Below are positions 1 through 64,000 of a stretch of DNA of 64,000 nt, in pieces. The stretch spans positions 79,481-143,480 of the forward strand of contig JAGYKP010000083.1 in NCBI GenBank assembly GCA_018401555.1, written 5' to 3'. Source of the DNA: Halomonas sp. GTDB lineage: Bacteria; Pseudomonadota; Gammaproteobacteria; Pseudomonadales; Halomonadaceae. Every line of letters begins with the position of its first letter. Position 1 is the stretch's first letter. The notes under the pieces are model-generated. The model worked only from the letters and a program-made list of their open reading frames with translations, ran no database searches and had not been told where the DNA came from. A program made the position numbers and the translations under genes.

Positions 1-171
1 CCGCTTGTTCATGATGCTCTCCTCTGCCATCCCGCGATGGCATGCAGGGCGGTAGGTGCCGCCAGATAAACCATGCGGGCTACCCACAGCCCGCTCCGGT
101 CCTGTCAGACTAGTCGAGAGCGGCGGGGTTGGCAGGGAGCAGGTGGTCGAGAAAGGAGAGGCCTGCGCCGC

Positions 172-1074
172 TCAACGCTCGCGCTGGGACTCGTGCCACT
201 CCTCGGCGGCCTCCTCCACCCCGGGCTCGTCGCCACGGTTGAGGGCCGCCTGGCGCTGGGCCTCCTCGTCGCGCACGTCGTCGATCACCGTCATCAGCTC
301 GTCGACATCGACGGGGGCGGTGTCGTGCACGAAGCGGCCGGTGAGGCGACTCTCCGGGTGCAGCTCGCCGGACTCGTAGAGCGCCCAGATCTCCTTGCCG
401 TAATCCGTGGCCAGCAGTTCCGGGGCGAAGCGGCCGAAGTAGCGGCGCATGTTGTCCACGTCGCGCTCGAACATCCACTCGGCGCTGTTATTGCCGGCGG
501 CATCCACCGCCTGGGGCAGGTCGATGATCACCGGGCCGTCGGCGGCCAGCAGCACGTTGAACTCGGAGAGGTCGCCGTGGATCAGGCCGGCACACAGCAT
601 CTTGACCACATCGGCCAGGATCTTGGCGTAGTGCTCGCGGGCCTCCTCGGCGCTCAGGGTCACGTCGTCCAGGCGCGGGGCGGTCAGCCCCTCGGCATCG
701 CTGATCATCTCCATCAGCAGCACGCCGTCGATGAAGCCGTAGGGCTTGGGCACCCGCACGTCCGCCGCGGCCAGCCGGTAGAGGGCATCCACCTCGGCGT
801 TGAGCCAGGCCTGCTCCTGCTCCTTCTGGCCGTAACGGGTCTTCTTGGCCATGGCCCGCGAGCGGCGGCTGTTGCGCTCGCGACGCCCCTCCTGGTACTG
901 CACGGCCTGCTTGAAGCTGCGCTGCTTGGCCTCCTTGAAGACCTTGGCGCAGCGCCGCTCCCCATGGGAGCGCACCACGTAGACCTGGGCTTCCTTGCCG
1001 CTCATCAGCTGGCTCTCGACCGCCTCGATCAGGCCGTCGTCCACCAGCGGCTGCAAGCGCTTGGGTATCTTCAT
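172..1074 (-). CDS. RIO1-type serine/threonine protein kinase family protein
   Basis: ORF MKIPKRLQPLVDDGLIEAV...; RIO features GKEAQVYVV, LIHGDLSEFNVLL, VIIDLPQAV. Confidence 0.85.
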   Translation of the reverse strand: MKIPKRLQPLVDDGLIEAVESQLMSGKEAQVYVVRSHGERRCAKVFKEAKQRSFKQAVQYQEGRRERNSRRSRAMAKKTRYGQKEQEQAWLNAEVDALYRLAAADVRVPKPYGFIDGVLLMEMISDAEGLTAPRLDDVTLSAEEAREHYAKILADVVKMLCAGLIHGDLSEFNVLLAADGPVIIDLPQAVDAAGNNSAEWMFERDVDNMRRYFGRFAPELLATDYGKEIWALYESGELHPESRLTGRFVHDTAPVDVDELMTVIDDVRDEEAQRQAALNRGDEPGVEEAAEEWHESQRER

Positions 1075-1114
1075 CTATCCTCCCGGTAGTGCCGAACCGT
1101 ATTGCCGATTCGGT

Positions 1115-2518
1115 TCAGCGGCTGATGCGCCGGGCGCGAAAGCTGCGCCCCTTTATCCTGCCATTAACCAGCCGCTCTAGGGCCTGGTCGGCCACCTCGC
1201 GCCGCACCGCCACGTAGGCGCTGTTGGCCAGCACCTTGATCCTGCCCACCTGGTCGCCGGCCAGCCCCGCCTCGCCGGTCAGGGCGCCGAGGATATCGCC
1301 GGGGCGCACCTTCTGCTTCTTGCCGCCGCCGATCTGCAGGGTCGCCATGGGGGGCTCCAGGGGCTCCCGGGAGAGTACCGAGCGCGGTGGCAGGCTGGCC
1401 TCCTCGAGGGGCTCGCCGAGGAACTCGGTGAGGCGCGCCAGCCGAAAGTCCTCGCCCTGGCTGACCAGGGTGCAGGCGATCCCCGCGCTGCCGGCCCGGC
1501 CGGTACGCCCAACGCGGTGAACGTGCACCTCCAGGTCCCGGGCGATATGGTAGTTGAACACCGCATCCAGCTCGGCGATATCGAGTCCGCGGGCGGCCAC
1601 GTCGGTGGCCACCAGGATCGAGGCGCTGCGGTTGGCGAACAGCACCAGCAGCCGGTCGCGGTCGGCCTGCTCCAGGTCGCCGTGCAGCGCCAGGGCACCG
1701 AAGCCTGCCGCCTCTAGCGCCTGGGCCACCTCGTCGGTCTCGCGCTTGGTGTTGCAGAACACCACGCTGGAGGCCGGGCGGAATTGCAGCAGCAGCCGGC
1801 ACAGCCCCTCCAGGCGCGCCTCGTCGCCGTCGGCGACCCGGTAGACCCGCTCGTGGATGCTGCTGGCGTCATGGGTCTCGGCCACTTCCACCGTCACCGG
1901 GTCGCGCATCAGCGCTGCGGCCACGGGGCGCACGGTGTCGGAGAAGGTGGCGCTGAACAGCAGCGTCTGACGGCGGGCAGGGGTCTCGGCGACGATCGCC
2001 TCCAGGCTCGCCTGGAAGCCCATGTCGAGCATGCGGTCCGCCTCGTCCAGCACCAGGGTCGCGAGCCCGTCAAGCGCAAGCGAGCCCTTGCGCAGGTGCT
2101 CCTCCACCCGGCCCGGGGTGCCCACCACGATATGCGCACCATGTTCCAGGGAGGCGAGCTGCGGGCCGAAGGGTGCGCCGCCGCACAGGGTCAGCACCTT
2201 GACGTTGGGCAGGCTGCGCGCCAGCCGGCGCAGCTCGCCAGCCACCTGGTCGGCCAGCTCCCGGGTCGGGCAGAGCACCAGCCCCTGCACCCGGAAGCTC
2301 GCCAGGGTCAGACGCGAGAGCAGCCCCAGGCCGAAGGCGGCGGTCTTGCCGGAGCCGGTCTTCGCCTGGGCGATCACGTCGCGGCCGGCCAGGATCGGCG
2401 GCAGGCTCTCGGCCTGGATCGGCGTCATGGCGGTGAAGCCCAGCGAGGCGAGGTTGTCGAGCAGCTCCGGCGCCAGCGGCAGCGCGGCGAAGGAGGCGTC
2501 GGAAGGGGTATCGGACAA
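1115..2518 (-). CDS. dbpA: DEAD-box ATP-dependent RNA helicase DbpA
   Basis: AKTGSGKTAAFGLG, DEADRMLDMGF, SATFSD, HRVGRTGRAG and DbpA-type RNA-binding C-terminus; start uncertain (TTG at 2518, or ATG further upstream, ORF to 2659). Confidence 0.85.
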   Translation of the reverse strand: MSDTPSDASFAALPLAPELLDNLASLGFTAMTPIQAESLPPILAGRDVIAQAKTGSGKTAAFGLGLLSRLTLASFRVQGLVLCPTRELADQVAGELRRLARSLPNVKVLTLCGGAPFGPQLASLEHGAHIVVGTPGRVEEHLRKGSLALDGLATLVLDEADRMLDMGFQASLEAIVAETPARRQTLLFSATFSDTVRPVAAALMRDPVTVEVAETHDASSIHERVYRVADGDEARLEGLCRLLLQFRPASSVVFCNTKRETDEVAQALEAAGFGALALHGDLEQADRDRLLVLFANRSASILVATDVAARGLDIAELDAVFNYHIARDLEVHVHRVGRTGRAGSAGIACTLVSQGEDFRLARLTEFLGEPLEEASLPPRSVLSREPLEPPMATLQIGGGKKQKVRPGDILGALTGEAGLAGDQVGRIKVLANSAYVAVRREVADQALERLVNGRIKGRSFRARRISR

Positions 2519-2772
2519 GGGAACATCCTGCAGAAAGGGGCAGCCAAGTGCAGCGGGCGAACCAGGGTCGTAAGCGAGCGACAGCGAGAGCCGAGCGGCA
2601 TGGGCCGGAGAAGAGGGAGATGGATGGCCTGCAGGATAACAGAAACCCGGCCACGCCACCGGACAATTCCCGCTCCCTGCGGGCCTGCGTCAAGACGCCA
2701 CCGTTGTGGCCCATCCGGCAGCCCCCAGCTATGCCATAGTGAAGTATCAGATTCCCAATCGAGGAGAGCCCG

Positions 2773-4240
2773 ATGCAGCAACGTGAGGTCGATATCGCGA
2801 TCATCGGCGCCGGCAGCGCCGGCCTGAGTGCCTGGCACGCCGCCAGCAAGCACAGCGACAGCGTGGTCTTGATCGAGGGCGGCGAGTACGGCACCACCTG
2901 CGCCCGGGTGGGCTGCATGCCCTCCAAGCTGCTGATCGCCGCCGCCGAGGCGGCCCACCAGGCCCGCGATGCCGGCGGCTTCGGCATCAAGGTGAGCGGC
3001 GTCGAGGTGGACGGCCGCGCGGTGATGGCGCGGCTCAAGCAGGAGCGCGACGGCTTCGTGGGGCGGGTATTCAAGTCGATGCAGCGCATCCCCGAGGCCA
3101 ACCGCCTGCAGGGCCACGCCCGCTTCGAGGATCCACACACCCTGCGGGTGGGCGAGCACACCCGGGTCAAGGCCCGCAATATCGTCATCGCCACCGGCTC
3201 GCGGGCCAGCTGGCCGAAGATGTTCGACGCGGCAGGCGACCGGCTGCTCATCAACGACGACGTCTTCGAGTGGGACGACCTGCCCGAGTCCATCGCGGTA
3301 TTCGGCCCCGGCGTGATCGGCCTGGAGCTGGGCCAGGCACTGCACCGCCTGGGAGTGCGCCTGCGGGTGTTCGGCGTGGGTGGCGCCCTGGGCCCGTTCC
3401 GCGATGCCAAGGTGCGCGAGGCGGCCGACGCTACCTTCAACGAGGAGTTCTACGTCGATCCCGACGCCCGGGTGGAGAAGATCGAGCGCGACGGCGATGC
3501 CGTGGTGATCACCTTCATCGAGCGCGACAGCGGCGAGACCCTGACCGAGCGCTTCGACTTCCTGCTGACCGCCACCGGCCGGCGCCCCAACGTCGACCGC
3601 CTGGACCTGGAGAACGCCGACCTCGCCCTCGACGACAAGGGCGTGCCGCACTTCAACCGCTTCACCCTGCAGTGCCGCAACGCCGATGACGGCCCCAGCC
3701 ATGTGTTTATCGCCGGCGACGCCAACCAGGAGCTGCCGCTGCTCCACGAGGCCAACAGCGAGGGGCGAATCGCCGGCGACAATGCCGGGCGCTTCCCCGA
3801 GTTGCGCGCCGGGCGGCGCAACGTGCCCTTGGCCATCGTCTTCAGCGAGCCACAGATGGCCACCGTGGGCGAGGGCTATGCCGAAATCGAGAAGCGCCTG
3901 GGCGGCTGCGACTGCCTGGCCGTGGGCGAGGCCTCCTTCGCCGACCAGGGCCGCGCCGTGGTGATGCGCCAGAACCGCGGCCTGATGCGTCTCTACGCCG
4001 AACACGGCTCCGGCCAGTTCCTCGGCGCCGAACTGTTCGGCCCGCGGGTGGAGCATATGGCGCACCTGCTGGCCTCGGGCGCTGGAGCAGAAGCTCAGCA
4101 TAAGCGAGATGCTGGCCATGCCCTGGTACCACCCGGTGCTGGAGGAGGGGCTGCGCAGCGCCCTGCACGACCTCAACGCCAACCTGCAGCTCGGCCCGGC
4201 GATCACCGAGCGCTGCATGGAGTGCGGCCCCGGCGACTGA
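2773..4240 (+). CDS. Dihydrolipoyl dehydrogenase / pyridine nucleotide-disulfide oxidoreductase; frameshift near 4075-4085
   Basis: IAIIGAGSAGLSA, GGEYGTTCARVGCMPSK, FIAGDANQ. After HLLAS the C-terminus continues in another frame as WALEQKLSISEMLAMPWYHPVLEEGLRSALHDLN...ECGPGD*. Confidence 0.85.
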
Positions 4241-4257
4241 CCGCCTCCTCGAATGCG

Positions 4258-4286
4258 AAAGGCCCGGGGCAGCGTCCCGGGCCTTT
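4258..4286 (+). terminator. Intrinsic terminator-like hairpin after lpd-like gene
   Basis: AAAGGCCCGGG-GCAGCGT-CCCGGGCCTTT, 11 bp perfect stem. Confidence 0.7.
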
Positions 4287-4310
4287 CAGGTGAAAGCGAC
4301 CTCCCGGGAC

Positions 4311-4703
4311 TCAGCCCAGCGCCGCACGCAGCTTCTCGGCCGCCGCCGCCAGGTCAGCCGACTCGGCCATCGGCAGGTTCTCCACCTGGATATCGCTCAT
4401 CGCATCCAGCGGCGTCAGGTGGACATGCACATGGGGCACCTCCAGACCGACGATCAGCATACCCACGCGCTGGCAGGGGAAGGCCTGCTTGATCGCCTTG
4501 GCCATGCGCCGCGACACCGTCATCAGGTGCTGATAGAGCGACTCGGGCAGGTCATCCCAGTGATCGACCTCCTCGCGGGGAATCACCAGCACGTGGCCGG
4601 GCTTCATCGGCTGGATGGTCATGATGACCACGCACTGGTCATCCTCGTGCACGAAGTGTCCCGGGATCTCGCCCTGCATGATACGGGTAAAGATGCTGGC
4701 CAT
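4311..4703 (-). CDS. HIT family protein
   Basis: Histidine triad HVHVHLTP and MKPGHVLVIPRE. Confidence 0.9.
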   Translation of the reverse strand: MASIFTRIMQGEIPGHFVHEDDQCVVIMTIQPMKPGHVLVIPREEVDHWDDLPESLYQHLMTVSRRMAKAIKQAFPCQRVGMLIVGLEVPHVHVHLTPLDAMSDIQVENLPMAESADLAAAAEKLRAALG

Positions 4704-4851
4704 GGTGCCCTCCTGGCGATAGCGGGTAAGTAGTGACTAACGTCGACTGCAGCGACGGCGGCAATCCGGTATGCTGGTCTAGGCAGTACCGCACGACCAA
4801 GGAGCAGAATACACGATCGATCATTCAATCCAAGCCAGCACGGAGGTTCAC

Positions 4852-5169
4852 ATGAAGGTCTATAAACCTGAATGGCGGTGCACGTTTAGCGTAAACGAAG
4901 GCGCGGATGACACGGCCGGCTGGAAGGAGCGGATCGCCTGGCAGCTGCGCGATTTCGCCGACCGGCTGGAAGGTGGCGGCAGGACCCTGAAGATCGACTG
5001 CGATGTGGTCCCGGCAGTGAGCCGGGAGGATGTGGATACCTGTCTGGGCAAGGGCTTCGCCGTGACCCAGGGGCTGCTCACCCAGCTCGCTCACCAGGCG
5101 GCCTGTGAGGACGTGATGCGTGATGCCAAGGCAGAGCTGTTCGAGGAGGAGGACGTCTCGCGACACTGA
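4852..5169 (+). CDS. Hypothetical protein
   Basis: ORF of 105 aa with plausible RBS (ggaggttcac) and a terminator downstream. Confidence 0.6.
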   Translation: MKVYKPEWRCTFSVNEGADDTAGWKERIAWQLRDFADRLEGGGRTLKIDCDVVPAVSREDVDTCLGKGFAVTQGLLTQLAHQAACEDVMRDAKAELFEEEDVSRH

Positions 5170-5189
5170 GCTCGCCTCTCCTCCTGCCA

Positions 5190-5223
5190 CACCCCGGGCT
5201 GCCGTTCAGCTCGGGGTGTTTTC
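5190..5223 (+). terminator. Rho-independent terminator
   Basis: CACCCCGGGCT...AGCTCGGGGTG followed by TTTT. Confidence 0.7.
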
Positions 5224-5338
5224 GTTCCAGGCCTCAACTCCGCCGTTGACAGCGCCCGCCACTGCAACCTATGCATATAACAAAGGCATCCGCCTTTTCC
5301 CGGCGCTACCGGGCTCCACGTTCGCCAAGGATGCTGTC

Positions 5339-5596
5339 ATGGACACCATGCCCAGCCACCCGCTAACGCCATCCGAACTCATCGACCAGCCGCTGCCCAG
5401 CCCACATGTGCCCGCCGCCTGCCTCGGCTTCGATGCCGCACTCGCCCGCCGCCTGGCCCTGGCCAAGGCCCGCCTCGACCGCCTGGAACACGACCCCGAC
5501 TCCCGCGACCTGAGCGCCCTGGGTGCGGCGCGCATCGAGTTCGCCCAGGCCTCCCGCGCCGTTGCCGACGAGCTGCTGGCCCGCGGCCCGGGCTGA
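5339..5596 (+). CDS. Hypothetical protein
   Basis: ORF MDTMPSHPLTPSELIDQPL..., 85 aa. Confidence 0.45.
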   Translation: MDTMPSHPLTPSELIDQPLPSPHVPAACLGFDAALARRLALAKARLDRLEHDPDSRDLSALGAARIEFAQASRAVADELLARGPG

Positions 5597-5698
5597 TCGC
5601 CCCGGCCGACAGGAAGAGGCCGCAGCCCCGGAGGCCGGGATGCGCGGCGCCCGCAGGCATGGCATCCTCGGGGCCTCCATCGCCGCCGGACTGCCTCC

Positions 5699-6590
5699 AT
5701 GTCGCTCGCCATCAGCCTGATCGCCCCCTCATCCATCACCGACGACGACGCCGTGGCACGCGGCATCCGGGGCTGGAATCGCTGGGCGTCAGGGTGCACT
5801 GCCCCGAACCGCTGCAGCGCCCCTGCCGCTACCTGGCCGGCTCCCGCGAGTGGCGCCTGGCCCAGCTGCATGCCGCCTACGACGACCCCGAGACCCGGGC
5901 GGTGTGGGCGATCCGCGGCGGCTACGGTGCCGCCCAGCTGCTCGACGGCATCGACTGGGCACGGCTTGCCGCCAACCCCAGCCGCTGGTCGGCTACTCCG
6001 ACGTCACCGTGCTCCTCGACCACTGGCACCGTCACGGCCTGCCGGCCATCCACGGCCCGGTGGTCAAGGCCGCCGGCGGCCTGCTCGACGCCCATGACGA
6101 GAGCGAGGAGTACGGAGTACTTCGGCGCCAGCTCCGCGAGACCCTGGCGCTGATCGACGGCCCCACCGCCCTCGACTATCCCATTGCCGGCTGGGACAAG
6201 GCCCCGGGCACGCTCACAGGCCCCCTGGTCGGCGGCAACCTCACCACCCTCGCCAGCCTGGTGGGCACCCCCGCCGCCTTCAGCGCCCCGGAGGGGGCCC
6301 TGGTGATCCTCGAGGATGTCGGCGAGCCCTGGTATCGCCTGGAGCGTGCGCTCTGGCAGCTGGTGCAGGGCGGTGCCCTGGACCGGGCCGCCGCGGTGTG
6401 TCTGGGCACCTTCGAGGGCTGCCCTCCCTGGGGCAACGAACGGCTCGAGGCGATCCCCGCCGAGACCCTGGTACCGCTGGGCCTGCCGCTCTACCACGGC
6501 CTGCCCATCGGCCATGGGCTGCACAACCGCCCCTGGCGCTACGGCGCCATCGGGCATATCGGCCAGGGCCAACTCGCCGTCGAGGCGTGA
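5699..6590 (+). CDS. S66 family LD-carboxypeptidase; two frameshifts (about 5775 and 5985)
   Basis: Split over three frames: MSLAISLIAPSS / VHCPEPLQRPCRYLAGSREWRLAQLHAAYDDPETRAVWAIRGGYGAAQLLDGIDW / VGYSDVTVLLDHWHRHGLPAIHGPV...LVGGNLTTLASLVGTP... Confidence 0.75.
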
Positions 6591-6802
6591 CGCCAGGGCT
6601 ACCGAAGGCCGGCCCGGTGCCCTGCGGGAGAGTCCTTGCATAAGTTTGTCGCGATCTAGCGCCCATCGTCGCCCATCTTCGAGATCGCTTGCGTGGCCAC
6701 CGGTGAGTGGTTACTATTTGTGCAACGCAGCGGGGGAGCGCCCCGTCCTCATTGCATCGTGCAAGCACACATCGCCATAGCGAGAACCATGAGGTAACAC
6801 CG

Positions 6803-7174
6803 ATGGGAACCCGATCGCCCCTGTTCCTGACCTGCTGTCTGGCAGGCCTCCTGACCCTCGGCACTGTAACGACTGCCAGCGCCGAGACTCAGAAGGGATA
6901 CGCCTCCTACTACGCCGACAAGTTCCAGGGCCGTACCACCGCCAGTGGCGCGCCCTTCGACCAGAATCAGCTCACCGCCGCCCACCGCCACCTGCCCTTC
7001 GGCACCGAGGTGGTGGTAAAGCGTCCGGACACCGGCCAGGAGGTCAAGGTGGTGATCAATGACCGCGGCCCCTTCGTGAAGGGGCGCATCATCGACCTCT
7101 CCAAGCGTGCCGCCAAGAAGCTGGGCCTGCTCAACCGCGGCGTGGCCCCGGTGATGATCACCCAGATCAACTGA
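6803..7174 (+). CDS. Septal ring lytic transglycosylase RlpA-like (DPBB) protein
   Basis: Signal peptide then GYASYYADKFQGRTTASGAPFDQNQLTAAHRHLPFGTEVVV, VINDRGPF, IDLSKRAAKKLG. Confidence 0.9.
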   Translation: MGTRSPLFLTCCLAGLLTLGTVTTASAETQKGYASYYADKFQGRTTASGAPFDQNQLTAAHRHLPFGTEVVVKRPDTGQEVKVVINDRGPFVKGRIIDLSKRAAKKLGLLNRGVAPVMITQIN

Positions 7175-7799
7175 CCCCCGCCATGGCGGGCGGCATTCCC
7201 GCACCGCTCGCCAGGTGCACCGCGATGGCAGCCATCATCACCCCGATGGCGCCATCGATGGCCCGCCACGCCGCCGGCTTCTTCAGCCACGGCGCCAGCG
7301 CCGCCCCACCCCAGGCCAGCAGGCTGAACCACAGGATCGATGCCGACCCCGCTCCGGCCAGGAAGGCCGCGGTGCTGCTTTGCTGTGCCCCCACCGCCGG
7401 AATCAGCAGCAGGGTATCCAGGTAGACCTGAGGATTGAGCAGGGTCACCGCCAGGGTGGCCAGGATCACTCGACGTCGCCCCGGTGCCGCTACCGCCTCG
7501 CCATCCAGCCCCTGGCGCCCGGTGGCCGCCCGCCACAGTGCCTGGGCGGCCAGCCAGGTAAGAAACACCACACCGGCCCAGCGCATCGCCTCCATGGCCT
7601 GGGGCACCGTCAGCAGCAGCGCCGAGACACCAAGCATGCCCGCGCTGAACAGCAGCAGGTCGCTGGCCATGCACAGCCCCGCCGACCACCAGTGATACTC
7701 ACGACGAATGGCCAGCCCCAGCACATAGGCGTTCTGCGCCCCAATCGCCATGATAATCCCGCCGCACACCACCAGCCCGGTCAGATAGCTCTCCAGCAT
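7167..7799 (-). CDS. argO: LysE/ArgO family amino-acid (arginine) exporter
   Basis: IMAIGAQNAYVLGLAIRREYHW, TLLNPQVYLDTLLLIPAVG; divergent from an ArgP-like regulator. Confidence 0.85.
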   Translation of the reverse strand: MLESYLTGLVVCGGIIMAIGAQNAYVLGLAIRREYHWWSAGLCMASDLLLFSAGMLGVSALLLTVPQAMEAMRWAGVVFLTWLAAQALWRAATGRQGLDGEAVAAPGRRRVILATLAVTLLNPQVYLDTLLLIPAVGAQQSSTAAFLAGAGSASILWFSLLAWGGAALAPWLKKPAAWRAIDGAIGVMMAAIAVHLASGAGMPPAMAGVS

Positions 7800-7936
7800 T
7801 GGCCCTGCTCCGTCGCGTTATCGATGGCGGCCAGCGTAGCCGATGCCAACCATACGCAAAAATCATCCTGTTAATGCAGCATCAGTTTTTCTTATGCTCA
7901 TGTTATAAGATCAGGGCCCGAAAAGGAGACCTTGCG

Positions 7937-8806
7937 ATGCTGGACTACAAGCTGCTGGAGGCACTGACGGCGGTGGTGGAGTGCGGCGGCTTCGAGCGCG
8001 CCGGTGAGGCGCTGGGGCTGTCGCAGTCGGCAGTCTCCCAGCGCATCCGCTCGCTGGAGGTGCGCCTGGGCCAGCCGGTGCTGGTGCGCACCCCGGCCCT
8101 GGCGCCCACGCCGGTGGGCCGGCGGCTGCTCAACCACGCCCGGCGCGTGCAGCTGCTGGAGCGCGATCTGCGCCAGGCGCTGCCAACACTTACGAGCGAG
8201 GCCCCGCGACTGCGCATCGCGGTGAATGCCGACAGCCTGGCCACCTGGTGGGCCCAGGCCATCGGTGCGCTGTGTCGGGAGGAAGGCGTGGTGCTCGACC
8301 TGGTGGTGGAGGATCAGGACGTCGGCCTGCGCCGGCTACGCGACGGCGACGTGGCCGCCTGCCTGTGTGCCAGCCCGCAACCCGTTGCCGGCGCCCGCGC
8401 CCCGCCGCTGGGCCACATGAGCTACCTGCCGCTGGCCACGCCCGCCTATCGCGAACGCCACTTCCCGGCAGGCCCCACGGCCGAGGCCTTCCGGCGCGCC
8501 CCGGCCATCGTCTTCGGGCCCCACGACCAGCTCCAGCACCGCTTCCTGGCCAGCTGCGGCTACCACGGCCCCTTCCCCTACCACCTCTGCCCCGCCTCCG
8601 AGGGTTTCGTCAGGCTGGCCCTGGCCGGCATGGGCTACGGCATGATCCCGCGGATGCAGGTAGAAAGGCAGCTTGAGCACGGAGAGCTGGTCAGCATCGC
8701 CCCGGGGCAGGCACTGGAGGTCCCGCTCTACTGGCACAGCTGGCGCCACAGCGGAAAGCTGATCGAGCGGCTGACCGACGCCCTGGGCGCGGTCAGCCTT
8801 ACCTGA
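7937..8806 (+). CDS. argP: LysR family regulator ArgP/IciA-like
   Basis: MLDYKLLEALTAVVECGGFERAGEALGLSQSAVSQRIRSLE; next to argO. Confidence 0.85.
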   Translation: MLDYKLLEALTAVVECGGFERAGEALGLSQSAVSQRIRSLEVRLGQPVLVRTPALAPTPVGRRLLNHARRVQLLERDLRQALPTLTSEAPRLRIAVNADSLATWWAQAIGALCREEGVVLDLVVEDQDVGLRRLRDGDVAACLCASPQPVAGARAPPLGHMSYLPLATPAYRERHFPAGPTAEAFRRAPAIVFGPHDQLQHRFLASCGYHGPFPYHLCPASEGFVRLALAGMGYGMIPRMQVERQLEHGELVSIAPGQALEVPLYWHSWRHSGKLIERLTDALGAVSLT

Positions 8807-8818
8807 AGGGACGCACGA

Positions 8819-9694
8819 CTACTGCTCGGTGCCGACCTTGTCCTGGGTCTGCGTCTCGAAGTCGCTGGCGGCGTGGCGCTCATGGAGCTGCATCTCCGGC
8901 TCGCCGAAGGTGCGGTTGACCATGCGGCCGCGCTGCACCGCCGGGCGAGCATCGATCTCCCTCGCCCAGCGCTGCACGTGGGTATACTCCTGCACCTGCA
9001 GGAACTCGCCGGCGTCGTAGAGCCGCCCCAGCACCAGCTGGCCGTACCAGGGCCAGTTGGCGATATCGGCGATGGTGTAGGCGTCACCGGCCAGGTAGCA
9101 GTTGTCGGCCAGGTGGCGATCCAGCACGTCGAGCTGGCGCTTGGTCTCCATGGCGTAGCGGTCGATGGGGTATTCGAGCTTCTCCGGCGCATAGGCGTAG
9201 AAGTGGCCGAAGCCGCCGCCCAGGAAGGGCACGCTGCCCATCTGCCAGAACAGCCAGTTGAGGGTCTCGGTGCGGGTGGCGTGATCGCCGGACAGGAACT
9301 CGCCGAACTTCTCCGCCAGATAGAGCAGGATGGCGCCGGACTCGAACACCCGGGTCGGCGGCTGGGTGGAGTGGTCCATCAGCGCCGGGATCTTGGAGTT
9401 GGGGTTCACCTCGACGAAGCCGCTGCCGAACTGGTCGCCGTCGCCGATGCGGATCAGCCAGGCATCGTACTCGGCATCCTTGTGGCCCAGCGCCAGCAGC
9501 TCCTCGAACATCGCCGTGACCTTGACCCCGTTGGGTGTGCCCATGGAGTAGAGCTGGAAGGGGTGCTTGCCGACCGGAAGCGGTTTCTCGTGGGTGGCCC
9601 CGGCCACCGGGCGGTTGATGCTGGCGAAGGCGCCACCGCTCGGCTGCTCCCATTTCCACACCTTCGGCGGCACATACTGGTTCTGGTCGCTCAT
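8819..9694 (-). CDS. yghU: Glutathione-dependent disulfide-bond oxidoreductase (YghU-like GST)
   Basis: MSDQNQYVPPKVWKWEQPSGGAFASINRPVAGATHEKPLPVGKHPFQLYSMGTPNGVKVT. Confidence 0.88.
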   Translation of the reverse strand: MSDQNQYVPPKVWKWEQPSGGAFASINRPVAGATHEKPLPVGKHPFQLYSMGTPNGVKVTAMFEELLALGHKDAEYDAWLIRIGDGDQFGSGFVEVNPNSKIPALMDHSTQPPTRVFESGAILLYLAEKFGEFLSGDHATRTETLNWLFWQMGSVPFLGGGFGHFYAYAPEKLEYPIDRYAMETKRQLDVLDRHLADNCYLAGDAYTIADIANWPWYGQLVLGRLYDAGEFLQVQEYTHVQRWAREIDARPAVQRGRMVNRTFGEPEMQLHERHAASDFETQTQDKVGTEQ

Positions 9695-9960
9695 GCTGAC
9701 TCCTGGTTGCGAAGCCGCCCCGGCTATCGGCGGCGGCGTGTGAGGCTCCGACAAACGATAGCGGGTTAAGGTTTCGGATTCGAGCCAGCGACAGTGTTCG
9801 AGGAGTCATCAACCTACGTTGTTCACGCATATGCGTGGCGGCGAGTGCCTACATCAGATGTAGGAAAAAGCGGACAAACGGCCCCAGGGGCTTGGCTACG
9901 GTGAAAGAACCACTTCACCAACTTCGCACCAAAGCAAGGAGACATCTCCGGGAGGGCCCC

Positions 9961-10506
9961 ATGCGCCTCGCACCCTCACCCTGCCGCGGCACACTCCGCA
10001 CTCACGTCGGCCTGACGCTGATCGAGCTGATTGTGGCCATCGCCGTCGCCGTGATCCTCTTCACTTGGGCGATACCCAGCTTCCAGCAGTTCACCGCCCG
10101 CAACGAGGTGGCGGCGGAGGTGATGCGGATCCGAACGGCGCTGGCACTTGCCAGGAATACGGCGGTGGCGCGACGTACGAAAATCTCAATATGTCCTCGA
10201 CCGTCTCCAGACAGTGAAGTTTGCAACTTTAAAGATTGGTCGCATCCACTCGTAGTAATGGATGGTCAAATAGAGAGTGGTGATTTGACTGATGGTAACC
10301 TGCTGAAAGTTTTAGAAGCGAGCAAGGGTCCTACCGTGACATTCAATCGTAGCTACCCCGTACGCTATCAGACCACTGGCTGGGCACGAGGACATAACGG
10401 CACCTTCGAGATCTGCGGGCGCCACGGTGAGGGAGTGAAGATCATTGTCAGCAGTATGGGGCGGGCCCGAGTCGGCGATGTGACCGATGGCATTCCAGAT
10501 TGCTGA
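9961..10506 (+). CDS. GspH/FimT family pseudopilin
   Basis: Type IV pilin N-terminus GLTLIELIVAIAVAVILFTWAIPSFQQF, FSxxG-like C-terminal motif IIVSSMGRARVGD. Confidence 0.75.
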   Translation: MRLAPSPCRGTLRTHVGLTLIELIVAIAVAVILFTWAIPSFQQFTARNEVAAEVMRIRTALALARNTAVARRTKISICPRPSPDSEVCNFKDWSHPLVVMDGQIESGDLTDGNLLKVLEASKGPTVTFNRSYPVRYQTTGWARGHNGTFEICGRHGEGVKIIVSSMGRARVGDVTDGIPDC

Positions 10507-10628
10507 ACCCACACCACATGGAACATATAACACCACTTTCTCCGAGGCATGTAAAAAATTTAAAACAGCAACCCGAGCTCCATCCCGGGCTGACTCAGAA
10601 AATTAAAGCACTCAAAGAGAAATAGACC

Positions 10629-12440
10629 TCATATTTCATCTGGGATATTAACCTGCTCCTCCCATGTTGAAAGTCCATACTCATAACTTCCATCTGGTCT
10701 GGCTTGCCCCACTAGCAGGGCAAGAAGCGTTTGATCATCCAAGTAGGAGAATGCCTTTTCAATAGACTCATAACTGTACACATGATTTTGACCGCCGCCA
10801 CCATTGACGTCTAATCCCAAAGGATCAAAGCGCCTATTAACAGCCAACCCATCAAGTATTAATCGATTACCATCACCATCATAAAAATCACTTTTCCTAA
10901 GACGGGGATTGGGGGATCCACTTTCACCTGGATCATTCGTCCAGGTCACCCCATCAAAATAAACTGGATTACCACTTTCATCGACAAACTCATATTCCCC
11001 ACCAACATCTGTCGCACGCAGATAATCCCACGACCCATCATCTTTCTGGTACTCATATCGAACGCTATATGGAGCGGATATTATCGCACCAGTAAAATCT
11101 TCATTTCCACCACCATTTAGCATGTAGTCGCCAAGGACAATTATTAGCCCATCAAAACTAGGGTTCCCCTGAAACTCTAGATCACCGTCCACTACTAAAA
11201 CCCCACTCCCTGAGAACGCGCCGTTTTTTGCGACATCAAACGTTGCCTTGGTCAACCGTCCATCTTCAGAAACATTTCCATCAAGGCCATAAACTGGGGC
11301 ATCATAAACAGTAGGATAGTCGACAAAGCTAGAATGCTCTTCGTCTTTATCAGGGAATGGATCGGGCTTACTCTTGGTTGTAACGAAAGTAACGCCATCA
11401 CCATGATCAGTATCAACCACATCGGTCCAATCGGTAGGATTATCACCTTGCTGCTGAACAAGCGCATTAACAAATAGATGAAAATCTTCGGGCTTTCTTA
11501 AAATCTCTGCCCCTAGCTTGGAGGATATTCCGCCTTTGTAATTACAGAAATTACTATTGGAAGACTCACACCCTTCATAGTTCCCAAGATACTCTGGTGG
11601 ATCACCTGCAACAACCTCTTTAGGATGATATACTCCTTCAGCATCACTAGGGCAGGTAGCATGAAAAGAACCAGACCCAGAACAAACGCTAGAATCTCTA
11701 GGTATGAAAACAGCATTATCATCAATACTAGAATTTTTCCCAATAATATCTTGAACGATCAAGGCAGCCTGACTTTTACCATAAACTGAAATTGCTGGAT
11801 TAACATAACCATCCACCTCTTCACCAGACACTGCTGCTTGAGAGCTTATTCCATCGTAATCGACAATATTGCCAGCAAGATTAAAGGGAGAAAGGGACTC
11901 ACCAAGCAATGCGCCCCAGCCCATAACAATGCGACGCCGAGCTATATGATTATCCGGGATACCGTTTGAATTTCCGTCTAGCACAGCCCCTTCATGCACG
12001 AAACCATCTGAAGAAACCGAGACTACACTGCCCAAAACTGATCCTAAAGAAATACGAAAGCAGGCATTTTCAACTTCCCCACCCACATTCACGCAGCTCC
12101 CACTAGTTGGGTCATAGCCTGTGCCGGACGCCCAGTCAGAAAAACTTTCCAATATCTTTGTAAGATAGCTGTCATAATCATCATCCGCGCTCGGTTCTCC
12201 TGGCGACTCAATATCACCTGCAGCCATGGCATCCTGTACATCGTGCCAAAACTGAGCTGCTCCATATTCTGCAGCCATCATAGCCAAGGCTCCTGCGCGC
12301 TGATTGCCAGCCATCACTTCCTCCTGTCGGGAATTCTGGTAACTGGCAAGCCCTAACAGGAGACTTACTACCAGCAAGGCAAGGGTCACCATCAGTGCCG
12401 CTCCTTGCTGTTTATTTCCAATGTGCAACACCTTATTCAT
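10629..12440 (-). CDS. pilX: Large PilX-like type IV pilus assembly protein (603 aa)
   Basis: QQGAALMVTLALLVVSLLLGLASYQNSRQEEVMAGNQRAGALAMMAAEYG N-terminus; GSGVLVVDGDLEFQGNPSFDGLIIVLGDYMLNGGGNEDFTGAII C-terminal repeat-like segment. Confidence 0.8.
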   Translation of the reverse strand: MNKVLHIGNKQQGAALMVTLALLVVSLLLGLASYQNSRQEEVMAGNQRAGALAMMAAEYGAAQFWHDVQDAMAAGDIESPGEPSADDDYDSYLTKILESFSDWASGTGYDPTSGSCVNVGGEVENACFRISLGSVLGSVVSVSSDGFVHEGAVLDGNSNGIPDNHIARRRIVMGWGALLGESLSPFNLAGNIVDYDGISSQAAVSGEEVDGYVNPAISVYGKSQAALIVQDIIGKNSSIDDNAVFIPRDSSVCSGSGSFHATCPSDAEGVYHPKEVVAGDPPEYLGNYEGCESSNSNFCNYKGGISSKLGAEILRKPEDFHLFVNALVQQQGDNPTDWTDVVDTDHGDGVTFVTTKSKPDPFPDKDEEHSSFVDYPTVYDAPVYGLDGNVSEDGRLTKATFDVAKNGAFSGSGVLVVDGDLEFQGNPSFDGLIIVLGDYMLNGGGNEDFTGAIISAPYSVRYEYQKDDGSWDYLRATDVGGEYEFVDESGNPVYFDGVTWTNDPGESGSPNPRLRKSDFYDGDGNRLILDGLAVNRRFDPLGLDVNGGGGQNHVYSYESIEKAFSYLDDQTLLALLVGQARPDGSYEYGLSTWEEQVNIPDEI

Positions 12441-12468
12441 AGCCTGCCACCTCTGCTCAAAGCCATTG

Positions 12469-13099
12469 CTAAAGAATATTCCCTCTTCTAGCTACCTTAA
12501 AAATAAAATTTCTACGACCATCTTGTTCCTCATCAGACAATGGAGGAAAGGTAACATCTATTTCTATTGCCAGACCTCTATCTTGTCGAAACTCTTCTTC
12601 ACCCTCAGAATTTACGAAAAAGTGATCCTCACCAAGAATAAAAAATAATGATTCAATATCAGATATCAACTCTTCTCCCTTTCGAGGCAGAAACATCTTC
12701 GGTTGAGCCACAACCAACAGCCACGAAAAGTGCATTCTCTTGGGAATCATATGTATATTTCACTTGGTTGAGACTTTCAGAGCTTGACGCACAATACGGA
12801 TCATTACTTCTAGCCCCATCACTGTAGCTCAGCAAAAGCACACTTTTATCAGACGAGTTATCTGCAACATCTTGTGCAGTCCTGATATCAAGGGAAATGA
12901 TGTCAAAAATCGACCTTACAGCCTGCTGCCTTGAGGCAAGCCTATCAGCCTGATCATAGCTCCTCTTTGACATTAGGAAAAGCTGTCCGGCGCCCAGCAA
13001 AATGATCAAGCCAATCAACAATGCCACCATCAACTCGACCAAAGAAAAACCCAAATCAAATCTACCAGATTTACAGCACCCTTTTCTGGACAACATCAT
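12469..13099 (-). CDS. pilW: PilW-like minor pilin assembly protein; frameshift near 12675-12690
   Basis: GFSLVELMVALLIGLIILLGAGQLFLMSKRSYDQADRLASRQQAVRSIFDIISLDIRTA; the ORF stops after SASKGRRVDI and homologous-looking sequence continues as KGEELISDIESLFFILGEDHFFVNSEGEEEFRQDRGLAIEIDVTFP. Confidence 0.75.
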
Positions 13100-13602
13100 A
13101 TAGTTCTCTTTGGCAACTTAACTCGATAGTGAAGCGTTGAAAGGCCTTGCCCCCCATCATTCACAGCCTGGCTTTCTCCGTTAAATCTTGCATCCTCCCA
13201 TCCCACAACGATCTGATAAGTACAAGATGCGGGCAGAACCTCAAGAGTAGCAACAGTTCTTAGCTCAAGGTGAGCTCCCCAGTCTTCCTTCCACTGATCA
13301 AGAAATGCAGAGTTAACTTCCACCAACTCACCTTCAGCGTCAGGGTCTGGGATATCAGCGGCAGGACAAGCATGAACTGTTGCCTCTCCCAGGCTGATCC
13401 ACAACCTTTCAACCGCGTCCTGTGCAGCCAAAGTTGCAATGGTGCGCTGATAGGAAATATGACTACTCTGAAGGGATTTAAGCTGCATAGCAGCCATCCC
13501 TAGTAACCCAATTGATAGCACCAGCACTGCCACCAACGATTCAACCAATGTAAACCCAGATGACCTTGGCACAGCCCCCTCCTTGACTCCCTGTAACATC
13601 AT
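13096..13602 (-). CDS. pilV: PilV-like minor pilin
   Basis: GFTLVESLVAVLVLSIGLLGMAAMQLKSLQSSHISYQRTIATLAAQDAVERL. Confidence 0.8.
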   Translation of the reverse strand: MMLQGVKEGAVPRSSGFTLVESLVAVLVLSIGLLGMAAMQLKSLQSSHISYQRTIATLAAQDAVERLWISLGEATVHACPAADIPDPDAEGELVEVNSAFLDQWKEDWGAHLELRTVATLEVLPASCTYQIVVGWEDARFNGESQAVNDGGQGLSTLHYRVKLPKRTI

Positions 13603-14123
13603 TAAGAGTCGCTATAAATGTTCCCAAGAGAATTGATCATCAGAACTTCTTCACCAGCAACTGGGTGGTTCAATGTGACTGAACAAGGAGTGCCAACAGA
13701 ACAAGAAATTGCCGCTCGCCCAAGAGAACTAAACGTGATTTTTCCGCTCTCAGGAACTGTACTGATACTAACGGGCGATGAAGATTCGCTGATAGATCTT
13801 AGGCAGAGACTATCCAAGGAACACTCATCAGCATCCTCGGCATCTCCTCTCCAGATTTCGACCTTCCACCCTCCACCATCTACTCCAAACAAAACCGTCA
13901 CATTAGTACGACGCTTAGCTGCTTCACTTTTTGCATAGCTCACAGCAGTTAAAACTTGATTAAAATCCGTTGACAACCGATTATTATTGATCATATTCTG
14001 AAAGCTCGGAACAGCGATTGTGGCGACAATCACGATTACTGCCATTGTTATCAAAAGCTCAATCAGGGTAAACCCAGACGGCTTTGTCCATTTACCAGCA
14101 ATCATTGTCGCTATCTTTTTCAC
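13602..14123 (-). CDS. FimU/GspH-type minor pseudopilin
   Basis: [61 protein letters not shown]. Confidence 0.8.
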
Positions 14124-14547
14124 CTCTTTGATTTATTTCAAGCCACTCACAATGAATTTGACTTGTTTGCAATACGTCAGGATTTCTACTCGCCCGAATA
14201 GTAAAATAACCAGCTGACGCTGAATAGTCAGCCTCATTGACACGGTAAAACTTTTCATCCGATACCAATGGAAAGGTGCCATCAATACAACCTGAATAAC
14301 TACTGTTGACCGTATAACAACGTTCCAGTCTTCCGGCCAAATTCATCAAGAGGGACTGGCCGTCCGTGACCCTTGCCTTTTCTACATACTGCTGATAACT
14401 CGGGTAAGCAATAGCCGCTAGAATCCCGATCACGGCTACCGCAATGAGCAGCTCGATAAGGGTAAAGCCGGCGCTGCGCCGGGTGCTGCCTGTGGGCCCC
14501 TGGGGCCTGCGTCGGGTGCTCGATTGGGTCACGCCGCGCGTCTCCAT
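14092..14547 (-). CDS. pilE: PilE-like type IV minor pilin
   Basis: [53 protein letters not shown]; 32 nt overlap with next gene. Confidence 0.8.
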
Positions 14548-14829
14548 GATTCGTTACATTCGGTTTCAGTATGTATCAAGAGTGGCTGTCCGGATAGGGT
14601 GGCGAGGCAAAATGCCGCCGACGGAGCGAAGGGGTTGGCTTCAGTCTAGCCGCTGACGGGCGGCGACACACTGGTTCGAGTCAGCTGCAGGAAACGTTGG
14701 CCCTGAGGGGATGGGGCTTGAGCCCTTCACCTCGCAGACAAGGCATATAGGAATAACTATTAATCACTTTTCATTATAACCAGCCTCCGGTAGAAAGTGC
14801 CCACGATTACCCTCCCCGACAGGCACACC

Positions 14830-16068
14830 ATGAACCGGAAGCACACCCTTCTGCTGCTGGCAGCGCTGGCGCCCGCCCAGGCGCTGGCCACCAACGGCTA
14901 CTTCTCCCACGGCTACGGCACCATCAACCAGGGCATGGCCGGTGCCGGCACCGCGCTTTCCCAGGACAGCATCGCCGCGGCCACCAATCCAGCGGGCATG
15001 GCCTTCATCGGCGACCGCGCCGATATCGGCGCCGAGCTGTTCTCGCCCCGCCGCGAATACTCGGTCGAGGGTGGTGGAGCCCAGGGCTTTTACCTGATGC
15101 CCGGCAACCGCGAGAGCGGGAACGAGGCCTTCATGATCCCCAGCGCCGGCTATAACCGCCAGGTCACCGAGCGCCAGACCCTGGGCGTCTCGATCTTTGC
15201 CAACGGCGGCATGAACACCGAATACAGCGGTCGCGACGGCGGCACCTTCGGCGCCGGCGAGGCCGGGGTGAACCTGGAACAGCTGTTTATCGCGCCCACC
15301 TGGACGTGGAAGCTCAACGAGGACCACGCCTTCGGCATCTCGCCGGTGATCGCCTACCAGCGCTTCTCTGCCGAGGGGCTCGACAGCTTCGGTGAGCTCG
15401 GCTTCTCGTCCGATCCGGGCGCGCTCTCCAACAACGGCACCGACGATGCCTGGGGCTACGGCTTCCAGCTCGGCTGGCAGGGCCAACTCACCGACGAGCT
15501 GCGCGGTGGCCTGAGCTGGCGCAAGGTGCTGAAGATGGAGGAGTTCGACGACTACCGCGGGCTCTTCGCCGAGCAGGGCGATTTCGACATCCCGCAGATG
15601 TTCCAGGGCGGCCTGGCGTGGTCCGGCATCCAGGATCACTGGCTGCTGCTGGATGTGCAGCATATCCGCTACAGCGAGATCAACAGCGTGGGCAACCCCT
15701 TCGATCCCGCCACACGCCTGGGAGATAAAGACGGATCCGGCTTTGGCTGGGACGACATGACGGTGGTGAAGCTGGGCTGGCAGTGGCGGCAGGATGAGCA
15801 GCAGACCTGGCGCGCCGGGGTGAGCTACGGAGAGCAGCCGATTCCCGACAGCGAGGTGCTGTTCAACATCCTCGCCCCCGGGGTGCAGCAGTGGCATATC
15901 ACCGGCGGATTTACCCGCCAGATCGCCGATGGGCTGGAGCTCTCCGGCATGGCCTTCTACTCTCCGGAGGAGACCGTGCGCGGCGAGAACCCCATGGGGC
16001 CGGGCCAGCAGATCGAACTCAGCATGCATCAGGTCGGCGCGGCGGTAAGCCTGGGGTGGCGGTTCTGA
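14830..16068 (+). CDS. OmpP1/FadL family outer membrane transporter
   Basis: Signal peptide, TNGYFSHGYGTINQGMAGAGTALSQDSIAAATNPAGMAFIG, C-terminal SLGWRF. Confidence 0.88.
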   Translation: MNRKHTLLLLAALAPAQALATNGYFSHGYGTINQGMAGAGTALSQDSIAAATNPAGMAFIGDRADIGAELFSPRREYSVEGGGAQGFYLMPGNRESGNEAFMIPSAGYNRQVTERQTLGVSIFANGGMNTEYSGRDGGTFGAGEAGVNLEQLFIAPTWTWKLNEDHAFGISPVIAYQRFSAEGLDSFGELGFSSDPGALSNNGTDDAWGYGFQLGWQGQLTDELRGGLSWRKVLKMEEFDDYRGLFAEQGDFDIPQMFQGGLAWSGIQDHWLLLDVQHIRYSEINSVGNPFDPATRLGDKDGSGFGWDDMTVVKLGWQWRQDEQQTWRAGVSYGEQPIPDSEVLFNILAPGVQQWHITGGFTRQIADGLELSGMAFYSPEETVRGENPMGPGQQIELSMHQVGAAVSLGWRF

Positions 16069-16072
16069 CAGC

Positions 16073-16104
16073 AACGCCGCCGTCATCTGCATGACGGCGG
16101 CGTT
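16073..16104 (+). terminator. Rho-independent terminator after fadL-like gene
   Basis: AACGCCGCCGTCAT-CTGC-ATGACGGCGGCGTT (14 bp perfect) then CGCTTTTCT. Confidence 0.8.
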
Positions 16105-16145
16105 CGCTTTTCTACTCTTCCTGCCAGCTCGCTTGCGGGTATCCG

Positions 16146-17099
16146 CTACTCGCTGACGATGACGCGCTCACGCAGTTCGCGGGGCATGGAGAAGGTGATG
16201 GTCTCCTCGCGGCCGGCGAGCTCCTCGGGGGCGCTGGCGCCTAGGCTCTGCAGCCGCTCGATCACACCCTGCACCAGCACCTCGGGCGCACTGGCACCGG
16301 CGGTGACACCGATAGCCTTCACGCCCTCGAGCCACGCCGGCTCGATCTGCTCGGCGTTATCGATCAAGTACGCGGGGGTGCCCATTCGCTCAGAAAGCTC
16401 ACGCAGCCGGTTGGAGTTCGAGCTATTGGGGCTACCGACCACCAGCACCAAGTCGCTATCCGCCGCCAACTCACGCACCGCGTCCTGGCGGTTTTGAGTG
16501 GCGTAGCAGATATCGTCCTTACGTGGCCCCTGGATCTCCGGAAACTTTTCCCGTAGCGCGTCGATCACCTTGGCCGTGTCATCCATGGAGAGCGTGGTTT
16601 GGGTGACGAAGGCGAGCTGGCTCGGGTCCTTGACCTCGAGGTTGGCCACGTCCTCCTCGTCCTCCACCAAGTAGATGGCGCCGCCGTGGGAGGTGTCGTA
16701 GCGCCCCATGGTGCCTTCTACTTCCGGGTGGCCTTCGTGGCCAATCAGAATGCACTCCTGGCCGCGCTTGGCGTAGCGCAGCACTTCCATATGCACTTTG
16801 GTGACCAGCGGGCAGGTGGCATCGAACACCTTGAGGCCGCGGCGCTCCGCCTCCTGCTGCACGGCGCGGGAGACACCATGGGCGGAGAAGATGACGATGA
16901 CATCGTCGGGGACCTCGTGGAGCTCCTCGACGAAGATGGCGCCGCGCTCGCGCAGGCTGTCCACCACGAAGCGATTGTGGACCACCTCGTGGCGCACGTA
17001 GATCGGGGGACCGAACACGTCCAGGGCGCCATTGACGATCTCGATGGCGCGGTCGACGCCGGCGCAGAAGCCGCGGGGGTTGGCCAGTTTGATCTGCAT
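16146..17099 (-). CDS. ispH: 4-hydroxy-3-methylbut-2-enyl diphosphate reductase
   Basis: [53 protein letters not shown]. Confidence 0.95.
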
Positions 17100-17258
17100 G
17101 GGTATCTGCCTTGATGCGTCAGGGGCATCTGCCAATTTGGGTTTCGGTGGCCTTCGAGGTCTGGTGGCCTTCGGGGGTCTGACCCCGCATTCTCTGAGGC
17201 CACCGCCCCTTTGTTACGCCTGGGGCGTCATCTACCTGGGGGTCAGACCCCGATGGTG

Positions 17259-17332
17259 AGCCTGGGTGCCATCGCCGGGACGCCTGCGGCGCCAGTCGCG
17301 AGGCGAAGCCTCCCTCCTACCTCGATAAGCGA
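17259..17332. repeat. Degenerate copy of the REP-like unit found at 17841-18067
   Basis: agcctgggtgccatcgccgggacgcctgcggcgccagtcgcgaggcgaagcctccctcctac aligns with the 76 bp unit. Confidence 0.6.
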
Positions 17333-17333
17333 C

Positions 17334-17795
17334 TCAGTGGGTAGTGGCGGGCTTCACGTCGATCACTTCCACTTCGAAGGTCAGGGTACGCCCCGCCAGC
17401 GGGTGGTTGAAGTCCACGTCCACCTGATTGCCCTCGATGGCGCTGATCACGCCGGGCAGCTCGCCGCCGCCGGGATCGGCGAAGGACATCACGGTGCCGA
17501 TCTCAAGCGCCTCCTCGCCGAAGTCATCGCGCTTGAGGCGCTGGATGTTCTGCGGGTTGTGCTGGCCGAAGGCGTGCTCCGGGGTGATCTCGAAGGTGGC
17601 GCTCTCGCCGGCGCTCATGCCCTTCATGGGGTGCTCGAAGCCGGGCGGCAGGTTGCCGTCGCCCACCTGGAAGGTGGCCGGGGCCTTGTCGCGGGTGGAG
17701 TCCACCACGGTGCCGTCTTCCAGCTTGAGGGTGAAGTGCAGGGTCACTTCCATGCCCTCGTCGATGCGGTGTTGGGGGCTTTGCTGTTCGGTCAT
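17334..17795 (-). CDS. fkpB: FKBP-type peptidyl-prolyl cis-trans isomerase (SlpA/FkpB)
   Basis: VTLHFTLKLEDGTVVDSTRDKAPATFQVGDGNLPPGFEHPMKGM, VDFNHPLAGRTLTFEVEV. Confidence 0.88.
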   Translation of the reverse strand: MTEQQSPQHRIDEGMEVTLHFTLKLEDGTVVDSTRDKAPATFQVGDGNLPPGFEHPMKGMSAGESATFEITPEHAFGQHNPQNIQRLKRDDFGEEALEIGTVMSFADPGGGELPGVISAIEGNQVDVDFNHPLAGRTLTFEVEVIDVKPATTH

Positions 17796-17840
17796 GGGTC
17801 TTGGGACTCGGTAAACAGGATTTCGGTTCGGTAGCGAAGC

Positions 17841-18067
17841 TTGGGCAACTCTGCCGGGCGCCTTCGGCGCCAATCGCGCAGCGGAGCTGCCCTCCTACAA
17901 AAACTCGTCGTTGCCTTGGGTGCCTCGCCGGGGCGCCTCACGGCGCCATTCGAGCAGCGGAGCTGCCCTCCTACAGAAACTCGTCGTTGCTTTGGGTACC
18001 TCGCTGGGGCGCCTGACGGCGCCAGTCGCGCAGCGGAGCCGGCCTCCTACAAATTCTCGTCGTTGTC
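17841..18067. repeat. Tandem REP-like array, three units of 75-76 bp
   Basis: Units start at 17841, 17916 and 17992 (TTGGG...); each contains GGGCGCC...GGCGCC and GCAGCggaGC(T/C)G(C/G) then CCTCCTACA and CTCGTCGTTG. Confidence 0.85.
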
Positions 18068-18076
18068 TTGGGTGGC

Positions 18077-18646
18077 CTAGCCCCGGCGGCGGGCGCGGCG
18101 CTTCTCGCCGAACAGCGACTCCCAGATCAGCCCGATGGCGCCCAGGGTGATGCCGATGTCCGCTACGTTGAAGGCCGGGTAGTACCAGCCGGCCGCGTGG
18201 AAGGAGAGGAAGTCCACCACGTAGCCGTGTACCAGGCGGTCGTAGAGGTTGCCCAGCGCGCCGCCGATGATCATGGCGAGCGATGCCGCCAGCAGCGTCT
18301 CGTCGCGCTTGAGGCGGCGCATCCAGAGCGTCAGGCCGATGCTCGCGCCCACCGCGATGGTGGCGAAGAACCAGCGCTGCCAGCCGGGGTGTTCGGCCAG
18401 AAAGCTAAACGCCGCGCCGGTGTTGTGCAGCAGCGTGAGGTTGAAAAACGGCAGCACCTCCACCGGCCGGGCATATGCGAGCCAGGCGCTGGCGGCGTAC
18501 TTGGTGGCGAGATCCAGCACGATCACCGCCAGCGACAGCCACAGCCAGCGCAGCGGCTGCTGCATGGGCGCCACCTCGGCGCCCCTTGCAGCGCCCTGCC
18601 CTGCGCGCTCTTGGGTCTCCTCGCTTTTATCTTCACTGCTGGCCAT
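18077..18646 (-). CDS. lspA: Lipoprotein signal peptidase II
   Basis: VIVLDLATKY, FFNLTLLHNTGAAFSFL, GGALGNLYDRLVHGYVVDFLSF, PAFNVADIGITLG. Confidence 0.93.
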   Translation of the reverse strand: MASSEDKSEETQERAGQGAARGAEVAPMQQPLRWLWLSLAVIVLDLATKYAASAWLAYARPVEVLPFFNLTLLHNTGAAFSFLAEHPGWQRWFFATIAVGASIGLTLWMRRLKRDETLLAASLAMIIGGALGNLYDRLVHGYVVDFLSFHAAGWYYPAFNVADIGITLGAIGLIWESLFGEKRRARRRG

Positions 18647-18656
18647 GCCGGGCACC

Positions 18657-21493
18657 TTACGCATAGCGACGGGTTTCGCCGGGGCCATCCGGCAGATTGC
18701 TGATGCAGCGGTTGCAGAGGTCCGGGTGCTCGGGGTGGGTACCCACCTCCTCGCGATGGTGCCAGCAGCGCTCGCACTTGTTGTTGGGACTCTCGACCAC
18801 CGCCACCTTGAGACCCTCGAGCTCGGTGGCCTCGGCCTCCGCCGGTGCCTCGGCGAGCGGCTTGAGCGTCACCTCGCTGGTGAGCATCACAAAGCGCAGC
18901 TCGTCGCCCAGCTTGGCCAGGGTGGCGTGCAGGGCGTCGTCCACGTGGAGGGTGACCTCGGCGGCCAGGCTGCCCTTGATGGTCTTGGCGTTGCGGGCGT
19001 CCTCCAGGCACTTGTTGACCGCCTGCTTGACCTCTAGCACCCGCTCCCAGAAGTCGCGGCCCATCTCGGCGTCGTCGGCCAGCGTTGCTAGGCCGGTGTA
19101 GTACTCCTCGAGCAGCACGCTGTCGCCGCGTTCCCCGGGATGTGCTCATGGATCTCCTCGGCGGTGAAGCTGAGGATCGGCGCCACCCAGCGCGAGAGCG
19201 CCTCCACCACGTGGTAGAGCGCGGTCTGGGCGCTGCGCCGCGCCACCGAGTCGGTCTGGGTGGTGTACTGGCGATCCTTGATCACGTCCAGGTAGAAGCC
19301 GCCCAGCTCCCGTGCGCAGAAGCCGTGTACCTGCTGGTACACATCCAGGAAGCGGTACTCCTCATAGGCCTTCTCGATACGCGCCTGCAGCTGGGCGGCG
19401 CGATCCACCACCCACTGGTCCAGGGCCAGCATCTCGTCGAACGGCAGCGCATCACGCTCCGGCGCGAAGCCGTTGAGGTTGGCGAGCAGGAAGCGCGAGG
19501 TGTTACGGATGCGGCGGTAGACATCGGCGGTACGCTTGAGGATCTCGTCGGAGACCGCCATCTCGCCGGAGTAGTCGGTGGAGGCCGCCCACAGGCGCAG
19601 GATATCGGCGCCGAGCTTGTCCATCACCTCCTGGGGTGCCACCACGTTGCCCACCGACTTGGACATCTTGCGGCCCTGGGCATCCACCGTGAAGCCGTGG
19701 GTCAGCAGGCCCCGGTACGGCGGGTGGCCGTCGATGGCGCAGCCGGTGAGCAGCGACGAGTGGAACCAGCCGCGGTGCTGGTCCGAGCCTTCCAGGTACA
19801 AGTCAGCGCGCGGGCCGCTTTCATGGCCGTGGGGGTGCGAGCCGCGCAGCACATGGCGGTGGGTAGTGCCCGAGTCGAACCACACGTCCAGCGTATCGGT
19901 GACTTTCTCGTAGTCGGCCGCCTCCTCGCCCAGCAACTCCGCCGGGTCGAGGCGGAACCAGGCGTCGATGCCCTCGGCCTCGACGCGCTTGGCGGCCTCC
20001 TCCATCAGTTCCACGGTGCGCGGGTGCAGCTCGCCGGTGGACTTGTGCAGGAAGAAGGGAATCGGCACGCCCCAGTTACGCTGGCGCGAGATACACCAAT
20101 CCGGGCGGTTGGCGATCATGCTGTGCAGGCGCGCCTTGCCCCAGGCCGGGGTGAAGGCGGTGGCCTCGATGCCCTCCAGGGCCTGCTCGCGCAGGGTCTT
20201 GCCGTCACGGCCCTGCACATCCATGCCCACGAACCACTGGGCGGTGGCGCGGTAGATCACCGGCGTTTTGTGGCGCCAGCAGTGCATGTAGCTGTGGATG
20301 ATCGGCTGGTGGGCCATCAGTGCGCCCACTTCCTCGAGCTTGGCGACGATCTGCGGGTTGGCTTTCCAGATCATCTGGCCGCCGAAGAACGGCAGGTCAT
20401 CCGCGTAAACGCCGTTGCCCTGCACCGGGTTCAGCATATCGTCAAAGCTCATGCCGTGCTCGCGGCAGGTAACAAAGTCATCCACGCCGTAGGAGGGCGC
20501 GGAGTGGACGATGCCGGTGCTGCCTACCTCGCTCTCCACGTAGTCGGCGAGATACACCGGCGAGAGGCGCTCGTAGAACGGATGGTGGAAGCGGATACCG
20601 TCGAAGGCCGTACCCTTGGCGGTGGCGATCACCTCGCCCTGGAGGCCGTAGCGCTCCAGGCAGGATTCCACCAGCTCTTCGGCCAGCACCAGCAGGCGGC
20701 TGCCGGTGTCCACCAGGGCGTAGGTGAACTCCGGGTGCATGTTGAGCGCCTGGTTGGCGGGGATGGTCCAGGGGGTGGTGGTCCAGATCACGATCACCGC
20801 CGGTTTGGGCAGCTCGCTCAGCCCGAAGGCGGCAGCCAGGCGGTCGGAATCCTCCACCGCGAAGGCCACGTCGATGGCGTCGGAGCGCTTGTCCTGATAC
20901 TCCACCTCGGCCTCGGCCAGGGCCGAGCCGCAGTCGAAGCACCAGTTCACCGGCTTGAGGCCCTTGAACACGTAGCCGCCCTCGACCATGTCGGCCAGGG
21001 CGCGGATCTCGCCGGCCTCGTTGGCGAAGTCCATGGAGCGGTAGGGGTTGTCCCAGTCGCCGACCACGCCCAGGCGCACGAAGTCCTTGAGCTGGCCCTG
21101 GATCTGCTCGGCGGCGTACTCGCGGCACAGCTCGCGGGCGCGCTCGGGCGCCAGGTGCTTGCCATGGGTGGTCTCGACCTTGTGCTCAATGGGCAGGCCG
21201 TGGCAGTCCCAACCCGGCACGTAGGGCGCATCAAAGCCCGCCAGGTTTTTGGACTTAACGATAATATCTTTAAGAATTTTATTAACGGCGTGACCGATAT
21301 GGATACTGCCGTTGGCGTAGGGAGGGCCATCGTGCAGCACGAACAGTTCCCGCCCCCGACGCGCCTCGCGCAGGCGGTGGTAGAGGTCCAGCTGCTGCCA
21401 CTGGGCCAACCGCTCGGGCTCGCGCTTGGGCAGCATGCCGCGCATGGGGAAGTCGGTTTCTGGCAGGTTCAGAGTGGGCTTGTAGTCGCTCAT
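18657..21493 (-). CDS. ileS: Isoleucyl-tRNA synthetase; frameshift at about 19133-19136
   Basis: [44 protein letters not shown]-terminal [12 protein letters not shown]...CNRCISNL Zn site; the frame shifts at EEIHEHIPG / [14 protein letters not shown]. Confidence 0.93.
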
Positions 21494-21503
21494 ATTCTGG
21501 GGA

Positions 21504-22607
21504 TCAGCCGTCGTCATGGTCGGCAGGAGTACCCACCGAGGAATCGAGTGTCACGGCCTCGCGCGCCAGCGGCGCCGATGCCAGAGGAAGAGAATCATCG
21601 TTATTGAGGCCGGGGCGCGGACCTGCGCCGGCTTCGGGGCGCTGAGAAGAGTGCGCGCCGGCTTCGGGGCGCTGCAAGGAATGCTGGTCAAAGTAGCCAC
21701 GAGCCCGCTCGAGATCGAGACCGATCTGGTGCTTCAAGGCCGCGAAGTCGTCGAACTTCACCTCGCCACGCAGCTTGGCGCAGGGAAACACCGCCAGGCG
21801 CTCGCCGTAGAGCTCGCCGTCGAAGTCGAACAGGTGTACCTCGAGCACCGGGCGCGTGCTGCCCACGGTGGGACGCCAGCCGATATTGGCCACGCCGGGC
21901 AGGCGGCGCCCGTCGGGCAGCTCGCTCACCACCGCGTAGACCCCCTGCAGCGCCAGGGAACGCACCGGCTGAGGCAGGTTGGCGGTGGGCACGCCGATGG
22001 TGCGGCCCAGCTGCTGGTCCGGCACCACTCGTCCGCCCAGGCGATAGGGGCGACCCAGCAGGGCGGCGGCGGCGGCGAAGTTGCCGCTGGCCAGCAGGGT
22101 GCGGATTCGGCTGCTGGAGACCCGCTCATCGTCGACGGTAAAGGTACGGGTGTGCTCCACGCCGAAGCCATTGGCCTCGCCCACTGCGGTGAGCAGGTGG
22201 AAGTCGCCGCGGCGGTCGCAGCCGAAGCGGAAGTCGTCGCCTACCACCAGATGGCGCACGCCCAGCCCGTCGATCAGTACGCGCTCGATGAAGGCCTCGG
22301 CGGTGAGGCTGCGCAGGGCGTCGTTGAAGGGCAGGCAGAGCACGCGCTCGACCCCCGCCTCGCCCAGCAGGCGCACCTTGTCACGCAGACGAGTGAGCCG
22401 CGGCGGGGCCTGCTCGCCGGCGAAGAACTCCCGGGGCTGGGGCTCGAAGACCACCACCACCACCGGCAGATCGAGGCGGCGAGCCTGTTCGCGACACTGC
22501 TCGAGGATCGCCTGATGGCCGCGATGCACGCCATCGAAGTTGCCGATGGTGGCCACGCAGCCGCGGTGCTCATCGCGCAGGTTGTGCAGTCCTCGAATCA
22601 CTTGCAT
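21504..22607 (-). CDS. ribF: Bifunctional riboflavin kinase/FAD synthetase
   Basis: [68 protein letters not shown]. Confidence 0.93.
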
Positions 22608-22713
22608 GGCGTGGTGGAGCCCCGCTCGGCGTCGAATGGTGGTCAAAGCGTCGATTATACCGGACAGCCGGCCCCTTGACAGCCGGGGCGGGCGACGGCA
22701 TGGCCTTCCAGCC

Positions 22714-24283
22714 TCAGCTCTTCATCCTGAAGTGCCGCAGGCGCACGCCGGTGGCGGCCAGCCAGGCGAAGTAGAGCGCGGCACCGCCCACCACCAGCGC
22801 GGCCAGCCAGGCAACGCGCTGCCAGATGCCCCAACCGAGCCACGCCTGCCAGTCAGGCGAGGCCCAGAGCCAGGCCCAGCCCCATCACCGCGCAGCCACC
22901 CAGCAGCTGCACCGCGTAGCGCCCCCAGCCGGGCTGGAACACCAGCACGCCCTGCTTGCGCAGCAGCCAGCCCAGCAGGCCGGCGTTGAGGAACGCCGAC
23001 AGCGCGGTGGCCAGGGCCAGGCCGGCGTGGGCCAGGGGCCAGATCAGGATCAGGTTGAAGACCATGTTGGCGACCATGGCGATGATGCCCACCTTCACCG
23101 GTGTCCTGGTGTCCTGGCGGGCGAAGAAGCCCGGCGCCAGCACCTTGATCAGCATGAAGGCCACCAATCCCAGCGAGTACGCGCGAAGACTCATCGCCGC
23201 CATGGCGATATCGCGCTCGGTCATGGCGCCATAGTGGAACAGCGAGATCAACAGCGGCTCGGCGAGTACCGCCAGGGCCAGCGCCGCGGGCAGGCCGAGC
23301 AGCAGCACGGCGCGGATCGCCCAGTCGAGCATGGCGCTGAAGTGCTCGCGGGACTGCTCGGCGTGGCGCCGCGAGAGCGCAGGCAGGATCACGGTGCCGA
23401 TGGCGATGCCGAACACCCCCAGCGGCAGCTCCACCAGGCGGTCGGAGTAGTAGAGCCAGGAGACGCTGCCTGCCGCCAGCAGCGAGGCGAGGATGGTATC
23501 CAGCAGCAGGTTGATCTGCGACACCGAGACGCCAAACAGCGCCGGGGCCATCAGCGCCAGGATGCGCTTGACCCCGGAGTGGGCGAAGTTCGGCCAGGGG
23601 CGCGGCGCCAGCCCCAGCCGCACCAGGAACGGTACCTGGAAGGCGAGCTGGGCCACACCGGCGATCAGCACCCCCAGGCCAGGCGCCATGGCCGGCTCGC
23701 TCATCAGCGGGGTGAGCAGCAGCGCCGCACCGATCAGCGAGAGGTTGAGCAGCACCGGGGTGAAGGCCGGCACCGCGAAGCGGTTCCAGGTATTGAGCAC
23801 GCTGCCGGCAAACGCCGTCAGCGAGATCAGCAGCAGATAGGGGAAGGTCAATCGCAGCATGTCGGCGGTGAGTGCCAGCTTGACCGGGTCGCGGCCGAAG
23901 CCGGGGGCAAACACCCACACCAGCCAGGGGGCGGCGAACATGGCCACCGCGGTGAGCAGGAAGAGCACCGCGGCGAGGCTGCCGGAGACGGCATCGAGCA
24001 GCTCGCGCACCTCGCGTTTGCTGCCGCGGGTGGCGTACTCCGAGAGCACCGGCACGAAGGCCTGGTTGAAGGCGCCCTCGGCGAACAGCCGGCGCATGAA
24101 GTTGGGGATCTTGAAGGCGACGAAGAAGGCATCGGCGCCCTGCCCCGCGCCGAACAGCGCGGCGATCACCACATCGCGGGCCAGCCCCATCACCCGCGAG
24201 AGCATGGTCATCACGCTGACCACCAGGCCAGAGCGCATCAACCCGCCACCCTTGGGAGCCACCACCTTGTCGTTCTCGTCCAC
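22714..24283 (-). CDS. murJ: Lipid II flippase MurJ; frameshift near 22850-22860
   Basis: GLARDVVIAALFGAGQGADAFFVAFKIPNFMRRLFAEGAFNQAFVPVLSEY; last residues continue in another frame SPDWQAWLGWGIWQRVAWLAALVVGGAALYFAWLAATGVRLRHFRMKS*. Confidence 0.92.
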
Positions 24284-24362
24284 CGGGCGCCGGTGGCGAC
24301 TGTTCGCGATCCGTCACGTCCGTTCCTCGGCTTTTCATCCGCCCCATGAATGGCAGCCACAA

Positions 24363-24386
24363 AAAAACCGGCCGCAGCCGGTTTTT
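24363..24386 (-). terminator. Terminator downstream of rpsT
   Basis: AAAAACCGGC-CGCA-GCCGGTTTTT. Confidence 0.85.
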
Positions 24387-24436
24387 ATCACGAGGCGCGC
24401 GCCACGCAGGCCGCGCCTCGATGGCATCGGACCGGC

Positions 24437-24703
24437 TTAGGCAGCCAGGGCCTTGATGCGCTTGTTCAGGCGGCTCTTCATGCGTGCGGCACGCTTCTTG
24501 GAGAGCACGTCCTTGTCGGCGATGCGGTCGATGACCGGCTGCGCCTTCTGGAAGGCAGCCATCGCCTCGGCGTGATCACCACCGTTGATGGCCTTGATGA
24601 CGCGCTTGATGTAGGTGCGGACCATGCTGCGCTGGCTGGCCTTCAGGACACGACGACCTTCGGCCTGACGGGCGCGCTTGCGAGCTTGCTTGCTGTTTGC
24701 CAC
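24437..24703 (-). CDS. rpsT: 30S ribosomal protein S20
   Basis: MANSKQARKRARQAEGRRVLKASQRSMVRTYIKRVIKAI. Confidence 0.97.
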   Translation of the reverse strand: MANSKQARKRARQAEGRRVLKASQRSMVRTYIKRVIKAINGGDHAEAMAAFQKAQPVIDRIADKDVLSKKRAARMKSRLNKRIKALAA

Positions 24704-24900
24704 TTGCTGTCTCCTTGGAGATTCATTGCCGCCCGTGTGGTGACGGCTTCATAACGTATTGATCCGGCAGGAAAGTGCGAGCCTTTCCGCCGGCATGGCC
24801 ATCTGGCCGATCGCCGGATATCGGCGATCGTTCACGGGCCGTGTCTGAGAGGATGGCGTATCCTAGCACAGCCCGTGATCCGCTTGCCATAGCGTCTCGC

Positions 24901-26040
24901 CTAGAGCACCACCAGGTTGTCGCGGTGGATCAGCTCCGGGGCCTCCATGTAGCCGAGGAGCGCCTCGATCTGATGGCTGGGCTGGCCGAGGATGCGCAGC
25001 GCATCGTCGATGCCGTAGTTGACCAGCCCCTTGGCCACCCGCTCGCCGGCCTCGTCGACGCAGAGCACCATGTCGCCGCGACGGAATGCGCCGGAGGCAG
25101 CCTTCACCCCCACCGGCAGCAGGCTCGAGCCGCTGCCACGCAGCACCTTTACCGCCCCGGCATCCAGGGTCAGGGTGCCGCGCACCTGCAGCTGGCCGGC
25201 GAGCCAGCGCTTGCGTGCCGCGATGGGCGCCTGGTCGGGGTAGAGCAGGGTGCCCAGGCGCTCGCCGGCCATCAGCCGCGCGAGCACCTCGGCCTGGCGA
25301 CCACCGGCGATGGCGGTGACGGCTCCCGAACGCGCCGCCAGCCGTGCGGCGCGAATCTTGGTGGCCATGCCACCGCGCCCCAGGGCACCGCTGCCGCCGG
25401 CCACCGCCGCCAGCGCCGGGTCGTCGGCGCGCCCCTCGGCGATCAGCCGCGCCTCGGGGTTGCCGCGCGGATCGGCGTCGAACAGCCCCTCCTGGTCGGT
25501 GAGGATCACCAGGGCATCGGCCTCCAGCAGGTTGGCCACCAGGGCGCCGAGGGTATCGTTGTCACCGAAGCGGATCTCGTCGGTGACCACGGTGTCGTTC
25601 TCGTTGATCACCGGCACCACCCGCAGGCCCACCAGGGTGCGCAGCGCCGAGCGCGCGTTGAGGTAGCGCTTGCGGTTGGAGAGGTCGTCGTGGGTCAGCA
25701 GCACCTGGGCGGTCAGCAGGCCGTGACGGGCGAAGTGGCCCTCGTAGCACTCGGTGAGACCGTTCTGGCCCACCGCCGCGGCGGCCTGCAGCTCGTGCAC
25801 CGCCGAGGGGCGCACCTGCCAGCCGAGGCGCACCATGCCCGCGGCCACCGCCCCGGAGGAGACCAGCACCACCTCGATGCCGCTCTTGTGCAGCGCGGCG
25901 ATCTGGTCCACCCAACCGCCGATCGCCGCCTCGTCGAGGCCGCGACCGTCGTTGGTCAGCAGCGCGCTGCCGATCTTCACCACCACCCGGCGGGCGCCGA
26001 TCAGCGCCTCGCGGCCTGCCACCTGCTCGTTGCTGTCCAT
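24901..26040 (-). CDS. proB: Glutamate 5-kinase
   Basis: [60 protein letters not shown]-terminal PUA-like domain. Confidence 0.95.
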
Positions 26041-26053
26041 TCGCTCTCGATCC

Positions 26054-27241
26054 TCAAGGCGCGTATTCGACCTCGACGTCATAGTCGTCGTCATCGAAAT
26101 CGTCGTCATCCTCGTCGGCCGACTTGCGCTTGCGGCCCAGCCGCGCCTCGGTGCGGGCCACCGCCTCGTCTTCCATGCGTGCGCGCATCTCGCGGGCACG
26201 CTCGGCGGCCTCCTCGTCCTCGTTCTCGAGCTGGCGCTGCTCGGTCAGCCAGCGGTAGGCGGCCTGCACCAGGGCATCGGTGCCGTCGGCGGAGATCGCC
26301 GAGATGCGGAACACCGGCCCATCCCAGGCCAGGCGACGCACGATCTCGTCGGCACGCGCCTCGCGCTCCTCCTCGGGCAGCAGGTCGAGCTTGTTGAGCA
26401 CCAGCCAGCGCGGCAGCTCGGCCAGGGCCGGCGAGAACTCGCCCAGCTCGTGGATGATCGCCTCGGCGGCCTCCACCGGGTCGGACTCGTCGAAGGGCGC
26501 CACATCCACCACGTGGAACAGCAGCCGGGTACGGGTCAGGTGCTTGAGGAAGCGCAGCCCCAGGCCGGCGCCATCCGAGGCGCCCTCGATCAGCCCCGGC
26601 ACGTCGGCCATCACGAAGTGCTCGTGCATGCCGAGCTTCACCACCCCCAGGTTGGGCACCAGGGTGGTGAAGGGGTAGTTGGCCACCTTGGGCTTGGCCG
26701 CGGAGACGGCGCGGATCAGCGTCGACTTGCCGGCATTGGGCATGCCCAGCAGGCCCACATCGGCCATCACCTTCATCTCCAGGCGCAGGTTGCGGCGCTC
26801 GCCCTCGGTACCCGGCGTGGTACGCCGCGGCGCGCGGTTGGTGGAGGACTTGAAATGGATATTGCCGAGCCCGCGGCGGCCGCCCTGGGCCACCAGCACC
26901 ACCTGGCCGATCTCGGTGACGTCGGCGATCACCTCGAGGGTGTCCTCGTCGATCACCGTGGTCCCCACCGGCACCTTGACGTGCAGGTCCTCACCGGCCC
27001 GACCGCTCATCTGCCGACCCATGCCGGGCTGACCGTTCTGGGCCTTGTAGAAGCGCTGGTACTTGAAGTCGATGAGGGTGTTGAGGGAGTCGTCACCGAT
27101 CAGGTAGACGCTGCCGCCATGGCCACCGTCGCCACCATCGGGACCACCCTTGGGCACATACTTCTCGCGGCGGAAGCTGAGGCAGCCATTGCCCCCCTTG
27201 CCGGCCTCCACGATGATCGAGGATTCGTCGACGAACTGCAT
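26054..27241 (-). CDS. obgE: Obg family GTPase
   Basis: [67 protein letters not shown]; acidic C-terminus. Confidence 0.95.
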
Positions 27242-27280
27242 CTGTCACTCTCCAGACGGCAATATGCCGTCATGATACAA

Positions 27281-27306
27281 GAAGGCCCCGCCGTGGCGGG
27301 GCCTTC
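27281..27306 (-). terminator. Hairpin between rpmA and obgE
   Basis: GAAGGCCCCGCC...GGCGGGGCCTTC. Confidence 0.6.
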
Positions 27307-27327
27307 TCGCGGCAAGCATCAGGCGTC

Positions 27328-27585
27328 TCAGGCAGAGACGACGCTGACGAACTTGCGGTTCTTCGGACCCTTGGTCTCGAACTTGATCACGCCCTCGTCC
27401 AGTGCGAACAGGGTGTGGTCGCGGCCGATGCCGACGCCGGTGCCGGCGTGGAACTTGGTGCCGCGCTGACGCACGATGATGTTGCCGGGGTTCACGACCT
27501 GGCCACCGAACAACTTGACGCCAAGGCGCTTGGATTCGGAATCGCGACCGTTACGGGTAGAACCCGCTGCCTTCTTATGTGCCAT
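27328..27585 (-). CDS. rpmA: 50S ribosomal protein L27
   Basis: [43 protein letters not shown]. Confidence 0.97.
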
Positions 27586-27617
27586 GGAATAAACCTCCGT
27601 TCAGGGGGATGGACCGC

Positions 27618-27929
27618 TTAGGCGGAGATCCCGGTGATCTTGACTTCAGTGAACCACTGGCGGTGGCCCTGACGCTTCATGTGGTGCTTGCGGCGACGGA
27701 ACTTGATGATGGTCACCTTGTCGCCACGGCCGTGGGAGACGACCTCGGCGGAGACCTTGGCACCGTCAACCAGCGGTGCGCCGACCTTGACCTCGTCCTC
27801 GCTGCCGACCAGCAGCACTTCGTCGAAGTCGATGGACTCGCCGGTGGGGACTTCGATCTTCTCGAGCTTCAGGGTCTGGCCTTCCTGAACGCGGTACTGC
27901 TTGCCACCGCTCTTGATAACTGCGTACAT
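27618..27929 (-). CDS. rplU: 50S ribosomal protein L21
   Basis: [25 protein letters not shown]...[16 protein letters not shown]. Confidence 0.97.
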
Positions 27930-28199
27930 GCTTCTCTCTCCAGGACTCATCGGGTTGGGCTCTTCGTCGGCCTGCTTCGAGTGGCGCCCCTTTTGGCAGC
28001 CATCTGACAGGGAGCGAGATGAGTGGGTCGCGAATTATAACGACAGGCGACGCCCCAGACAACCCGCGAAACACGCCGTTCGTCCCGCCGCCCGGCAGCA
28101 CGCCTTGACGCCCCCGAGGGGGCCCCATAGCATGGCCGGCAATCCATGGCCAGAGGGGCGCCGTCGCCCCGGCCCCAACCGACCGTCGATATCGCCTCC

Positions 28200-29199
28200 A
28201 TGCCCACCCACGCCCCAGTTTCCGACACCGCCGCACCCTCCCCGATCCACGCCGCCGTGGCCGAGGACTTTGCCGCCGTCAATCGCACCATCATGGCCCA
28301 GCTCGGCTCGCGCATCCCGCTGGTCGAGACCATCGGCCAGTACATCATCGCCAGCGGCGGCAAGCGCCTGCGCCCGCTGCCTGGTGCTGCTGGCCGCCCG
28401 TGCCCTGGACTACCGCGGCGACAGGCATATCACCCTGGCCACCCTGATCGAGTTCATGCACACCTCCACCCTGCTGCATGACGATGTGGTGGATGAGTCT
28501 CACCTGCGCCGCGGCAAGGCCACCGCCAACGATGCCTGGGGCAATGCCCCCTCGGTGCTGGTGGGCGACTTCCTCTACTCGCGCTCCTTCCAGATGATGG
28601 TCGAGGTGGGCTCCATGCGGATCATGGACGTGCTCTCCTCCGCCACCTGCGTGATCGCCGAGGGCGAGGTGCAGCAGCTCACCAACGTCGGCAACCCGGA
28701 CATCGACGAGGCCGCCTACTTCGAGACCATCCAGGGCAAGACCGCCATGCTGTTCGAGGCGGCCAGCCACAGTGGCGCCATCCTTGCCGAGGCCACCCCG
28801 GAGCAGGAGGCCGCGCTGCAGCACTACGGCCGCTACCTGGGCCTGGCCTTCCAGCTGATCGACGACCTGCTCGACTACCAGGGCGATGCCGAGGCGATGG
28901 GCAAGAACGTCGGCGACGACCTGGCCGAGGGCAAGCCCACCCTGCCGCTGATCCAGGCCATGGCCAAGGGCACCCCGGAGCAGGCCAGGGTGATCCGCCA
29001 GGCGATTCGCCGGGGTGGCCTCGACCACCTGCAGGAGGTGCTGGAGATCATCGACGCCACCGGCGCCCTGGAGTACACCCGCAGCCGCGCCGTGGAGATG
29101 GCCGACCTGGCCCTGGCCCAGCTCGAGAAGCTGCCGGCCAGCCCCTACCGCGACAGCATGGCCGAACTGGCCCACCTGGCGGTGGATCGCCAGGCGTGA
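28200..29199 (+). CDS. ispB: Octaprenyl diphosphate synthase; frameshift near 28375-28382
   Basis: GGKRLRPL / LVLLAARALDY, LLHDDVVDESHLRRGKATANDAWGN, LIDDLLDYQGDAEAMGKNVGDDLAEGKPTLPLI. Confidence 0.92.
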
Positions 29200-29282
29200 A
29201 AACGCTCCGGCGGGGTTGCATTCCGCCGGCATTTGCGTAAACTACGCTGCGTCGATGAGGCCGAGCCCTCGAGAATCGACAT

Positions 29283-29359
29283 CGGAGTATAGCTCAGCTT
29301 GGTAGAGCGCTGCCTTCGGGAGGCAGAGGTCGTAGGTTCGAATCCTGCTACTCCGACCA
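29283..29359 (+). tRNA. tRNA-Pro (anticodon CGG)
   Basis: CGGAGTA...TACTCCG acceptor with encoded CCA; anticodon arm CTGCC-TTCGGGA-GGCAG; T-arm GTAGGTTCGAATCCTGC. Confidence 0.95.
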
Positions 29360-29427
29360 ACGAATTCAAGGCCTTGCGGATCGCTCCGCGGGGCGCACGT
29401 CGACCGCCCTTCTATGCTATCCGGCAG

Positions 29428-29476
29428 ACGACCTCCGCCTCCCGAAGGCAGGAGTCACACTCCCGAGGCAGCGCTC
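29428..29476 (-). repeat. Inverted partial duplicates of the tRNA-Pro anticodon/D-arm region
   Basis: 29428-29451 matches the reverse complement of 29310-29333 at 23/24; 29461-29476 tcccga-ggcagcgctc matches the reverse complement of 29305-29321 with one deletion. Confidence 0.75.
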
Positions 29477-29490
29477 AGGGCATGAAGCCG

Positions 29491-29943
29491 TCAGGTCACC
29501 GTGATCACGCTGCAGCTGGCGGTGTGGCTGACCTTGTGGGAGACGCTGCCGAACATCATCCCGCGCACGTCGCTGAGGCCGCGGCTGCCCATCACGATGG
29601 CATCGGCGGCGACCTTCTCGGCCTCCTCGTTGATCAACTCGGCCGGGCGCCCCTGGCGCACGCTCTCCTCCACCTCCAGGCCGCCCAGGTCGACCGCATC
29701 ACGCGCCTGCTCGATCACCTTGTGGGCCTCCTCCTTCATGCCCGCGGCGAGCTTCTCGCGCTCCGCCTCGGAGAACGGCTCCGCGGTGCCACCGGTGAAC
29801 AGACCGATATTGTCCGGCGGAAACTCCGCCACGGTCATCAGGTGCAGCTTCGCCGTCCCGCCACGCGCAGGGGCGGCGACACTCGAGCGCCTTCGACTGG
29901 CGTGCTCGGAACCGTCGAGGGGCACCAGAATGGTCTTGAACAT
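29491..29943 (-). CDS. Universal stress protein (UspA family); probable pair of compensating frameshifts near 29865-29900
   Basis: MFKTILVPLDGSEHAS, VMGSRGLSDVRGMMFGSVSHKVSHTASCSVITV; short SKALEC segment in another frame. Confidence 0.88.
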   Translation of the reverse strand: MFKTILVPLDGSEHASRRRSSVAAPARGGTAKLHLMTVAEFPPDNIGLFTGGTAEPFSEAEREKLAAGMKEEAHKVIEQARDAVDLGGLEVEESVRQGRPAELINEEAEKVAADAIVMGSRGLSDVRGMMFGSVSHKVSHTASCSVITVT

Positions 29944-30064
29944 GACAAGTCTCCTGCAGTGGCGGAAAGAACCGGGGCGATGGCCCTCCCTCTCCCTTCA
30001 GCATAGTGCCCGAGCCCGCTTCGCCTTGTCCTGCGTCAAACCTCCCCCGGGCCAGGGGCCTGGG

Positions 30065-31582
30065 TCACGCCGCCCAGCCGAAGCCGAGCAGCGGCATCGC
30101 CAGGGCGAAGACCACCGCCACGATCACCACCAGCGCCGCCAGAGCCACCATGCCCCGGCGCGCACCATCTCCGCCACGCTGAGCTGGCCACTGGCGAAGA
30201 CCACGGCGTTGGGCGGGGTGGCCACCGGCAGCATGAAGGCGCAGCTCGCCGCCATGGCCACCGGCACCGAGAGCAGCAGCGGGCTGTGGCCGAGGCTGAC
30301 CGTCAGCGAGGCGGTCAACGGCAGGATGGCGGCGGCCGTTGCGGTGTTGCTGGTCATATGGCTCATCGCCATGACCACCAGGGCCACCATGGCTACCAGC
30401 CCCCAGGTCGGCCAGCTCCCGAACACGGCCAGCCCCTCGGCCACCGCCGCGGCCAGGCCGCTGGACTCGATGGCGGTCCCCAGGCTCAGGCCGCCACCCA
30501 CCATGATCAGCACGCCCCACGGCAGGTTGGCTGCGGCATCCCAGTCCATCAGGAACTGACGCTGGCGCCAGCGTGCCGGCACCACGAACAGCAGCACGGC
30601 GGCGGTCACCGCGATGCCGGCGTCGCTGAGCGGCACCTCCAGCCAGGCCTCGAGCAGCGGGCGAAACACCCAGGCCAGGGCCACCAGGACGAAGATGGCC
30701 GCCACGCGTCGCTCCGGCCGGGTCATCCGCCCCAGGTCGCGGGCCTGCTCCTCGAGCATGGCGGCGACCCCGGGCAGTTCACTGCGCCCCACCGGGTAGA
30801 TCCAGCGGGTCGAGCAGCCGCAGGCCAGCGCCAGCAGCAGCAGCGCGGGGGGCAGTGCCACCGCCATCCACTGGGCGAAGCCGATCTGGATGCCGTAGCT
30901 GTCGGCCATGAAGCCGGCCAGCAGGGCATTGGGCGGCGTGCCGATCAGGGTCCCCATGCCGCCGATATTGGCGCCCAGGGCGATCCCCAGCAGCAGGGTC
31001 AGCGCCATGTGATGGCTGCCACCCTCGCCACCGCGCTGCTTGAGCATCTCCAGCACCGAGAGGCCGATGGGCACCATCAGCGCCGCGGTGGCGGTATTGC
31101 TCACCCACATGCTCAGTGCGGCGGTGGCGACCATGAAGCTCGGCCACCAGATGATCGGGGCGGCGCCCCGCCACGCGCAGCACCAGCATGGCGATGCGTC
31201 GATGCAGCCCCCAGCGCTGGATCGCCTCGGCCAGCAGGAAGCCACCGAGGAAGAGGAATATCAGCGGGTTGGCGTAGGGGGCGGCGACCTCCTCGATGGG
31301 CGCCACCTCGAGCAGTGGCAGCAGCACCAGCGGCAGCAGCGCCGTCACCGCGATGGGCACCGGCTCGAGCACCCACCACGCGCCATCAGACGGTCAGCAC
31401 CACCACCCGCCAGGCCGATTCGGACAGCCCCTCCGGGGCACCCAGCATCAGCAGCAGCCCCGCCAGCAGCGGTCCCAGCAGCAGGCCCAGGGTCACCTTG
31501 ACTCGCTGGACCCGCGCCTGGCGCGCCTCGTGAGTGGATCGCCAGCGTCGCCGCGGCCGGAGGAATAGGACGATTCGGTCAT
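30065..31582 (-). CDS. SLC13/DASS family permease; several frameshifts
   Basis: VAPIEEVAAPYANPLIFLFLGGFLLAEAIQRWGLHRRIAM, SNTATAALMVPIGLSVLE, GANIGGMGTLIGTPPNALLAGF, MSHMTSNTATAAAILPL, VATPPNAVVFASG; frames switch near 31545, 31385, 31165 and 30150. Confidence 0.82.
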
Positions 31583-31624
31583 GGATCTCCTTGTCGCTTT
31601 CCAGGATCCCGGGCGACTGGCGCG

Positions 31625-33190
31625 CTAGAGCCAGCGCTCCAGGCGCAGGACCCGGCTCAGCCAGGCACGCGACCTGCGCCAGGCGCTGCCGGGTTCGCGC
31701 GTCGAGCCTCACCACCCGGCCATCGATCTCGGTCAGCCAGCCTAGCCGCCCCTTGGCGTCCCGCACCACCGCGTAGCTGAGCCCGGGGGCCGCACCGCCC
31801 TCCACCAGGGACCCGAGTCCTCGAGCAGCTGCGGCTCACGGCCAGCACGCCCACCTCGCTGTTCCACCACACCGAGCGCGGGTCGGCGTTGGCCGAGCCC
31901 ACGAAGACCCGCTCGCCGTCCACGGCCAGGGCCTTGATGTGCAGGGTCGACGTGGAGGTACCGGGTATCCCGATGGCATCCTCTTCCCTGCCTTCGTGTT
32001 CGGCCCGCAGCTCGAACAGCGCCACTCCGCTCTCCACCAGCGCGGCGCGGCGTGACGCATAGGCGCCATGGGCCATCGGCACGTCGGTGGCCTCCAGGGA
32101 GTTGGTGACCAGCACCACCTCGACGCCCGACCTCGGCCAGCGCCTGCAGCAGCGACTGCCCGCCGCCGGTGGGCACCAGGTAGGCGAGACCAGGCTGAGG
32201 CTCTCCTCGGGTTCGGCACGCGCCCAGAGCTGGCCGGCCATGGTGGTCGCCAGCGGCGGACGCCCCCGGCGGGCCGGCTTGCCGGGCGGATCCCACAGCG
32301 CCTCGGCCTCGCCCCAGCGCAGCGTGTCGACCAGCCGGCCCGCGATCCGCTTCTCCTGCCACCGGCGCAGGGCGACGAAGTAGTCGGAGTCGGCTTCCTC
32401 CCGCAGCCTGACATCCAGCGTTTCCTGGAAGGTCCGCCAGGCATCCGGCGCCGCGGCGTGGTAGCGCTGGATCGGCTGGGCCAGGCCATGGTTCCAGTAG
32501 AGATCGAAGCTCGTCGACAGCGGCAGCTGCCAGCACGGGCCCAGGGTCAGCAGGGTCGAGGTCGGCGAAGTTGTCCAGGCGCGTTGGCGCTGTAGTACTC
32601 GTCCCCCAGGTTGCGGCCGCCGACGATGGCCAGGGCGTTATCGGCGATCCACAGCTTGTTGTGCATCCGCCGATGCTGGCGTCCCAGCACCGGCAGGCTG
32701 GCCAGCATCCGGGTCACGCGGGCGTGCCGGCAGCGGGACGAAGGTAGACCCGCACCTGGATGTTGGGATGGCTGTCCAGCGCCGCCAGCCAGTCGCCCTG
32801 GCCGCAGCGCCGAAGTCGTCGAGCAGCAGGCGAACCTCGACGCCGCGCTCCGCGGCCTCGAGCACCCGCGACAGCAGCACCCGGGTGGTGAGGCCATCGC
32901 CCATCAGGTAGGTCTGGATGTCCAGGCGGCGGTCGGCGCGCAGCGTCAGCAGCGCCCGCAACGCGAAGGCATCCCGGCCGTCGGCCAGCAGGGGTGAGGC
33001 TGCCCAGGCCGGGGATGGTCCACGGCCTGTTCCGCCGCCCAGCGCCCCATGCGGGTCTGGTCGACCTCCCAGGGCGGCAGCGCGTGGGAGTGCTCCCGGG
33101 GCAGCGGGGCGGCGGCGCAGCCGGCCAGCAACAGGCCGGCAAGGGCCAGCAGCCAGGCCCACCGGCGAACCGGCGAGCACCGCCCGGGTC
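31625..33190 (-). CDS. Phospholipase D / cardiolipin synthase-like protein; multiple frameshifts
   Basis: Two HKD-type motifs across frames: HNKLWIADNALAIVGGRNLGDEYY and HIKALAVDGERVFVGSANADPRS; RRLDIQTYLMGDGLTTRVLLSRVLEAAERGVEVRLLLDDFG. Confidence 0.8.
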
Positions 33191-33208
33191 ACGACGTCGT
33201 CATCGTCG

Positions 33209-33427
33209 TCAGAGTCGGCGCGCCATCGCCTTGCGCGCCCGATTACGCCGGTAGAGTCGCACCAGGGCGATCCACAGCGCCGCCACCACCATGGCCGCCA
33301 GGGTCCAGCCCTGCCAGGGACGGGCGGCCTCTCCCATCACCGTCTCCAGGGTGATGATCAGGATGAAGCCCAGCGCCTGGCTGGCGATGGCCAGGGCGCG
33401 CAGGGTGTCGAAGGCGGAGTTGGCCAT
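33209..33427 (-). CDS. Small hypothetical membrane protein
   Basis: ORF of 72 aa with two hydrophobic segments, MANSAFDTLRALAIASQALGFILIITLETVMGEAARPWQGWTLAAMVVAALW. Confidence 0.5.
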   Translation of the reverse strand: MANSAFDTLRALAIASQALGFILIITLETVMGEAARPWQGWTLAAMVVAALWIALVRLYRRNRARKAMARRL

Positions 33428-33560
33428 GGCGGCTCCCGGCGGATGCTTGATGACAGTCCCGTCCGCCGGCAGTAGGCTTGGCGGGGTCCGGGATCGGCTG
33501 CGCCACAGTGTAACCGCTCGTCACTCGCTCGCCGACCCTGCCCTCAAGGAGTCACGCCCC

Positions 33561-34364
33561 ATGGATGCCATCGCCCTCGGCCCCGTCCTGCTCTCGCTGC
33601 CGCGCCTCTATGCCTTCGTCGCCGCCCTGCTGCTGCTGGGTGCCAGCGCCTGGCTGCGCTGGGCCTGCCGGGCCATCCACGCCCGCTGGTTCAATGGCCT
33701 GCTGCTGGCCTGGCTGATCGGCGCCAGGGTCGGCCATGTGGCCCTGCATCTGGACGCCTACGCCGCCGCCCCGCTGGACGTCCTCAAGCTGTGGCAGCCG
33801 GGCTATCATGGGCTATGGGGGCTGATGGCCGGGCTGATCTGGACCGGCTGGGCGCTGCGCGAGCACCTCGGCCGGCTGGTCGGTGCCATGGCCATGCTGG
33901 TGGTGGTCTCGGCACTGTGGCTGGCCACCGTCACCCTGGCGCCCTTCGGCGGCGGCATGGCGCTCAAGCAACTGCCCGACATCGCCCTGGAGGACCTCGA
34001 CGGCAACACGGTCAACCTGCGCGAGCTCGAGGGCGAGCGGGTGGTGCTCAACCTGTGGGCCACCTGGTGTCCGCCCTGCCTGCGCGAGATGCCGCTGCTG
34101 GCCGAGGCCGATGCCCGGGACGACGTCACCGTGGTGGTGGCCAACCAGGGCGAGTCGCTGCTGCAGGTGGTGCGCTACCTGGACGACCAGGAACTCGACT
34201 TCCGCTATGCGCTGCTCGACCCGCACCAGGAGCTGATGGTGCTCAGCGAGTCACCGGGGCTGCCCACCACGGTGCTGTTCGACGCCGAGGGTCGCGCCGT
34301 GGAGCGCCATGTCGGCGAGCTCACCCGCGCCCAGTTGGATGGCTGGCTGGGCCGGGAGAAGTAG
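33561..34364 (+). CDS. TlpA-type thiol:disulfide reductase with Lgt-like N-terminal membrane domain
   Basis: Multi-TM N-terminus with ARVGHVALHLDAYAAAPLDVLKLWQPGYHGLWGL; C-terminal thioredoxin fold NLWATWCPPCLREMP. Confidence 0.82.
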   Translation: MDAIALGPVLLSLPRLYAFVAALLLLGASAWLRWACRAIHARWFNGLLLAWLIGARVGHVALHLDAYAAAPLDVLKLWQPGYHGLWGLMAGLIWTGWALREHLGRLVGAMAMLVVVSALWLATVTLAPFGGGMALKQLPDIALEDLDGNTVNLRELEGERVVLNLWATWCPPCLREMPLLAEADARDDVTVVVANQGESLLQVVRYLDDQELDFRYALLDPHQELMVLSESPGLPTTVLFDAEGRAVERHVGELTRAQLDGWLGREK

Positions 34365-34401
34365 CAGGGCTATCACGGCTAATCATCCGGCAATAGCGAA
34401 A

Positions 34402-34498
34402 GGCGCCGGGGACAGGTCGAAGGGGGTCCTATGCCAGGATGGCATCGGTGGCGCCAGGGGTTCACAGCGCCCCTCGCAGACCTGTCGCCGGGAAAGCC
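34402..34498 (+). repeat. Dispersed intergenic repeat, copy A
   Basis: GGCGCCGGGGACAGGTC...GGGGTTCACAGCGCCCCTCGCAGACCTGTCGCCGGGAAAGCC; aligns with copies B and C. Confidence 0.85.
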
Positions 34499-34636
34499 TT
34501 GAGCTGCGGATAGCCCTGCGAGGTAGCCCCACGCTTAAGCCGCGCCGGGCTTTGCTGTAAGATACCGCGCCCTGTCCCCGAGCCGCCCCTTTCCAGCGGC
34601 CGTGAGCGCACCCTGTTACAGCATCCTCGAGGCATC

Positions 34637-37586
34637 ATGAGCGACTTCTCCCCCGGCCAGCGCTGGATCAGCGACGGCGAGGCCGAACTGGGCCTTGGCA
34701 CCATCCTCAGCTGCGACGCCCGCAGCGTCACCGTGCTGTTTGGCGCCAGCCAGGAAACCCGCACCTACAGCAGCCGCCAGGCACCGCTGACCCGCGTGGC
34801 CTTCGGCAGCGGCGACCGCATCCGCGCCGCCGAGGGCTGGACGCTGACCGTCGATGACACCAAGGAGGTCGGCGGCCTGATCGTCTACATCGGCGAGGAC
34901 GACCAGGGCGAGCTGCGTGAACTGCCCGAGGCACGCCTGGCCGACAGCATGCAGTTCGACCAGGCCCGCGACCGCCTGCTCACCGGCCAGGTCAACCGCA
35001 ACGACTGGTTCGACCTGCGCTTCCGCACCCTGCACCACTACCACCGCGTGGAGCAGAACCCGGCGCTGGGCCTGGCCGGCCCGCGCATCGACCTGATCCC
35101 CCACCAGCTGTATATCGCCGACGAGGTCGCCCGGCGCCATGCGCCCCGCGGGTGCTGCTGGCCGACGAGGTGGGGCTGGGCAAGACCATCGAGGCGGGGC
35201 TGATCCTGCACCGCCTGCTGCTCACCGGCCGCGCCGAGCGCGCGCTGATCCTGGTGCCGGCGAGCCTGACCCACCAGTGGCTGGTCGAGCTGCTGCGCCG
35301 CTTCGCCCTTGAGGTGACCCTGCTCGACGAGCAGCAGAGCCAGGCCCACGGCGACGCCAACCCCTTCGAAGCTGGCCAGCTGGTGCTGGCCAGCCAGGAC
35401 TGGCTGTTCGCCAACCCTCATCGCCAGGCCCAGGCAGAGGCCTGCGCCTGGGACCTGCTGATCGTCGACGAGGCCCACCACCTGGACTGGAGCGAGGAGC
35501 AGGTCGGCCCCGGCTACGCCTGCGTGGAGCGCCTGGCCGCCGAGAGCGAGGGCCTGCTGCTGCTCACCGCCACCCCGGAACAGATGGGCATGGAGAGCCA
35601 CTTCGCCCGCCTGCGCCTGCTCGACCCCGACCGCTATCACAGCCTGGCTGCCTTCCGCGAGGAGGAGTCCCACTATGTGGAGGTGGCCGAGGCGATCGAC
35701 GCCCTGGAGCGCCTGCCCGGTGCCGGATGCCGACCGCGAGCGCGTCGCCGCGGTGATCGACGAGCCCGACAGCCTGGCGCTGCTCGCCACCCTGGCCAAC
35801 CCCGAGGCCGACGCGGCCCAGCGCGATGCCGCCCGCCACCAGCTGCGCGACCAGCTGCTCGACCGCCACGGCACCGGCCGGGTGATGTTCCGCAACAGTC
35901 GGCGCCACGTGGGCGGCTTCCCCGAGCGGCGCCTGCACGTCACCGAGCTGGCGCCCCCCGCCGCCTATCGCCGGGTACTGCGCAAGCTGGGCCACGACGA
36001 GGAGTACCTCGACGACCTGCTGATCGAGACCGGCCTCGACCACCCCGAGGTGCTGATCTACCTGGACGCCATGTACCGCGCCCTGGCCGATGATCCCTTG
36101 AACGGGGAGCCCTGGTGGCAGATCGACCCGCGGGTCAGCTGGCTGCTGGAGCAGCCTGGCCGATGACGCCGAAGGCGGCCTGGCCGGCGACAAGGTGCTG
36201 GTGATCGCCCATAACCGCGAGACCGCCGAGGGACTGGCCGAGGCGCTGCGCGTGCTGGGCGGCTACCACGCTCCGGTGTTCCACGAGGGGCTCGCTGGTG
36301 GAGCGCGACCGCGCCGCCGCCGCCTTCGCCGACGAGGAGGAGGGCTGCCAGGTGCTGGTGTGCTCGGAGATCGGCTCCGAGGGGCGCAACTTCCAGTTCT
36401 GCCGCCACCTGGTGATGTTCGACCTGCCGCTGCATCCCGACCAGCTGGAGCAGCGCATCGGTCGCCTGGACCGCATCGGCCAGCGCCACGCCATCGAGAT
36501 CCACGTCCCGGTATTCGCGGCCAGCCCCGGCGCGAAGCTGCTGCGCTGGTTCCGCGACGGCATGGACGCATTCAGCGCGCCCCACGGCATCGGCAACGAG
36601 ATCTTCGATGCCTTCGGCGATGCCCTGGCCGACGCCCTGCTCGACGATGAGGCCCTCGAGGAGGTGATCACGGAGACCCGGGCGCTGTTCGAGAGCCGCT
36701 TGGCCGAGCGCGAGGCCGGCCGCAACCGCCTGCTGGAGCTCAACGCCTGCCGGCACGAGCGCGCCGAGGCGGTGGCCGCGGCGATCGGCGAACTGGACGA
36801 GGACCGCGCCCTGCCCCGCTACCTGGACCTGGCGCTGGATATCTTCGGCGTCGACAGCCAGGAGCTCGGCGGCGGCATCCAGCACCTGGTGGCCGGGCCG
36901 CAGATGCTCGACGGCCTGCCGGGCCTGGCCAAGGGCGAGGAGGGCTTCTCGGCCACCTTCTCGCGCTCCGGGCGCTGGCCCGGGACGACGTCCAGCGGCT
37001 CTCCTGGGAGCATCCGATGGTGCGCGAGATAATGGGTCGCATCCTCGACGGCAGCATGGGCAACACCGCCCTGGCGCTGCTCCGGCATCCATCGCTGCCA
37101 CCCGGGCGGGTCATGGTGGAGCTGATCTACCGCACCCACTGCCCGGCGCCCAGGAAGCTGCACCTCAACCGCTTCCTGCCGCCCACCGCGGTGCGCGTGC
37201 TGCTCGACGAGTCCGGCGCCAACCTGACCGACAAGATCTCCTTCACCGGGCTTTCGAAGAACCTGCAGAAGGTCAAGAAGGCGATGGCCCGGGACCTGAT
37301 CCGCAGCCGCCTGGAGATGCTGCGCGAGCTGCTCGACCGCGGCGAGGGCGAGGCGGAACGCGAGCTGCCCTCCATCGTCGAGGCTGCCCAGGGGCGCATG
37401 CGCGAGGAGCTCGACGGCGAGCTGGCGCGCCTCACCGCCCTGGCGCGGCGCAACCCGGCGGTGCGCGACGACGAGCTCGAGGCGCTGCGCGCCGAGCGCG
37501 CCGCCCTGGACGAGGCCATCGAGGGCACCCGCCTGCGCCTGGACGCCGTGCGGGTGATCGTGACTGTAGGGGAAGAAACAAGGTAG
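34637..37586 (+). CDS. rapA: RNA polymerase-associated protein RapA (SNF2 helicase); about five frameshifts
   Basis: [98 protein letters not shown]; frames switch near 35148, 35720, 36160, 36292 and 36978. Confidence 0.92.
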
Positions 37587-37590
37587 ACGG

Positions 37591-37776
37591 GGCTTTTCCG
37601 GCGACAGGCTTGCAAGGAGGCGCTGTGAACCCCTCCCTGGGCGCTACCGATGCCCTGCGGCGCTCTCGCATCCTGCTCCGCTTGCAGGGCCGGTGCTGGC
37701 CATCCATGGCCAGCCCGTTCGGAGGAATCCTCCTCACCCCTGGCATAGGACCTCCTCTTCAGCCTGTCCCCGGCGC
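37591..37776 (-). repeat. Dispersed intergenic repeat, copy B (inverted, with about 90 bp extra internal sequence)
   Basis: ggcttttccggcgacaggcttgcaaggaggcgctgtgaacccctcc...ctggcataggacctcctcttcagcctgtccccggcgc equals reverse complement of copy A with an insert. Confidence 0.85.
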
Positions 37777-37815
37777 TGCTGCTTGGCGCGGCCGCTTGGC
37801 TGGCCCGCTGGCCGC

Positions 37816-38725
37816 TTAGCGCCACTCCGGGATATCGAGCCAGGGCGGCCTCAGGGTCTCGAATTCGAAGCGAAAGCCGGCCTCCTGCAGTCGCTTCGGG
37901 ACGCATGTCGGCGCCGGTCAGCGGCAGCCGCGCCATCTCGCCGAAGGCGGTCTCCAGGGCGATGGCCGGCACCGGAAGAGCGCCGGGCGCCCCAGCTGCT
38001 TCGCCAGGGTGCGGGTGAACTCGGCGTTGGTGACCGGGTGGCGCGCTGCCGTTGAAGGGCCCCTCCAGGTCGTCGCGCTCGAGCAGGAAGAGGATGGCGC
38101 GCACCAGGTCCTCGCGGTGCACCCAGGGCATGAACTGCTTGCCGCTGCCGAAGCGCCCGCCCAGCCCCAGCTTGAAGGGCGGCAGCATCTTCTCCAGGCT
38201 GCCGCCGCCCTGGTCGAGCACCAGGCCGATGCGCAGCAGGGCGACCCGTACGCCGTAGGTGCCGGCCTCGCGGGCGGCCTCCTCCCAGCGCCGACAGAGG
38301 CGGTGGGCGAACTCGTCGTGGGGCGGCGTCTCCTCGGTCACCTCGCGGTCGCCCTGGTCGCCGTAGTAGCCCATTGCCGAGGCGGAGACCAAGCACGCGG
38401 GCACCCGCCCGCCGGTCTGCTCCAGCTGCTCGCAGAGGCCGACCAGCTCGCGGGTGGCATTCAGCCGCGAGTCGAGCAGCCTCTCCTTCTGATCGTCGCT
38501 CCAGCGCTTGGCGGCGATAGACTCGCCGGCCAGGTTGACCAGGGCCTCGGGCGGGGTGTCGACGAAGTCCAGCGCCGAGCGGCGCACATCCACCGCCTCG
38601 GGGAGCCGACGGCGCGCCGCGGCGGGATCCCGCGAGACCACCTGCACCCGGTGCCCCGCCTCCACCAGCCGCTGGCACAGGCGCTGGCCCACGAAACCGC
38701 TTCCTCCGGTGATCAGCACGCGCAT
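37816..38725 (-). CDS. TIGR01777/YfcH-type NAD(P)-dependent epimerase; several frameshifts near the 3' end
   Basis: MRVLITGGSGFVGQRLCQRLVEAGHRVQVVSRDP, NLAGESIAAKRWSDDQKERLLDSRLNATRELV, SASAMGYYGDQGDREVTEE. Confidence 0.85.
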
Positions 38726-38752
38726 CTGGGTCTCCTCGTATCCGTGATGAGT

Positions 38753-38769
38753 TATACAGCTGTTGTACA
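38753..38769. promoter_or_regulatory. Candidate LitR/CarH-type MerR operator in a divergent intergenic region
   Basis: TATACA-GCTGT-TGTACA, near-palindromic, between epimerase (-) and FAD oxidoreductase (+) starts. Confidence 0.45.
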
Positions 38770-38809
38770 CTTCTGCTAGTCTAGCGGAAAACCATCCTGT
38801 GAGGGTGCC

Positions 38810-39904
38810 ATGACTCAGCCCCGGAGCAATACCGCCATCATCGGTGCCGGCATCGCCGGCCTGGCCTGTGCCCGCGCGCTGGATGCCGCCGGCCGCCCGG
38901 TGACCCTGTTCGACAAGGCCCGCGGGCCTGGGGGCGCATGTCCAGCCGCCGGCTGCCCGCGGCCAGCCTGGACCTCGGCGCCCAGTTCCTCAGCGTGCGC
39001 GACGCCACCTTCGCCGAGGCGGTCGAGGCGTGGCGCGAGGCGCAGGCTGCCTGGCCGAATGGCCCACCTCGCTGTGGTCCGCCGAGGAGGAGGGCTGGCA
39101 GCGCCATCGTGACGACCTGCTGCGGCTGTGCGGCACCCCGCGCATGAGTGCGCTCACCCGCCACCTGGCGGAGGGGCTCGAGCTTCACGCCGAGACTCGC
39201 ATCGAGCGCCTCGAAGCATGACGCCCAGGCGTGGTGGCTGGTGGACGCCAGCGGCGAGCGCCACGGCCCCTTCGCCCGGGTAGTTATCAGCCGCCCCGAG
39301 CGCCCCAGGCCGAGAGCGCTGTTGGAACCCCACGATGCCGCCCTCGCCGAGGCCTGCGCGGCGGTGATCCAGCGCCCTTGCTGGGCCGCCTGGGCGCTGT
39401 TCGACTCGCCGCTGCCCGCGCTGCCTGGCGTCGACCCGGACTGGCAGGCGGTGCGCCTGAACGAGCCGGCACTGCGCTTTGTGGTCCGCAACCACCTCAA
39501 GCCCGGGCGTGGCGGCCAGGGCGAGAGCCTGACGCTGCTGGCCAACCTCGAATGGAGCGAGGCCCGCCTCGGAGGATGGCCCCGAGACCATCGCCGAGGC
39601 ACTGCTCGACGCCTTCCAGCGCGGCCTGCCCGGCGCTGCCACCCTGCCCGAGCCCAGCGCCATGGGCGCCCACCGCTGGCGCTACGCCCAGCCCGATGTG
39701 TTCGCCAGCGGCGAGGCGGTCAACCTCGACTACCGCCTCTCCGGCAACGGCCTGGCGCTGTGCGGGGATGGCTGGCGCGGACCCCGCATCGAGGACGCCT
39801 GGCTCTCCGGCCACCACCTGGGCGAGCTGCTGGCCGCCGAGGCGAGCCGATCCCCTTTCCCCACCCCTGATGCATCACGTCGCAAAGGACATCCTGCGCC
39901 ATGA
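38810..39904 (+). CDS. NAD(P)/FAD-dependent oxidoreductase (renalase/amine-oxidase-like); about four frameshifts
   Basis: NTAIIGAGIAGLACARALDAAGRPVTLFDKARGPGG; ASLDLGAQFLSVRDATFAEAVEAW; C-terminal NGLALCGDGWRGPRIEDAWLSGHHLGELL. Confidence 0.78.
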
Positions 39905-40822
39905 CTGAGCCGACCCAGCACGGCGGCGAGACCCCGCTCTACCCGATTCGCGAGGTGTCGCGCCTCACCGGCGTCAATTCCGTGACCCTGCGCGCCTGGG
40001 AGCGCCGCTACGGGCTGATCAAGCCGCGCCGCACCCCCAAGGGACACCGCCTCTATGCCCGCGAGGACATCGAACGGGTGGAGCAGATCCTGCAGTGGCT
40101 CAACCGCGGCGTGCCGGTGAGCCAGGTGCGCGAGCTGCTCGATCGTCCCGATATCGCCGAGGCCGAATCGCCGCCCCCCGACCCCGGCGACTGGCCCGCA
40201 CAGCGCAGCCGCCTGGTCGGCGCCGTGGAAGCGCTGGACCTGGCGCGACTCGACACCCTCTACGCCGAGTCGCTGGCGCTCTACCCGGTGACCACCTGCG
40301 TGGTCGAGCTGTGGGCGCCGGCGCTGCGCGACCTGGAGGAGCGCTGGGGCGAGCGACTGGGCGACGAGCTGCAGCGCCGCACCCTGGAGTCCTTCCTGCG
40401 CACGCGCATCGGCATGCGCCTCTATCACGGCAATGCCCGGGCCACGGGGCCGACCCTGCTGGCCATGCCGCTGCCCGATGACCCCGGCACCCTGTGGCTG
40501 CTGCTGGCCGCCCTGGTGGCCAGCGACCGCGGCCTCGCGCGTGCAGCTGCTCGACATCGCGCCGCCGCTGGGCGAGCTGCCCCTGGCAGTGGAGCGCCTG
40601 AGCGCCAGCGGCGTGCTGCTGGCCGGCAGCCACGCCGGACGCACCGACCTGATCCGCCGCCAGCTGCCGCGCCTGTCAGAACAGCTCGAGGTGCCCCTGG
40701 GGCTGTGCGGCCCGGTGGCACGCATCCGCCAGGCCGAGCTCGACGACAGCGGCGTGGCGGTGCTGGGTGATGACCTCGGCGAGGCGATCGCCCGGCTGCA
40801 GACCCTGCTGCCCATTGCCTGA
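39901..40822 (+). CDS. MerR family regulator, LitR/CarH-like; frameshift near 40540
   Basis: YPIREVSRLTGVNSVTLRAWERRYGLIKPRRTPKGHRLYAREDIERVEQILQWLNRGVPVSQVRELL; C-terminal part RVQLLDIAPPLGELPLAVERLSASGVLLAGS in second frame. Confidence 0.83.
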
Positions 40823-40845
40823 CAAGGCCGACTGACGGAGCGACC

Positions 40846-42259
40846 ATGACCCCGATCCTGATGTGGTTTCGCAGCGACCTGCGCCTGCAGGACAACCGCG
40901 CCCTGGCCGCCGCGGCCCGCCACGGGCCGGTGGTGGCGGTGCATCTGCGCGCCCTGCCCCACTGGCAGCGCCACGGCCATGGCGCCAACCAGCTCGACTT
41001 CCGTGCCCGCGGGGTGGCGGCGCTCAAGGCGGGGCTGGAAGGGCTCAACATCCCGCTGCTGCATCGCGATATCGACGACTTCGCCGAGGCCCCGGAGACG
41101 CTGCTGGCCATCGCCCGGGAGACCGGCGCCAGCGGGCTGCACTTCAACCGCGAGTACCCGGTGGACGAACTCGCCCGGGACGCCGCGGTGATCGAGGCCT
41201 TCCAGGCGGCGGGGCTCGAGGCCCATGGCCACCACGACGCCGTGGCCTTTGCGCCGGGGGAGCTGCTCACCGGCAAGGGCGACTACTACGGGGTCTTCAC
41301 CCCCTTCGCCAGGGCCTGGCACCGCCAGCTCAGCGCCGAGCGCCTGGCGCTCAGCGACACCCCGCCCCCCAGGCACCCACCGGCATCGAGAGCGACCCGC
41401 TGCCGGCACTGCCCGAGCTTGCGGACTCCCCATCGACGGCCGCCAGTGGCCCGCCGGCGAGGAGCCCGCCGCGGATCGCCTGGAGCGCTTCCTGCGCTTC
41501 CGCGGCCGTCACTATGCCCGCCAGCGCGACTTCCCGGCCATCCGCGGCACCAGCGAACTTTCCCCCTACCTGGCGCTGGGCATGATCTCCCATCGCCAGT
41601 GCCTGCAGGCGGTGCTGGCCGAGAACGACGGCACCCTGGCCGAGGGCGACGAGGGACTCGTCGCCTGGGTCAACGAGCTGGTGTGGCGCGAGTTCTACCG
41701 CCATGTGGCGGTAGGCTTTCCGCGGGTCTGCCGCCACCGCCCCTTCCAGCGCCATACCGAGGCGCTGGCCTGGCGCGACGACGAGGCGGGCTTCACCGCC
41801 TGGTGCGAGGGGCGCACCGGCTACCCCATCGTCGATGCCGCCATGCGCCAGCTCGTCGCCACCGGCTGGATGCACAATCGCCTGCGCATGATCACCGCCA
41901 TGTTCCTCGCGAAGCACCTGCTGATCGACTGGCGCCGCGGCGAGGCCTTCTTCCTGCGCCACCTGGTGGACGGCGAGTTCTGCGCCAACAACGGCGGCTG
42001 GCAGTGGGCCGCCTCCACCGGCACCGATGCCGCTCCCTACTTCCGCATCTTCAACCCCACCACCCAGTCCAGCGCTTCGACCCCGACGGCACCTTCCTCG
42101 GCCGAGTGGCTGCCGGAACTCGCTGCGCTGCCCGCCAAGGCACGCCATGCCCCGCCCCGCGACCTGCTCGGCACCACCGGCTACCCGGCGCCCATCGTCG
42201 ACCACAAGGCGGCGCGCGCCCGGGCCCTGGATGCCTTCAAGGCCCTGAAGAGCGACTGA
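40846..42259 (+). CDS. phr: Deoxyribodipyrimidine photolyase; several frameshifts (about 41365, 41425, 42060-42100)
   Basis: MWFRSDLRLQDNRAL, FNREYPVDELARD, WVNELVWREFYRHV, YPIVDAAMRQLVATGWMHNRLRMITAMFLAKHLLIDWR, GGWQWAASTGTDAAPYFRIFNP. Confidence 0.92.
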
Positions 42260-42288
42260 GAAGCGCGACCGAGCCCCGGAGACCCGCC

Positions 42289-42728
42289 ATGCCCGTTGAT
42301 CCCCAGCTGGAGGCCTTCTGTGCCTTCTTCAATAAGCTCGACAAAAGCTGTACAAGAAAGCTTCATGAGTTCTATACTCATGACGTCGTCTTCCAGGACC
42401 CGCTGCATCGGATAGAGGGCGCAGAGGCTCTGGAACACTACTTCGCCGCCTTGTACAGCAACGTGACAGCGTGCCGCTTCAGCTTCCACGAGCGGCAGCG
42501 CAACGGCCGGGAGGCCTTCGCCACCTGGACGATGCACCTGGCCCACCCGCGACTCGCGGCCGGCAAGGAGTACGCGGTCGAGGGTGCTCCCACCTCACCT
42601 TCGCGGAGGACGGCAGCGGTAGAGTCGCCCGCCATCGCGACTACTTCGATGCCGGCGACCTGCTCTATGAACGGCTGCCACTGCTGGGCGGCGCCATTCG
42701 ACTGATCAAGCGCCGGCTCGACGCCTGA
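42289..42728 (+). CDS. SnoaL-like / nuclear transport factor 2-fold protein; frameshift near 42580
   Basis: MPVDPQLEAFCAFFNKLDKSCTRKLHEFYTHDVVFQDPLHRIEGAEALEHYFAALYSNV; continuation LTFAEDGSGRVARHRDYFDAGDLLYERLPLLGGAIRLIKRRL. Confidence 0.72.
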
Positions 42729-42774
42729 GGGCAACGGTCCCGGGCACGGCAACGACCACCACCCCGGAGGCCCC

Positions 42775-43560
42775 ATGTCCGATCCTCAGCGCATCTGGCT
42801 CACCGGAGCCACCTCGGGCATCGGCCGCGCCCTGGCCGAACGCCTGCTGGCCCGCGGCGACCGTGTGGCCCTCAGCGGACGCAACGCGGCGGCCCTCGAC
42901 GCACTGGCCGCCGACCATGCCAACGCCCTGGCGCTGCCTCTGGACGTCACCGACCGTACGGCGGTGCGCGATGCCGGTGGCCGCCTCGAGGCGGCCTTCG
43001 GCGGACTCGACCGGGTAATCCTCAACGCCGGCACCTGCGAGTACCTGGAGGCGAGCGCCTTCGACGTGGACCTGGTGGAGCGGGTCTTCGCCGCCAACTT
43101 CCATGGCGCCGTCTACTGCATCGACGCCGCCCTGCCGTTGCTGCGTCGGGCCCGCGCCGAGGGCGGACAGCCGCTGCTCGCCGCCACCTCCAGCGCCGCC
43201 GCCTACCTGCCGCTGCCCCGGGCCGAGGCCTACGGCGCCTCCAAGGCGGCGCTGAGCCACTTCCTGGAGTCGCTGCGCCTCGACCTCGCCGGCGAGGGCA
43301 TCGACGTCAGCGTGATCCATCCCGGCTTCGTGCGTACCCCGCTCACCGACCGCAATGACTTCCCGATGCCCATGCGCGTGGAGGTCGACGCGGCCGCCGA
43401 GGCGATCATCAAGGGGCTCGACGCCCGCCGCCTGGACATCCACTTCCCGCGCCGCTTCACCCTGCTCGTCAAGCTGGCGGGCATCCTGCCCGCCCCGCTG
43501 CGCTACCGGCTGGGGCGGCGCATGACGCGGCCCGAGGCCCGCCACGGAGACCCGCCCATG
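42775..43560 (+). CDS. Short-chain dehydrogenase/reductase (reads in frame into the next gene)
   Basis: IWLTGATSGIGRALAERLLARGDRVALSGRN, LNAG, YGASKAALSHFLESLRLDL, VIHPGFVRTPLTD. Confidence 0.85.
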
Positions 43561-44905
43561 AATGCTCGTCCCCCTCATGCCATGGACAGGCGGCGCATCG
43601 CCGTGGTCGGCAGCGGCATCGCCGGCATGGCCGCCGCCTGGTACCTGTCGGGTCGCCATGAGGTGACGCTGTTCGAGTCCGAGGCGCGCCTGGGCGGCCA
43701 TACCGCCACCGTGGATGTAGAGCTCGAGGGTCGCCACTACGCCATCGATACCGGCTTCATCGTCTTCAACGACTGGACCTACCCGCACTTCCAGCGGCTG
43801 ATGCAGCGCCTCGGGGTGCTCACCCAGCCCACCGAGATGAGCTTCTCGGTGCACGAGACGAGCCGCGACTTCGAGTACAACGGCCACACCCTGGCCAGCC
43901 TGTTCGCCCAGCGGCGCAACCTGCTGCGCCCCAGCTTCTACGGCCTGCTGCGCGAGATCCTGCGCTTCAATCGCGAGGCGATACGGGCCATGGACGACGG
44001 CACGCTCGATCCCGCCATGAGCCTGGGCGAGTGGCTCGAGAGCAACGCCTTCGGCGAGGCCTTCCAACGCCGCTACCTGCTGCCCATGGGAGCGGCAATC
44101 TGGTCGGCGAGCCTGCGCGACCTGCGTGACTTCCCGCTGCAGTTCTTCGTGCGCTTCTTCCGCCACCACGGCCTGCTCTCGGTCAACGACAGGCCCCAGT
44201 GGCACACCCTGGTCGGCGGCTCGCGCAGCTACATCCCGCTGCTCACCGCGCCCTACGCCGAGCCGCATTCGCCTGTCGACACCGGTGCGGGGCATCCGCC
44301 GGCTGGCCGATGGCGTGGCGCTGCGCAGCGACCTGAGCGTCGAGCACTTCGACGAGGTGGTGATGGCCTGCCACGCCGACCAGGCGCTGGCGCTGCTGGA
44401 GGACCCGAGCCCCGCCGAGCGCGAGATCCTCGGCGCCCTGCCCTACCAGGACAACGAGGTGGTGCTGCATACCGACACCCGGCTGCTGCCGCGCCGCCGC
44501 CGCGCCTGGGCGAGCTGGAACTACCGCCTCGACGGCCGCGACGAGGCGGCACGGGTCTCGGTCACCTACGACATGAACATCCTGCAGCGCCTGGAGGCGC
44601 CCCACACCTTCTGCGTCACCCTCAACGACACCGCTGCCATCGCCCCCGAGAAGGTGCTGGGCCGCTTCACCTACGCCCACCCCCAGTTCACCCTGGCGGG
44701 CGAAGCGGCCAAGGCGCGCCACGCCGAGATCTCCGGCGCCGCCTTGCACACCCACTACTGTGGCGCCTACTGGCGCAACGGCTTCCACGAGGACGGCGTC
44801 TGGAGTGCCCTGCGCGTGGCCCACGCCCTGGGTGGCGACGAGGCGGGGCCCGAGGGCGTCGCGGAGTTGCTGAGCCCGGTGGAAAGGGAGGCCGTGCAGG
44901 CATGA
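43558..44905 (+). CDS. FAD-dependent NAD(P)-binding oxidoreductase; frameshift near 44275
   Basis: RRIAVVGSGIAGMAAAWYLSGRHEVTLFESEARLGGHTATVDVELEGRHYAIDTGFIVFNDWTYPHF; continuation VEHFDEVVMACHADQALALLEDPS...YCGAYWRNGFHEDGVWSALRVAHAL. Confidence 0.85.
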
Positions 44906-45662
44906 TCGCCACGCCCCGCTCACGCATCTACCGCGGCGAACTGCGCCATCGCCGCTTCCTGCCGCGCGAGCACGCCTTCAGCTACGGGGTATGGATGGCC
45001 TGGCTCGACCTCGACGAGCTGCCCGAACTGTTCGACGGGGTGCCCGGCTTCAGCGCCCGGCGCCCCGCGCTGGCGCGCTTCCGTCGCGAGGACTATCTGG
45101 CTCCCCACGACCGGCCATTGAAGCAGGCGGTGCGCGAGGAGCTGGAGCGCCAGCTGGGCAGCGCACCGGATGGCAGTATCTGTGTGCTCACCCAGCTGCG
45201 CACCCTGGGCCTGGGCTTCAACCCCATCTCGCTCTACTACGCCTTCGATGCCGCGGGCGCGCTGCGCGCCGTGCTCGGCGAGGTGAGCAACACGCCCTGG
45301 GGCGAGCGCACCCGCTACGCCTGTGCCGTGGACCCGAGCCGGCACTCCCATGCGGCCGAGTTCGCCAAGGCGATGCACGTCTCGCCCTTCAACCCCATGG
45401 ACATGACCTACCGCTGGCGCTTCAACACCCCGGCGAGCGGCTGCTGATGCATATGGAGACCTGGCGCGAGGGCGAATGCCACTTCGACGCCACCCTGACC
45501 CTGACCGCCCGCCCGGCGACCCGGCGCGTGCTGCTGGGCACCCTGGCCCGCCAGCCGTGGATGAGCGTCAAGACCCTGGCCGGCATCCACTTCGAGGCGC
45601 TGCGCCTGTGGGCCAAGCGCGTGCCGATCCATGACCATCCCGGCCCCGACGCCGACCGTTAG
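44902..45662 (+). CDS. DUF1365 family protein; frameshift near 45435
   Basis: SRIYRGELRHRRFLPREHAFSYGVWMAWLDLDEL, LTQLRTLGLGFNPISLYYAFD, AKAMHVSPFNPMDMTYRWRFNTP; continuation MSVKTLAGIHFEALRLWAKRVPIHDHP. Confidence 0.88.
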
Positions 45663-45676
45663 CAGGAGAGACCGAC

Positions 45677-46963
45677 GTGAACACGCTGCGCTCCGCCACC
45701 GCCACCCGTCCCCTCACGGACGACGCCGACCGCCTGACTCGCTGGCTACGCCCGCGGTTGCTGGCCCAACTGGATCGCCTGGAGGGCGGTCAGGTCACCC
45801 TGATCGAGGGGCATCGCCGCCACCGCCTGGGCCAGGGAGGGCCGCTCGCCGTCACCCTGGTGGTGCGCGACAGCCGGGTGTGGAAGCGCCTGGCGCTGGG
45901 CGGCACCGTGGGTGCCGCCGAGGCCTACATGGACGGCGACTGGGATGCCGACGACCTGGTCGCCCTGGTGCGGCTGTTCGCCGCCAACCTGGAGCGGGTC
46001 AACGGCGAGATGGAGAACGGTCCGGCGCGGCTGGGCCGCTGGTTGCTGGCCGGCCTCTATCGCCTGCAGCGCAACAGCCTCGCGGGCTCGCGGCGCAACA
46101 TCGCGGCCCACTACGATATCGGCAACGAGCTGTTCGCCACCTTCCTCGACCGCGACCACCTCATGTACTCCAGCGCCGTCTTCCCCTACCCGGAAGCGAG
46201 CCTGGAGGAGGCCTCCACCTTCAAGCTGGACATCATGCTCGAGCGACTCGACGTGCGCCCCGAGCACCACCTGCTGGAGATCGGCACCGGCTGGGGCGGT
46301 CTCGCCATCCACGCGGCGAAGACCCGCGGCTGCCGGGTCACCACCACCACCATCTCCGAGGAGCAGTACGCGCATACCGCGCAGCGCATCGAGGAGGAGG
46401 GGCTCGGTGACCGCATCACCCTGCTGAAGCAGGACTACCGCGAGCTCGAGGGGCGCTACGACCGACTGATCTCGGTGGAGATGATCGAGGCGGTGGGCTA
46501 CCAGTACCTGGAGACCTACCTCGCCACCCTGGACCGCCTGCTCACCGATGACGGCCTGGCGATGCTGCAGGCGATCACCATCCGCGACCAGCGCTTCGAG
46601 GCCGCCAAGCGCGAGATGGACTTCATCAAGCGCCACATCTTTCCCGGCGGCTTCCTGCCCTCCCACCACGCCATCCTGCAGGGGGTGACGCGGCGGACCT
46701 CGCTCAACGTGCTGGCCCTGGACGAGATCGGCCCCCACTACGCGCGCACCCTGAACGAGTGGCGCCAGCGCTTCGAGGCCAGCCTGGAGACGGTGCGCAA
46801 CCTCGGCTACGACGAACGCTTCATCCGCATGTGGCGCTACTACCTCTGCTACTGCGAGGGGGGCTTCCTGGAGCGCACCATCGGCACCTGCCACCTGCTG
46901 CTGGCCAAGCCCGGCGCCCGCCCGGCTCCGCTCACCGGCGTCCTGGCCACGGCCGATGCCTGA
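45677..46963 (+). CDS. cfa: Cyclopropane-fatty-acyl-phospholipid synthase family SAM methyltransferase
   Basis: RRNIAAHYDIGNELFATFLDRDHLMYSSAVFP, LEIGTGWGGLAIHAAKTRGCRVTTTTISEEQ, VEMIEAVGYQYLETYL, KRHIFPGGFLPS. Confidence 0.9.
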   Translation: MNTLRSATATRPLTDDADRLTRWLRPRLLAQLDRLEGGQVTLIEGHRRHRLGQGGPLAVTLVVRDSRVWKRLALGGTVGAAEAYMDGDWDADDLVALVRLFAANLERVNGEMENGPARLGRWLLAGLYRLQRNSLAGSRRNIAAHYDIGNELFATFLDRDHLMYSSAVFPYPEASLEEASTFKLDIMLERLDVRPEHHLLEIGTGWGGLAIHAAKTRGCRVTTTTISEEQYAHTAQRIEEEGLGDRITLLKQDYRELEGRYDRLISVEMIEAVGYQYLETYLATLDRLLTDDGLAMLQAITIRDQRFEAAKREMDFIKRHIFPGGFLPSHHAILQGVTRRTSLNVLALDEIGPHYARTLNEWRQRFEASLETVRNLGYDERFIRMWRYYLCYCEGGFLERTIGTCHLLLAKPGARPAPLTGVLATADA

Positions 46964-47480
46964 GGCCGTGGCCCGCCCCCCGGCAAGGTCCGCCTGGTGG
47001 CCAACCTGGTCGCCTTCGAGGCGGGCTGGGCGGCCTGCGTGCTGGGCGGCAGCCTGGTCGGCGCGGTAGTGGTCGCGGCGATCCTCGCCGCCCACCTGCG
47101 CTGGCAGGCACGCCCCGGCGAGTGGCGCTGGCTCGTCGGCTTCGCCCTGCTCGGCCTGGCGGTGGACGGCGGCCTCGCCCTGGCCGGCGGCTTCGCCTTC
47201 GGCGACGCTCCCTCGCCTTCGGCCTGCTGCCGGCCTGGCTGTGGCTGCTGTGGCCGCTGTTCGCCACCCTGCTCCACCACTCGCTGGCCTGGCTGTGGCG
47301 CGCCCGCGGCTCGCCATCCTGGGCGGCGCCATCGGCGGCCCGCTCTCCTACTACGCCGGCGCCGAACTCGCCGGGGTGACCCTCGCCCCCTGGCTGCTGC
47401 CCGCCCAGGCGCTGGTCTGGGCCGGCCTCTGCCTGTGGCTGTGCAAGCGACTCAGCGGTCATCTCGCCTCCCCACACTGA
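46956..47480 (+). CDS. DUF2878-like membrane protein; several frameshifts
   Basis: Fragments NLVAFEAGWAACVLGGSL, FGLLPAWLWLLWPLFATLLHHSLAWL and LAILGGAIGGPLSYYAGAELAGVTLAPW in three frames; 8 nt overlap with cfa. Confidence 0.65.
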
Positions 47481-47588
47481 GGTCGTGAAGGTGTCGTGAA
47501 CGCCTGGACACTCCAGCTGGCGTGCATTCCCCCTGCACGGACAGTAGACTAGGCCCCTAACAACATTCGACTCTCGGAATGACTCTCA

Positions 47589-48104
47589 GTGACCAAGCAA
47601 CACTCCTTCGAACGCGATGAACTGCTGGCCTGCTCGCGAGGCGAGCTGTTCGGCCCCGGCAACGCCCAGCTGCCGGCCCCCAACATGCTGATGCTCGACC
47701 GCATCACCTCCATCACCGAAGGTGGCGGCGAAAGCGACAAGGGCGAGCTGATCGCCGAGCTGGATATCACACCCGACCTGTGGTTCTTCGATTGCCACTT
47801 CCCCGGTGACCCGGTGATGCCCGGCTGCCTGGGCCTGGACGCCATGTGGCAGCTGGTGGGCTTCTACCTGGGCTGGCTCGGCCACCCCGGTCGCGGCCGC
47901 GCCCTGGGCTGCGGCGAGGTGAAGTTCACCGGCCAGATCCTGCCCGATGCCTCGAAGGTCACCTACCGTATCAACATCAAGCGCATCATCACCCGGCGCC
48001 TGATACTCGGCATCGCCGACGGTACCGTCTCCGTTGACGGCCGCGACATCTACCAGGCCAACGACCTGCGCGTCGGCCTGTTTACCTCCACCGCGAACTT
48101 CTGA
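47589..48104 (+). CDS. fabA: 3-hydroxydecanoyl-ACP dehydratase/isomerase (GTG start)
   Basis: [59 protein letters not shown]. Confidence 0.96.
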
Positions 48105-48117
48105 CCAGGAGGCTTCC

Positions 48118-49335
48118 ATGCGACGAGTGGTAGTCACCGGCCTGGGCATCGTCTCCTGCCTGGGCAACGACCGACAGCAGGTTCTAGAGGCGCTCAGGGA
48201 AGGGCGCTCCGGCATTCGCTTCAAGGAGGAGTACGCCGAGCGGGGCTTCCGCAGCCAGGTGGCCGGCGTGGTCGATATCGACCTCGACGCCCTGGTCGAC
48301 CGCAAGCTGCGGCGCTTCATGGGCGATGCCGCGGCCTACGCCTATGTCAGCATGGCCCAGGCCATCGAGGACTCGGGCCTGGCCCCGGAGCAGGTCTCCA
48401 ACGAGCGCACCGGCCTGATCGCCGGCTCCGGTGGCGCCTCCAGCGCCAACCAGGTCGAGGCAGCCGACGTGCTGCGCGAGAAGGGGCTGCGCCGGGTGGG
48501 ACCCTACCGGGTCACCCGCACCATGGGCAGCACCGTCTCCGCCTGCCTGGCCACGCCATTCAAGATCAAGGGCGTGAACTACTCCATCTCCTCGGCCTGC
48601 GCCACCTCGGCACACTGCATCGGCAACGCCGTGGAGCAGATCCAGATGGGCAAGCAGGACGTGGTCTTCGCCGGCGGCGGCGAGGAGGAGCACTGGACCC
48701 TCTCCTGCCTGTTCGACGCCATGGGTGCCCTCTCCACCCACTACAACGACACCCCGGACAAGGCCTCGCGCCCCTATGACCAGGCCCGCGACGGCTTCGT
48801 CATCGCCGGCGGTGGCGGCATGCTGGTGCTCGAGGAGCTGGAGCACGCCCGGGCTCGCGGCGCGAAGATCTACGCCGAGGTGACCGGCTACGGCGCCACC
48901 TCCGATGGCCACGACATGGTCGCCCCCTCGGGCGAGGGCGCGATGCGCTGCATGCGCCAGGCCATGGCCACCGTGGATGGCAAGATCGACTACATCAACA
49001 CCCATGGCACCTCGACGCCGGTGGGCGATGTGGCCGAGCTCAAGGCGATCCGCGAGGTGTTCGGCGACTCGACCCCGGCGATGAGCTCCACCAAGTCATT
49101 GACCGGCCACTCCCTGGGCGCCACCGGCGTGCAGGAGGCGATCTACTCGCTGCTGATGATGGAGAACGACTTCATCGCCGCCTCGGCCAACATCGAGACC
49201 CTCGATGAGCAGGCCGACGGCTTCGATATCGTGACCCAGCGTCGCGACGGGGTGAAGGTCGAGCGCGTGCTCTCCAACAGCTTCGGCTTCGGCGGCACCA
49301 ACGCCTGCCTGGTGCTGGAGAAGTTCCGGGACTGA
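48118..49335 (+). CDS. fabB: 3-oxoacyl-ACP synthase I
   Basis: [59 protein letters not shown]. Confidence 0.96.
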
Positions 49336-49356
49336 TCCCCGGTTCAGCGTGAGCTA

Positions 49357-49396
49357 TAACGCAGGACGGCGCCCCAAGGGGCGCCGTCCTGCGTTA
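49357..49396. terminator. Long hairpin downstream of fabAB
   Basis: TAACGCAGGACGGCGCCCC-AA-GGGGCGCCGTCCTGCGTTA, 19 bp perfect stem, no strong T-tract. Confidence 0.6.
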
Positions 49397-49432
49397 GCCG
49401 TCTTGCGTTAAAAAGGCCAGGTCATCGGCGCA

Positions 49433-50180
49433 TCACGCGGGTGGCGCCGCACCCTCCGCCGGCCGCGGCACCCCGGAGATCTCCGCCAGGGTCGCCTCGA
49501 TCCACGCCTCGGTCTCGGCCAGCACCTCCTCGGGCGTGCGCCCGGCGGTCTCGATGGGCTCGCCCACCACCAGCGCCAAGCGTCCCGGATTCTTCACCCA
49601 ATGGCGGCCCGGCCAGCGCTCGCCGGCGTTGTGGGCCACCGGCACTACCGGTACACCGGCACGACAGGCGATCACCGCACCGCTCTTGTTGTAGCGCTTG
49701 CGGCTGCCCGGGGTGACCCGGGTGCCTTCGGGGAAGATCAGCACCGACAACCCCTCCTCCAGGCGCTGCTTGCCCTGGGTGAGCACCTGCTTGATGGCCC
49801 GTGAGGGACGCGAGCGGTCCAGGGCAATGGGGTGCAGCAGCGCGCAGGCCCCAGCCGAAGATCGGCAGGTTCAGCAGCTCCTTCTTGAGCACCGTGCACA
49901 CCGGCGGGTGCAGCAGCTGCAGGTAGACGGTCTCCCACTCCGACTGGTGGTTGGCCAGTATCACGCAGGGCCCGGCAGGCAGGCGCTCTCGCCCGTGGAA
50001 GTCGTAGCGTACGCCGACCACCAGCCGGAACCAGCTGATGATGAAATGGTTGTAGAGGTTGAGCAGGCGATAGCGGGAGCCCAGCGGCAGGAAGGGCGCC
50101 GGCGGCAGGAAGAGCACGCCGCACACCAGCATGGCGATGAAGTAGCCCAGGTAGAAGATCAGGCTGCGCAGCACGTTCAT
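49433..50180 (-). CDS. plsC: 1-acyl-sn-glycerol-3-phosphate acyltransferase; frameshift near 49850
   Basis: VILANHQSEWETVYLQLL, VLKKELLNLPIFGWGL; C-terminal LIFPEGTRVTPGSRKRYNKSGAVIACRAGVPVVPVAHNAGE in another frame. Confidence 0.88.
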
Positions 50181-51064
50181 GACGCGCTCTCCTCCTCGCC
50201 ACACGCCGGCGTATTGGCCCGGCACCAGGCGTCGAGCATGTTGCCGAGCTCCAGCCGCCAGGGCTTCTGGTGCACGCCGAAGACCTCCAGCACCCGCCGG
50301 CAATTGAGCACGCGGCGCAGCGGATGGTCGTGATGATGGTGCAGCGCGCGCAGCGGGCCCAGCTCGCGATGATCGCCGCGTCCTTCCAGGCGAGTGGCCA
50401 GCTGGGTGCGCACCACCGAAACAAAGGTATAGACACTCACCGGCTCGGTGCCGGCCAGGTGATAACTGCCCCAGGCACCGGCGCCATACTGCTGCTGCTG
50501 GAGCATGCCGATCAGCGCCAGCGCCACCGCATCCGCCGAGGTGGGACAGCAGGTCACATCGGCCTCGCCACGCACCTCGCCACCGGTGATCAGGGTGTCG
50601 ATCAGCTCGTTGAGCCAGGCGTGGCTGCCCTCCAGGGCGAACAGCGGCCCCACCCGCACGATCAGGTGGTGCGGGTGCTCGGCGCGGATGCGGTCTCCGG
50701 TAGCCACCAGGCGCCGCAGGCTCTCATCCCGCGGGCGCGGGATCACGTGCTCGTCGATGGGCTCGGCGAAGCCATCCTCGTAGAGCTGATCGGAGACGCA
50801 CCACACCAGCGGGATATCCGCCTCGCGACACGCCTCCATGCAGCGCTCCACCGCCTCGGCATGGGCCGTCACCTCGGCCGGCGCGGCGACGATCGGCCGC
50901 GACAGCGGCGGAATCACCAGGGCATCCGGGGCGACCTCCGCCAGCCGAGCAGGGTCCAGCTCCACGCCCTCCTCGATGGTCAGCTCGGTATCCGAGCGGC
51001 GATTGGCCTCCCGGACCAGGGCCAGGCTCAGGCAGTGGCCGGCATCCAGTACCAGCAGCTTCAC
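50177..51064 (-). CDS. RmlD/SDR-like sugar-nucleotide-binding protein
   Basis: MKLLVLDAGHCLSLALVREAN...; IPLVWCVSDQLYEDGF, RPRDESLRRLVATGDRIRAEHPHHLIVRVGPLF, SYHLAGTEPVSVYTFV. Confidence 0.6.
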   Translation of the reverse strand: MKLLVLDAGHCLSLALVREANRRSDTELTIEEGVELDPARLAEVAPDALVIPPLSRPIVAAPAEVTAHAEAVERCMEACREADIPLVWCVSDQLYEDGFAEPIDEHVIPRPRDESLRRLVATGDRIRAEHPHHLIVRVGPLFALEGSHAWLNELIDTLITGGEVRGEADVTCCPTSADAVALALIGMLQQQQYGAGAWGSYHLAGTEPVSVYTFVSVVRTQLATRLEGRGDHRELGPLRALHHHHDHPLRRVLNCRRVLEVFGVHQKPWRLELGNMLDAWCRANTPACGEEESAS

Positions 51065-51104
51065 TCGCGCACCTCCCTCGGCATGCCGTCAACGGACCAA
51101 CAAA

Positions 51105-51751
51105 TCAGAACGGGATCTCGTCGTCGAAGTCGTCGAAGCTGCCCGGGTCGGGTGCCCCGAAGTTGCCGCCCTGCTGCTGGCCGCCTGCCGGGCTGGCCGC
51201 CCGGGGCAGGACGCTGCGGGGGCTGCTGGGCAGGCTGCTGCGGGGGACGCTGCGGTGCTCCACCACCAGAAGCCACCGCCCTGCTGGGAGCCCCGCCCGG
51301 CTGGCCGCCTCCCTGGGGCTGGCCACCATAGCCGCCCTGCTGGAGGCTGGCCGCCATAGCCACCCTGCTGGGGCTGGCCACCCGCAAAGCCGCCGCCCTG
51401 GAAGTCACCGCCACCGCGGGAGTCGAGCATCTGCATGTCGTTGACCACGATCTCGGTGGTGTAGCGATCCTGCCCGTCCTGCCCCTGCCACTTGCGGGTC
51501 TGCAGGCGGCCCTCGACGTAGATCTTGCTGCCCTTCTTGAGGTACTGCTGGGCGATCTCGGCGGTCTTGTTGAACAGCACCAGGCGGTGCCACTCGGTGC
51601 GCTCCTGGCGCTGGCCACTCTGGCGGTCCGTCCAGGTATCGGTGGTGGCCAGGTTGAGGTTGGCGATGGCAGTGCCGGAGGGGCTGAAGCGCACCTCGGG
51701 ATCCTGCCCCAGGTTGCCGATGAGGATGACCTTGTTGATGCCACGGGCCAT
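51105..51751 (-). CDS. ssb: Single-stranded DNA-binding protein; frameshift(s) in the Gly/Gln-rich linker, about 51240-51350
   Basis: [73 protein letters not shown]-terminal DDFDDEIPF in another frame. Confidence 0.95.
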
Positions 51752-51768
51752 GAGGGACTCCTTGTGAT

Positions 51769-51810
51769 CTTGAATACGATGTCTTGAGTACGTTGTCTTG
51801 AACGCAACGC
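51769..51810. repeat. Short tandem repeat (14 bp x about 2.5-3) upstream of ssb
   Basis: cttgaatacgatgt|cttgagtacgttgt|cttgaacgcaacgc; units 1 and 2 match 12/14, unit 3 is weak. Confidence 0.55.
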
Positions 51811-51894
51811 CATGGATGCGTTGTCATGCATGCATCGTGTCGCGGGCCGGAGCTGCCACCTGGCGCCCCGCGCCATGAAGTGAAGGGTTCGCCG

Positions 51895-53283
51895 TCAGGC
51901 GCGCTCCCTTCCCGTATCGATCAGTCTTGCCAGCGCCTCCTCGTCGAGGCGTTGGCGATCCACCTTGAGGTAGGCCAGGCGCTCCTCGGGGACGATCAGC
52001 ACGTCCTCCACGCCGGCCACCTCGGCGAACCTGGCCATCAGGGTCTCCAGGGCATCATCGCCGTGATCGTCGTCGAGTGCCACCACCTCGCTGACCAGGT
52101 GCGGCGGCTGACGCATGCCCACCATTACCGCCAGCCAGGCCGCGGTCAGCGCAGGCGGCACCAGGAAGACGGCCGGCAGCCCCCACTGCTGGGAGAGGGC
52201 CCCGCCCAGCACGCCGCCCAGAAAGGCACCCAGGAACTGGCTGGTCGAGTAGACCCCCATGGCGGTGCCCTTGGCGCCGGCCGGGGCCAGCTTGCTGATC
52301 ATCGACGGCAGCGTGGCCTCGAGCAGGTTGAAGCCGATGAAGTAGAGCAGCAGCCAGCCGAGCAGGCCCCATAGCCCGGCGCCGACCCAGGCCATGCCCA
52401 GCAGGCTGGCCAGCATCGCCGTGATGGCCAGCAGGCACATCGCCTTCATCTGCCGGCGCTTCTCGGCGACCACCACCAGCGGCACCATGCCGACGAAGGC
52501 CAGCAGCATCACGCCCAGGTAGGCCAGGCCGTGACGCTCGGTAGGAAGCCCCGCATCGAGCAGCCGGAACGGCACCGCGACAAAGATCGCCATCAGCACC
52601 AGATGCAGGGCGAAGATCGAGAGGTCCAGGCGCAGCAGGTCGGGGCGCCCCAGGGTGCGGCCCAGCTGGGCGCGGTCGATGCCCACGTCGCGGTGACGCA
52701 GGCGACGCGGCGCAGGGGGCACCAGCCGCCACAGTACCGGCAGCCCCAGGGCAGCCAGGGCAGCGGTGAACCAGAACACCCCGGAGAGGCCGAAGCTGCT
52801 CGCCACCAGCGGCCCCAGCACCATGGCCACGGCGAAGGCCACGCCGATGGAGAGGCCGATGGTGGCCATGGCCGCGGTGCGCACCTGTTCACGGGTCTGG
52901 TCGGCAAGCAGCGCCATGATCGCTGCGGCCACCGCGCCGCTGCCCTGCAGGCAGCGCCCGAGGATCACCCCGCCGATGGTGTCGGCCGTTGCCGCCACCA
53001 CGCTGCCCAGCAGGAACAGCACCAGGCCGGCGGCGATTACCGGCTTGCGCCCCAGACGGTCGGAGAGCAGCCCGAAGGGGATCTGCAGGGCGGCCTGGGT
53101 CAGGCCGTAGATGCCCAGCGCCAGCCCCACCAGCAGCGGCGTGGCGCCGGCCAGCTCGTCGGCATACAGCGCCAGCACCGGCAGCACCATGAACAGGCCC
53201 AGCATGCGGGTGGCATAGAGACCGGCCAGACCGGTGATGGCGCGCCGTTCGGCGGGGAGCAGCAGCCCGGAGACCTTGCGCAT
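51895..53283 (-). CDS. MFS transporter with C-terminal soluble domain (YajR-like)
   Basis: LYATRMLGLFMVLPVLALYADELAGATPLLVGLALGIYGLTQAALQIPFGLLSDRLGRKPVI; C-terminal ARFAEVAGVEDVLIVPEERLAYLKVD; start at MRKVSGLLLP. Confidence 0.85.
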   Translation of the reverse strand: MRKVSGLLLPAERRAITGLAGLYATRMLGLFMVLPVLALYADELAGATPLLVGLALGIYGLTQAALQIPFGLLSDRLGRKPVIAAGLVLFLLGSVVAATADTIGGVILGRCLQGSGAVAAAIMALLADQTREQVRTAAMATIGLSIGVAFAVAMVLGPLVASSFGLSGVFWFTAALAALGLPVLWRLVPPAPRRLRHRDVGIDRAQLGRTLGRPDLLRLDLSIFALHLVLMAIFVAVPFRLLDAGLPTERHGLAYLGVMLLAFVGMVPLVVVAEKRRQMKAMCLLAITAMLASLLGMAWVGAGLWGLLGWLLLYFIGFNLLEATLPSMISKLAPAGAKGTAMGVYSTSQFLGAFLGGVLGGALSQQWGLPAVFLVPPALTAAWLAVMVGMRQPPHLVSEVVALDDDHGDDALETLMARFAEVAGVEDVLIVPEERLAYLKVDRQRLDEEALARLIDTGRERA

Positions 53284-53458
53284 AGGCGTAGCGATTCTTC
53301 CCTGGAGGGGCGCCATGCGCCCAGGAGTGGACCGCCTATTCTAGCGGTTTGCCACCTGCCGGGGAAAGCCGGCATCCACGACCGCTTTGCCGCCGCCGGG
53401 AGCCGGCCCGTATAATCGATCTTTTGCCGCGCTCTTTTGCCGAGCTCATGAGGTGGGA

Positions 53459-56320
<2,862 letters not shown>

Positions 56321-56337
56321 CTGCCTCGAGGGTGAGC

Positions 56338-56442
56338 GGCGCCGGGGGCAGGTCTGGAGGGGGTCCGAGGACCAGGGATGGCCGAGGTAGCGCCCAGGAG
56401 GGGTTCACAGCGCCCCCGAACGGGCCTGTCACCGGGCAAGCC
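56338..56442 (+). repeat. Dispersed intergenic repeat, copy C
   Basis: GGCGCCGGGGGCAGGTCTGGAGGGGGTCC...GGGGTTCACAGCGCCCCCGAACGGGCCTGTCACCGGGCAAGCC; aligns with copy A at 34402-34498. Confidence 0.85.
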
Positions 56443-56478
56443 GCGGAGCAAGGCCACAACTCAGCGGCCAGAGATGAA

Positions 56479-56509
56479 AAAAACCGGCCCCTTGCGGGAG
56501 CCGGTTTTT
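56479..56509. terminator. Bidirectional terminator between uvrA and rplQ
   Basis: AAAAACCGGC...GCCGGTTTTT with flanking A and T tracts. Confidence 0.85.
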
Positions 56510-56545
56510 CTTTCAGCGCTTGCCTGAGCCGGGGAACGGCGAGGA

Positions 56546-56938
56546 TTACTCCTCGCCGGCTTCCTCGACCTCCTCGGCGATCGGACGATCGACGAGTTCG
56601 ACGAAGGCCATGGGCGCGTTGTCGCCGGTGCGGAAGCCGCACTTGAGGATACGGACGTAACCGCCCGGACGCTCGACGTAACGCGGACCCAGCTCGTTGA
56701 AGAGCTTGCCGACCGCTTCCTTCGAGCGGGTGCGGCTGAAGGCCAGACGACGGTTGGCGACGCTGTCCTGCTTGGCCAGGGTGATCAGCGGCTCGATGAC
56801 GCGACGCAGCTCCTTGGCCTTGGGCAGGGTTGTCTTGATGACCTCATGCTCGATCAGCGACACGCTCATGTTCTTGAACATGGCCTGGCGATGCGAGCTC
56901 GTACGATTGAGGTGACGACCACTCTTACGATGACGCAT
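56546..56938 (-). CDS. rplQ: 50S ribosomal protein L17
   Basis: [32 protein letters not shown]. Confidence 0.97.
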
Positions 56939-56977
56939 GGTTGTGATTCCTTACCAAACTGGGACTCGAGTCGGCGC

Positions 56978-57976
56978 TCACGCGGAGGCCTTGTCGTCCT
57001 TCAGGCTAGCCGGCGGCCAGTTCTCCAGCCGCATGCCCAGGGAAAGACCGCGTGCTGCCAGAACGTCCTTGATCTCGTTCAGGGACTTCTTGCCGAGGTT
57101 CGGCGTCTTGAGCAGCTCCACTTCGGTGCGCTGGATCAGATCGCCGATGTAGTAGATATTCTCGGCCTTCAGGCAGTTGGCGCTGCGAACGGTCAACTCG
57201 AGATCGTCTACGGGGCGCAGCAGGATCGGATCGATATGATCCTCTTCCTCCTCCACTTCCTGTTCCTTGTCGGCTTCCAGGTCGACGAACGCGGCCAGCT
57301 GATCCTGCAGGATGGTCGCGCTGCGACGGATCGCCTCTTCGGGATCCAGGGTGCCGTCGGTTTCCAGATCGATGATCAGCTTGTCGAGGTCGGTGCGCTG
57401 TTCGACACGCGCCGCCTCGACGCTGTAGGAAACGCGACGCACGGGGCTGAAGGTCGCATCCAGCTGCAGGCGGCCGATGGCACGAGATTCGTCATCGGCA
57501 CCGACACGCGCATCCGCCGGCTCATAGCCGCGGCCACGCGCCACCTTGAGCTGCATCTTCAGCTCGGCACCCTCGTTGACGTGGGCGATGACATGGTCGG
57601 GGTTGACGATCTCGACGTCATGGTCGAGGGCGATGTCGCCCGCAGTCACGACGGCCGGGCCCTGCTTGTTCAGCGAGAGCACCGCCTCGTCGCGGCTATG
57701 CATCTTGATCGCCACGTCCTTGAGGTTCAGGAGGATTTCGATGACATCTTCCTGGACGCCCTCGATCGCGCTGTACTCATGCTCGACGCCGCTGATCTCG
57801 GTTTCCACCACGGCACAGCCGGGCATGGACGAGAGCAGGATGCGACGCAGGGCATTGCCCAGCGTGTGGCCGAAGCCACGCTCGAAGGGCTCGAGCACGA
57901 TCTTCGCGTGGTGTGCGCTGATCTCTTCGACCTTGATGTCGCGCGGGCGAAGAAACTCTGTCACTGAACGCTGCAT
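56978..57976 (-). CDS. rpoA: DNA-directed RNA polymerase subunit alpha
   Basis: [26 protein letters not shown]; alpha[38 protein letters not shown]. Confidence 0.97.
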
Positions 57977-58062
57977 ATGAACACCTTTCAGGCTGCCAAA
58001 CGGATACTGGGTACTCTTGGCCTGCTCCCGTCACCGGGAGCAGGCACGGCGCTTGGCACCGC

Positions 58063-58683
58063 TTACTTGGAGTACAGCTCGACGATCAGGGCCTCGTTGA
58101 TGTCGGCAGTCAGGTCGCCGCGCTCGGGCAGCGCCTTGAAGGTGCCTTCCATCTTCTTGGCATCGACCTCGATCCAGGCCACGTCGCCGCGGTTGGCGGC
58201 CAGGGCCAGGGCGTTCTGGATGCGCGCCTGATTCTTCGCCTTCTCGCGAACGGAGACCACATCACCGGGCTTGACCTGGTAGGAAGCCACGTTGACGCTC
58301 TTGCCGTTCACGGCGATGGCCTTGTGGCTGACCAGCTGCCGAGCCTCGGAGCGGGTCGAGCCGTAGCCCATGCGGTAGACGACGTTGTCCAGTCGGGATT
58401 CGAGAAGCTGCAGCAACACCTCGCCGGTAGCGCCCTTGAGACGGGCCGCTTCCTTGTAGTAGTTGCGGAACTGCTTCTCGAGTACGCCATACATGCGGCG
58501 CACTTTCTGCTTCTCGCGAAGCTGCAAGCCGTATTCGGAAATACGCTGACGACGCTGGCCGTGCACACCCGGAATCTGCTCGGATTTGCACTTCTTCTCG
58601 AAGGGAGTGACACCGCTCTTCAGGAAGAGGTCGGTCCCCTCACGACGAGACAGTTTGCACTTCGGTCCAATATAACGAGCCAT
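58063..58683 (-). CDS. rpsD: 30S ribosomal protein S4
   Basis: [36 protein letters not shown]. Confidence 0.97.
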
Positions 58684-58695
58684 GAATCTGTCTCC

Positions 58696-59082
58696 TTAAA
58701 CGCGGCGTTTCTTCGGCGGACGGCAGCCATTGTGGGGAATGGGCGTCGCGTCAATGATGCTCTGCACGCGGAAGCCGGCGGCGTTCAGAGCGCGCACGGC
58801 GGATTCACGGCCAGGACCGGGGCCCTTGACCAGCACGTCGACGTTTTTCACACCATACTCGGCTGCAGCGGTCGCTGCACGCTCGCTTGCTACTTGAGCA
58901 GCGAACGGGGTGCTCTTGCGAGAACCACGAAAACCCGAACCACCGGCAGTTGCCCAGGAAAGGGCATTGCCCTGGCGGTCTGTGATCGTAATGATCGTGT
59001 TGTTAAACGAGGCGTGGATATGCGCAACGGCATCCACCACCTGCTTTTTAACCTTCTTGCGATTGCTACGCGGGTTAGCCAT
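58696..59082 (-). CDS. rpsK: 30S ribosomal protein S11
   Basis: [45 protein letters not shown]. Confidence 0.97.
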
Positions 59083-59121
59083 GTTGATGATTCTTCCTGT
59101 CTTTACGCCAGAACGTGCGTG

Positions 59122-59479
59122 TTATTTGCGGATCGGCTTGCGCGGGCCCTTGCGGGTACGCGCATTGGTCTTGGTACGCTGACCACGCAGCGGAAGACCA
59201 CGACGATGACGCAGACCACGGTAGCAACCCAGGTCCATGAGACGCTTGATATTCAGCGTCACATCACGACGAAGGTCACCTTCAACGGTGTACTTGCCGA
59301 CTTCCGGAACGCAGGGTGTCGATCTCTTCAGATGACAGTTCCTGGATCTTGGTGGTCGGCGCGATGCCGGACGCGGCACAGATATCCTGTGCGCGAGTGC
59401 GGCCAATCCCGAAGATATAGGTCAGCGAGATCGCCGCATGCTTGTTGTCCGGGATATTGACGCCTGCAATACGGGCCAT
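59122..59479 (-). CDS. rpsM: 30S ribosomal protein S13; single-base insertion near 59304-59308
   Basis: [39 protein letters not shown]...SEEIDTLR / [60 protein letters not shown] split over two frames. Confidence 0.95.
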
Positions 59480-59605
59480 CAGCTTACTCCGAATATGTGA
59501 GCGGCTTGCTCGTTGGGTCTACTACAAAAGGCGCAACAGCATACCCCTTTACCCTGCAGAGGGCAAGGGGGCATGCCGGCACCCGGTTCAGTGCAGTACC
59601 AGGTA

Positions 59606-59719
59606 TCAGCCCTGGCGCTGCTTGTGCCGCGGCTCCGTGCAGATGACGCGGACGGCGCCATTGCGACGAATGATCTTGCAGTTGCGGCACATTTTCTTCA
59701 CGGAAGCTCGAACTTTCAT
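59606..59719 (-). CDS. rpmJ: 50S ribosomal protein L36
   Basis: [37 protein letters not shown] read from the minus strand; not in the supplied ORF list because of its size. Confidence 0.95.
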
Positions 59720-59791
59720 CGTTCCATCTCCAAAGTCGGCTAGCGAGGCGGCCCTTGCGGACCGCAACGCGCCAGTTCGACGGGCGGCGCC

Positions 59792-61123
59792 TCAGCGCAT
59801 GATGCCACCGCCGCCGTAGCCTTTCAGGTTGGACTTCTTCATCACCGACTCGTACTGATGCGACATGAGGTGCGACTGCACCTGACCCATGAAGTCCATG
59901 ATGACCACCACCACGATCAGCAGCGAGGTACCGCCGAAGAAGAACGGCACGTTCCAGGCCACGATCAGGAACTGGGGCATCAGGGAAACCGCAGTGATGT
60001 ACAAGGCGCCAAACAGGGTCAGACGCGTCATGACCTTGTCGACGTAGCGAGCGGTCTGCTCGCCAGGACGAATCCCCGGCAGGAAGGCGCCCGACTTCTT
60101 GAGGTTGTCGGCGACGTCCTTGGGGTTGAAGACCAGCGCTGTGTAAAAGAAGCAGAAGAATACCACCGCCGCGGCAAAAAGCAAGATGTACAGCGGCTGA
60201 CCCGGGCCCAGGGCCTGGGACGCACGCTGCAGCCATTCCATGCCGTCGCCGGCACCGACCCACTGGCCCAGCGAGGCCGGGAACAGCAGGATACTGGAGG
60301 CGAAGATAGGCGGAATGACACCCGCCATGTTCACCTTCAGCGGCAGGTAACTGCTCTGGCCGGCATACATCTTGTTGCCGACCTGACGACGCGGGTAGTT
60401 CACAGTGATGCGGCGTTGGCCGCGCTCGATGAACACCACGAAGGCCACGGTGGCTACGCCCAGGACACTGAGAGCCAGCAGCGGCAGGACGTTCCACGCC
60501 CCTTCGTTGCGGGCCAGCTCGAAGGCCTGGCCGACGGCGCCGGGCAGGCCCGCCACGATACCGGCGAAGATCAGCAGCGAGATGCCGTTGCCGATCCCCT
60601 TCTCGGTGATCTGCTCCCCCAGCCACATCAGGAACACCGCACCACCCACGAAGGTGACGATGGCGGTGAAATAGAAGCTGAAGTCGGCCGTATAGGCGAT
60701 GCCCTGGCTCGCCAGGCCCACCGACATGCCGGTGGCCTGGACCAGGGCCAGGGCCACGGTGCCGTAGCGGGTGTACTGGCTGATCTTGCGCCGCCCGGCC
60801 TCGCCTTCCTTCTTGAGCTGTTCAAGATGGGGCGAGACCGCGGTCAGCAGCTGCATGATGATCGACGCCGAGATGTAGGGCATGATGCCCAGGGCGAAGA
60901 TACTCATGCGCTCCAGGGCGCCACCCGAGAACATGTTGAACATGCCGAGGATGGTGCCCTGCTGCTCCCTGAACAAGGCAGCGAGCTGGTCAGGATTCAT
61001 ACCGGGCACGGGGATGTGGGCACCGATGCGGTACACCACCAAGGCGAGGAGCACGAAGCGCAGACGCGCCCACAGTTCACCCAGACCGCTGCCCATCGCC
61101 GGCATTTTTCCTGACTTCGCCAT
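59792..61123 (-). CDS. secY: Preprotein translocase subunit SecY
   Basis: [66 protein letters not shown]. Confidence 0.97.
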
Positions 61124-61558
61124 TTAGTCCTCTACCTTGCCACCGGCGGCTTCGATCGCGGCACGGGCACCCTGGGTGACCTTGAGGCCGCGGACGGTAA
61201 CCGCCTTGTTCAGATCGCCGGAGAGGATCACCTTCGCATGCAGCGTGGCGTCCTTCAGCACGTTGGCCTGCTTGAGGGTCTCGAGGGTGACCTCGTCACC
61301 GGCAACCTTGGCCAGTTCGGCCAGGCGCACTTCCTCGGAGACCAGCGACTTCGCGGAGGTGAAGCCGAACTTCGGCAGACGCCGCTGCAGCGGCATCTGA
61401 CCGCCCTCGAAGCCGGGCTTGACGCTGCCGCCGCTGCGCGACTTCTGGCCCTTGTGACCACGGCCACCGGTCTTGCCCAGACCGGAGCCGATGCCACGAC
61501 CGACGCGCTTCTCGGCGTGCTTGGAGCCCGGTGCCGGGCTCAGGCTATTGAGTTTCAT
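61124..61558 (-). CDS. rplO: 50S ribosomal protein L15
   Basis: [44 protein letters not shown]. Confidence 0.97.
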
Positions 61559-61561
61559 GGA

Positions 61562-61744
61562 TTACTCTCCCTCAACGCGCACAAGGTAGTTGACCTTGTG
61601 GATCATGCCGCGCACGGCGGGGGTGTCTTCCAGTTCAACCGTATGACCGATGCGACGCAGGCCGAGGCCCTGAATGGTGGCCTTGTGCTTGGCCAACACG
61701 CCGATGGTGCTGCGGGTCTGGGTAACCTTGATCGTTGCTGCCAT
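61562..61744 (-). CDS. rpmD: 50S ribosomal protein L30
   Basis: [60 protein letters not shown]. Confidence 0.96.
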
Positions 61745-61749
61745 GGTGC

Positions 61750-62250
61750 TCACCCCGTGATCGCTTCGACAGGCATACCGCGCTTGGCGGCGATGTCTTC
61801 CGGCGACTGCATGGCGGTCAGGCCCCTGACGGTCGCCCGCACCACGTTCACCGGGTTGGTGGAGCCGTAGCACTTGGCCAGCACGTCATGGACACCGGCC
61901 AGCTCCAGCACGGAGCGCATGGCGCCGCCGGCGATGATGCCGGTACCCTCGGAGGCGGGCTGCATGTACACCTTGGAGGCGCCGTGACGGGCCTTGACCG
62001 GGTACTGCAGGGTGCCGCCGGAGAGGTGCACCTTGACCATGTTGCGACGCGCCTGGTCCATCGCCTTCTGGATCGCGACCGGCACTTCACGCGCCTTGCC
62101 GCGACCGAAGCCGACACGACCCTTGCCGTCACCCACGACGGTCAGGGCGGTGAAACCGAAGATACGGCCACCCTTGACCACCTTGGCAACACGGTTGACC
62201 TGAACCAGTTTCTCCTGGAGGTCGCCGCTTTGCTGTTCGTTCTTCGCCAT
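61750..62250 (-). CDS. rpsE: 30S ribosomal protein S5
   Basis: [47 protein letters not shown]. Confidence 0.97.
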
Positions 62251-62261
62251 CGTAAAACCCT

Positions 62262-62612
62262 TTAGAATTCCAGGCCGCCTTCACGAGCGGCGTCGGCCAG
62301 GGCCTTGACGCGGCCGTGGTACTTGAAACCGGCGCGGTCGAAGGCTACCTGGGTGATGCCCGCTTCCTTGGCGCGCTCGGCAATCAGCGCGCCAACCTTG
62401 GCGGCGGCGTCGGCGTTGCCGGTCGCACCCTCGCGCAGATCCTTGTCCAGCGTGGAAGCGCTGGCCAGGACCTTGCCACCATCCGGCGAGATGATCTGCG
62501 CGTAGATGTGACGCGGGGTACGGTTGACGCACAGGCGATACACGCCCAGCTCGCGGATCTTGGCGCGAGCGCGGCGGGCACGACGGAGACGAGATTCTTT
62601 CTTCGCGTTCAT
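62262..62612 (-). CDS. rplR: 50S ribosomal protein L18
   Basis: [47 protein letters not shown]. Confidence 0.97.
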
Positions 62613-62621
62613 AACCCTGCC

Positions 62622-63152
62622 TTACTTCTTCTTGGCTTCTTTGCGACGCACCTGCTCGTCGGCGTACCTGACACCCTTGCCCTTGTAGGGCTCGGGCGGA
62701 CGGAAGGCGCGGATTTCCGCGGCGACCTGGCCGAGCGCCTGCTTGTCCGCGCTCTTCAGCACGATCTGGGTGTTCTTCGGCGTTTCCGCCGTGACACCCT
62801 CAGGCAGTGTGTACTCGACCGGGTGCGAGAAGCCCAGTGACAGATTGAGCGTCTGGCCCTTGGCCTGGGCACGATAACCGACGCCGATGATTTCGAGGGA
62901 TCGGGTGAAGCCTTCGCTCACGCCGGTCACCAGGTTCTGAACCAGGGCACGGGTAGTACCGGCCATGGCCCAGCTCTTGGCAGACTCGCTGGGGGCGAAG
63001 GTCAGCTGACCCTCTTCCTGACCCACCACCACATCGCGGTGGATGGTCAGTGACAGTGTGCCCTGGCCGCCCTTGGCGGTCAGCTGGTCACCGTCGAGCT
63101 TGATCTCGACGCCAGCGGGCACTTTAACTGGATATTTGGCTACGCGGGACAT
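62622..63152 (-). CDS. rplF: 50S ribosomal protein L6
   Basis: [34 protein letters not shown]-terminal [24 protein letters not shown]. Confidence 0.97.
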
Positions 63153-63161
63153 TCCAAACTC

Positions 63162-63554
63162 CTAGAATACGGTGCAGATGACTTCGCCACCGACACCGGC
63201 CTTGCGAGCCGCGCGATCGGTCATCACCCCGTTGGAGGTGGTGACGATAGCGATACCCAGGCCATCGGCGACCTTCGGCAGCGCGTCCTTGCCCTTGTAC
63301 TGGCGCAGGGACGGCTTGGAAACTCGCTGAATGTGCTCGATGACCGGCTTGCCCTCGAAGTACTTGAGGGTCACGGTCAGCTCGGGCTTGGCGCTTTCGG
63401 ACACCACGAAGTCGTTGATGTAACCCTCTTCCTTCAATACGCGGGCCACCTCGACCTTGAGGCGGGAGGACGGCATGGTGACCGTCTCCTTGGTGGCCAT
63501 CTGCGCATTGCGGATACGGGTGAACATATCCGCCAGAGTGTCTTGCATGCTCAT
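63162..63554 (-). CDS. rpsH: 30S ribosomal protein S8
   Basis: [46 protein letters not shown]. Confidence 0.97.
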
Positions 63555-63583
63555 TTACGTTGCGCTCCTGATTCTTGCGTGGC

Positions 63584-63889
63584 TTACCAGCTGGACTTCT
63601 TGAGTCCGGGGACATCGCCACGCATGGCGGCTTCACGCAGCTTGTTGCGGCCGAGGCCGAACTTGTTGTAGAAGCCGTGCGGACGGCCGGTGATGCGGCA
63701 GCGGTTACGCTGACGCACCGGGCTGGAGTCACGCGGCAGCTGCTGCAGCTTCAGCGTTGCCTCGAAGCGCTCTTCGTCGGAAGCGTTCACGTCCTGGATG
63801 ATCGCCTTGAGCTGGCTGCGCTTGGCGGCGTACTTCTCCACCAGCTTGGTGCGCTTGAGCTCACGCTCTACCATGCTTTTCTTTGCCAT
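63584..63889 (-). CDS. rpsN: 30S ribosomal protein S14
   Basis: [31 protein letters not shown]...[39 protein letters not shown]. Confidence 0.97.
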
Positions 63890-63900
63890 GATCCCACCCC

Positions 63901-64000
63901 TTATTTCTTGAACGGGAAGTTCAGCGCGCTCAGCAGCGCACGACCTTCATCATCGGTGTTGGCGGTGGTGGTGATGGTGACATCCAGACCACGAATCCGG
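63901..64000 (-). CDS. rplE: 50S ribosomal protein L5, C-terminal part (runs off window)
   Basis: Minus-strand [32 protein letters not shown] upstream of rpsN. Confidence 0.92.

Follow-up and report, generated by a model that had tools for sequence, protein, structure and literature searches.

The TwoAYGGAY RNA motif was described by Weinberg et al. (2010, PMC2864571). Gardner and Eldai (PMC4333381) proposed that it is a CsrA-binding RNA and noted a tandem G.A in a stem of it, and Rfam groups TwoAYGGAY (RF01731) with E. coli CsrB in clan CL00106. The RNA features that CsrA-type proteins recognize have been reviewed (PMC7652899): in RsmE complexes an ANGGAN hexaloop is contacted through its A and its GGA while N is variable, and SELEX with CsrA gave the consensus RUACARGGAUGU, the ligands having mostly short stems.

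The locus considered here lies in a 64,000-nucleotide stretch of Halomonas sp. DNA (the window), in which the original prediction placed three copies of a new-looking dispersed intergenic element. All three are present: copy A at 34402-34498 (+), copy B at 37591-37776 (inverted) and copy C at 56338-56442 (+). The inner core GGGGTTCACAGCGCC occurs exactly at three sites of the window only, which are copies A, B and C, and the same three are the only matches in the window to R1, a covariance model built from the source genome alone. The elements and their parts are as follows.

33291-34364: tlpA-like gene preceding copy A, thioredoxin fold (Redoxin/AhpC-TSA domain match); copy A lies on its 3′ UTR side
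34364..34379, + strand: copy A, 5′ arm of the optional outer stem P0, pairing with 34504-34519 (seen in the sequence)
34393..34510, + strand: copy A, R1-matched element (core 34402-34498; 101.7 bits, E 4e-20)
34428..34448, + strand: copy A, hairpin 1, loop shortened to AGGAT (consensus AGGGAT; alignment A1)
34449..34471, + strand: copy A, degenerate hairpin 2, with the loop and part of the stem deleted and the GGA site lost (alignment A1)
34504..34519, + strand: copy A, 3′ arm of the optional outer stem P0 (seen in the sequence)
37591..37776, − strand: copy B, a long form lying between rapA (+) and an epimerase gene (−)
37633..37638, − strand: copy B, loop of hairpin 2, AGGGAG
37655..37734, − strand: copy B, hairpin 1 expansion of ~80 nt (BLAST split at consensus position 43; eight long forms aligned)
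37696..37713, − strand: copy B, hairpin at the tip of the expanded arm, CTGGCC-ATGGAT-GGCCAG, with the ANGGAN loop retained
56329..56454, + strand: copy C, R1-matched element (core 56338-56442; 86.2 bits)
56365..56387, + strand: copy C, hairpin 1, loop AGGGAT at 56374-56379 (alignment A1)
56390..56414, + strand: copy C, hairpin 2, loop shortened to AGGAG by a 1-nt deletion (alignment A1)

The usual form of the element is ~106 bp long, and all three window copies are atypical of it. Copy A lacks 9 nt, among them those of the apical loop in hairpin 2; together with copy C, whose second loop is shortened, it may be decayed. Copy C begins 17 nt past the stop codon of uvrA (a gene recognized by its UvrA domains) and lies upstream of a terminator-like hairpin with a T tract, seen by eye at ~56484-56515 and absent from the list of the terminator consensus scan. 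No intrinsic terminators were called in the three window regions, the basal stem of the element is not followed by a T tract, and no promoter of its own was seen in the window. The copies are intergenic and 3′ of the tlpA-like gene, rapA and uvrA, as originally described. Each also follows a gene in the sense direction, which for copy B is the epimerase gene; copy B is antisense to rapA. The rapA gene itself (34637-37586) is broken into three or more reading frames, with five short indels relative to H. alimentaria, and the epimerase open reading frame near copy B extends beyond its expected end; these frame breaks are assembly errors or mark a pseudogene.

The source assembly (3.25 Mb in 106 contigs, 77% complete) carries many further copies. 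A BLAST search with copy A returned 41 matches, or ~40 copies since copy B splits in two, while R1 retrieved ~58 copies in the source genome and ~67 in Halomonas alimentaria. With the consensus as query, BLAST found matches in 58 of the 61 genus genomes, and some of these copies are 97% identical to the query. A named scan covered 84,980 species, and the matches listed were all in Halomonas, Billgrantia, Salinicola, Litchfieldella, Onishia, Franzmannia and strain MFB021, all of which we take to be Halomonadaceae. At the level of the order, R1 matched 84 of the 295 genomes, representing 41 of 118 genera, and a sample of the class gave matches in 42 of 369 genomes; the highest number in one genome of the order, 141, was found in a relative designated G354.

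The fold was derived from 40 oriented copies of the source genome and alignment A1. The RNA, ~120 nt long, is a three-way junction formed by a long basal stem and two hairpins. The basal stem has three segments, interrupted by an internal loop and by a mismatch, and leads into a second stem, GAGGRGG/CCYCCTC, and the junction. Beneath the basal stem come two base pairs that covary and then, in many copies, a tandem G.A (G.A/A.G); this mismatch also occurs within hairpin 1 of copy C and of one further copy (L065), and in copy C it takes the place of the usual mismatch and A-U pair (alignment A1). The consensus is CCUAYGCC-AGGGAU-GGCRUCGG for hairpin 1 and GCGCCC-ANGGAN-GGGU, with a UCACA bulge preceding GC, for hairpin 2, the two GGA sites being ~22-24 nt apart. 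Around hairpin 2, GUAG/UUCACAGCG is highly conserved in the family. About one quarter of the source-genome copies have in addition the outer stem P0 (GGCTATCGCAG/CTGCGATAGCC), 15-35 nt outside the element, and the GGCTATCGCAG motif occurs mainly beside the element. The folds are very stable, with GC-rich stems.

The original prediction had called for a covariation test. In alignment A1, double changes were found at 18 of 40 pairs, in 106 cells compared with 29.6 in shuffled alignments (0/500), and shifting the partner by one base lowered pairing from 96% to 44%. Among members outside Halomonadaceae, 33 of 38 pairs covary, with 409 double-change cells versus 113 after shuffling (0/500), and eight copies orthologous with those of H. 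alimentaria contain 17 compensatory double changes. At variable positions, G.U exceeded A.C by about 3:1 over three sets (22:7, 28:11 and 75:21), and therefore it is the strand reading GGCGCC...ANGGAN...GUAGCG...ANGGAN that folds, in the form of RNA or, conceivably, of single-stranded DNA. The "TIR-like ends" of the original prediction are conserved boundaries formed by both arms of a single covarying basal stem, and their reading as terminal inverted repeats is not supported.

The loops of the two hairpins follow a strict rule. Every six-nucleotide loop in alignments A1, A2 and A5 (246 of 246) is ANGGAN, with positions 1, 3, 4 and 5 fixed and positions 2 and 6 variable, and loop 1 is ANGGAN in 66 of 70 members of alignment A3, the search pattern of which leaves hairpin 1 free. 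Nearly all copies have two ANGGAN loops, closed as C-ANGGAN-G and commonly AGGGAU or AUGGAU. Two such loops are present in 31 of 31 aligned members outside Halomonadaceae, as opposed to 8 of 6200 shuffles, a count to be read with the fact that R1 was trained with ANGGAN loops and so favours loop-bearing matches outside the genus. The element thus displays the loop of a CsrA/RsmA-binding RNA, that is, a hairpin with an ANGGAN hexaloop in which the A and the GGA are invariant and N varies. A variant of hairpin 2 present in several hairpins, UACAGGGAUGUA, is nearly the SELEX consensus. The source genome has one CsrA gene, and CsrA was found in 50 of 50 near-complete relatives, although its presence is a weak test since CsrA is near-universal in these genomes.

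At the gathering threshold, no Rfam family matched in the window. A CRISPR-DR match (E 2.4) is attributable to chance, and miRNA and Ysr224 look-alikes that came up in laxer Rfam scans of relatives were all sub-threshold. RF01731, the gathering threshold of which is 43 bits, had no match in the source genome at E 10 and none in the source genome or H. alimentaria at E 0.1. In the genus, its matches are weak (18-23 bits only) and fall on R1 matches of 107-109 bits. In related families, nine of ten above-threshold RF01731 loci are also R1 matches, with E values of 1e-7 to 1e-11; one locus (L330) is above threshold and has no R1 match. G354 contains 42 RF01731 and 141 R1 matches, several of them at the same places, with weaker RF01731 hits coinciding with R1 matches to within a few bases, and in this genome TwoAYGGAY itself behaves as a dispersed repeat. 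In another relative (L336, 1435-1481), a guanidine-II riboswitch adjoins a TwoAYGGAY-type element. We therefore file the element as a divergent, amplified relative of TwoAYGGAY that scores below the level at which Rfam itself admits members. Its description as new-looking thus holds as far as Rfam detection in the source genome is concerned, and no account of such a Halomonas repeat was found in the open-licence literature, but the element is not without kin.

Copy B was said to be ~90 bp longer than the others and to hold further hairpins. The extra segment, ~80 nt with an apical hairpin, is there, and it is an expanded hairpin 1. It is almost identical in seven other copies, at other sites and in other species. 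All eight long forms retain exactly two ANGGAN loops, hairpin 1 being replaced by a larger, near-identical arm with a C-ANGGAN-G tip; the tip loop is AUGGAU in copy B and AGGGAU in another copy (L030). The proposal that B is the complete element and that A and C are internally deleted forms of it has to be abandoned: the short form is the norm, the long segment of B is a recurrent expansion, and the variation between short and long forms at shared loci, together with the eight long forms, rules out B as an ancestral full-length element. Two loci are short in the source genome and long in H. alimentaria, so that the length of the arm changes, by expansion or contraction, at a fixed site. A second arm variant is a recurrent insertion of ~15 nt resembling CGGTCCGGCGCYCCGGGG, just 5′ of the 3′ arm of the basal stem, seen in five source-genome copies (L025, L026, L029, L067 and L068) and in several copies of other genomes.

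Occupied and empty sites were compared between genomes. In H. alimentaria, the site of copy A and that of a further copy (L019) have lost the core and retain arm remnants, the deletion at site A having its break between the CGCCGGG repeats of both arms; at site B, only GGCGCCGGGGACAG remains of the 5′ arm. The arm remnants at these near-clean empty sites indicate loss by internal deletion, and the existence of dozens of non-orthologous copies means that gain must have occurred as well. The uvrA-rplQ site of copy C is occupied in 3 of 30 genomes of one sample and in all six closer relatives, five by R1 matches (L104-L108) and H. alimentaria by adjacent coordinates. In relatives lacking the element, this gap often has tandem repeats of ~7-8 bp directly past the uvrA stop codon (L074, L076, L078, L080, L082, L095, L099 and L102). 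The repeated unit differs per species (GAGCAAG, TGCGAGG, GGCGTGA, CGGCCAAG) and is followed in some by an inverted echo; it is another type of dispersed repeat.

For 172 copies, approximate positions relative to genes were obtained from ORF calls, the caller having been trained on H. alimentaria. In codirectional gaps, the element lies a median of 25 nt past the stop codon and 66 nt before the start codon, and divergent gaps are depleted (17 of 172 copies versus 111 of 451). Codirectional gaps hold 76 sense and 43 antisense copies, a mild bias that comes mostly from one of three samples; a strong preference for the sense strand across all copies is not supported. A cruder gene caller used earlier gave 9 sense and 11 antisense in such gaps.

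Taken together, the observation behind the original prediction is confirmed: the element is dispersed, intergenic and conserved at its boundaries. The interpretation is supported in part: of the three options offered (MITE-like, REP-derived or structured 3′-end RNA), the last fits best. We think it likely that each copy encodes a ~120-nt RNA module carrying two predicted CsrA/RsmA-binding loops, and that the copies would provide distributed CsrA sites near gene 3′ ends. Against this reading, the stems are very stable and GC-rich, whereas SELEX ligands have mostly short stems; the orientation bias is mild, and antisense copies would not be displayed in the neighbouring mRNA; and some copies look decayed, one GGA loop being lost in copy A and one loop shortened in copy C. 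The same RNA might instead act at 3′ ends independently of CsrA, as an mRNA stabilizer, RNase barrier or terminator helper. The proximity to stop codons, the depletion of divergent gaps and the stability of the folds would all suit such a function, which we nevertheless regard as improbable, given that it leaves unexplained both the fixed A and GGA with a free N in both loops across many families and the upkeep of ANGGAN loops in the long form. Still further down the scale is the idea that the loops serve another protein, or dock into a receptor such as the conserved UUCACAGCG strand. In its favour is the GUAG/UUCACAGCG conservation around hairpin 2, which CsrA alone does not explain, but the loops follow the pattern known from RsmA/CsrA (PMC7652899), and we give this idea very little credence.

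A selfish DNA element of the MITE or REP/BIME kind, the fold of which would serve a transposase as single-stranded DNA, with gene ends as tolerated insertion sites, is the alternative we take most seriously among these, though we consider it unlikely. It would be in keeping with the many copies, the patchy uvrA-rplQ occupancy in the 30-genome sample, the small orientation bias in two of the three samples and a REP-like GTAG motif at the 5′ foot of hairpin 2; a single-stranded DNA hairpin would likewise favour G.T over A.C. Against it, a survey of 32 Y1_Tnp loci found no transposase sharing the ends, none of these loci being near an element, which speaks against a RAYT/IS200-type transposase as the mobilizer. 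No target-site duplication is visible either, the near-clean empty sites in H. alimentaria (at A, L019 and B) being internal deletions, and with the ends being stem arms a MITE is not supported. Nor is a REP derivation, since the source genome's own RAYT genes are flanked by a different repeat. One RAYT-like gene (L071) lies between inverted GGGGTCTGACCCC repeats (1196-1218 and 1935-1957), which are probably its own REP family. A REP-like palindrome, CAGCGGAGCTGCCCTCCTAC, is also found in the window, in a 76-bp unit present in three tandem copies at 17865-18092, with a partial fourth at 17287. Finally, the selfish-element explanation leaves the ANGGAN loop rule and the kinship with the CsrB clan unaccounted for.

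With a CsrA-binding module, the following course of events can be envisaged. The module would be transcribed mostly within 3′ UTRs or intercistronic RNA, and both of its loops would be clamped by a single CsrA/RsmA dimer. Bound copies could then protect or mark their host mRNA locally, and all copies jointly could titrate CsrA as distributed binding sites. Copying would spread the module, and deletions, arising where its arms hold short direct repeats or microhomologies, would remove it. More tentatively, and with the balance of our judgement against it, a CsrA-binding module may have turned into a self-spreading repeat, present in dozens to more than 100 copies per genome, whose twin clamps on unrelated mRNAs act as a joint sponge and recruit those mRNAs into the CsrA regulon; TwoAYGGAY would then be a gammaproteobacterial repeat family, not an ordinary small RNA. 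If the loops bind CsrA, there would be ~100 extra CsrA sites per genome beyond the classical leaders and sponge RNAs, and models of CsrA level and targets for Halomonas and relatives would change. The little-studied TwoAYGGAY family of Rfam would acquire a functional role and be recognized as dispersed in genomes, subject to gain and loss and able to expand an arm, and a large branch of it would prove to have been missed by present Rfam thresholds.

Compared with known systems, the element is most like TwoAYGGAY. Both have two junction hairpins with AYGGAY/ANGGAN loops, although the second position is often G and not Y in the element, conserved AGCG and CGGCG strands at hairpin 2, a long variable basal stem and a tandem G.A in a stem, not necessarily the same one. 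The element differs in its tens of similar copies per genome, its long form, its optional P0 and its junction sequence. With CsrB, CsrC, RsmX, RsmY and RsmZ, sponge RNAs that titrate CsrA, it shares hairpins with GGA loops, but those RNAs are single-locus with many GGA sites, whereas the element has two sites per copy and many copies dispersed beside unrelated genes. A further comparison is with Alcanivorax dieselolei, presumably of the same bacterial order as the source organism. Its CsrR1 and CsrR2 are also predicted CsrA-binding RNAs, but they are single loci (in the hfq 5′ UTR and beside fdx) with 6-9 GGA motifs and are not repeats (PMC9788540). REP/BIME sequences with RAYT and MITEs such as ERIC resemble the element in being short, palindromic, multi-copy and intergenic, near gene ends; unlike them, the element has no linked RAYT or transposase, and it is distinguished by a complex three-way junction and a fixed loop rule.
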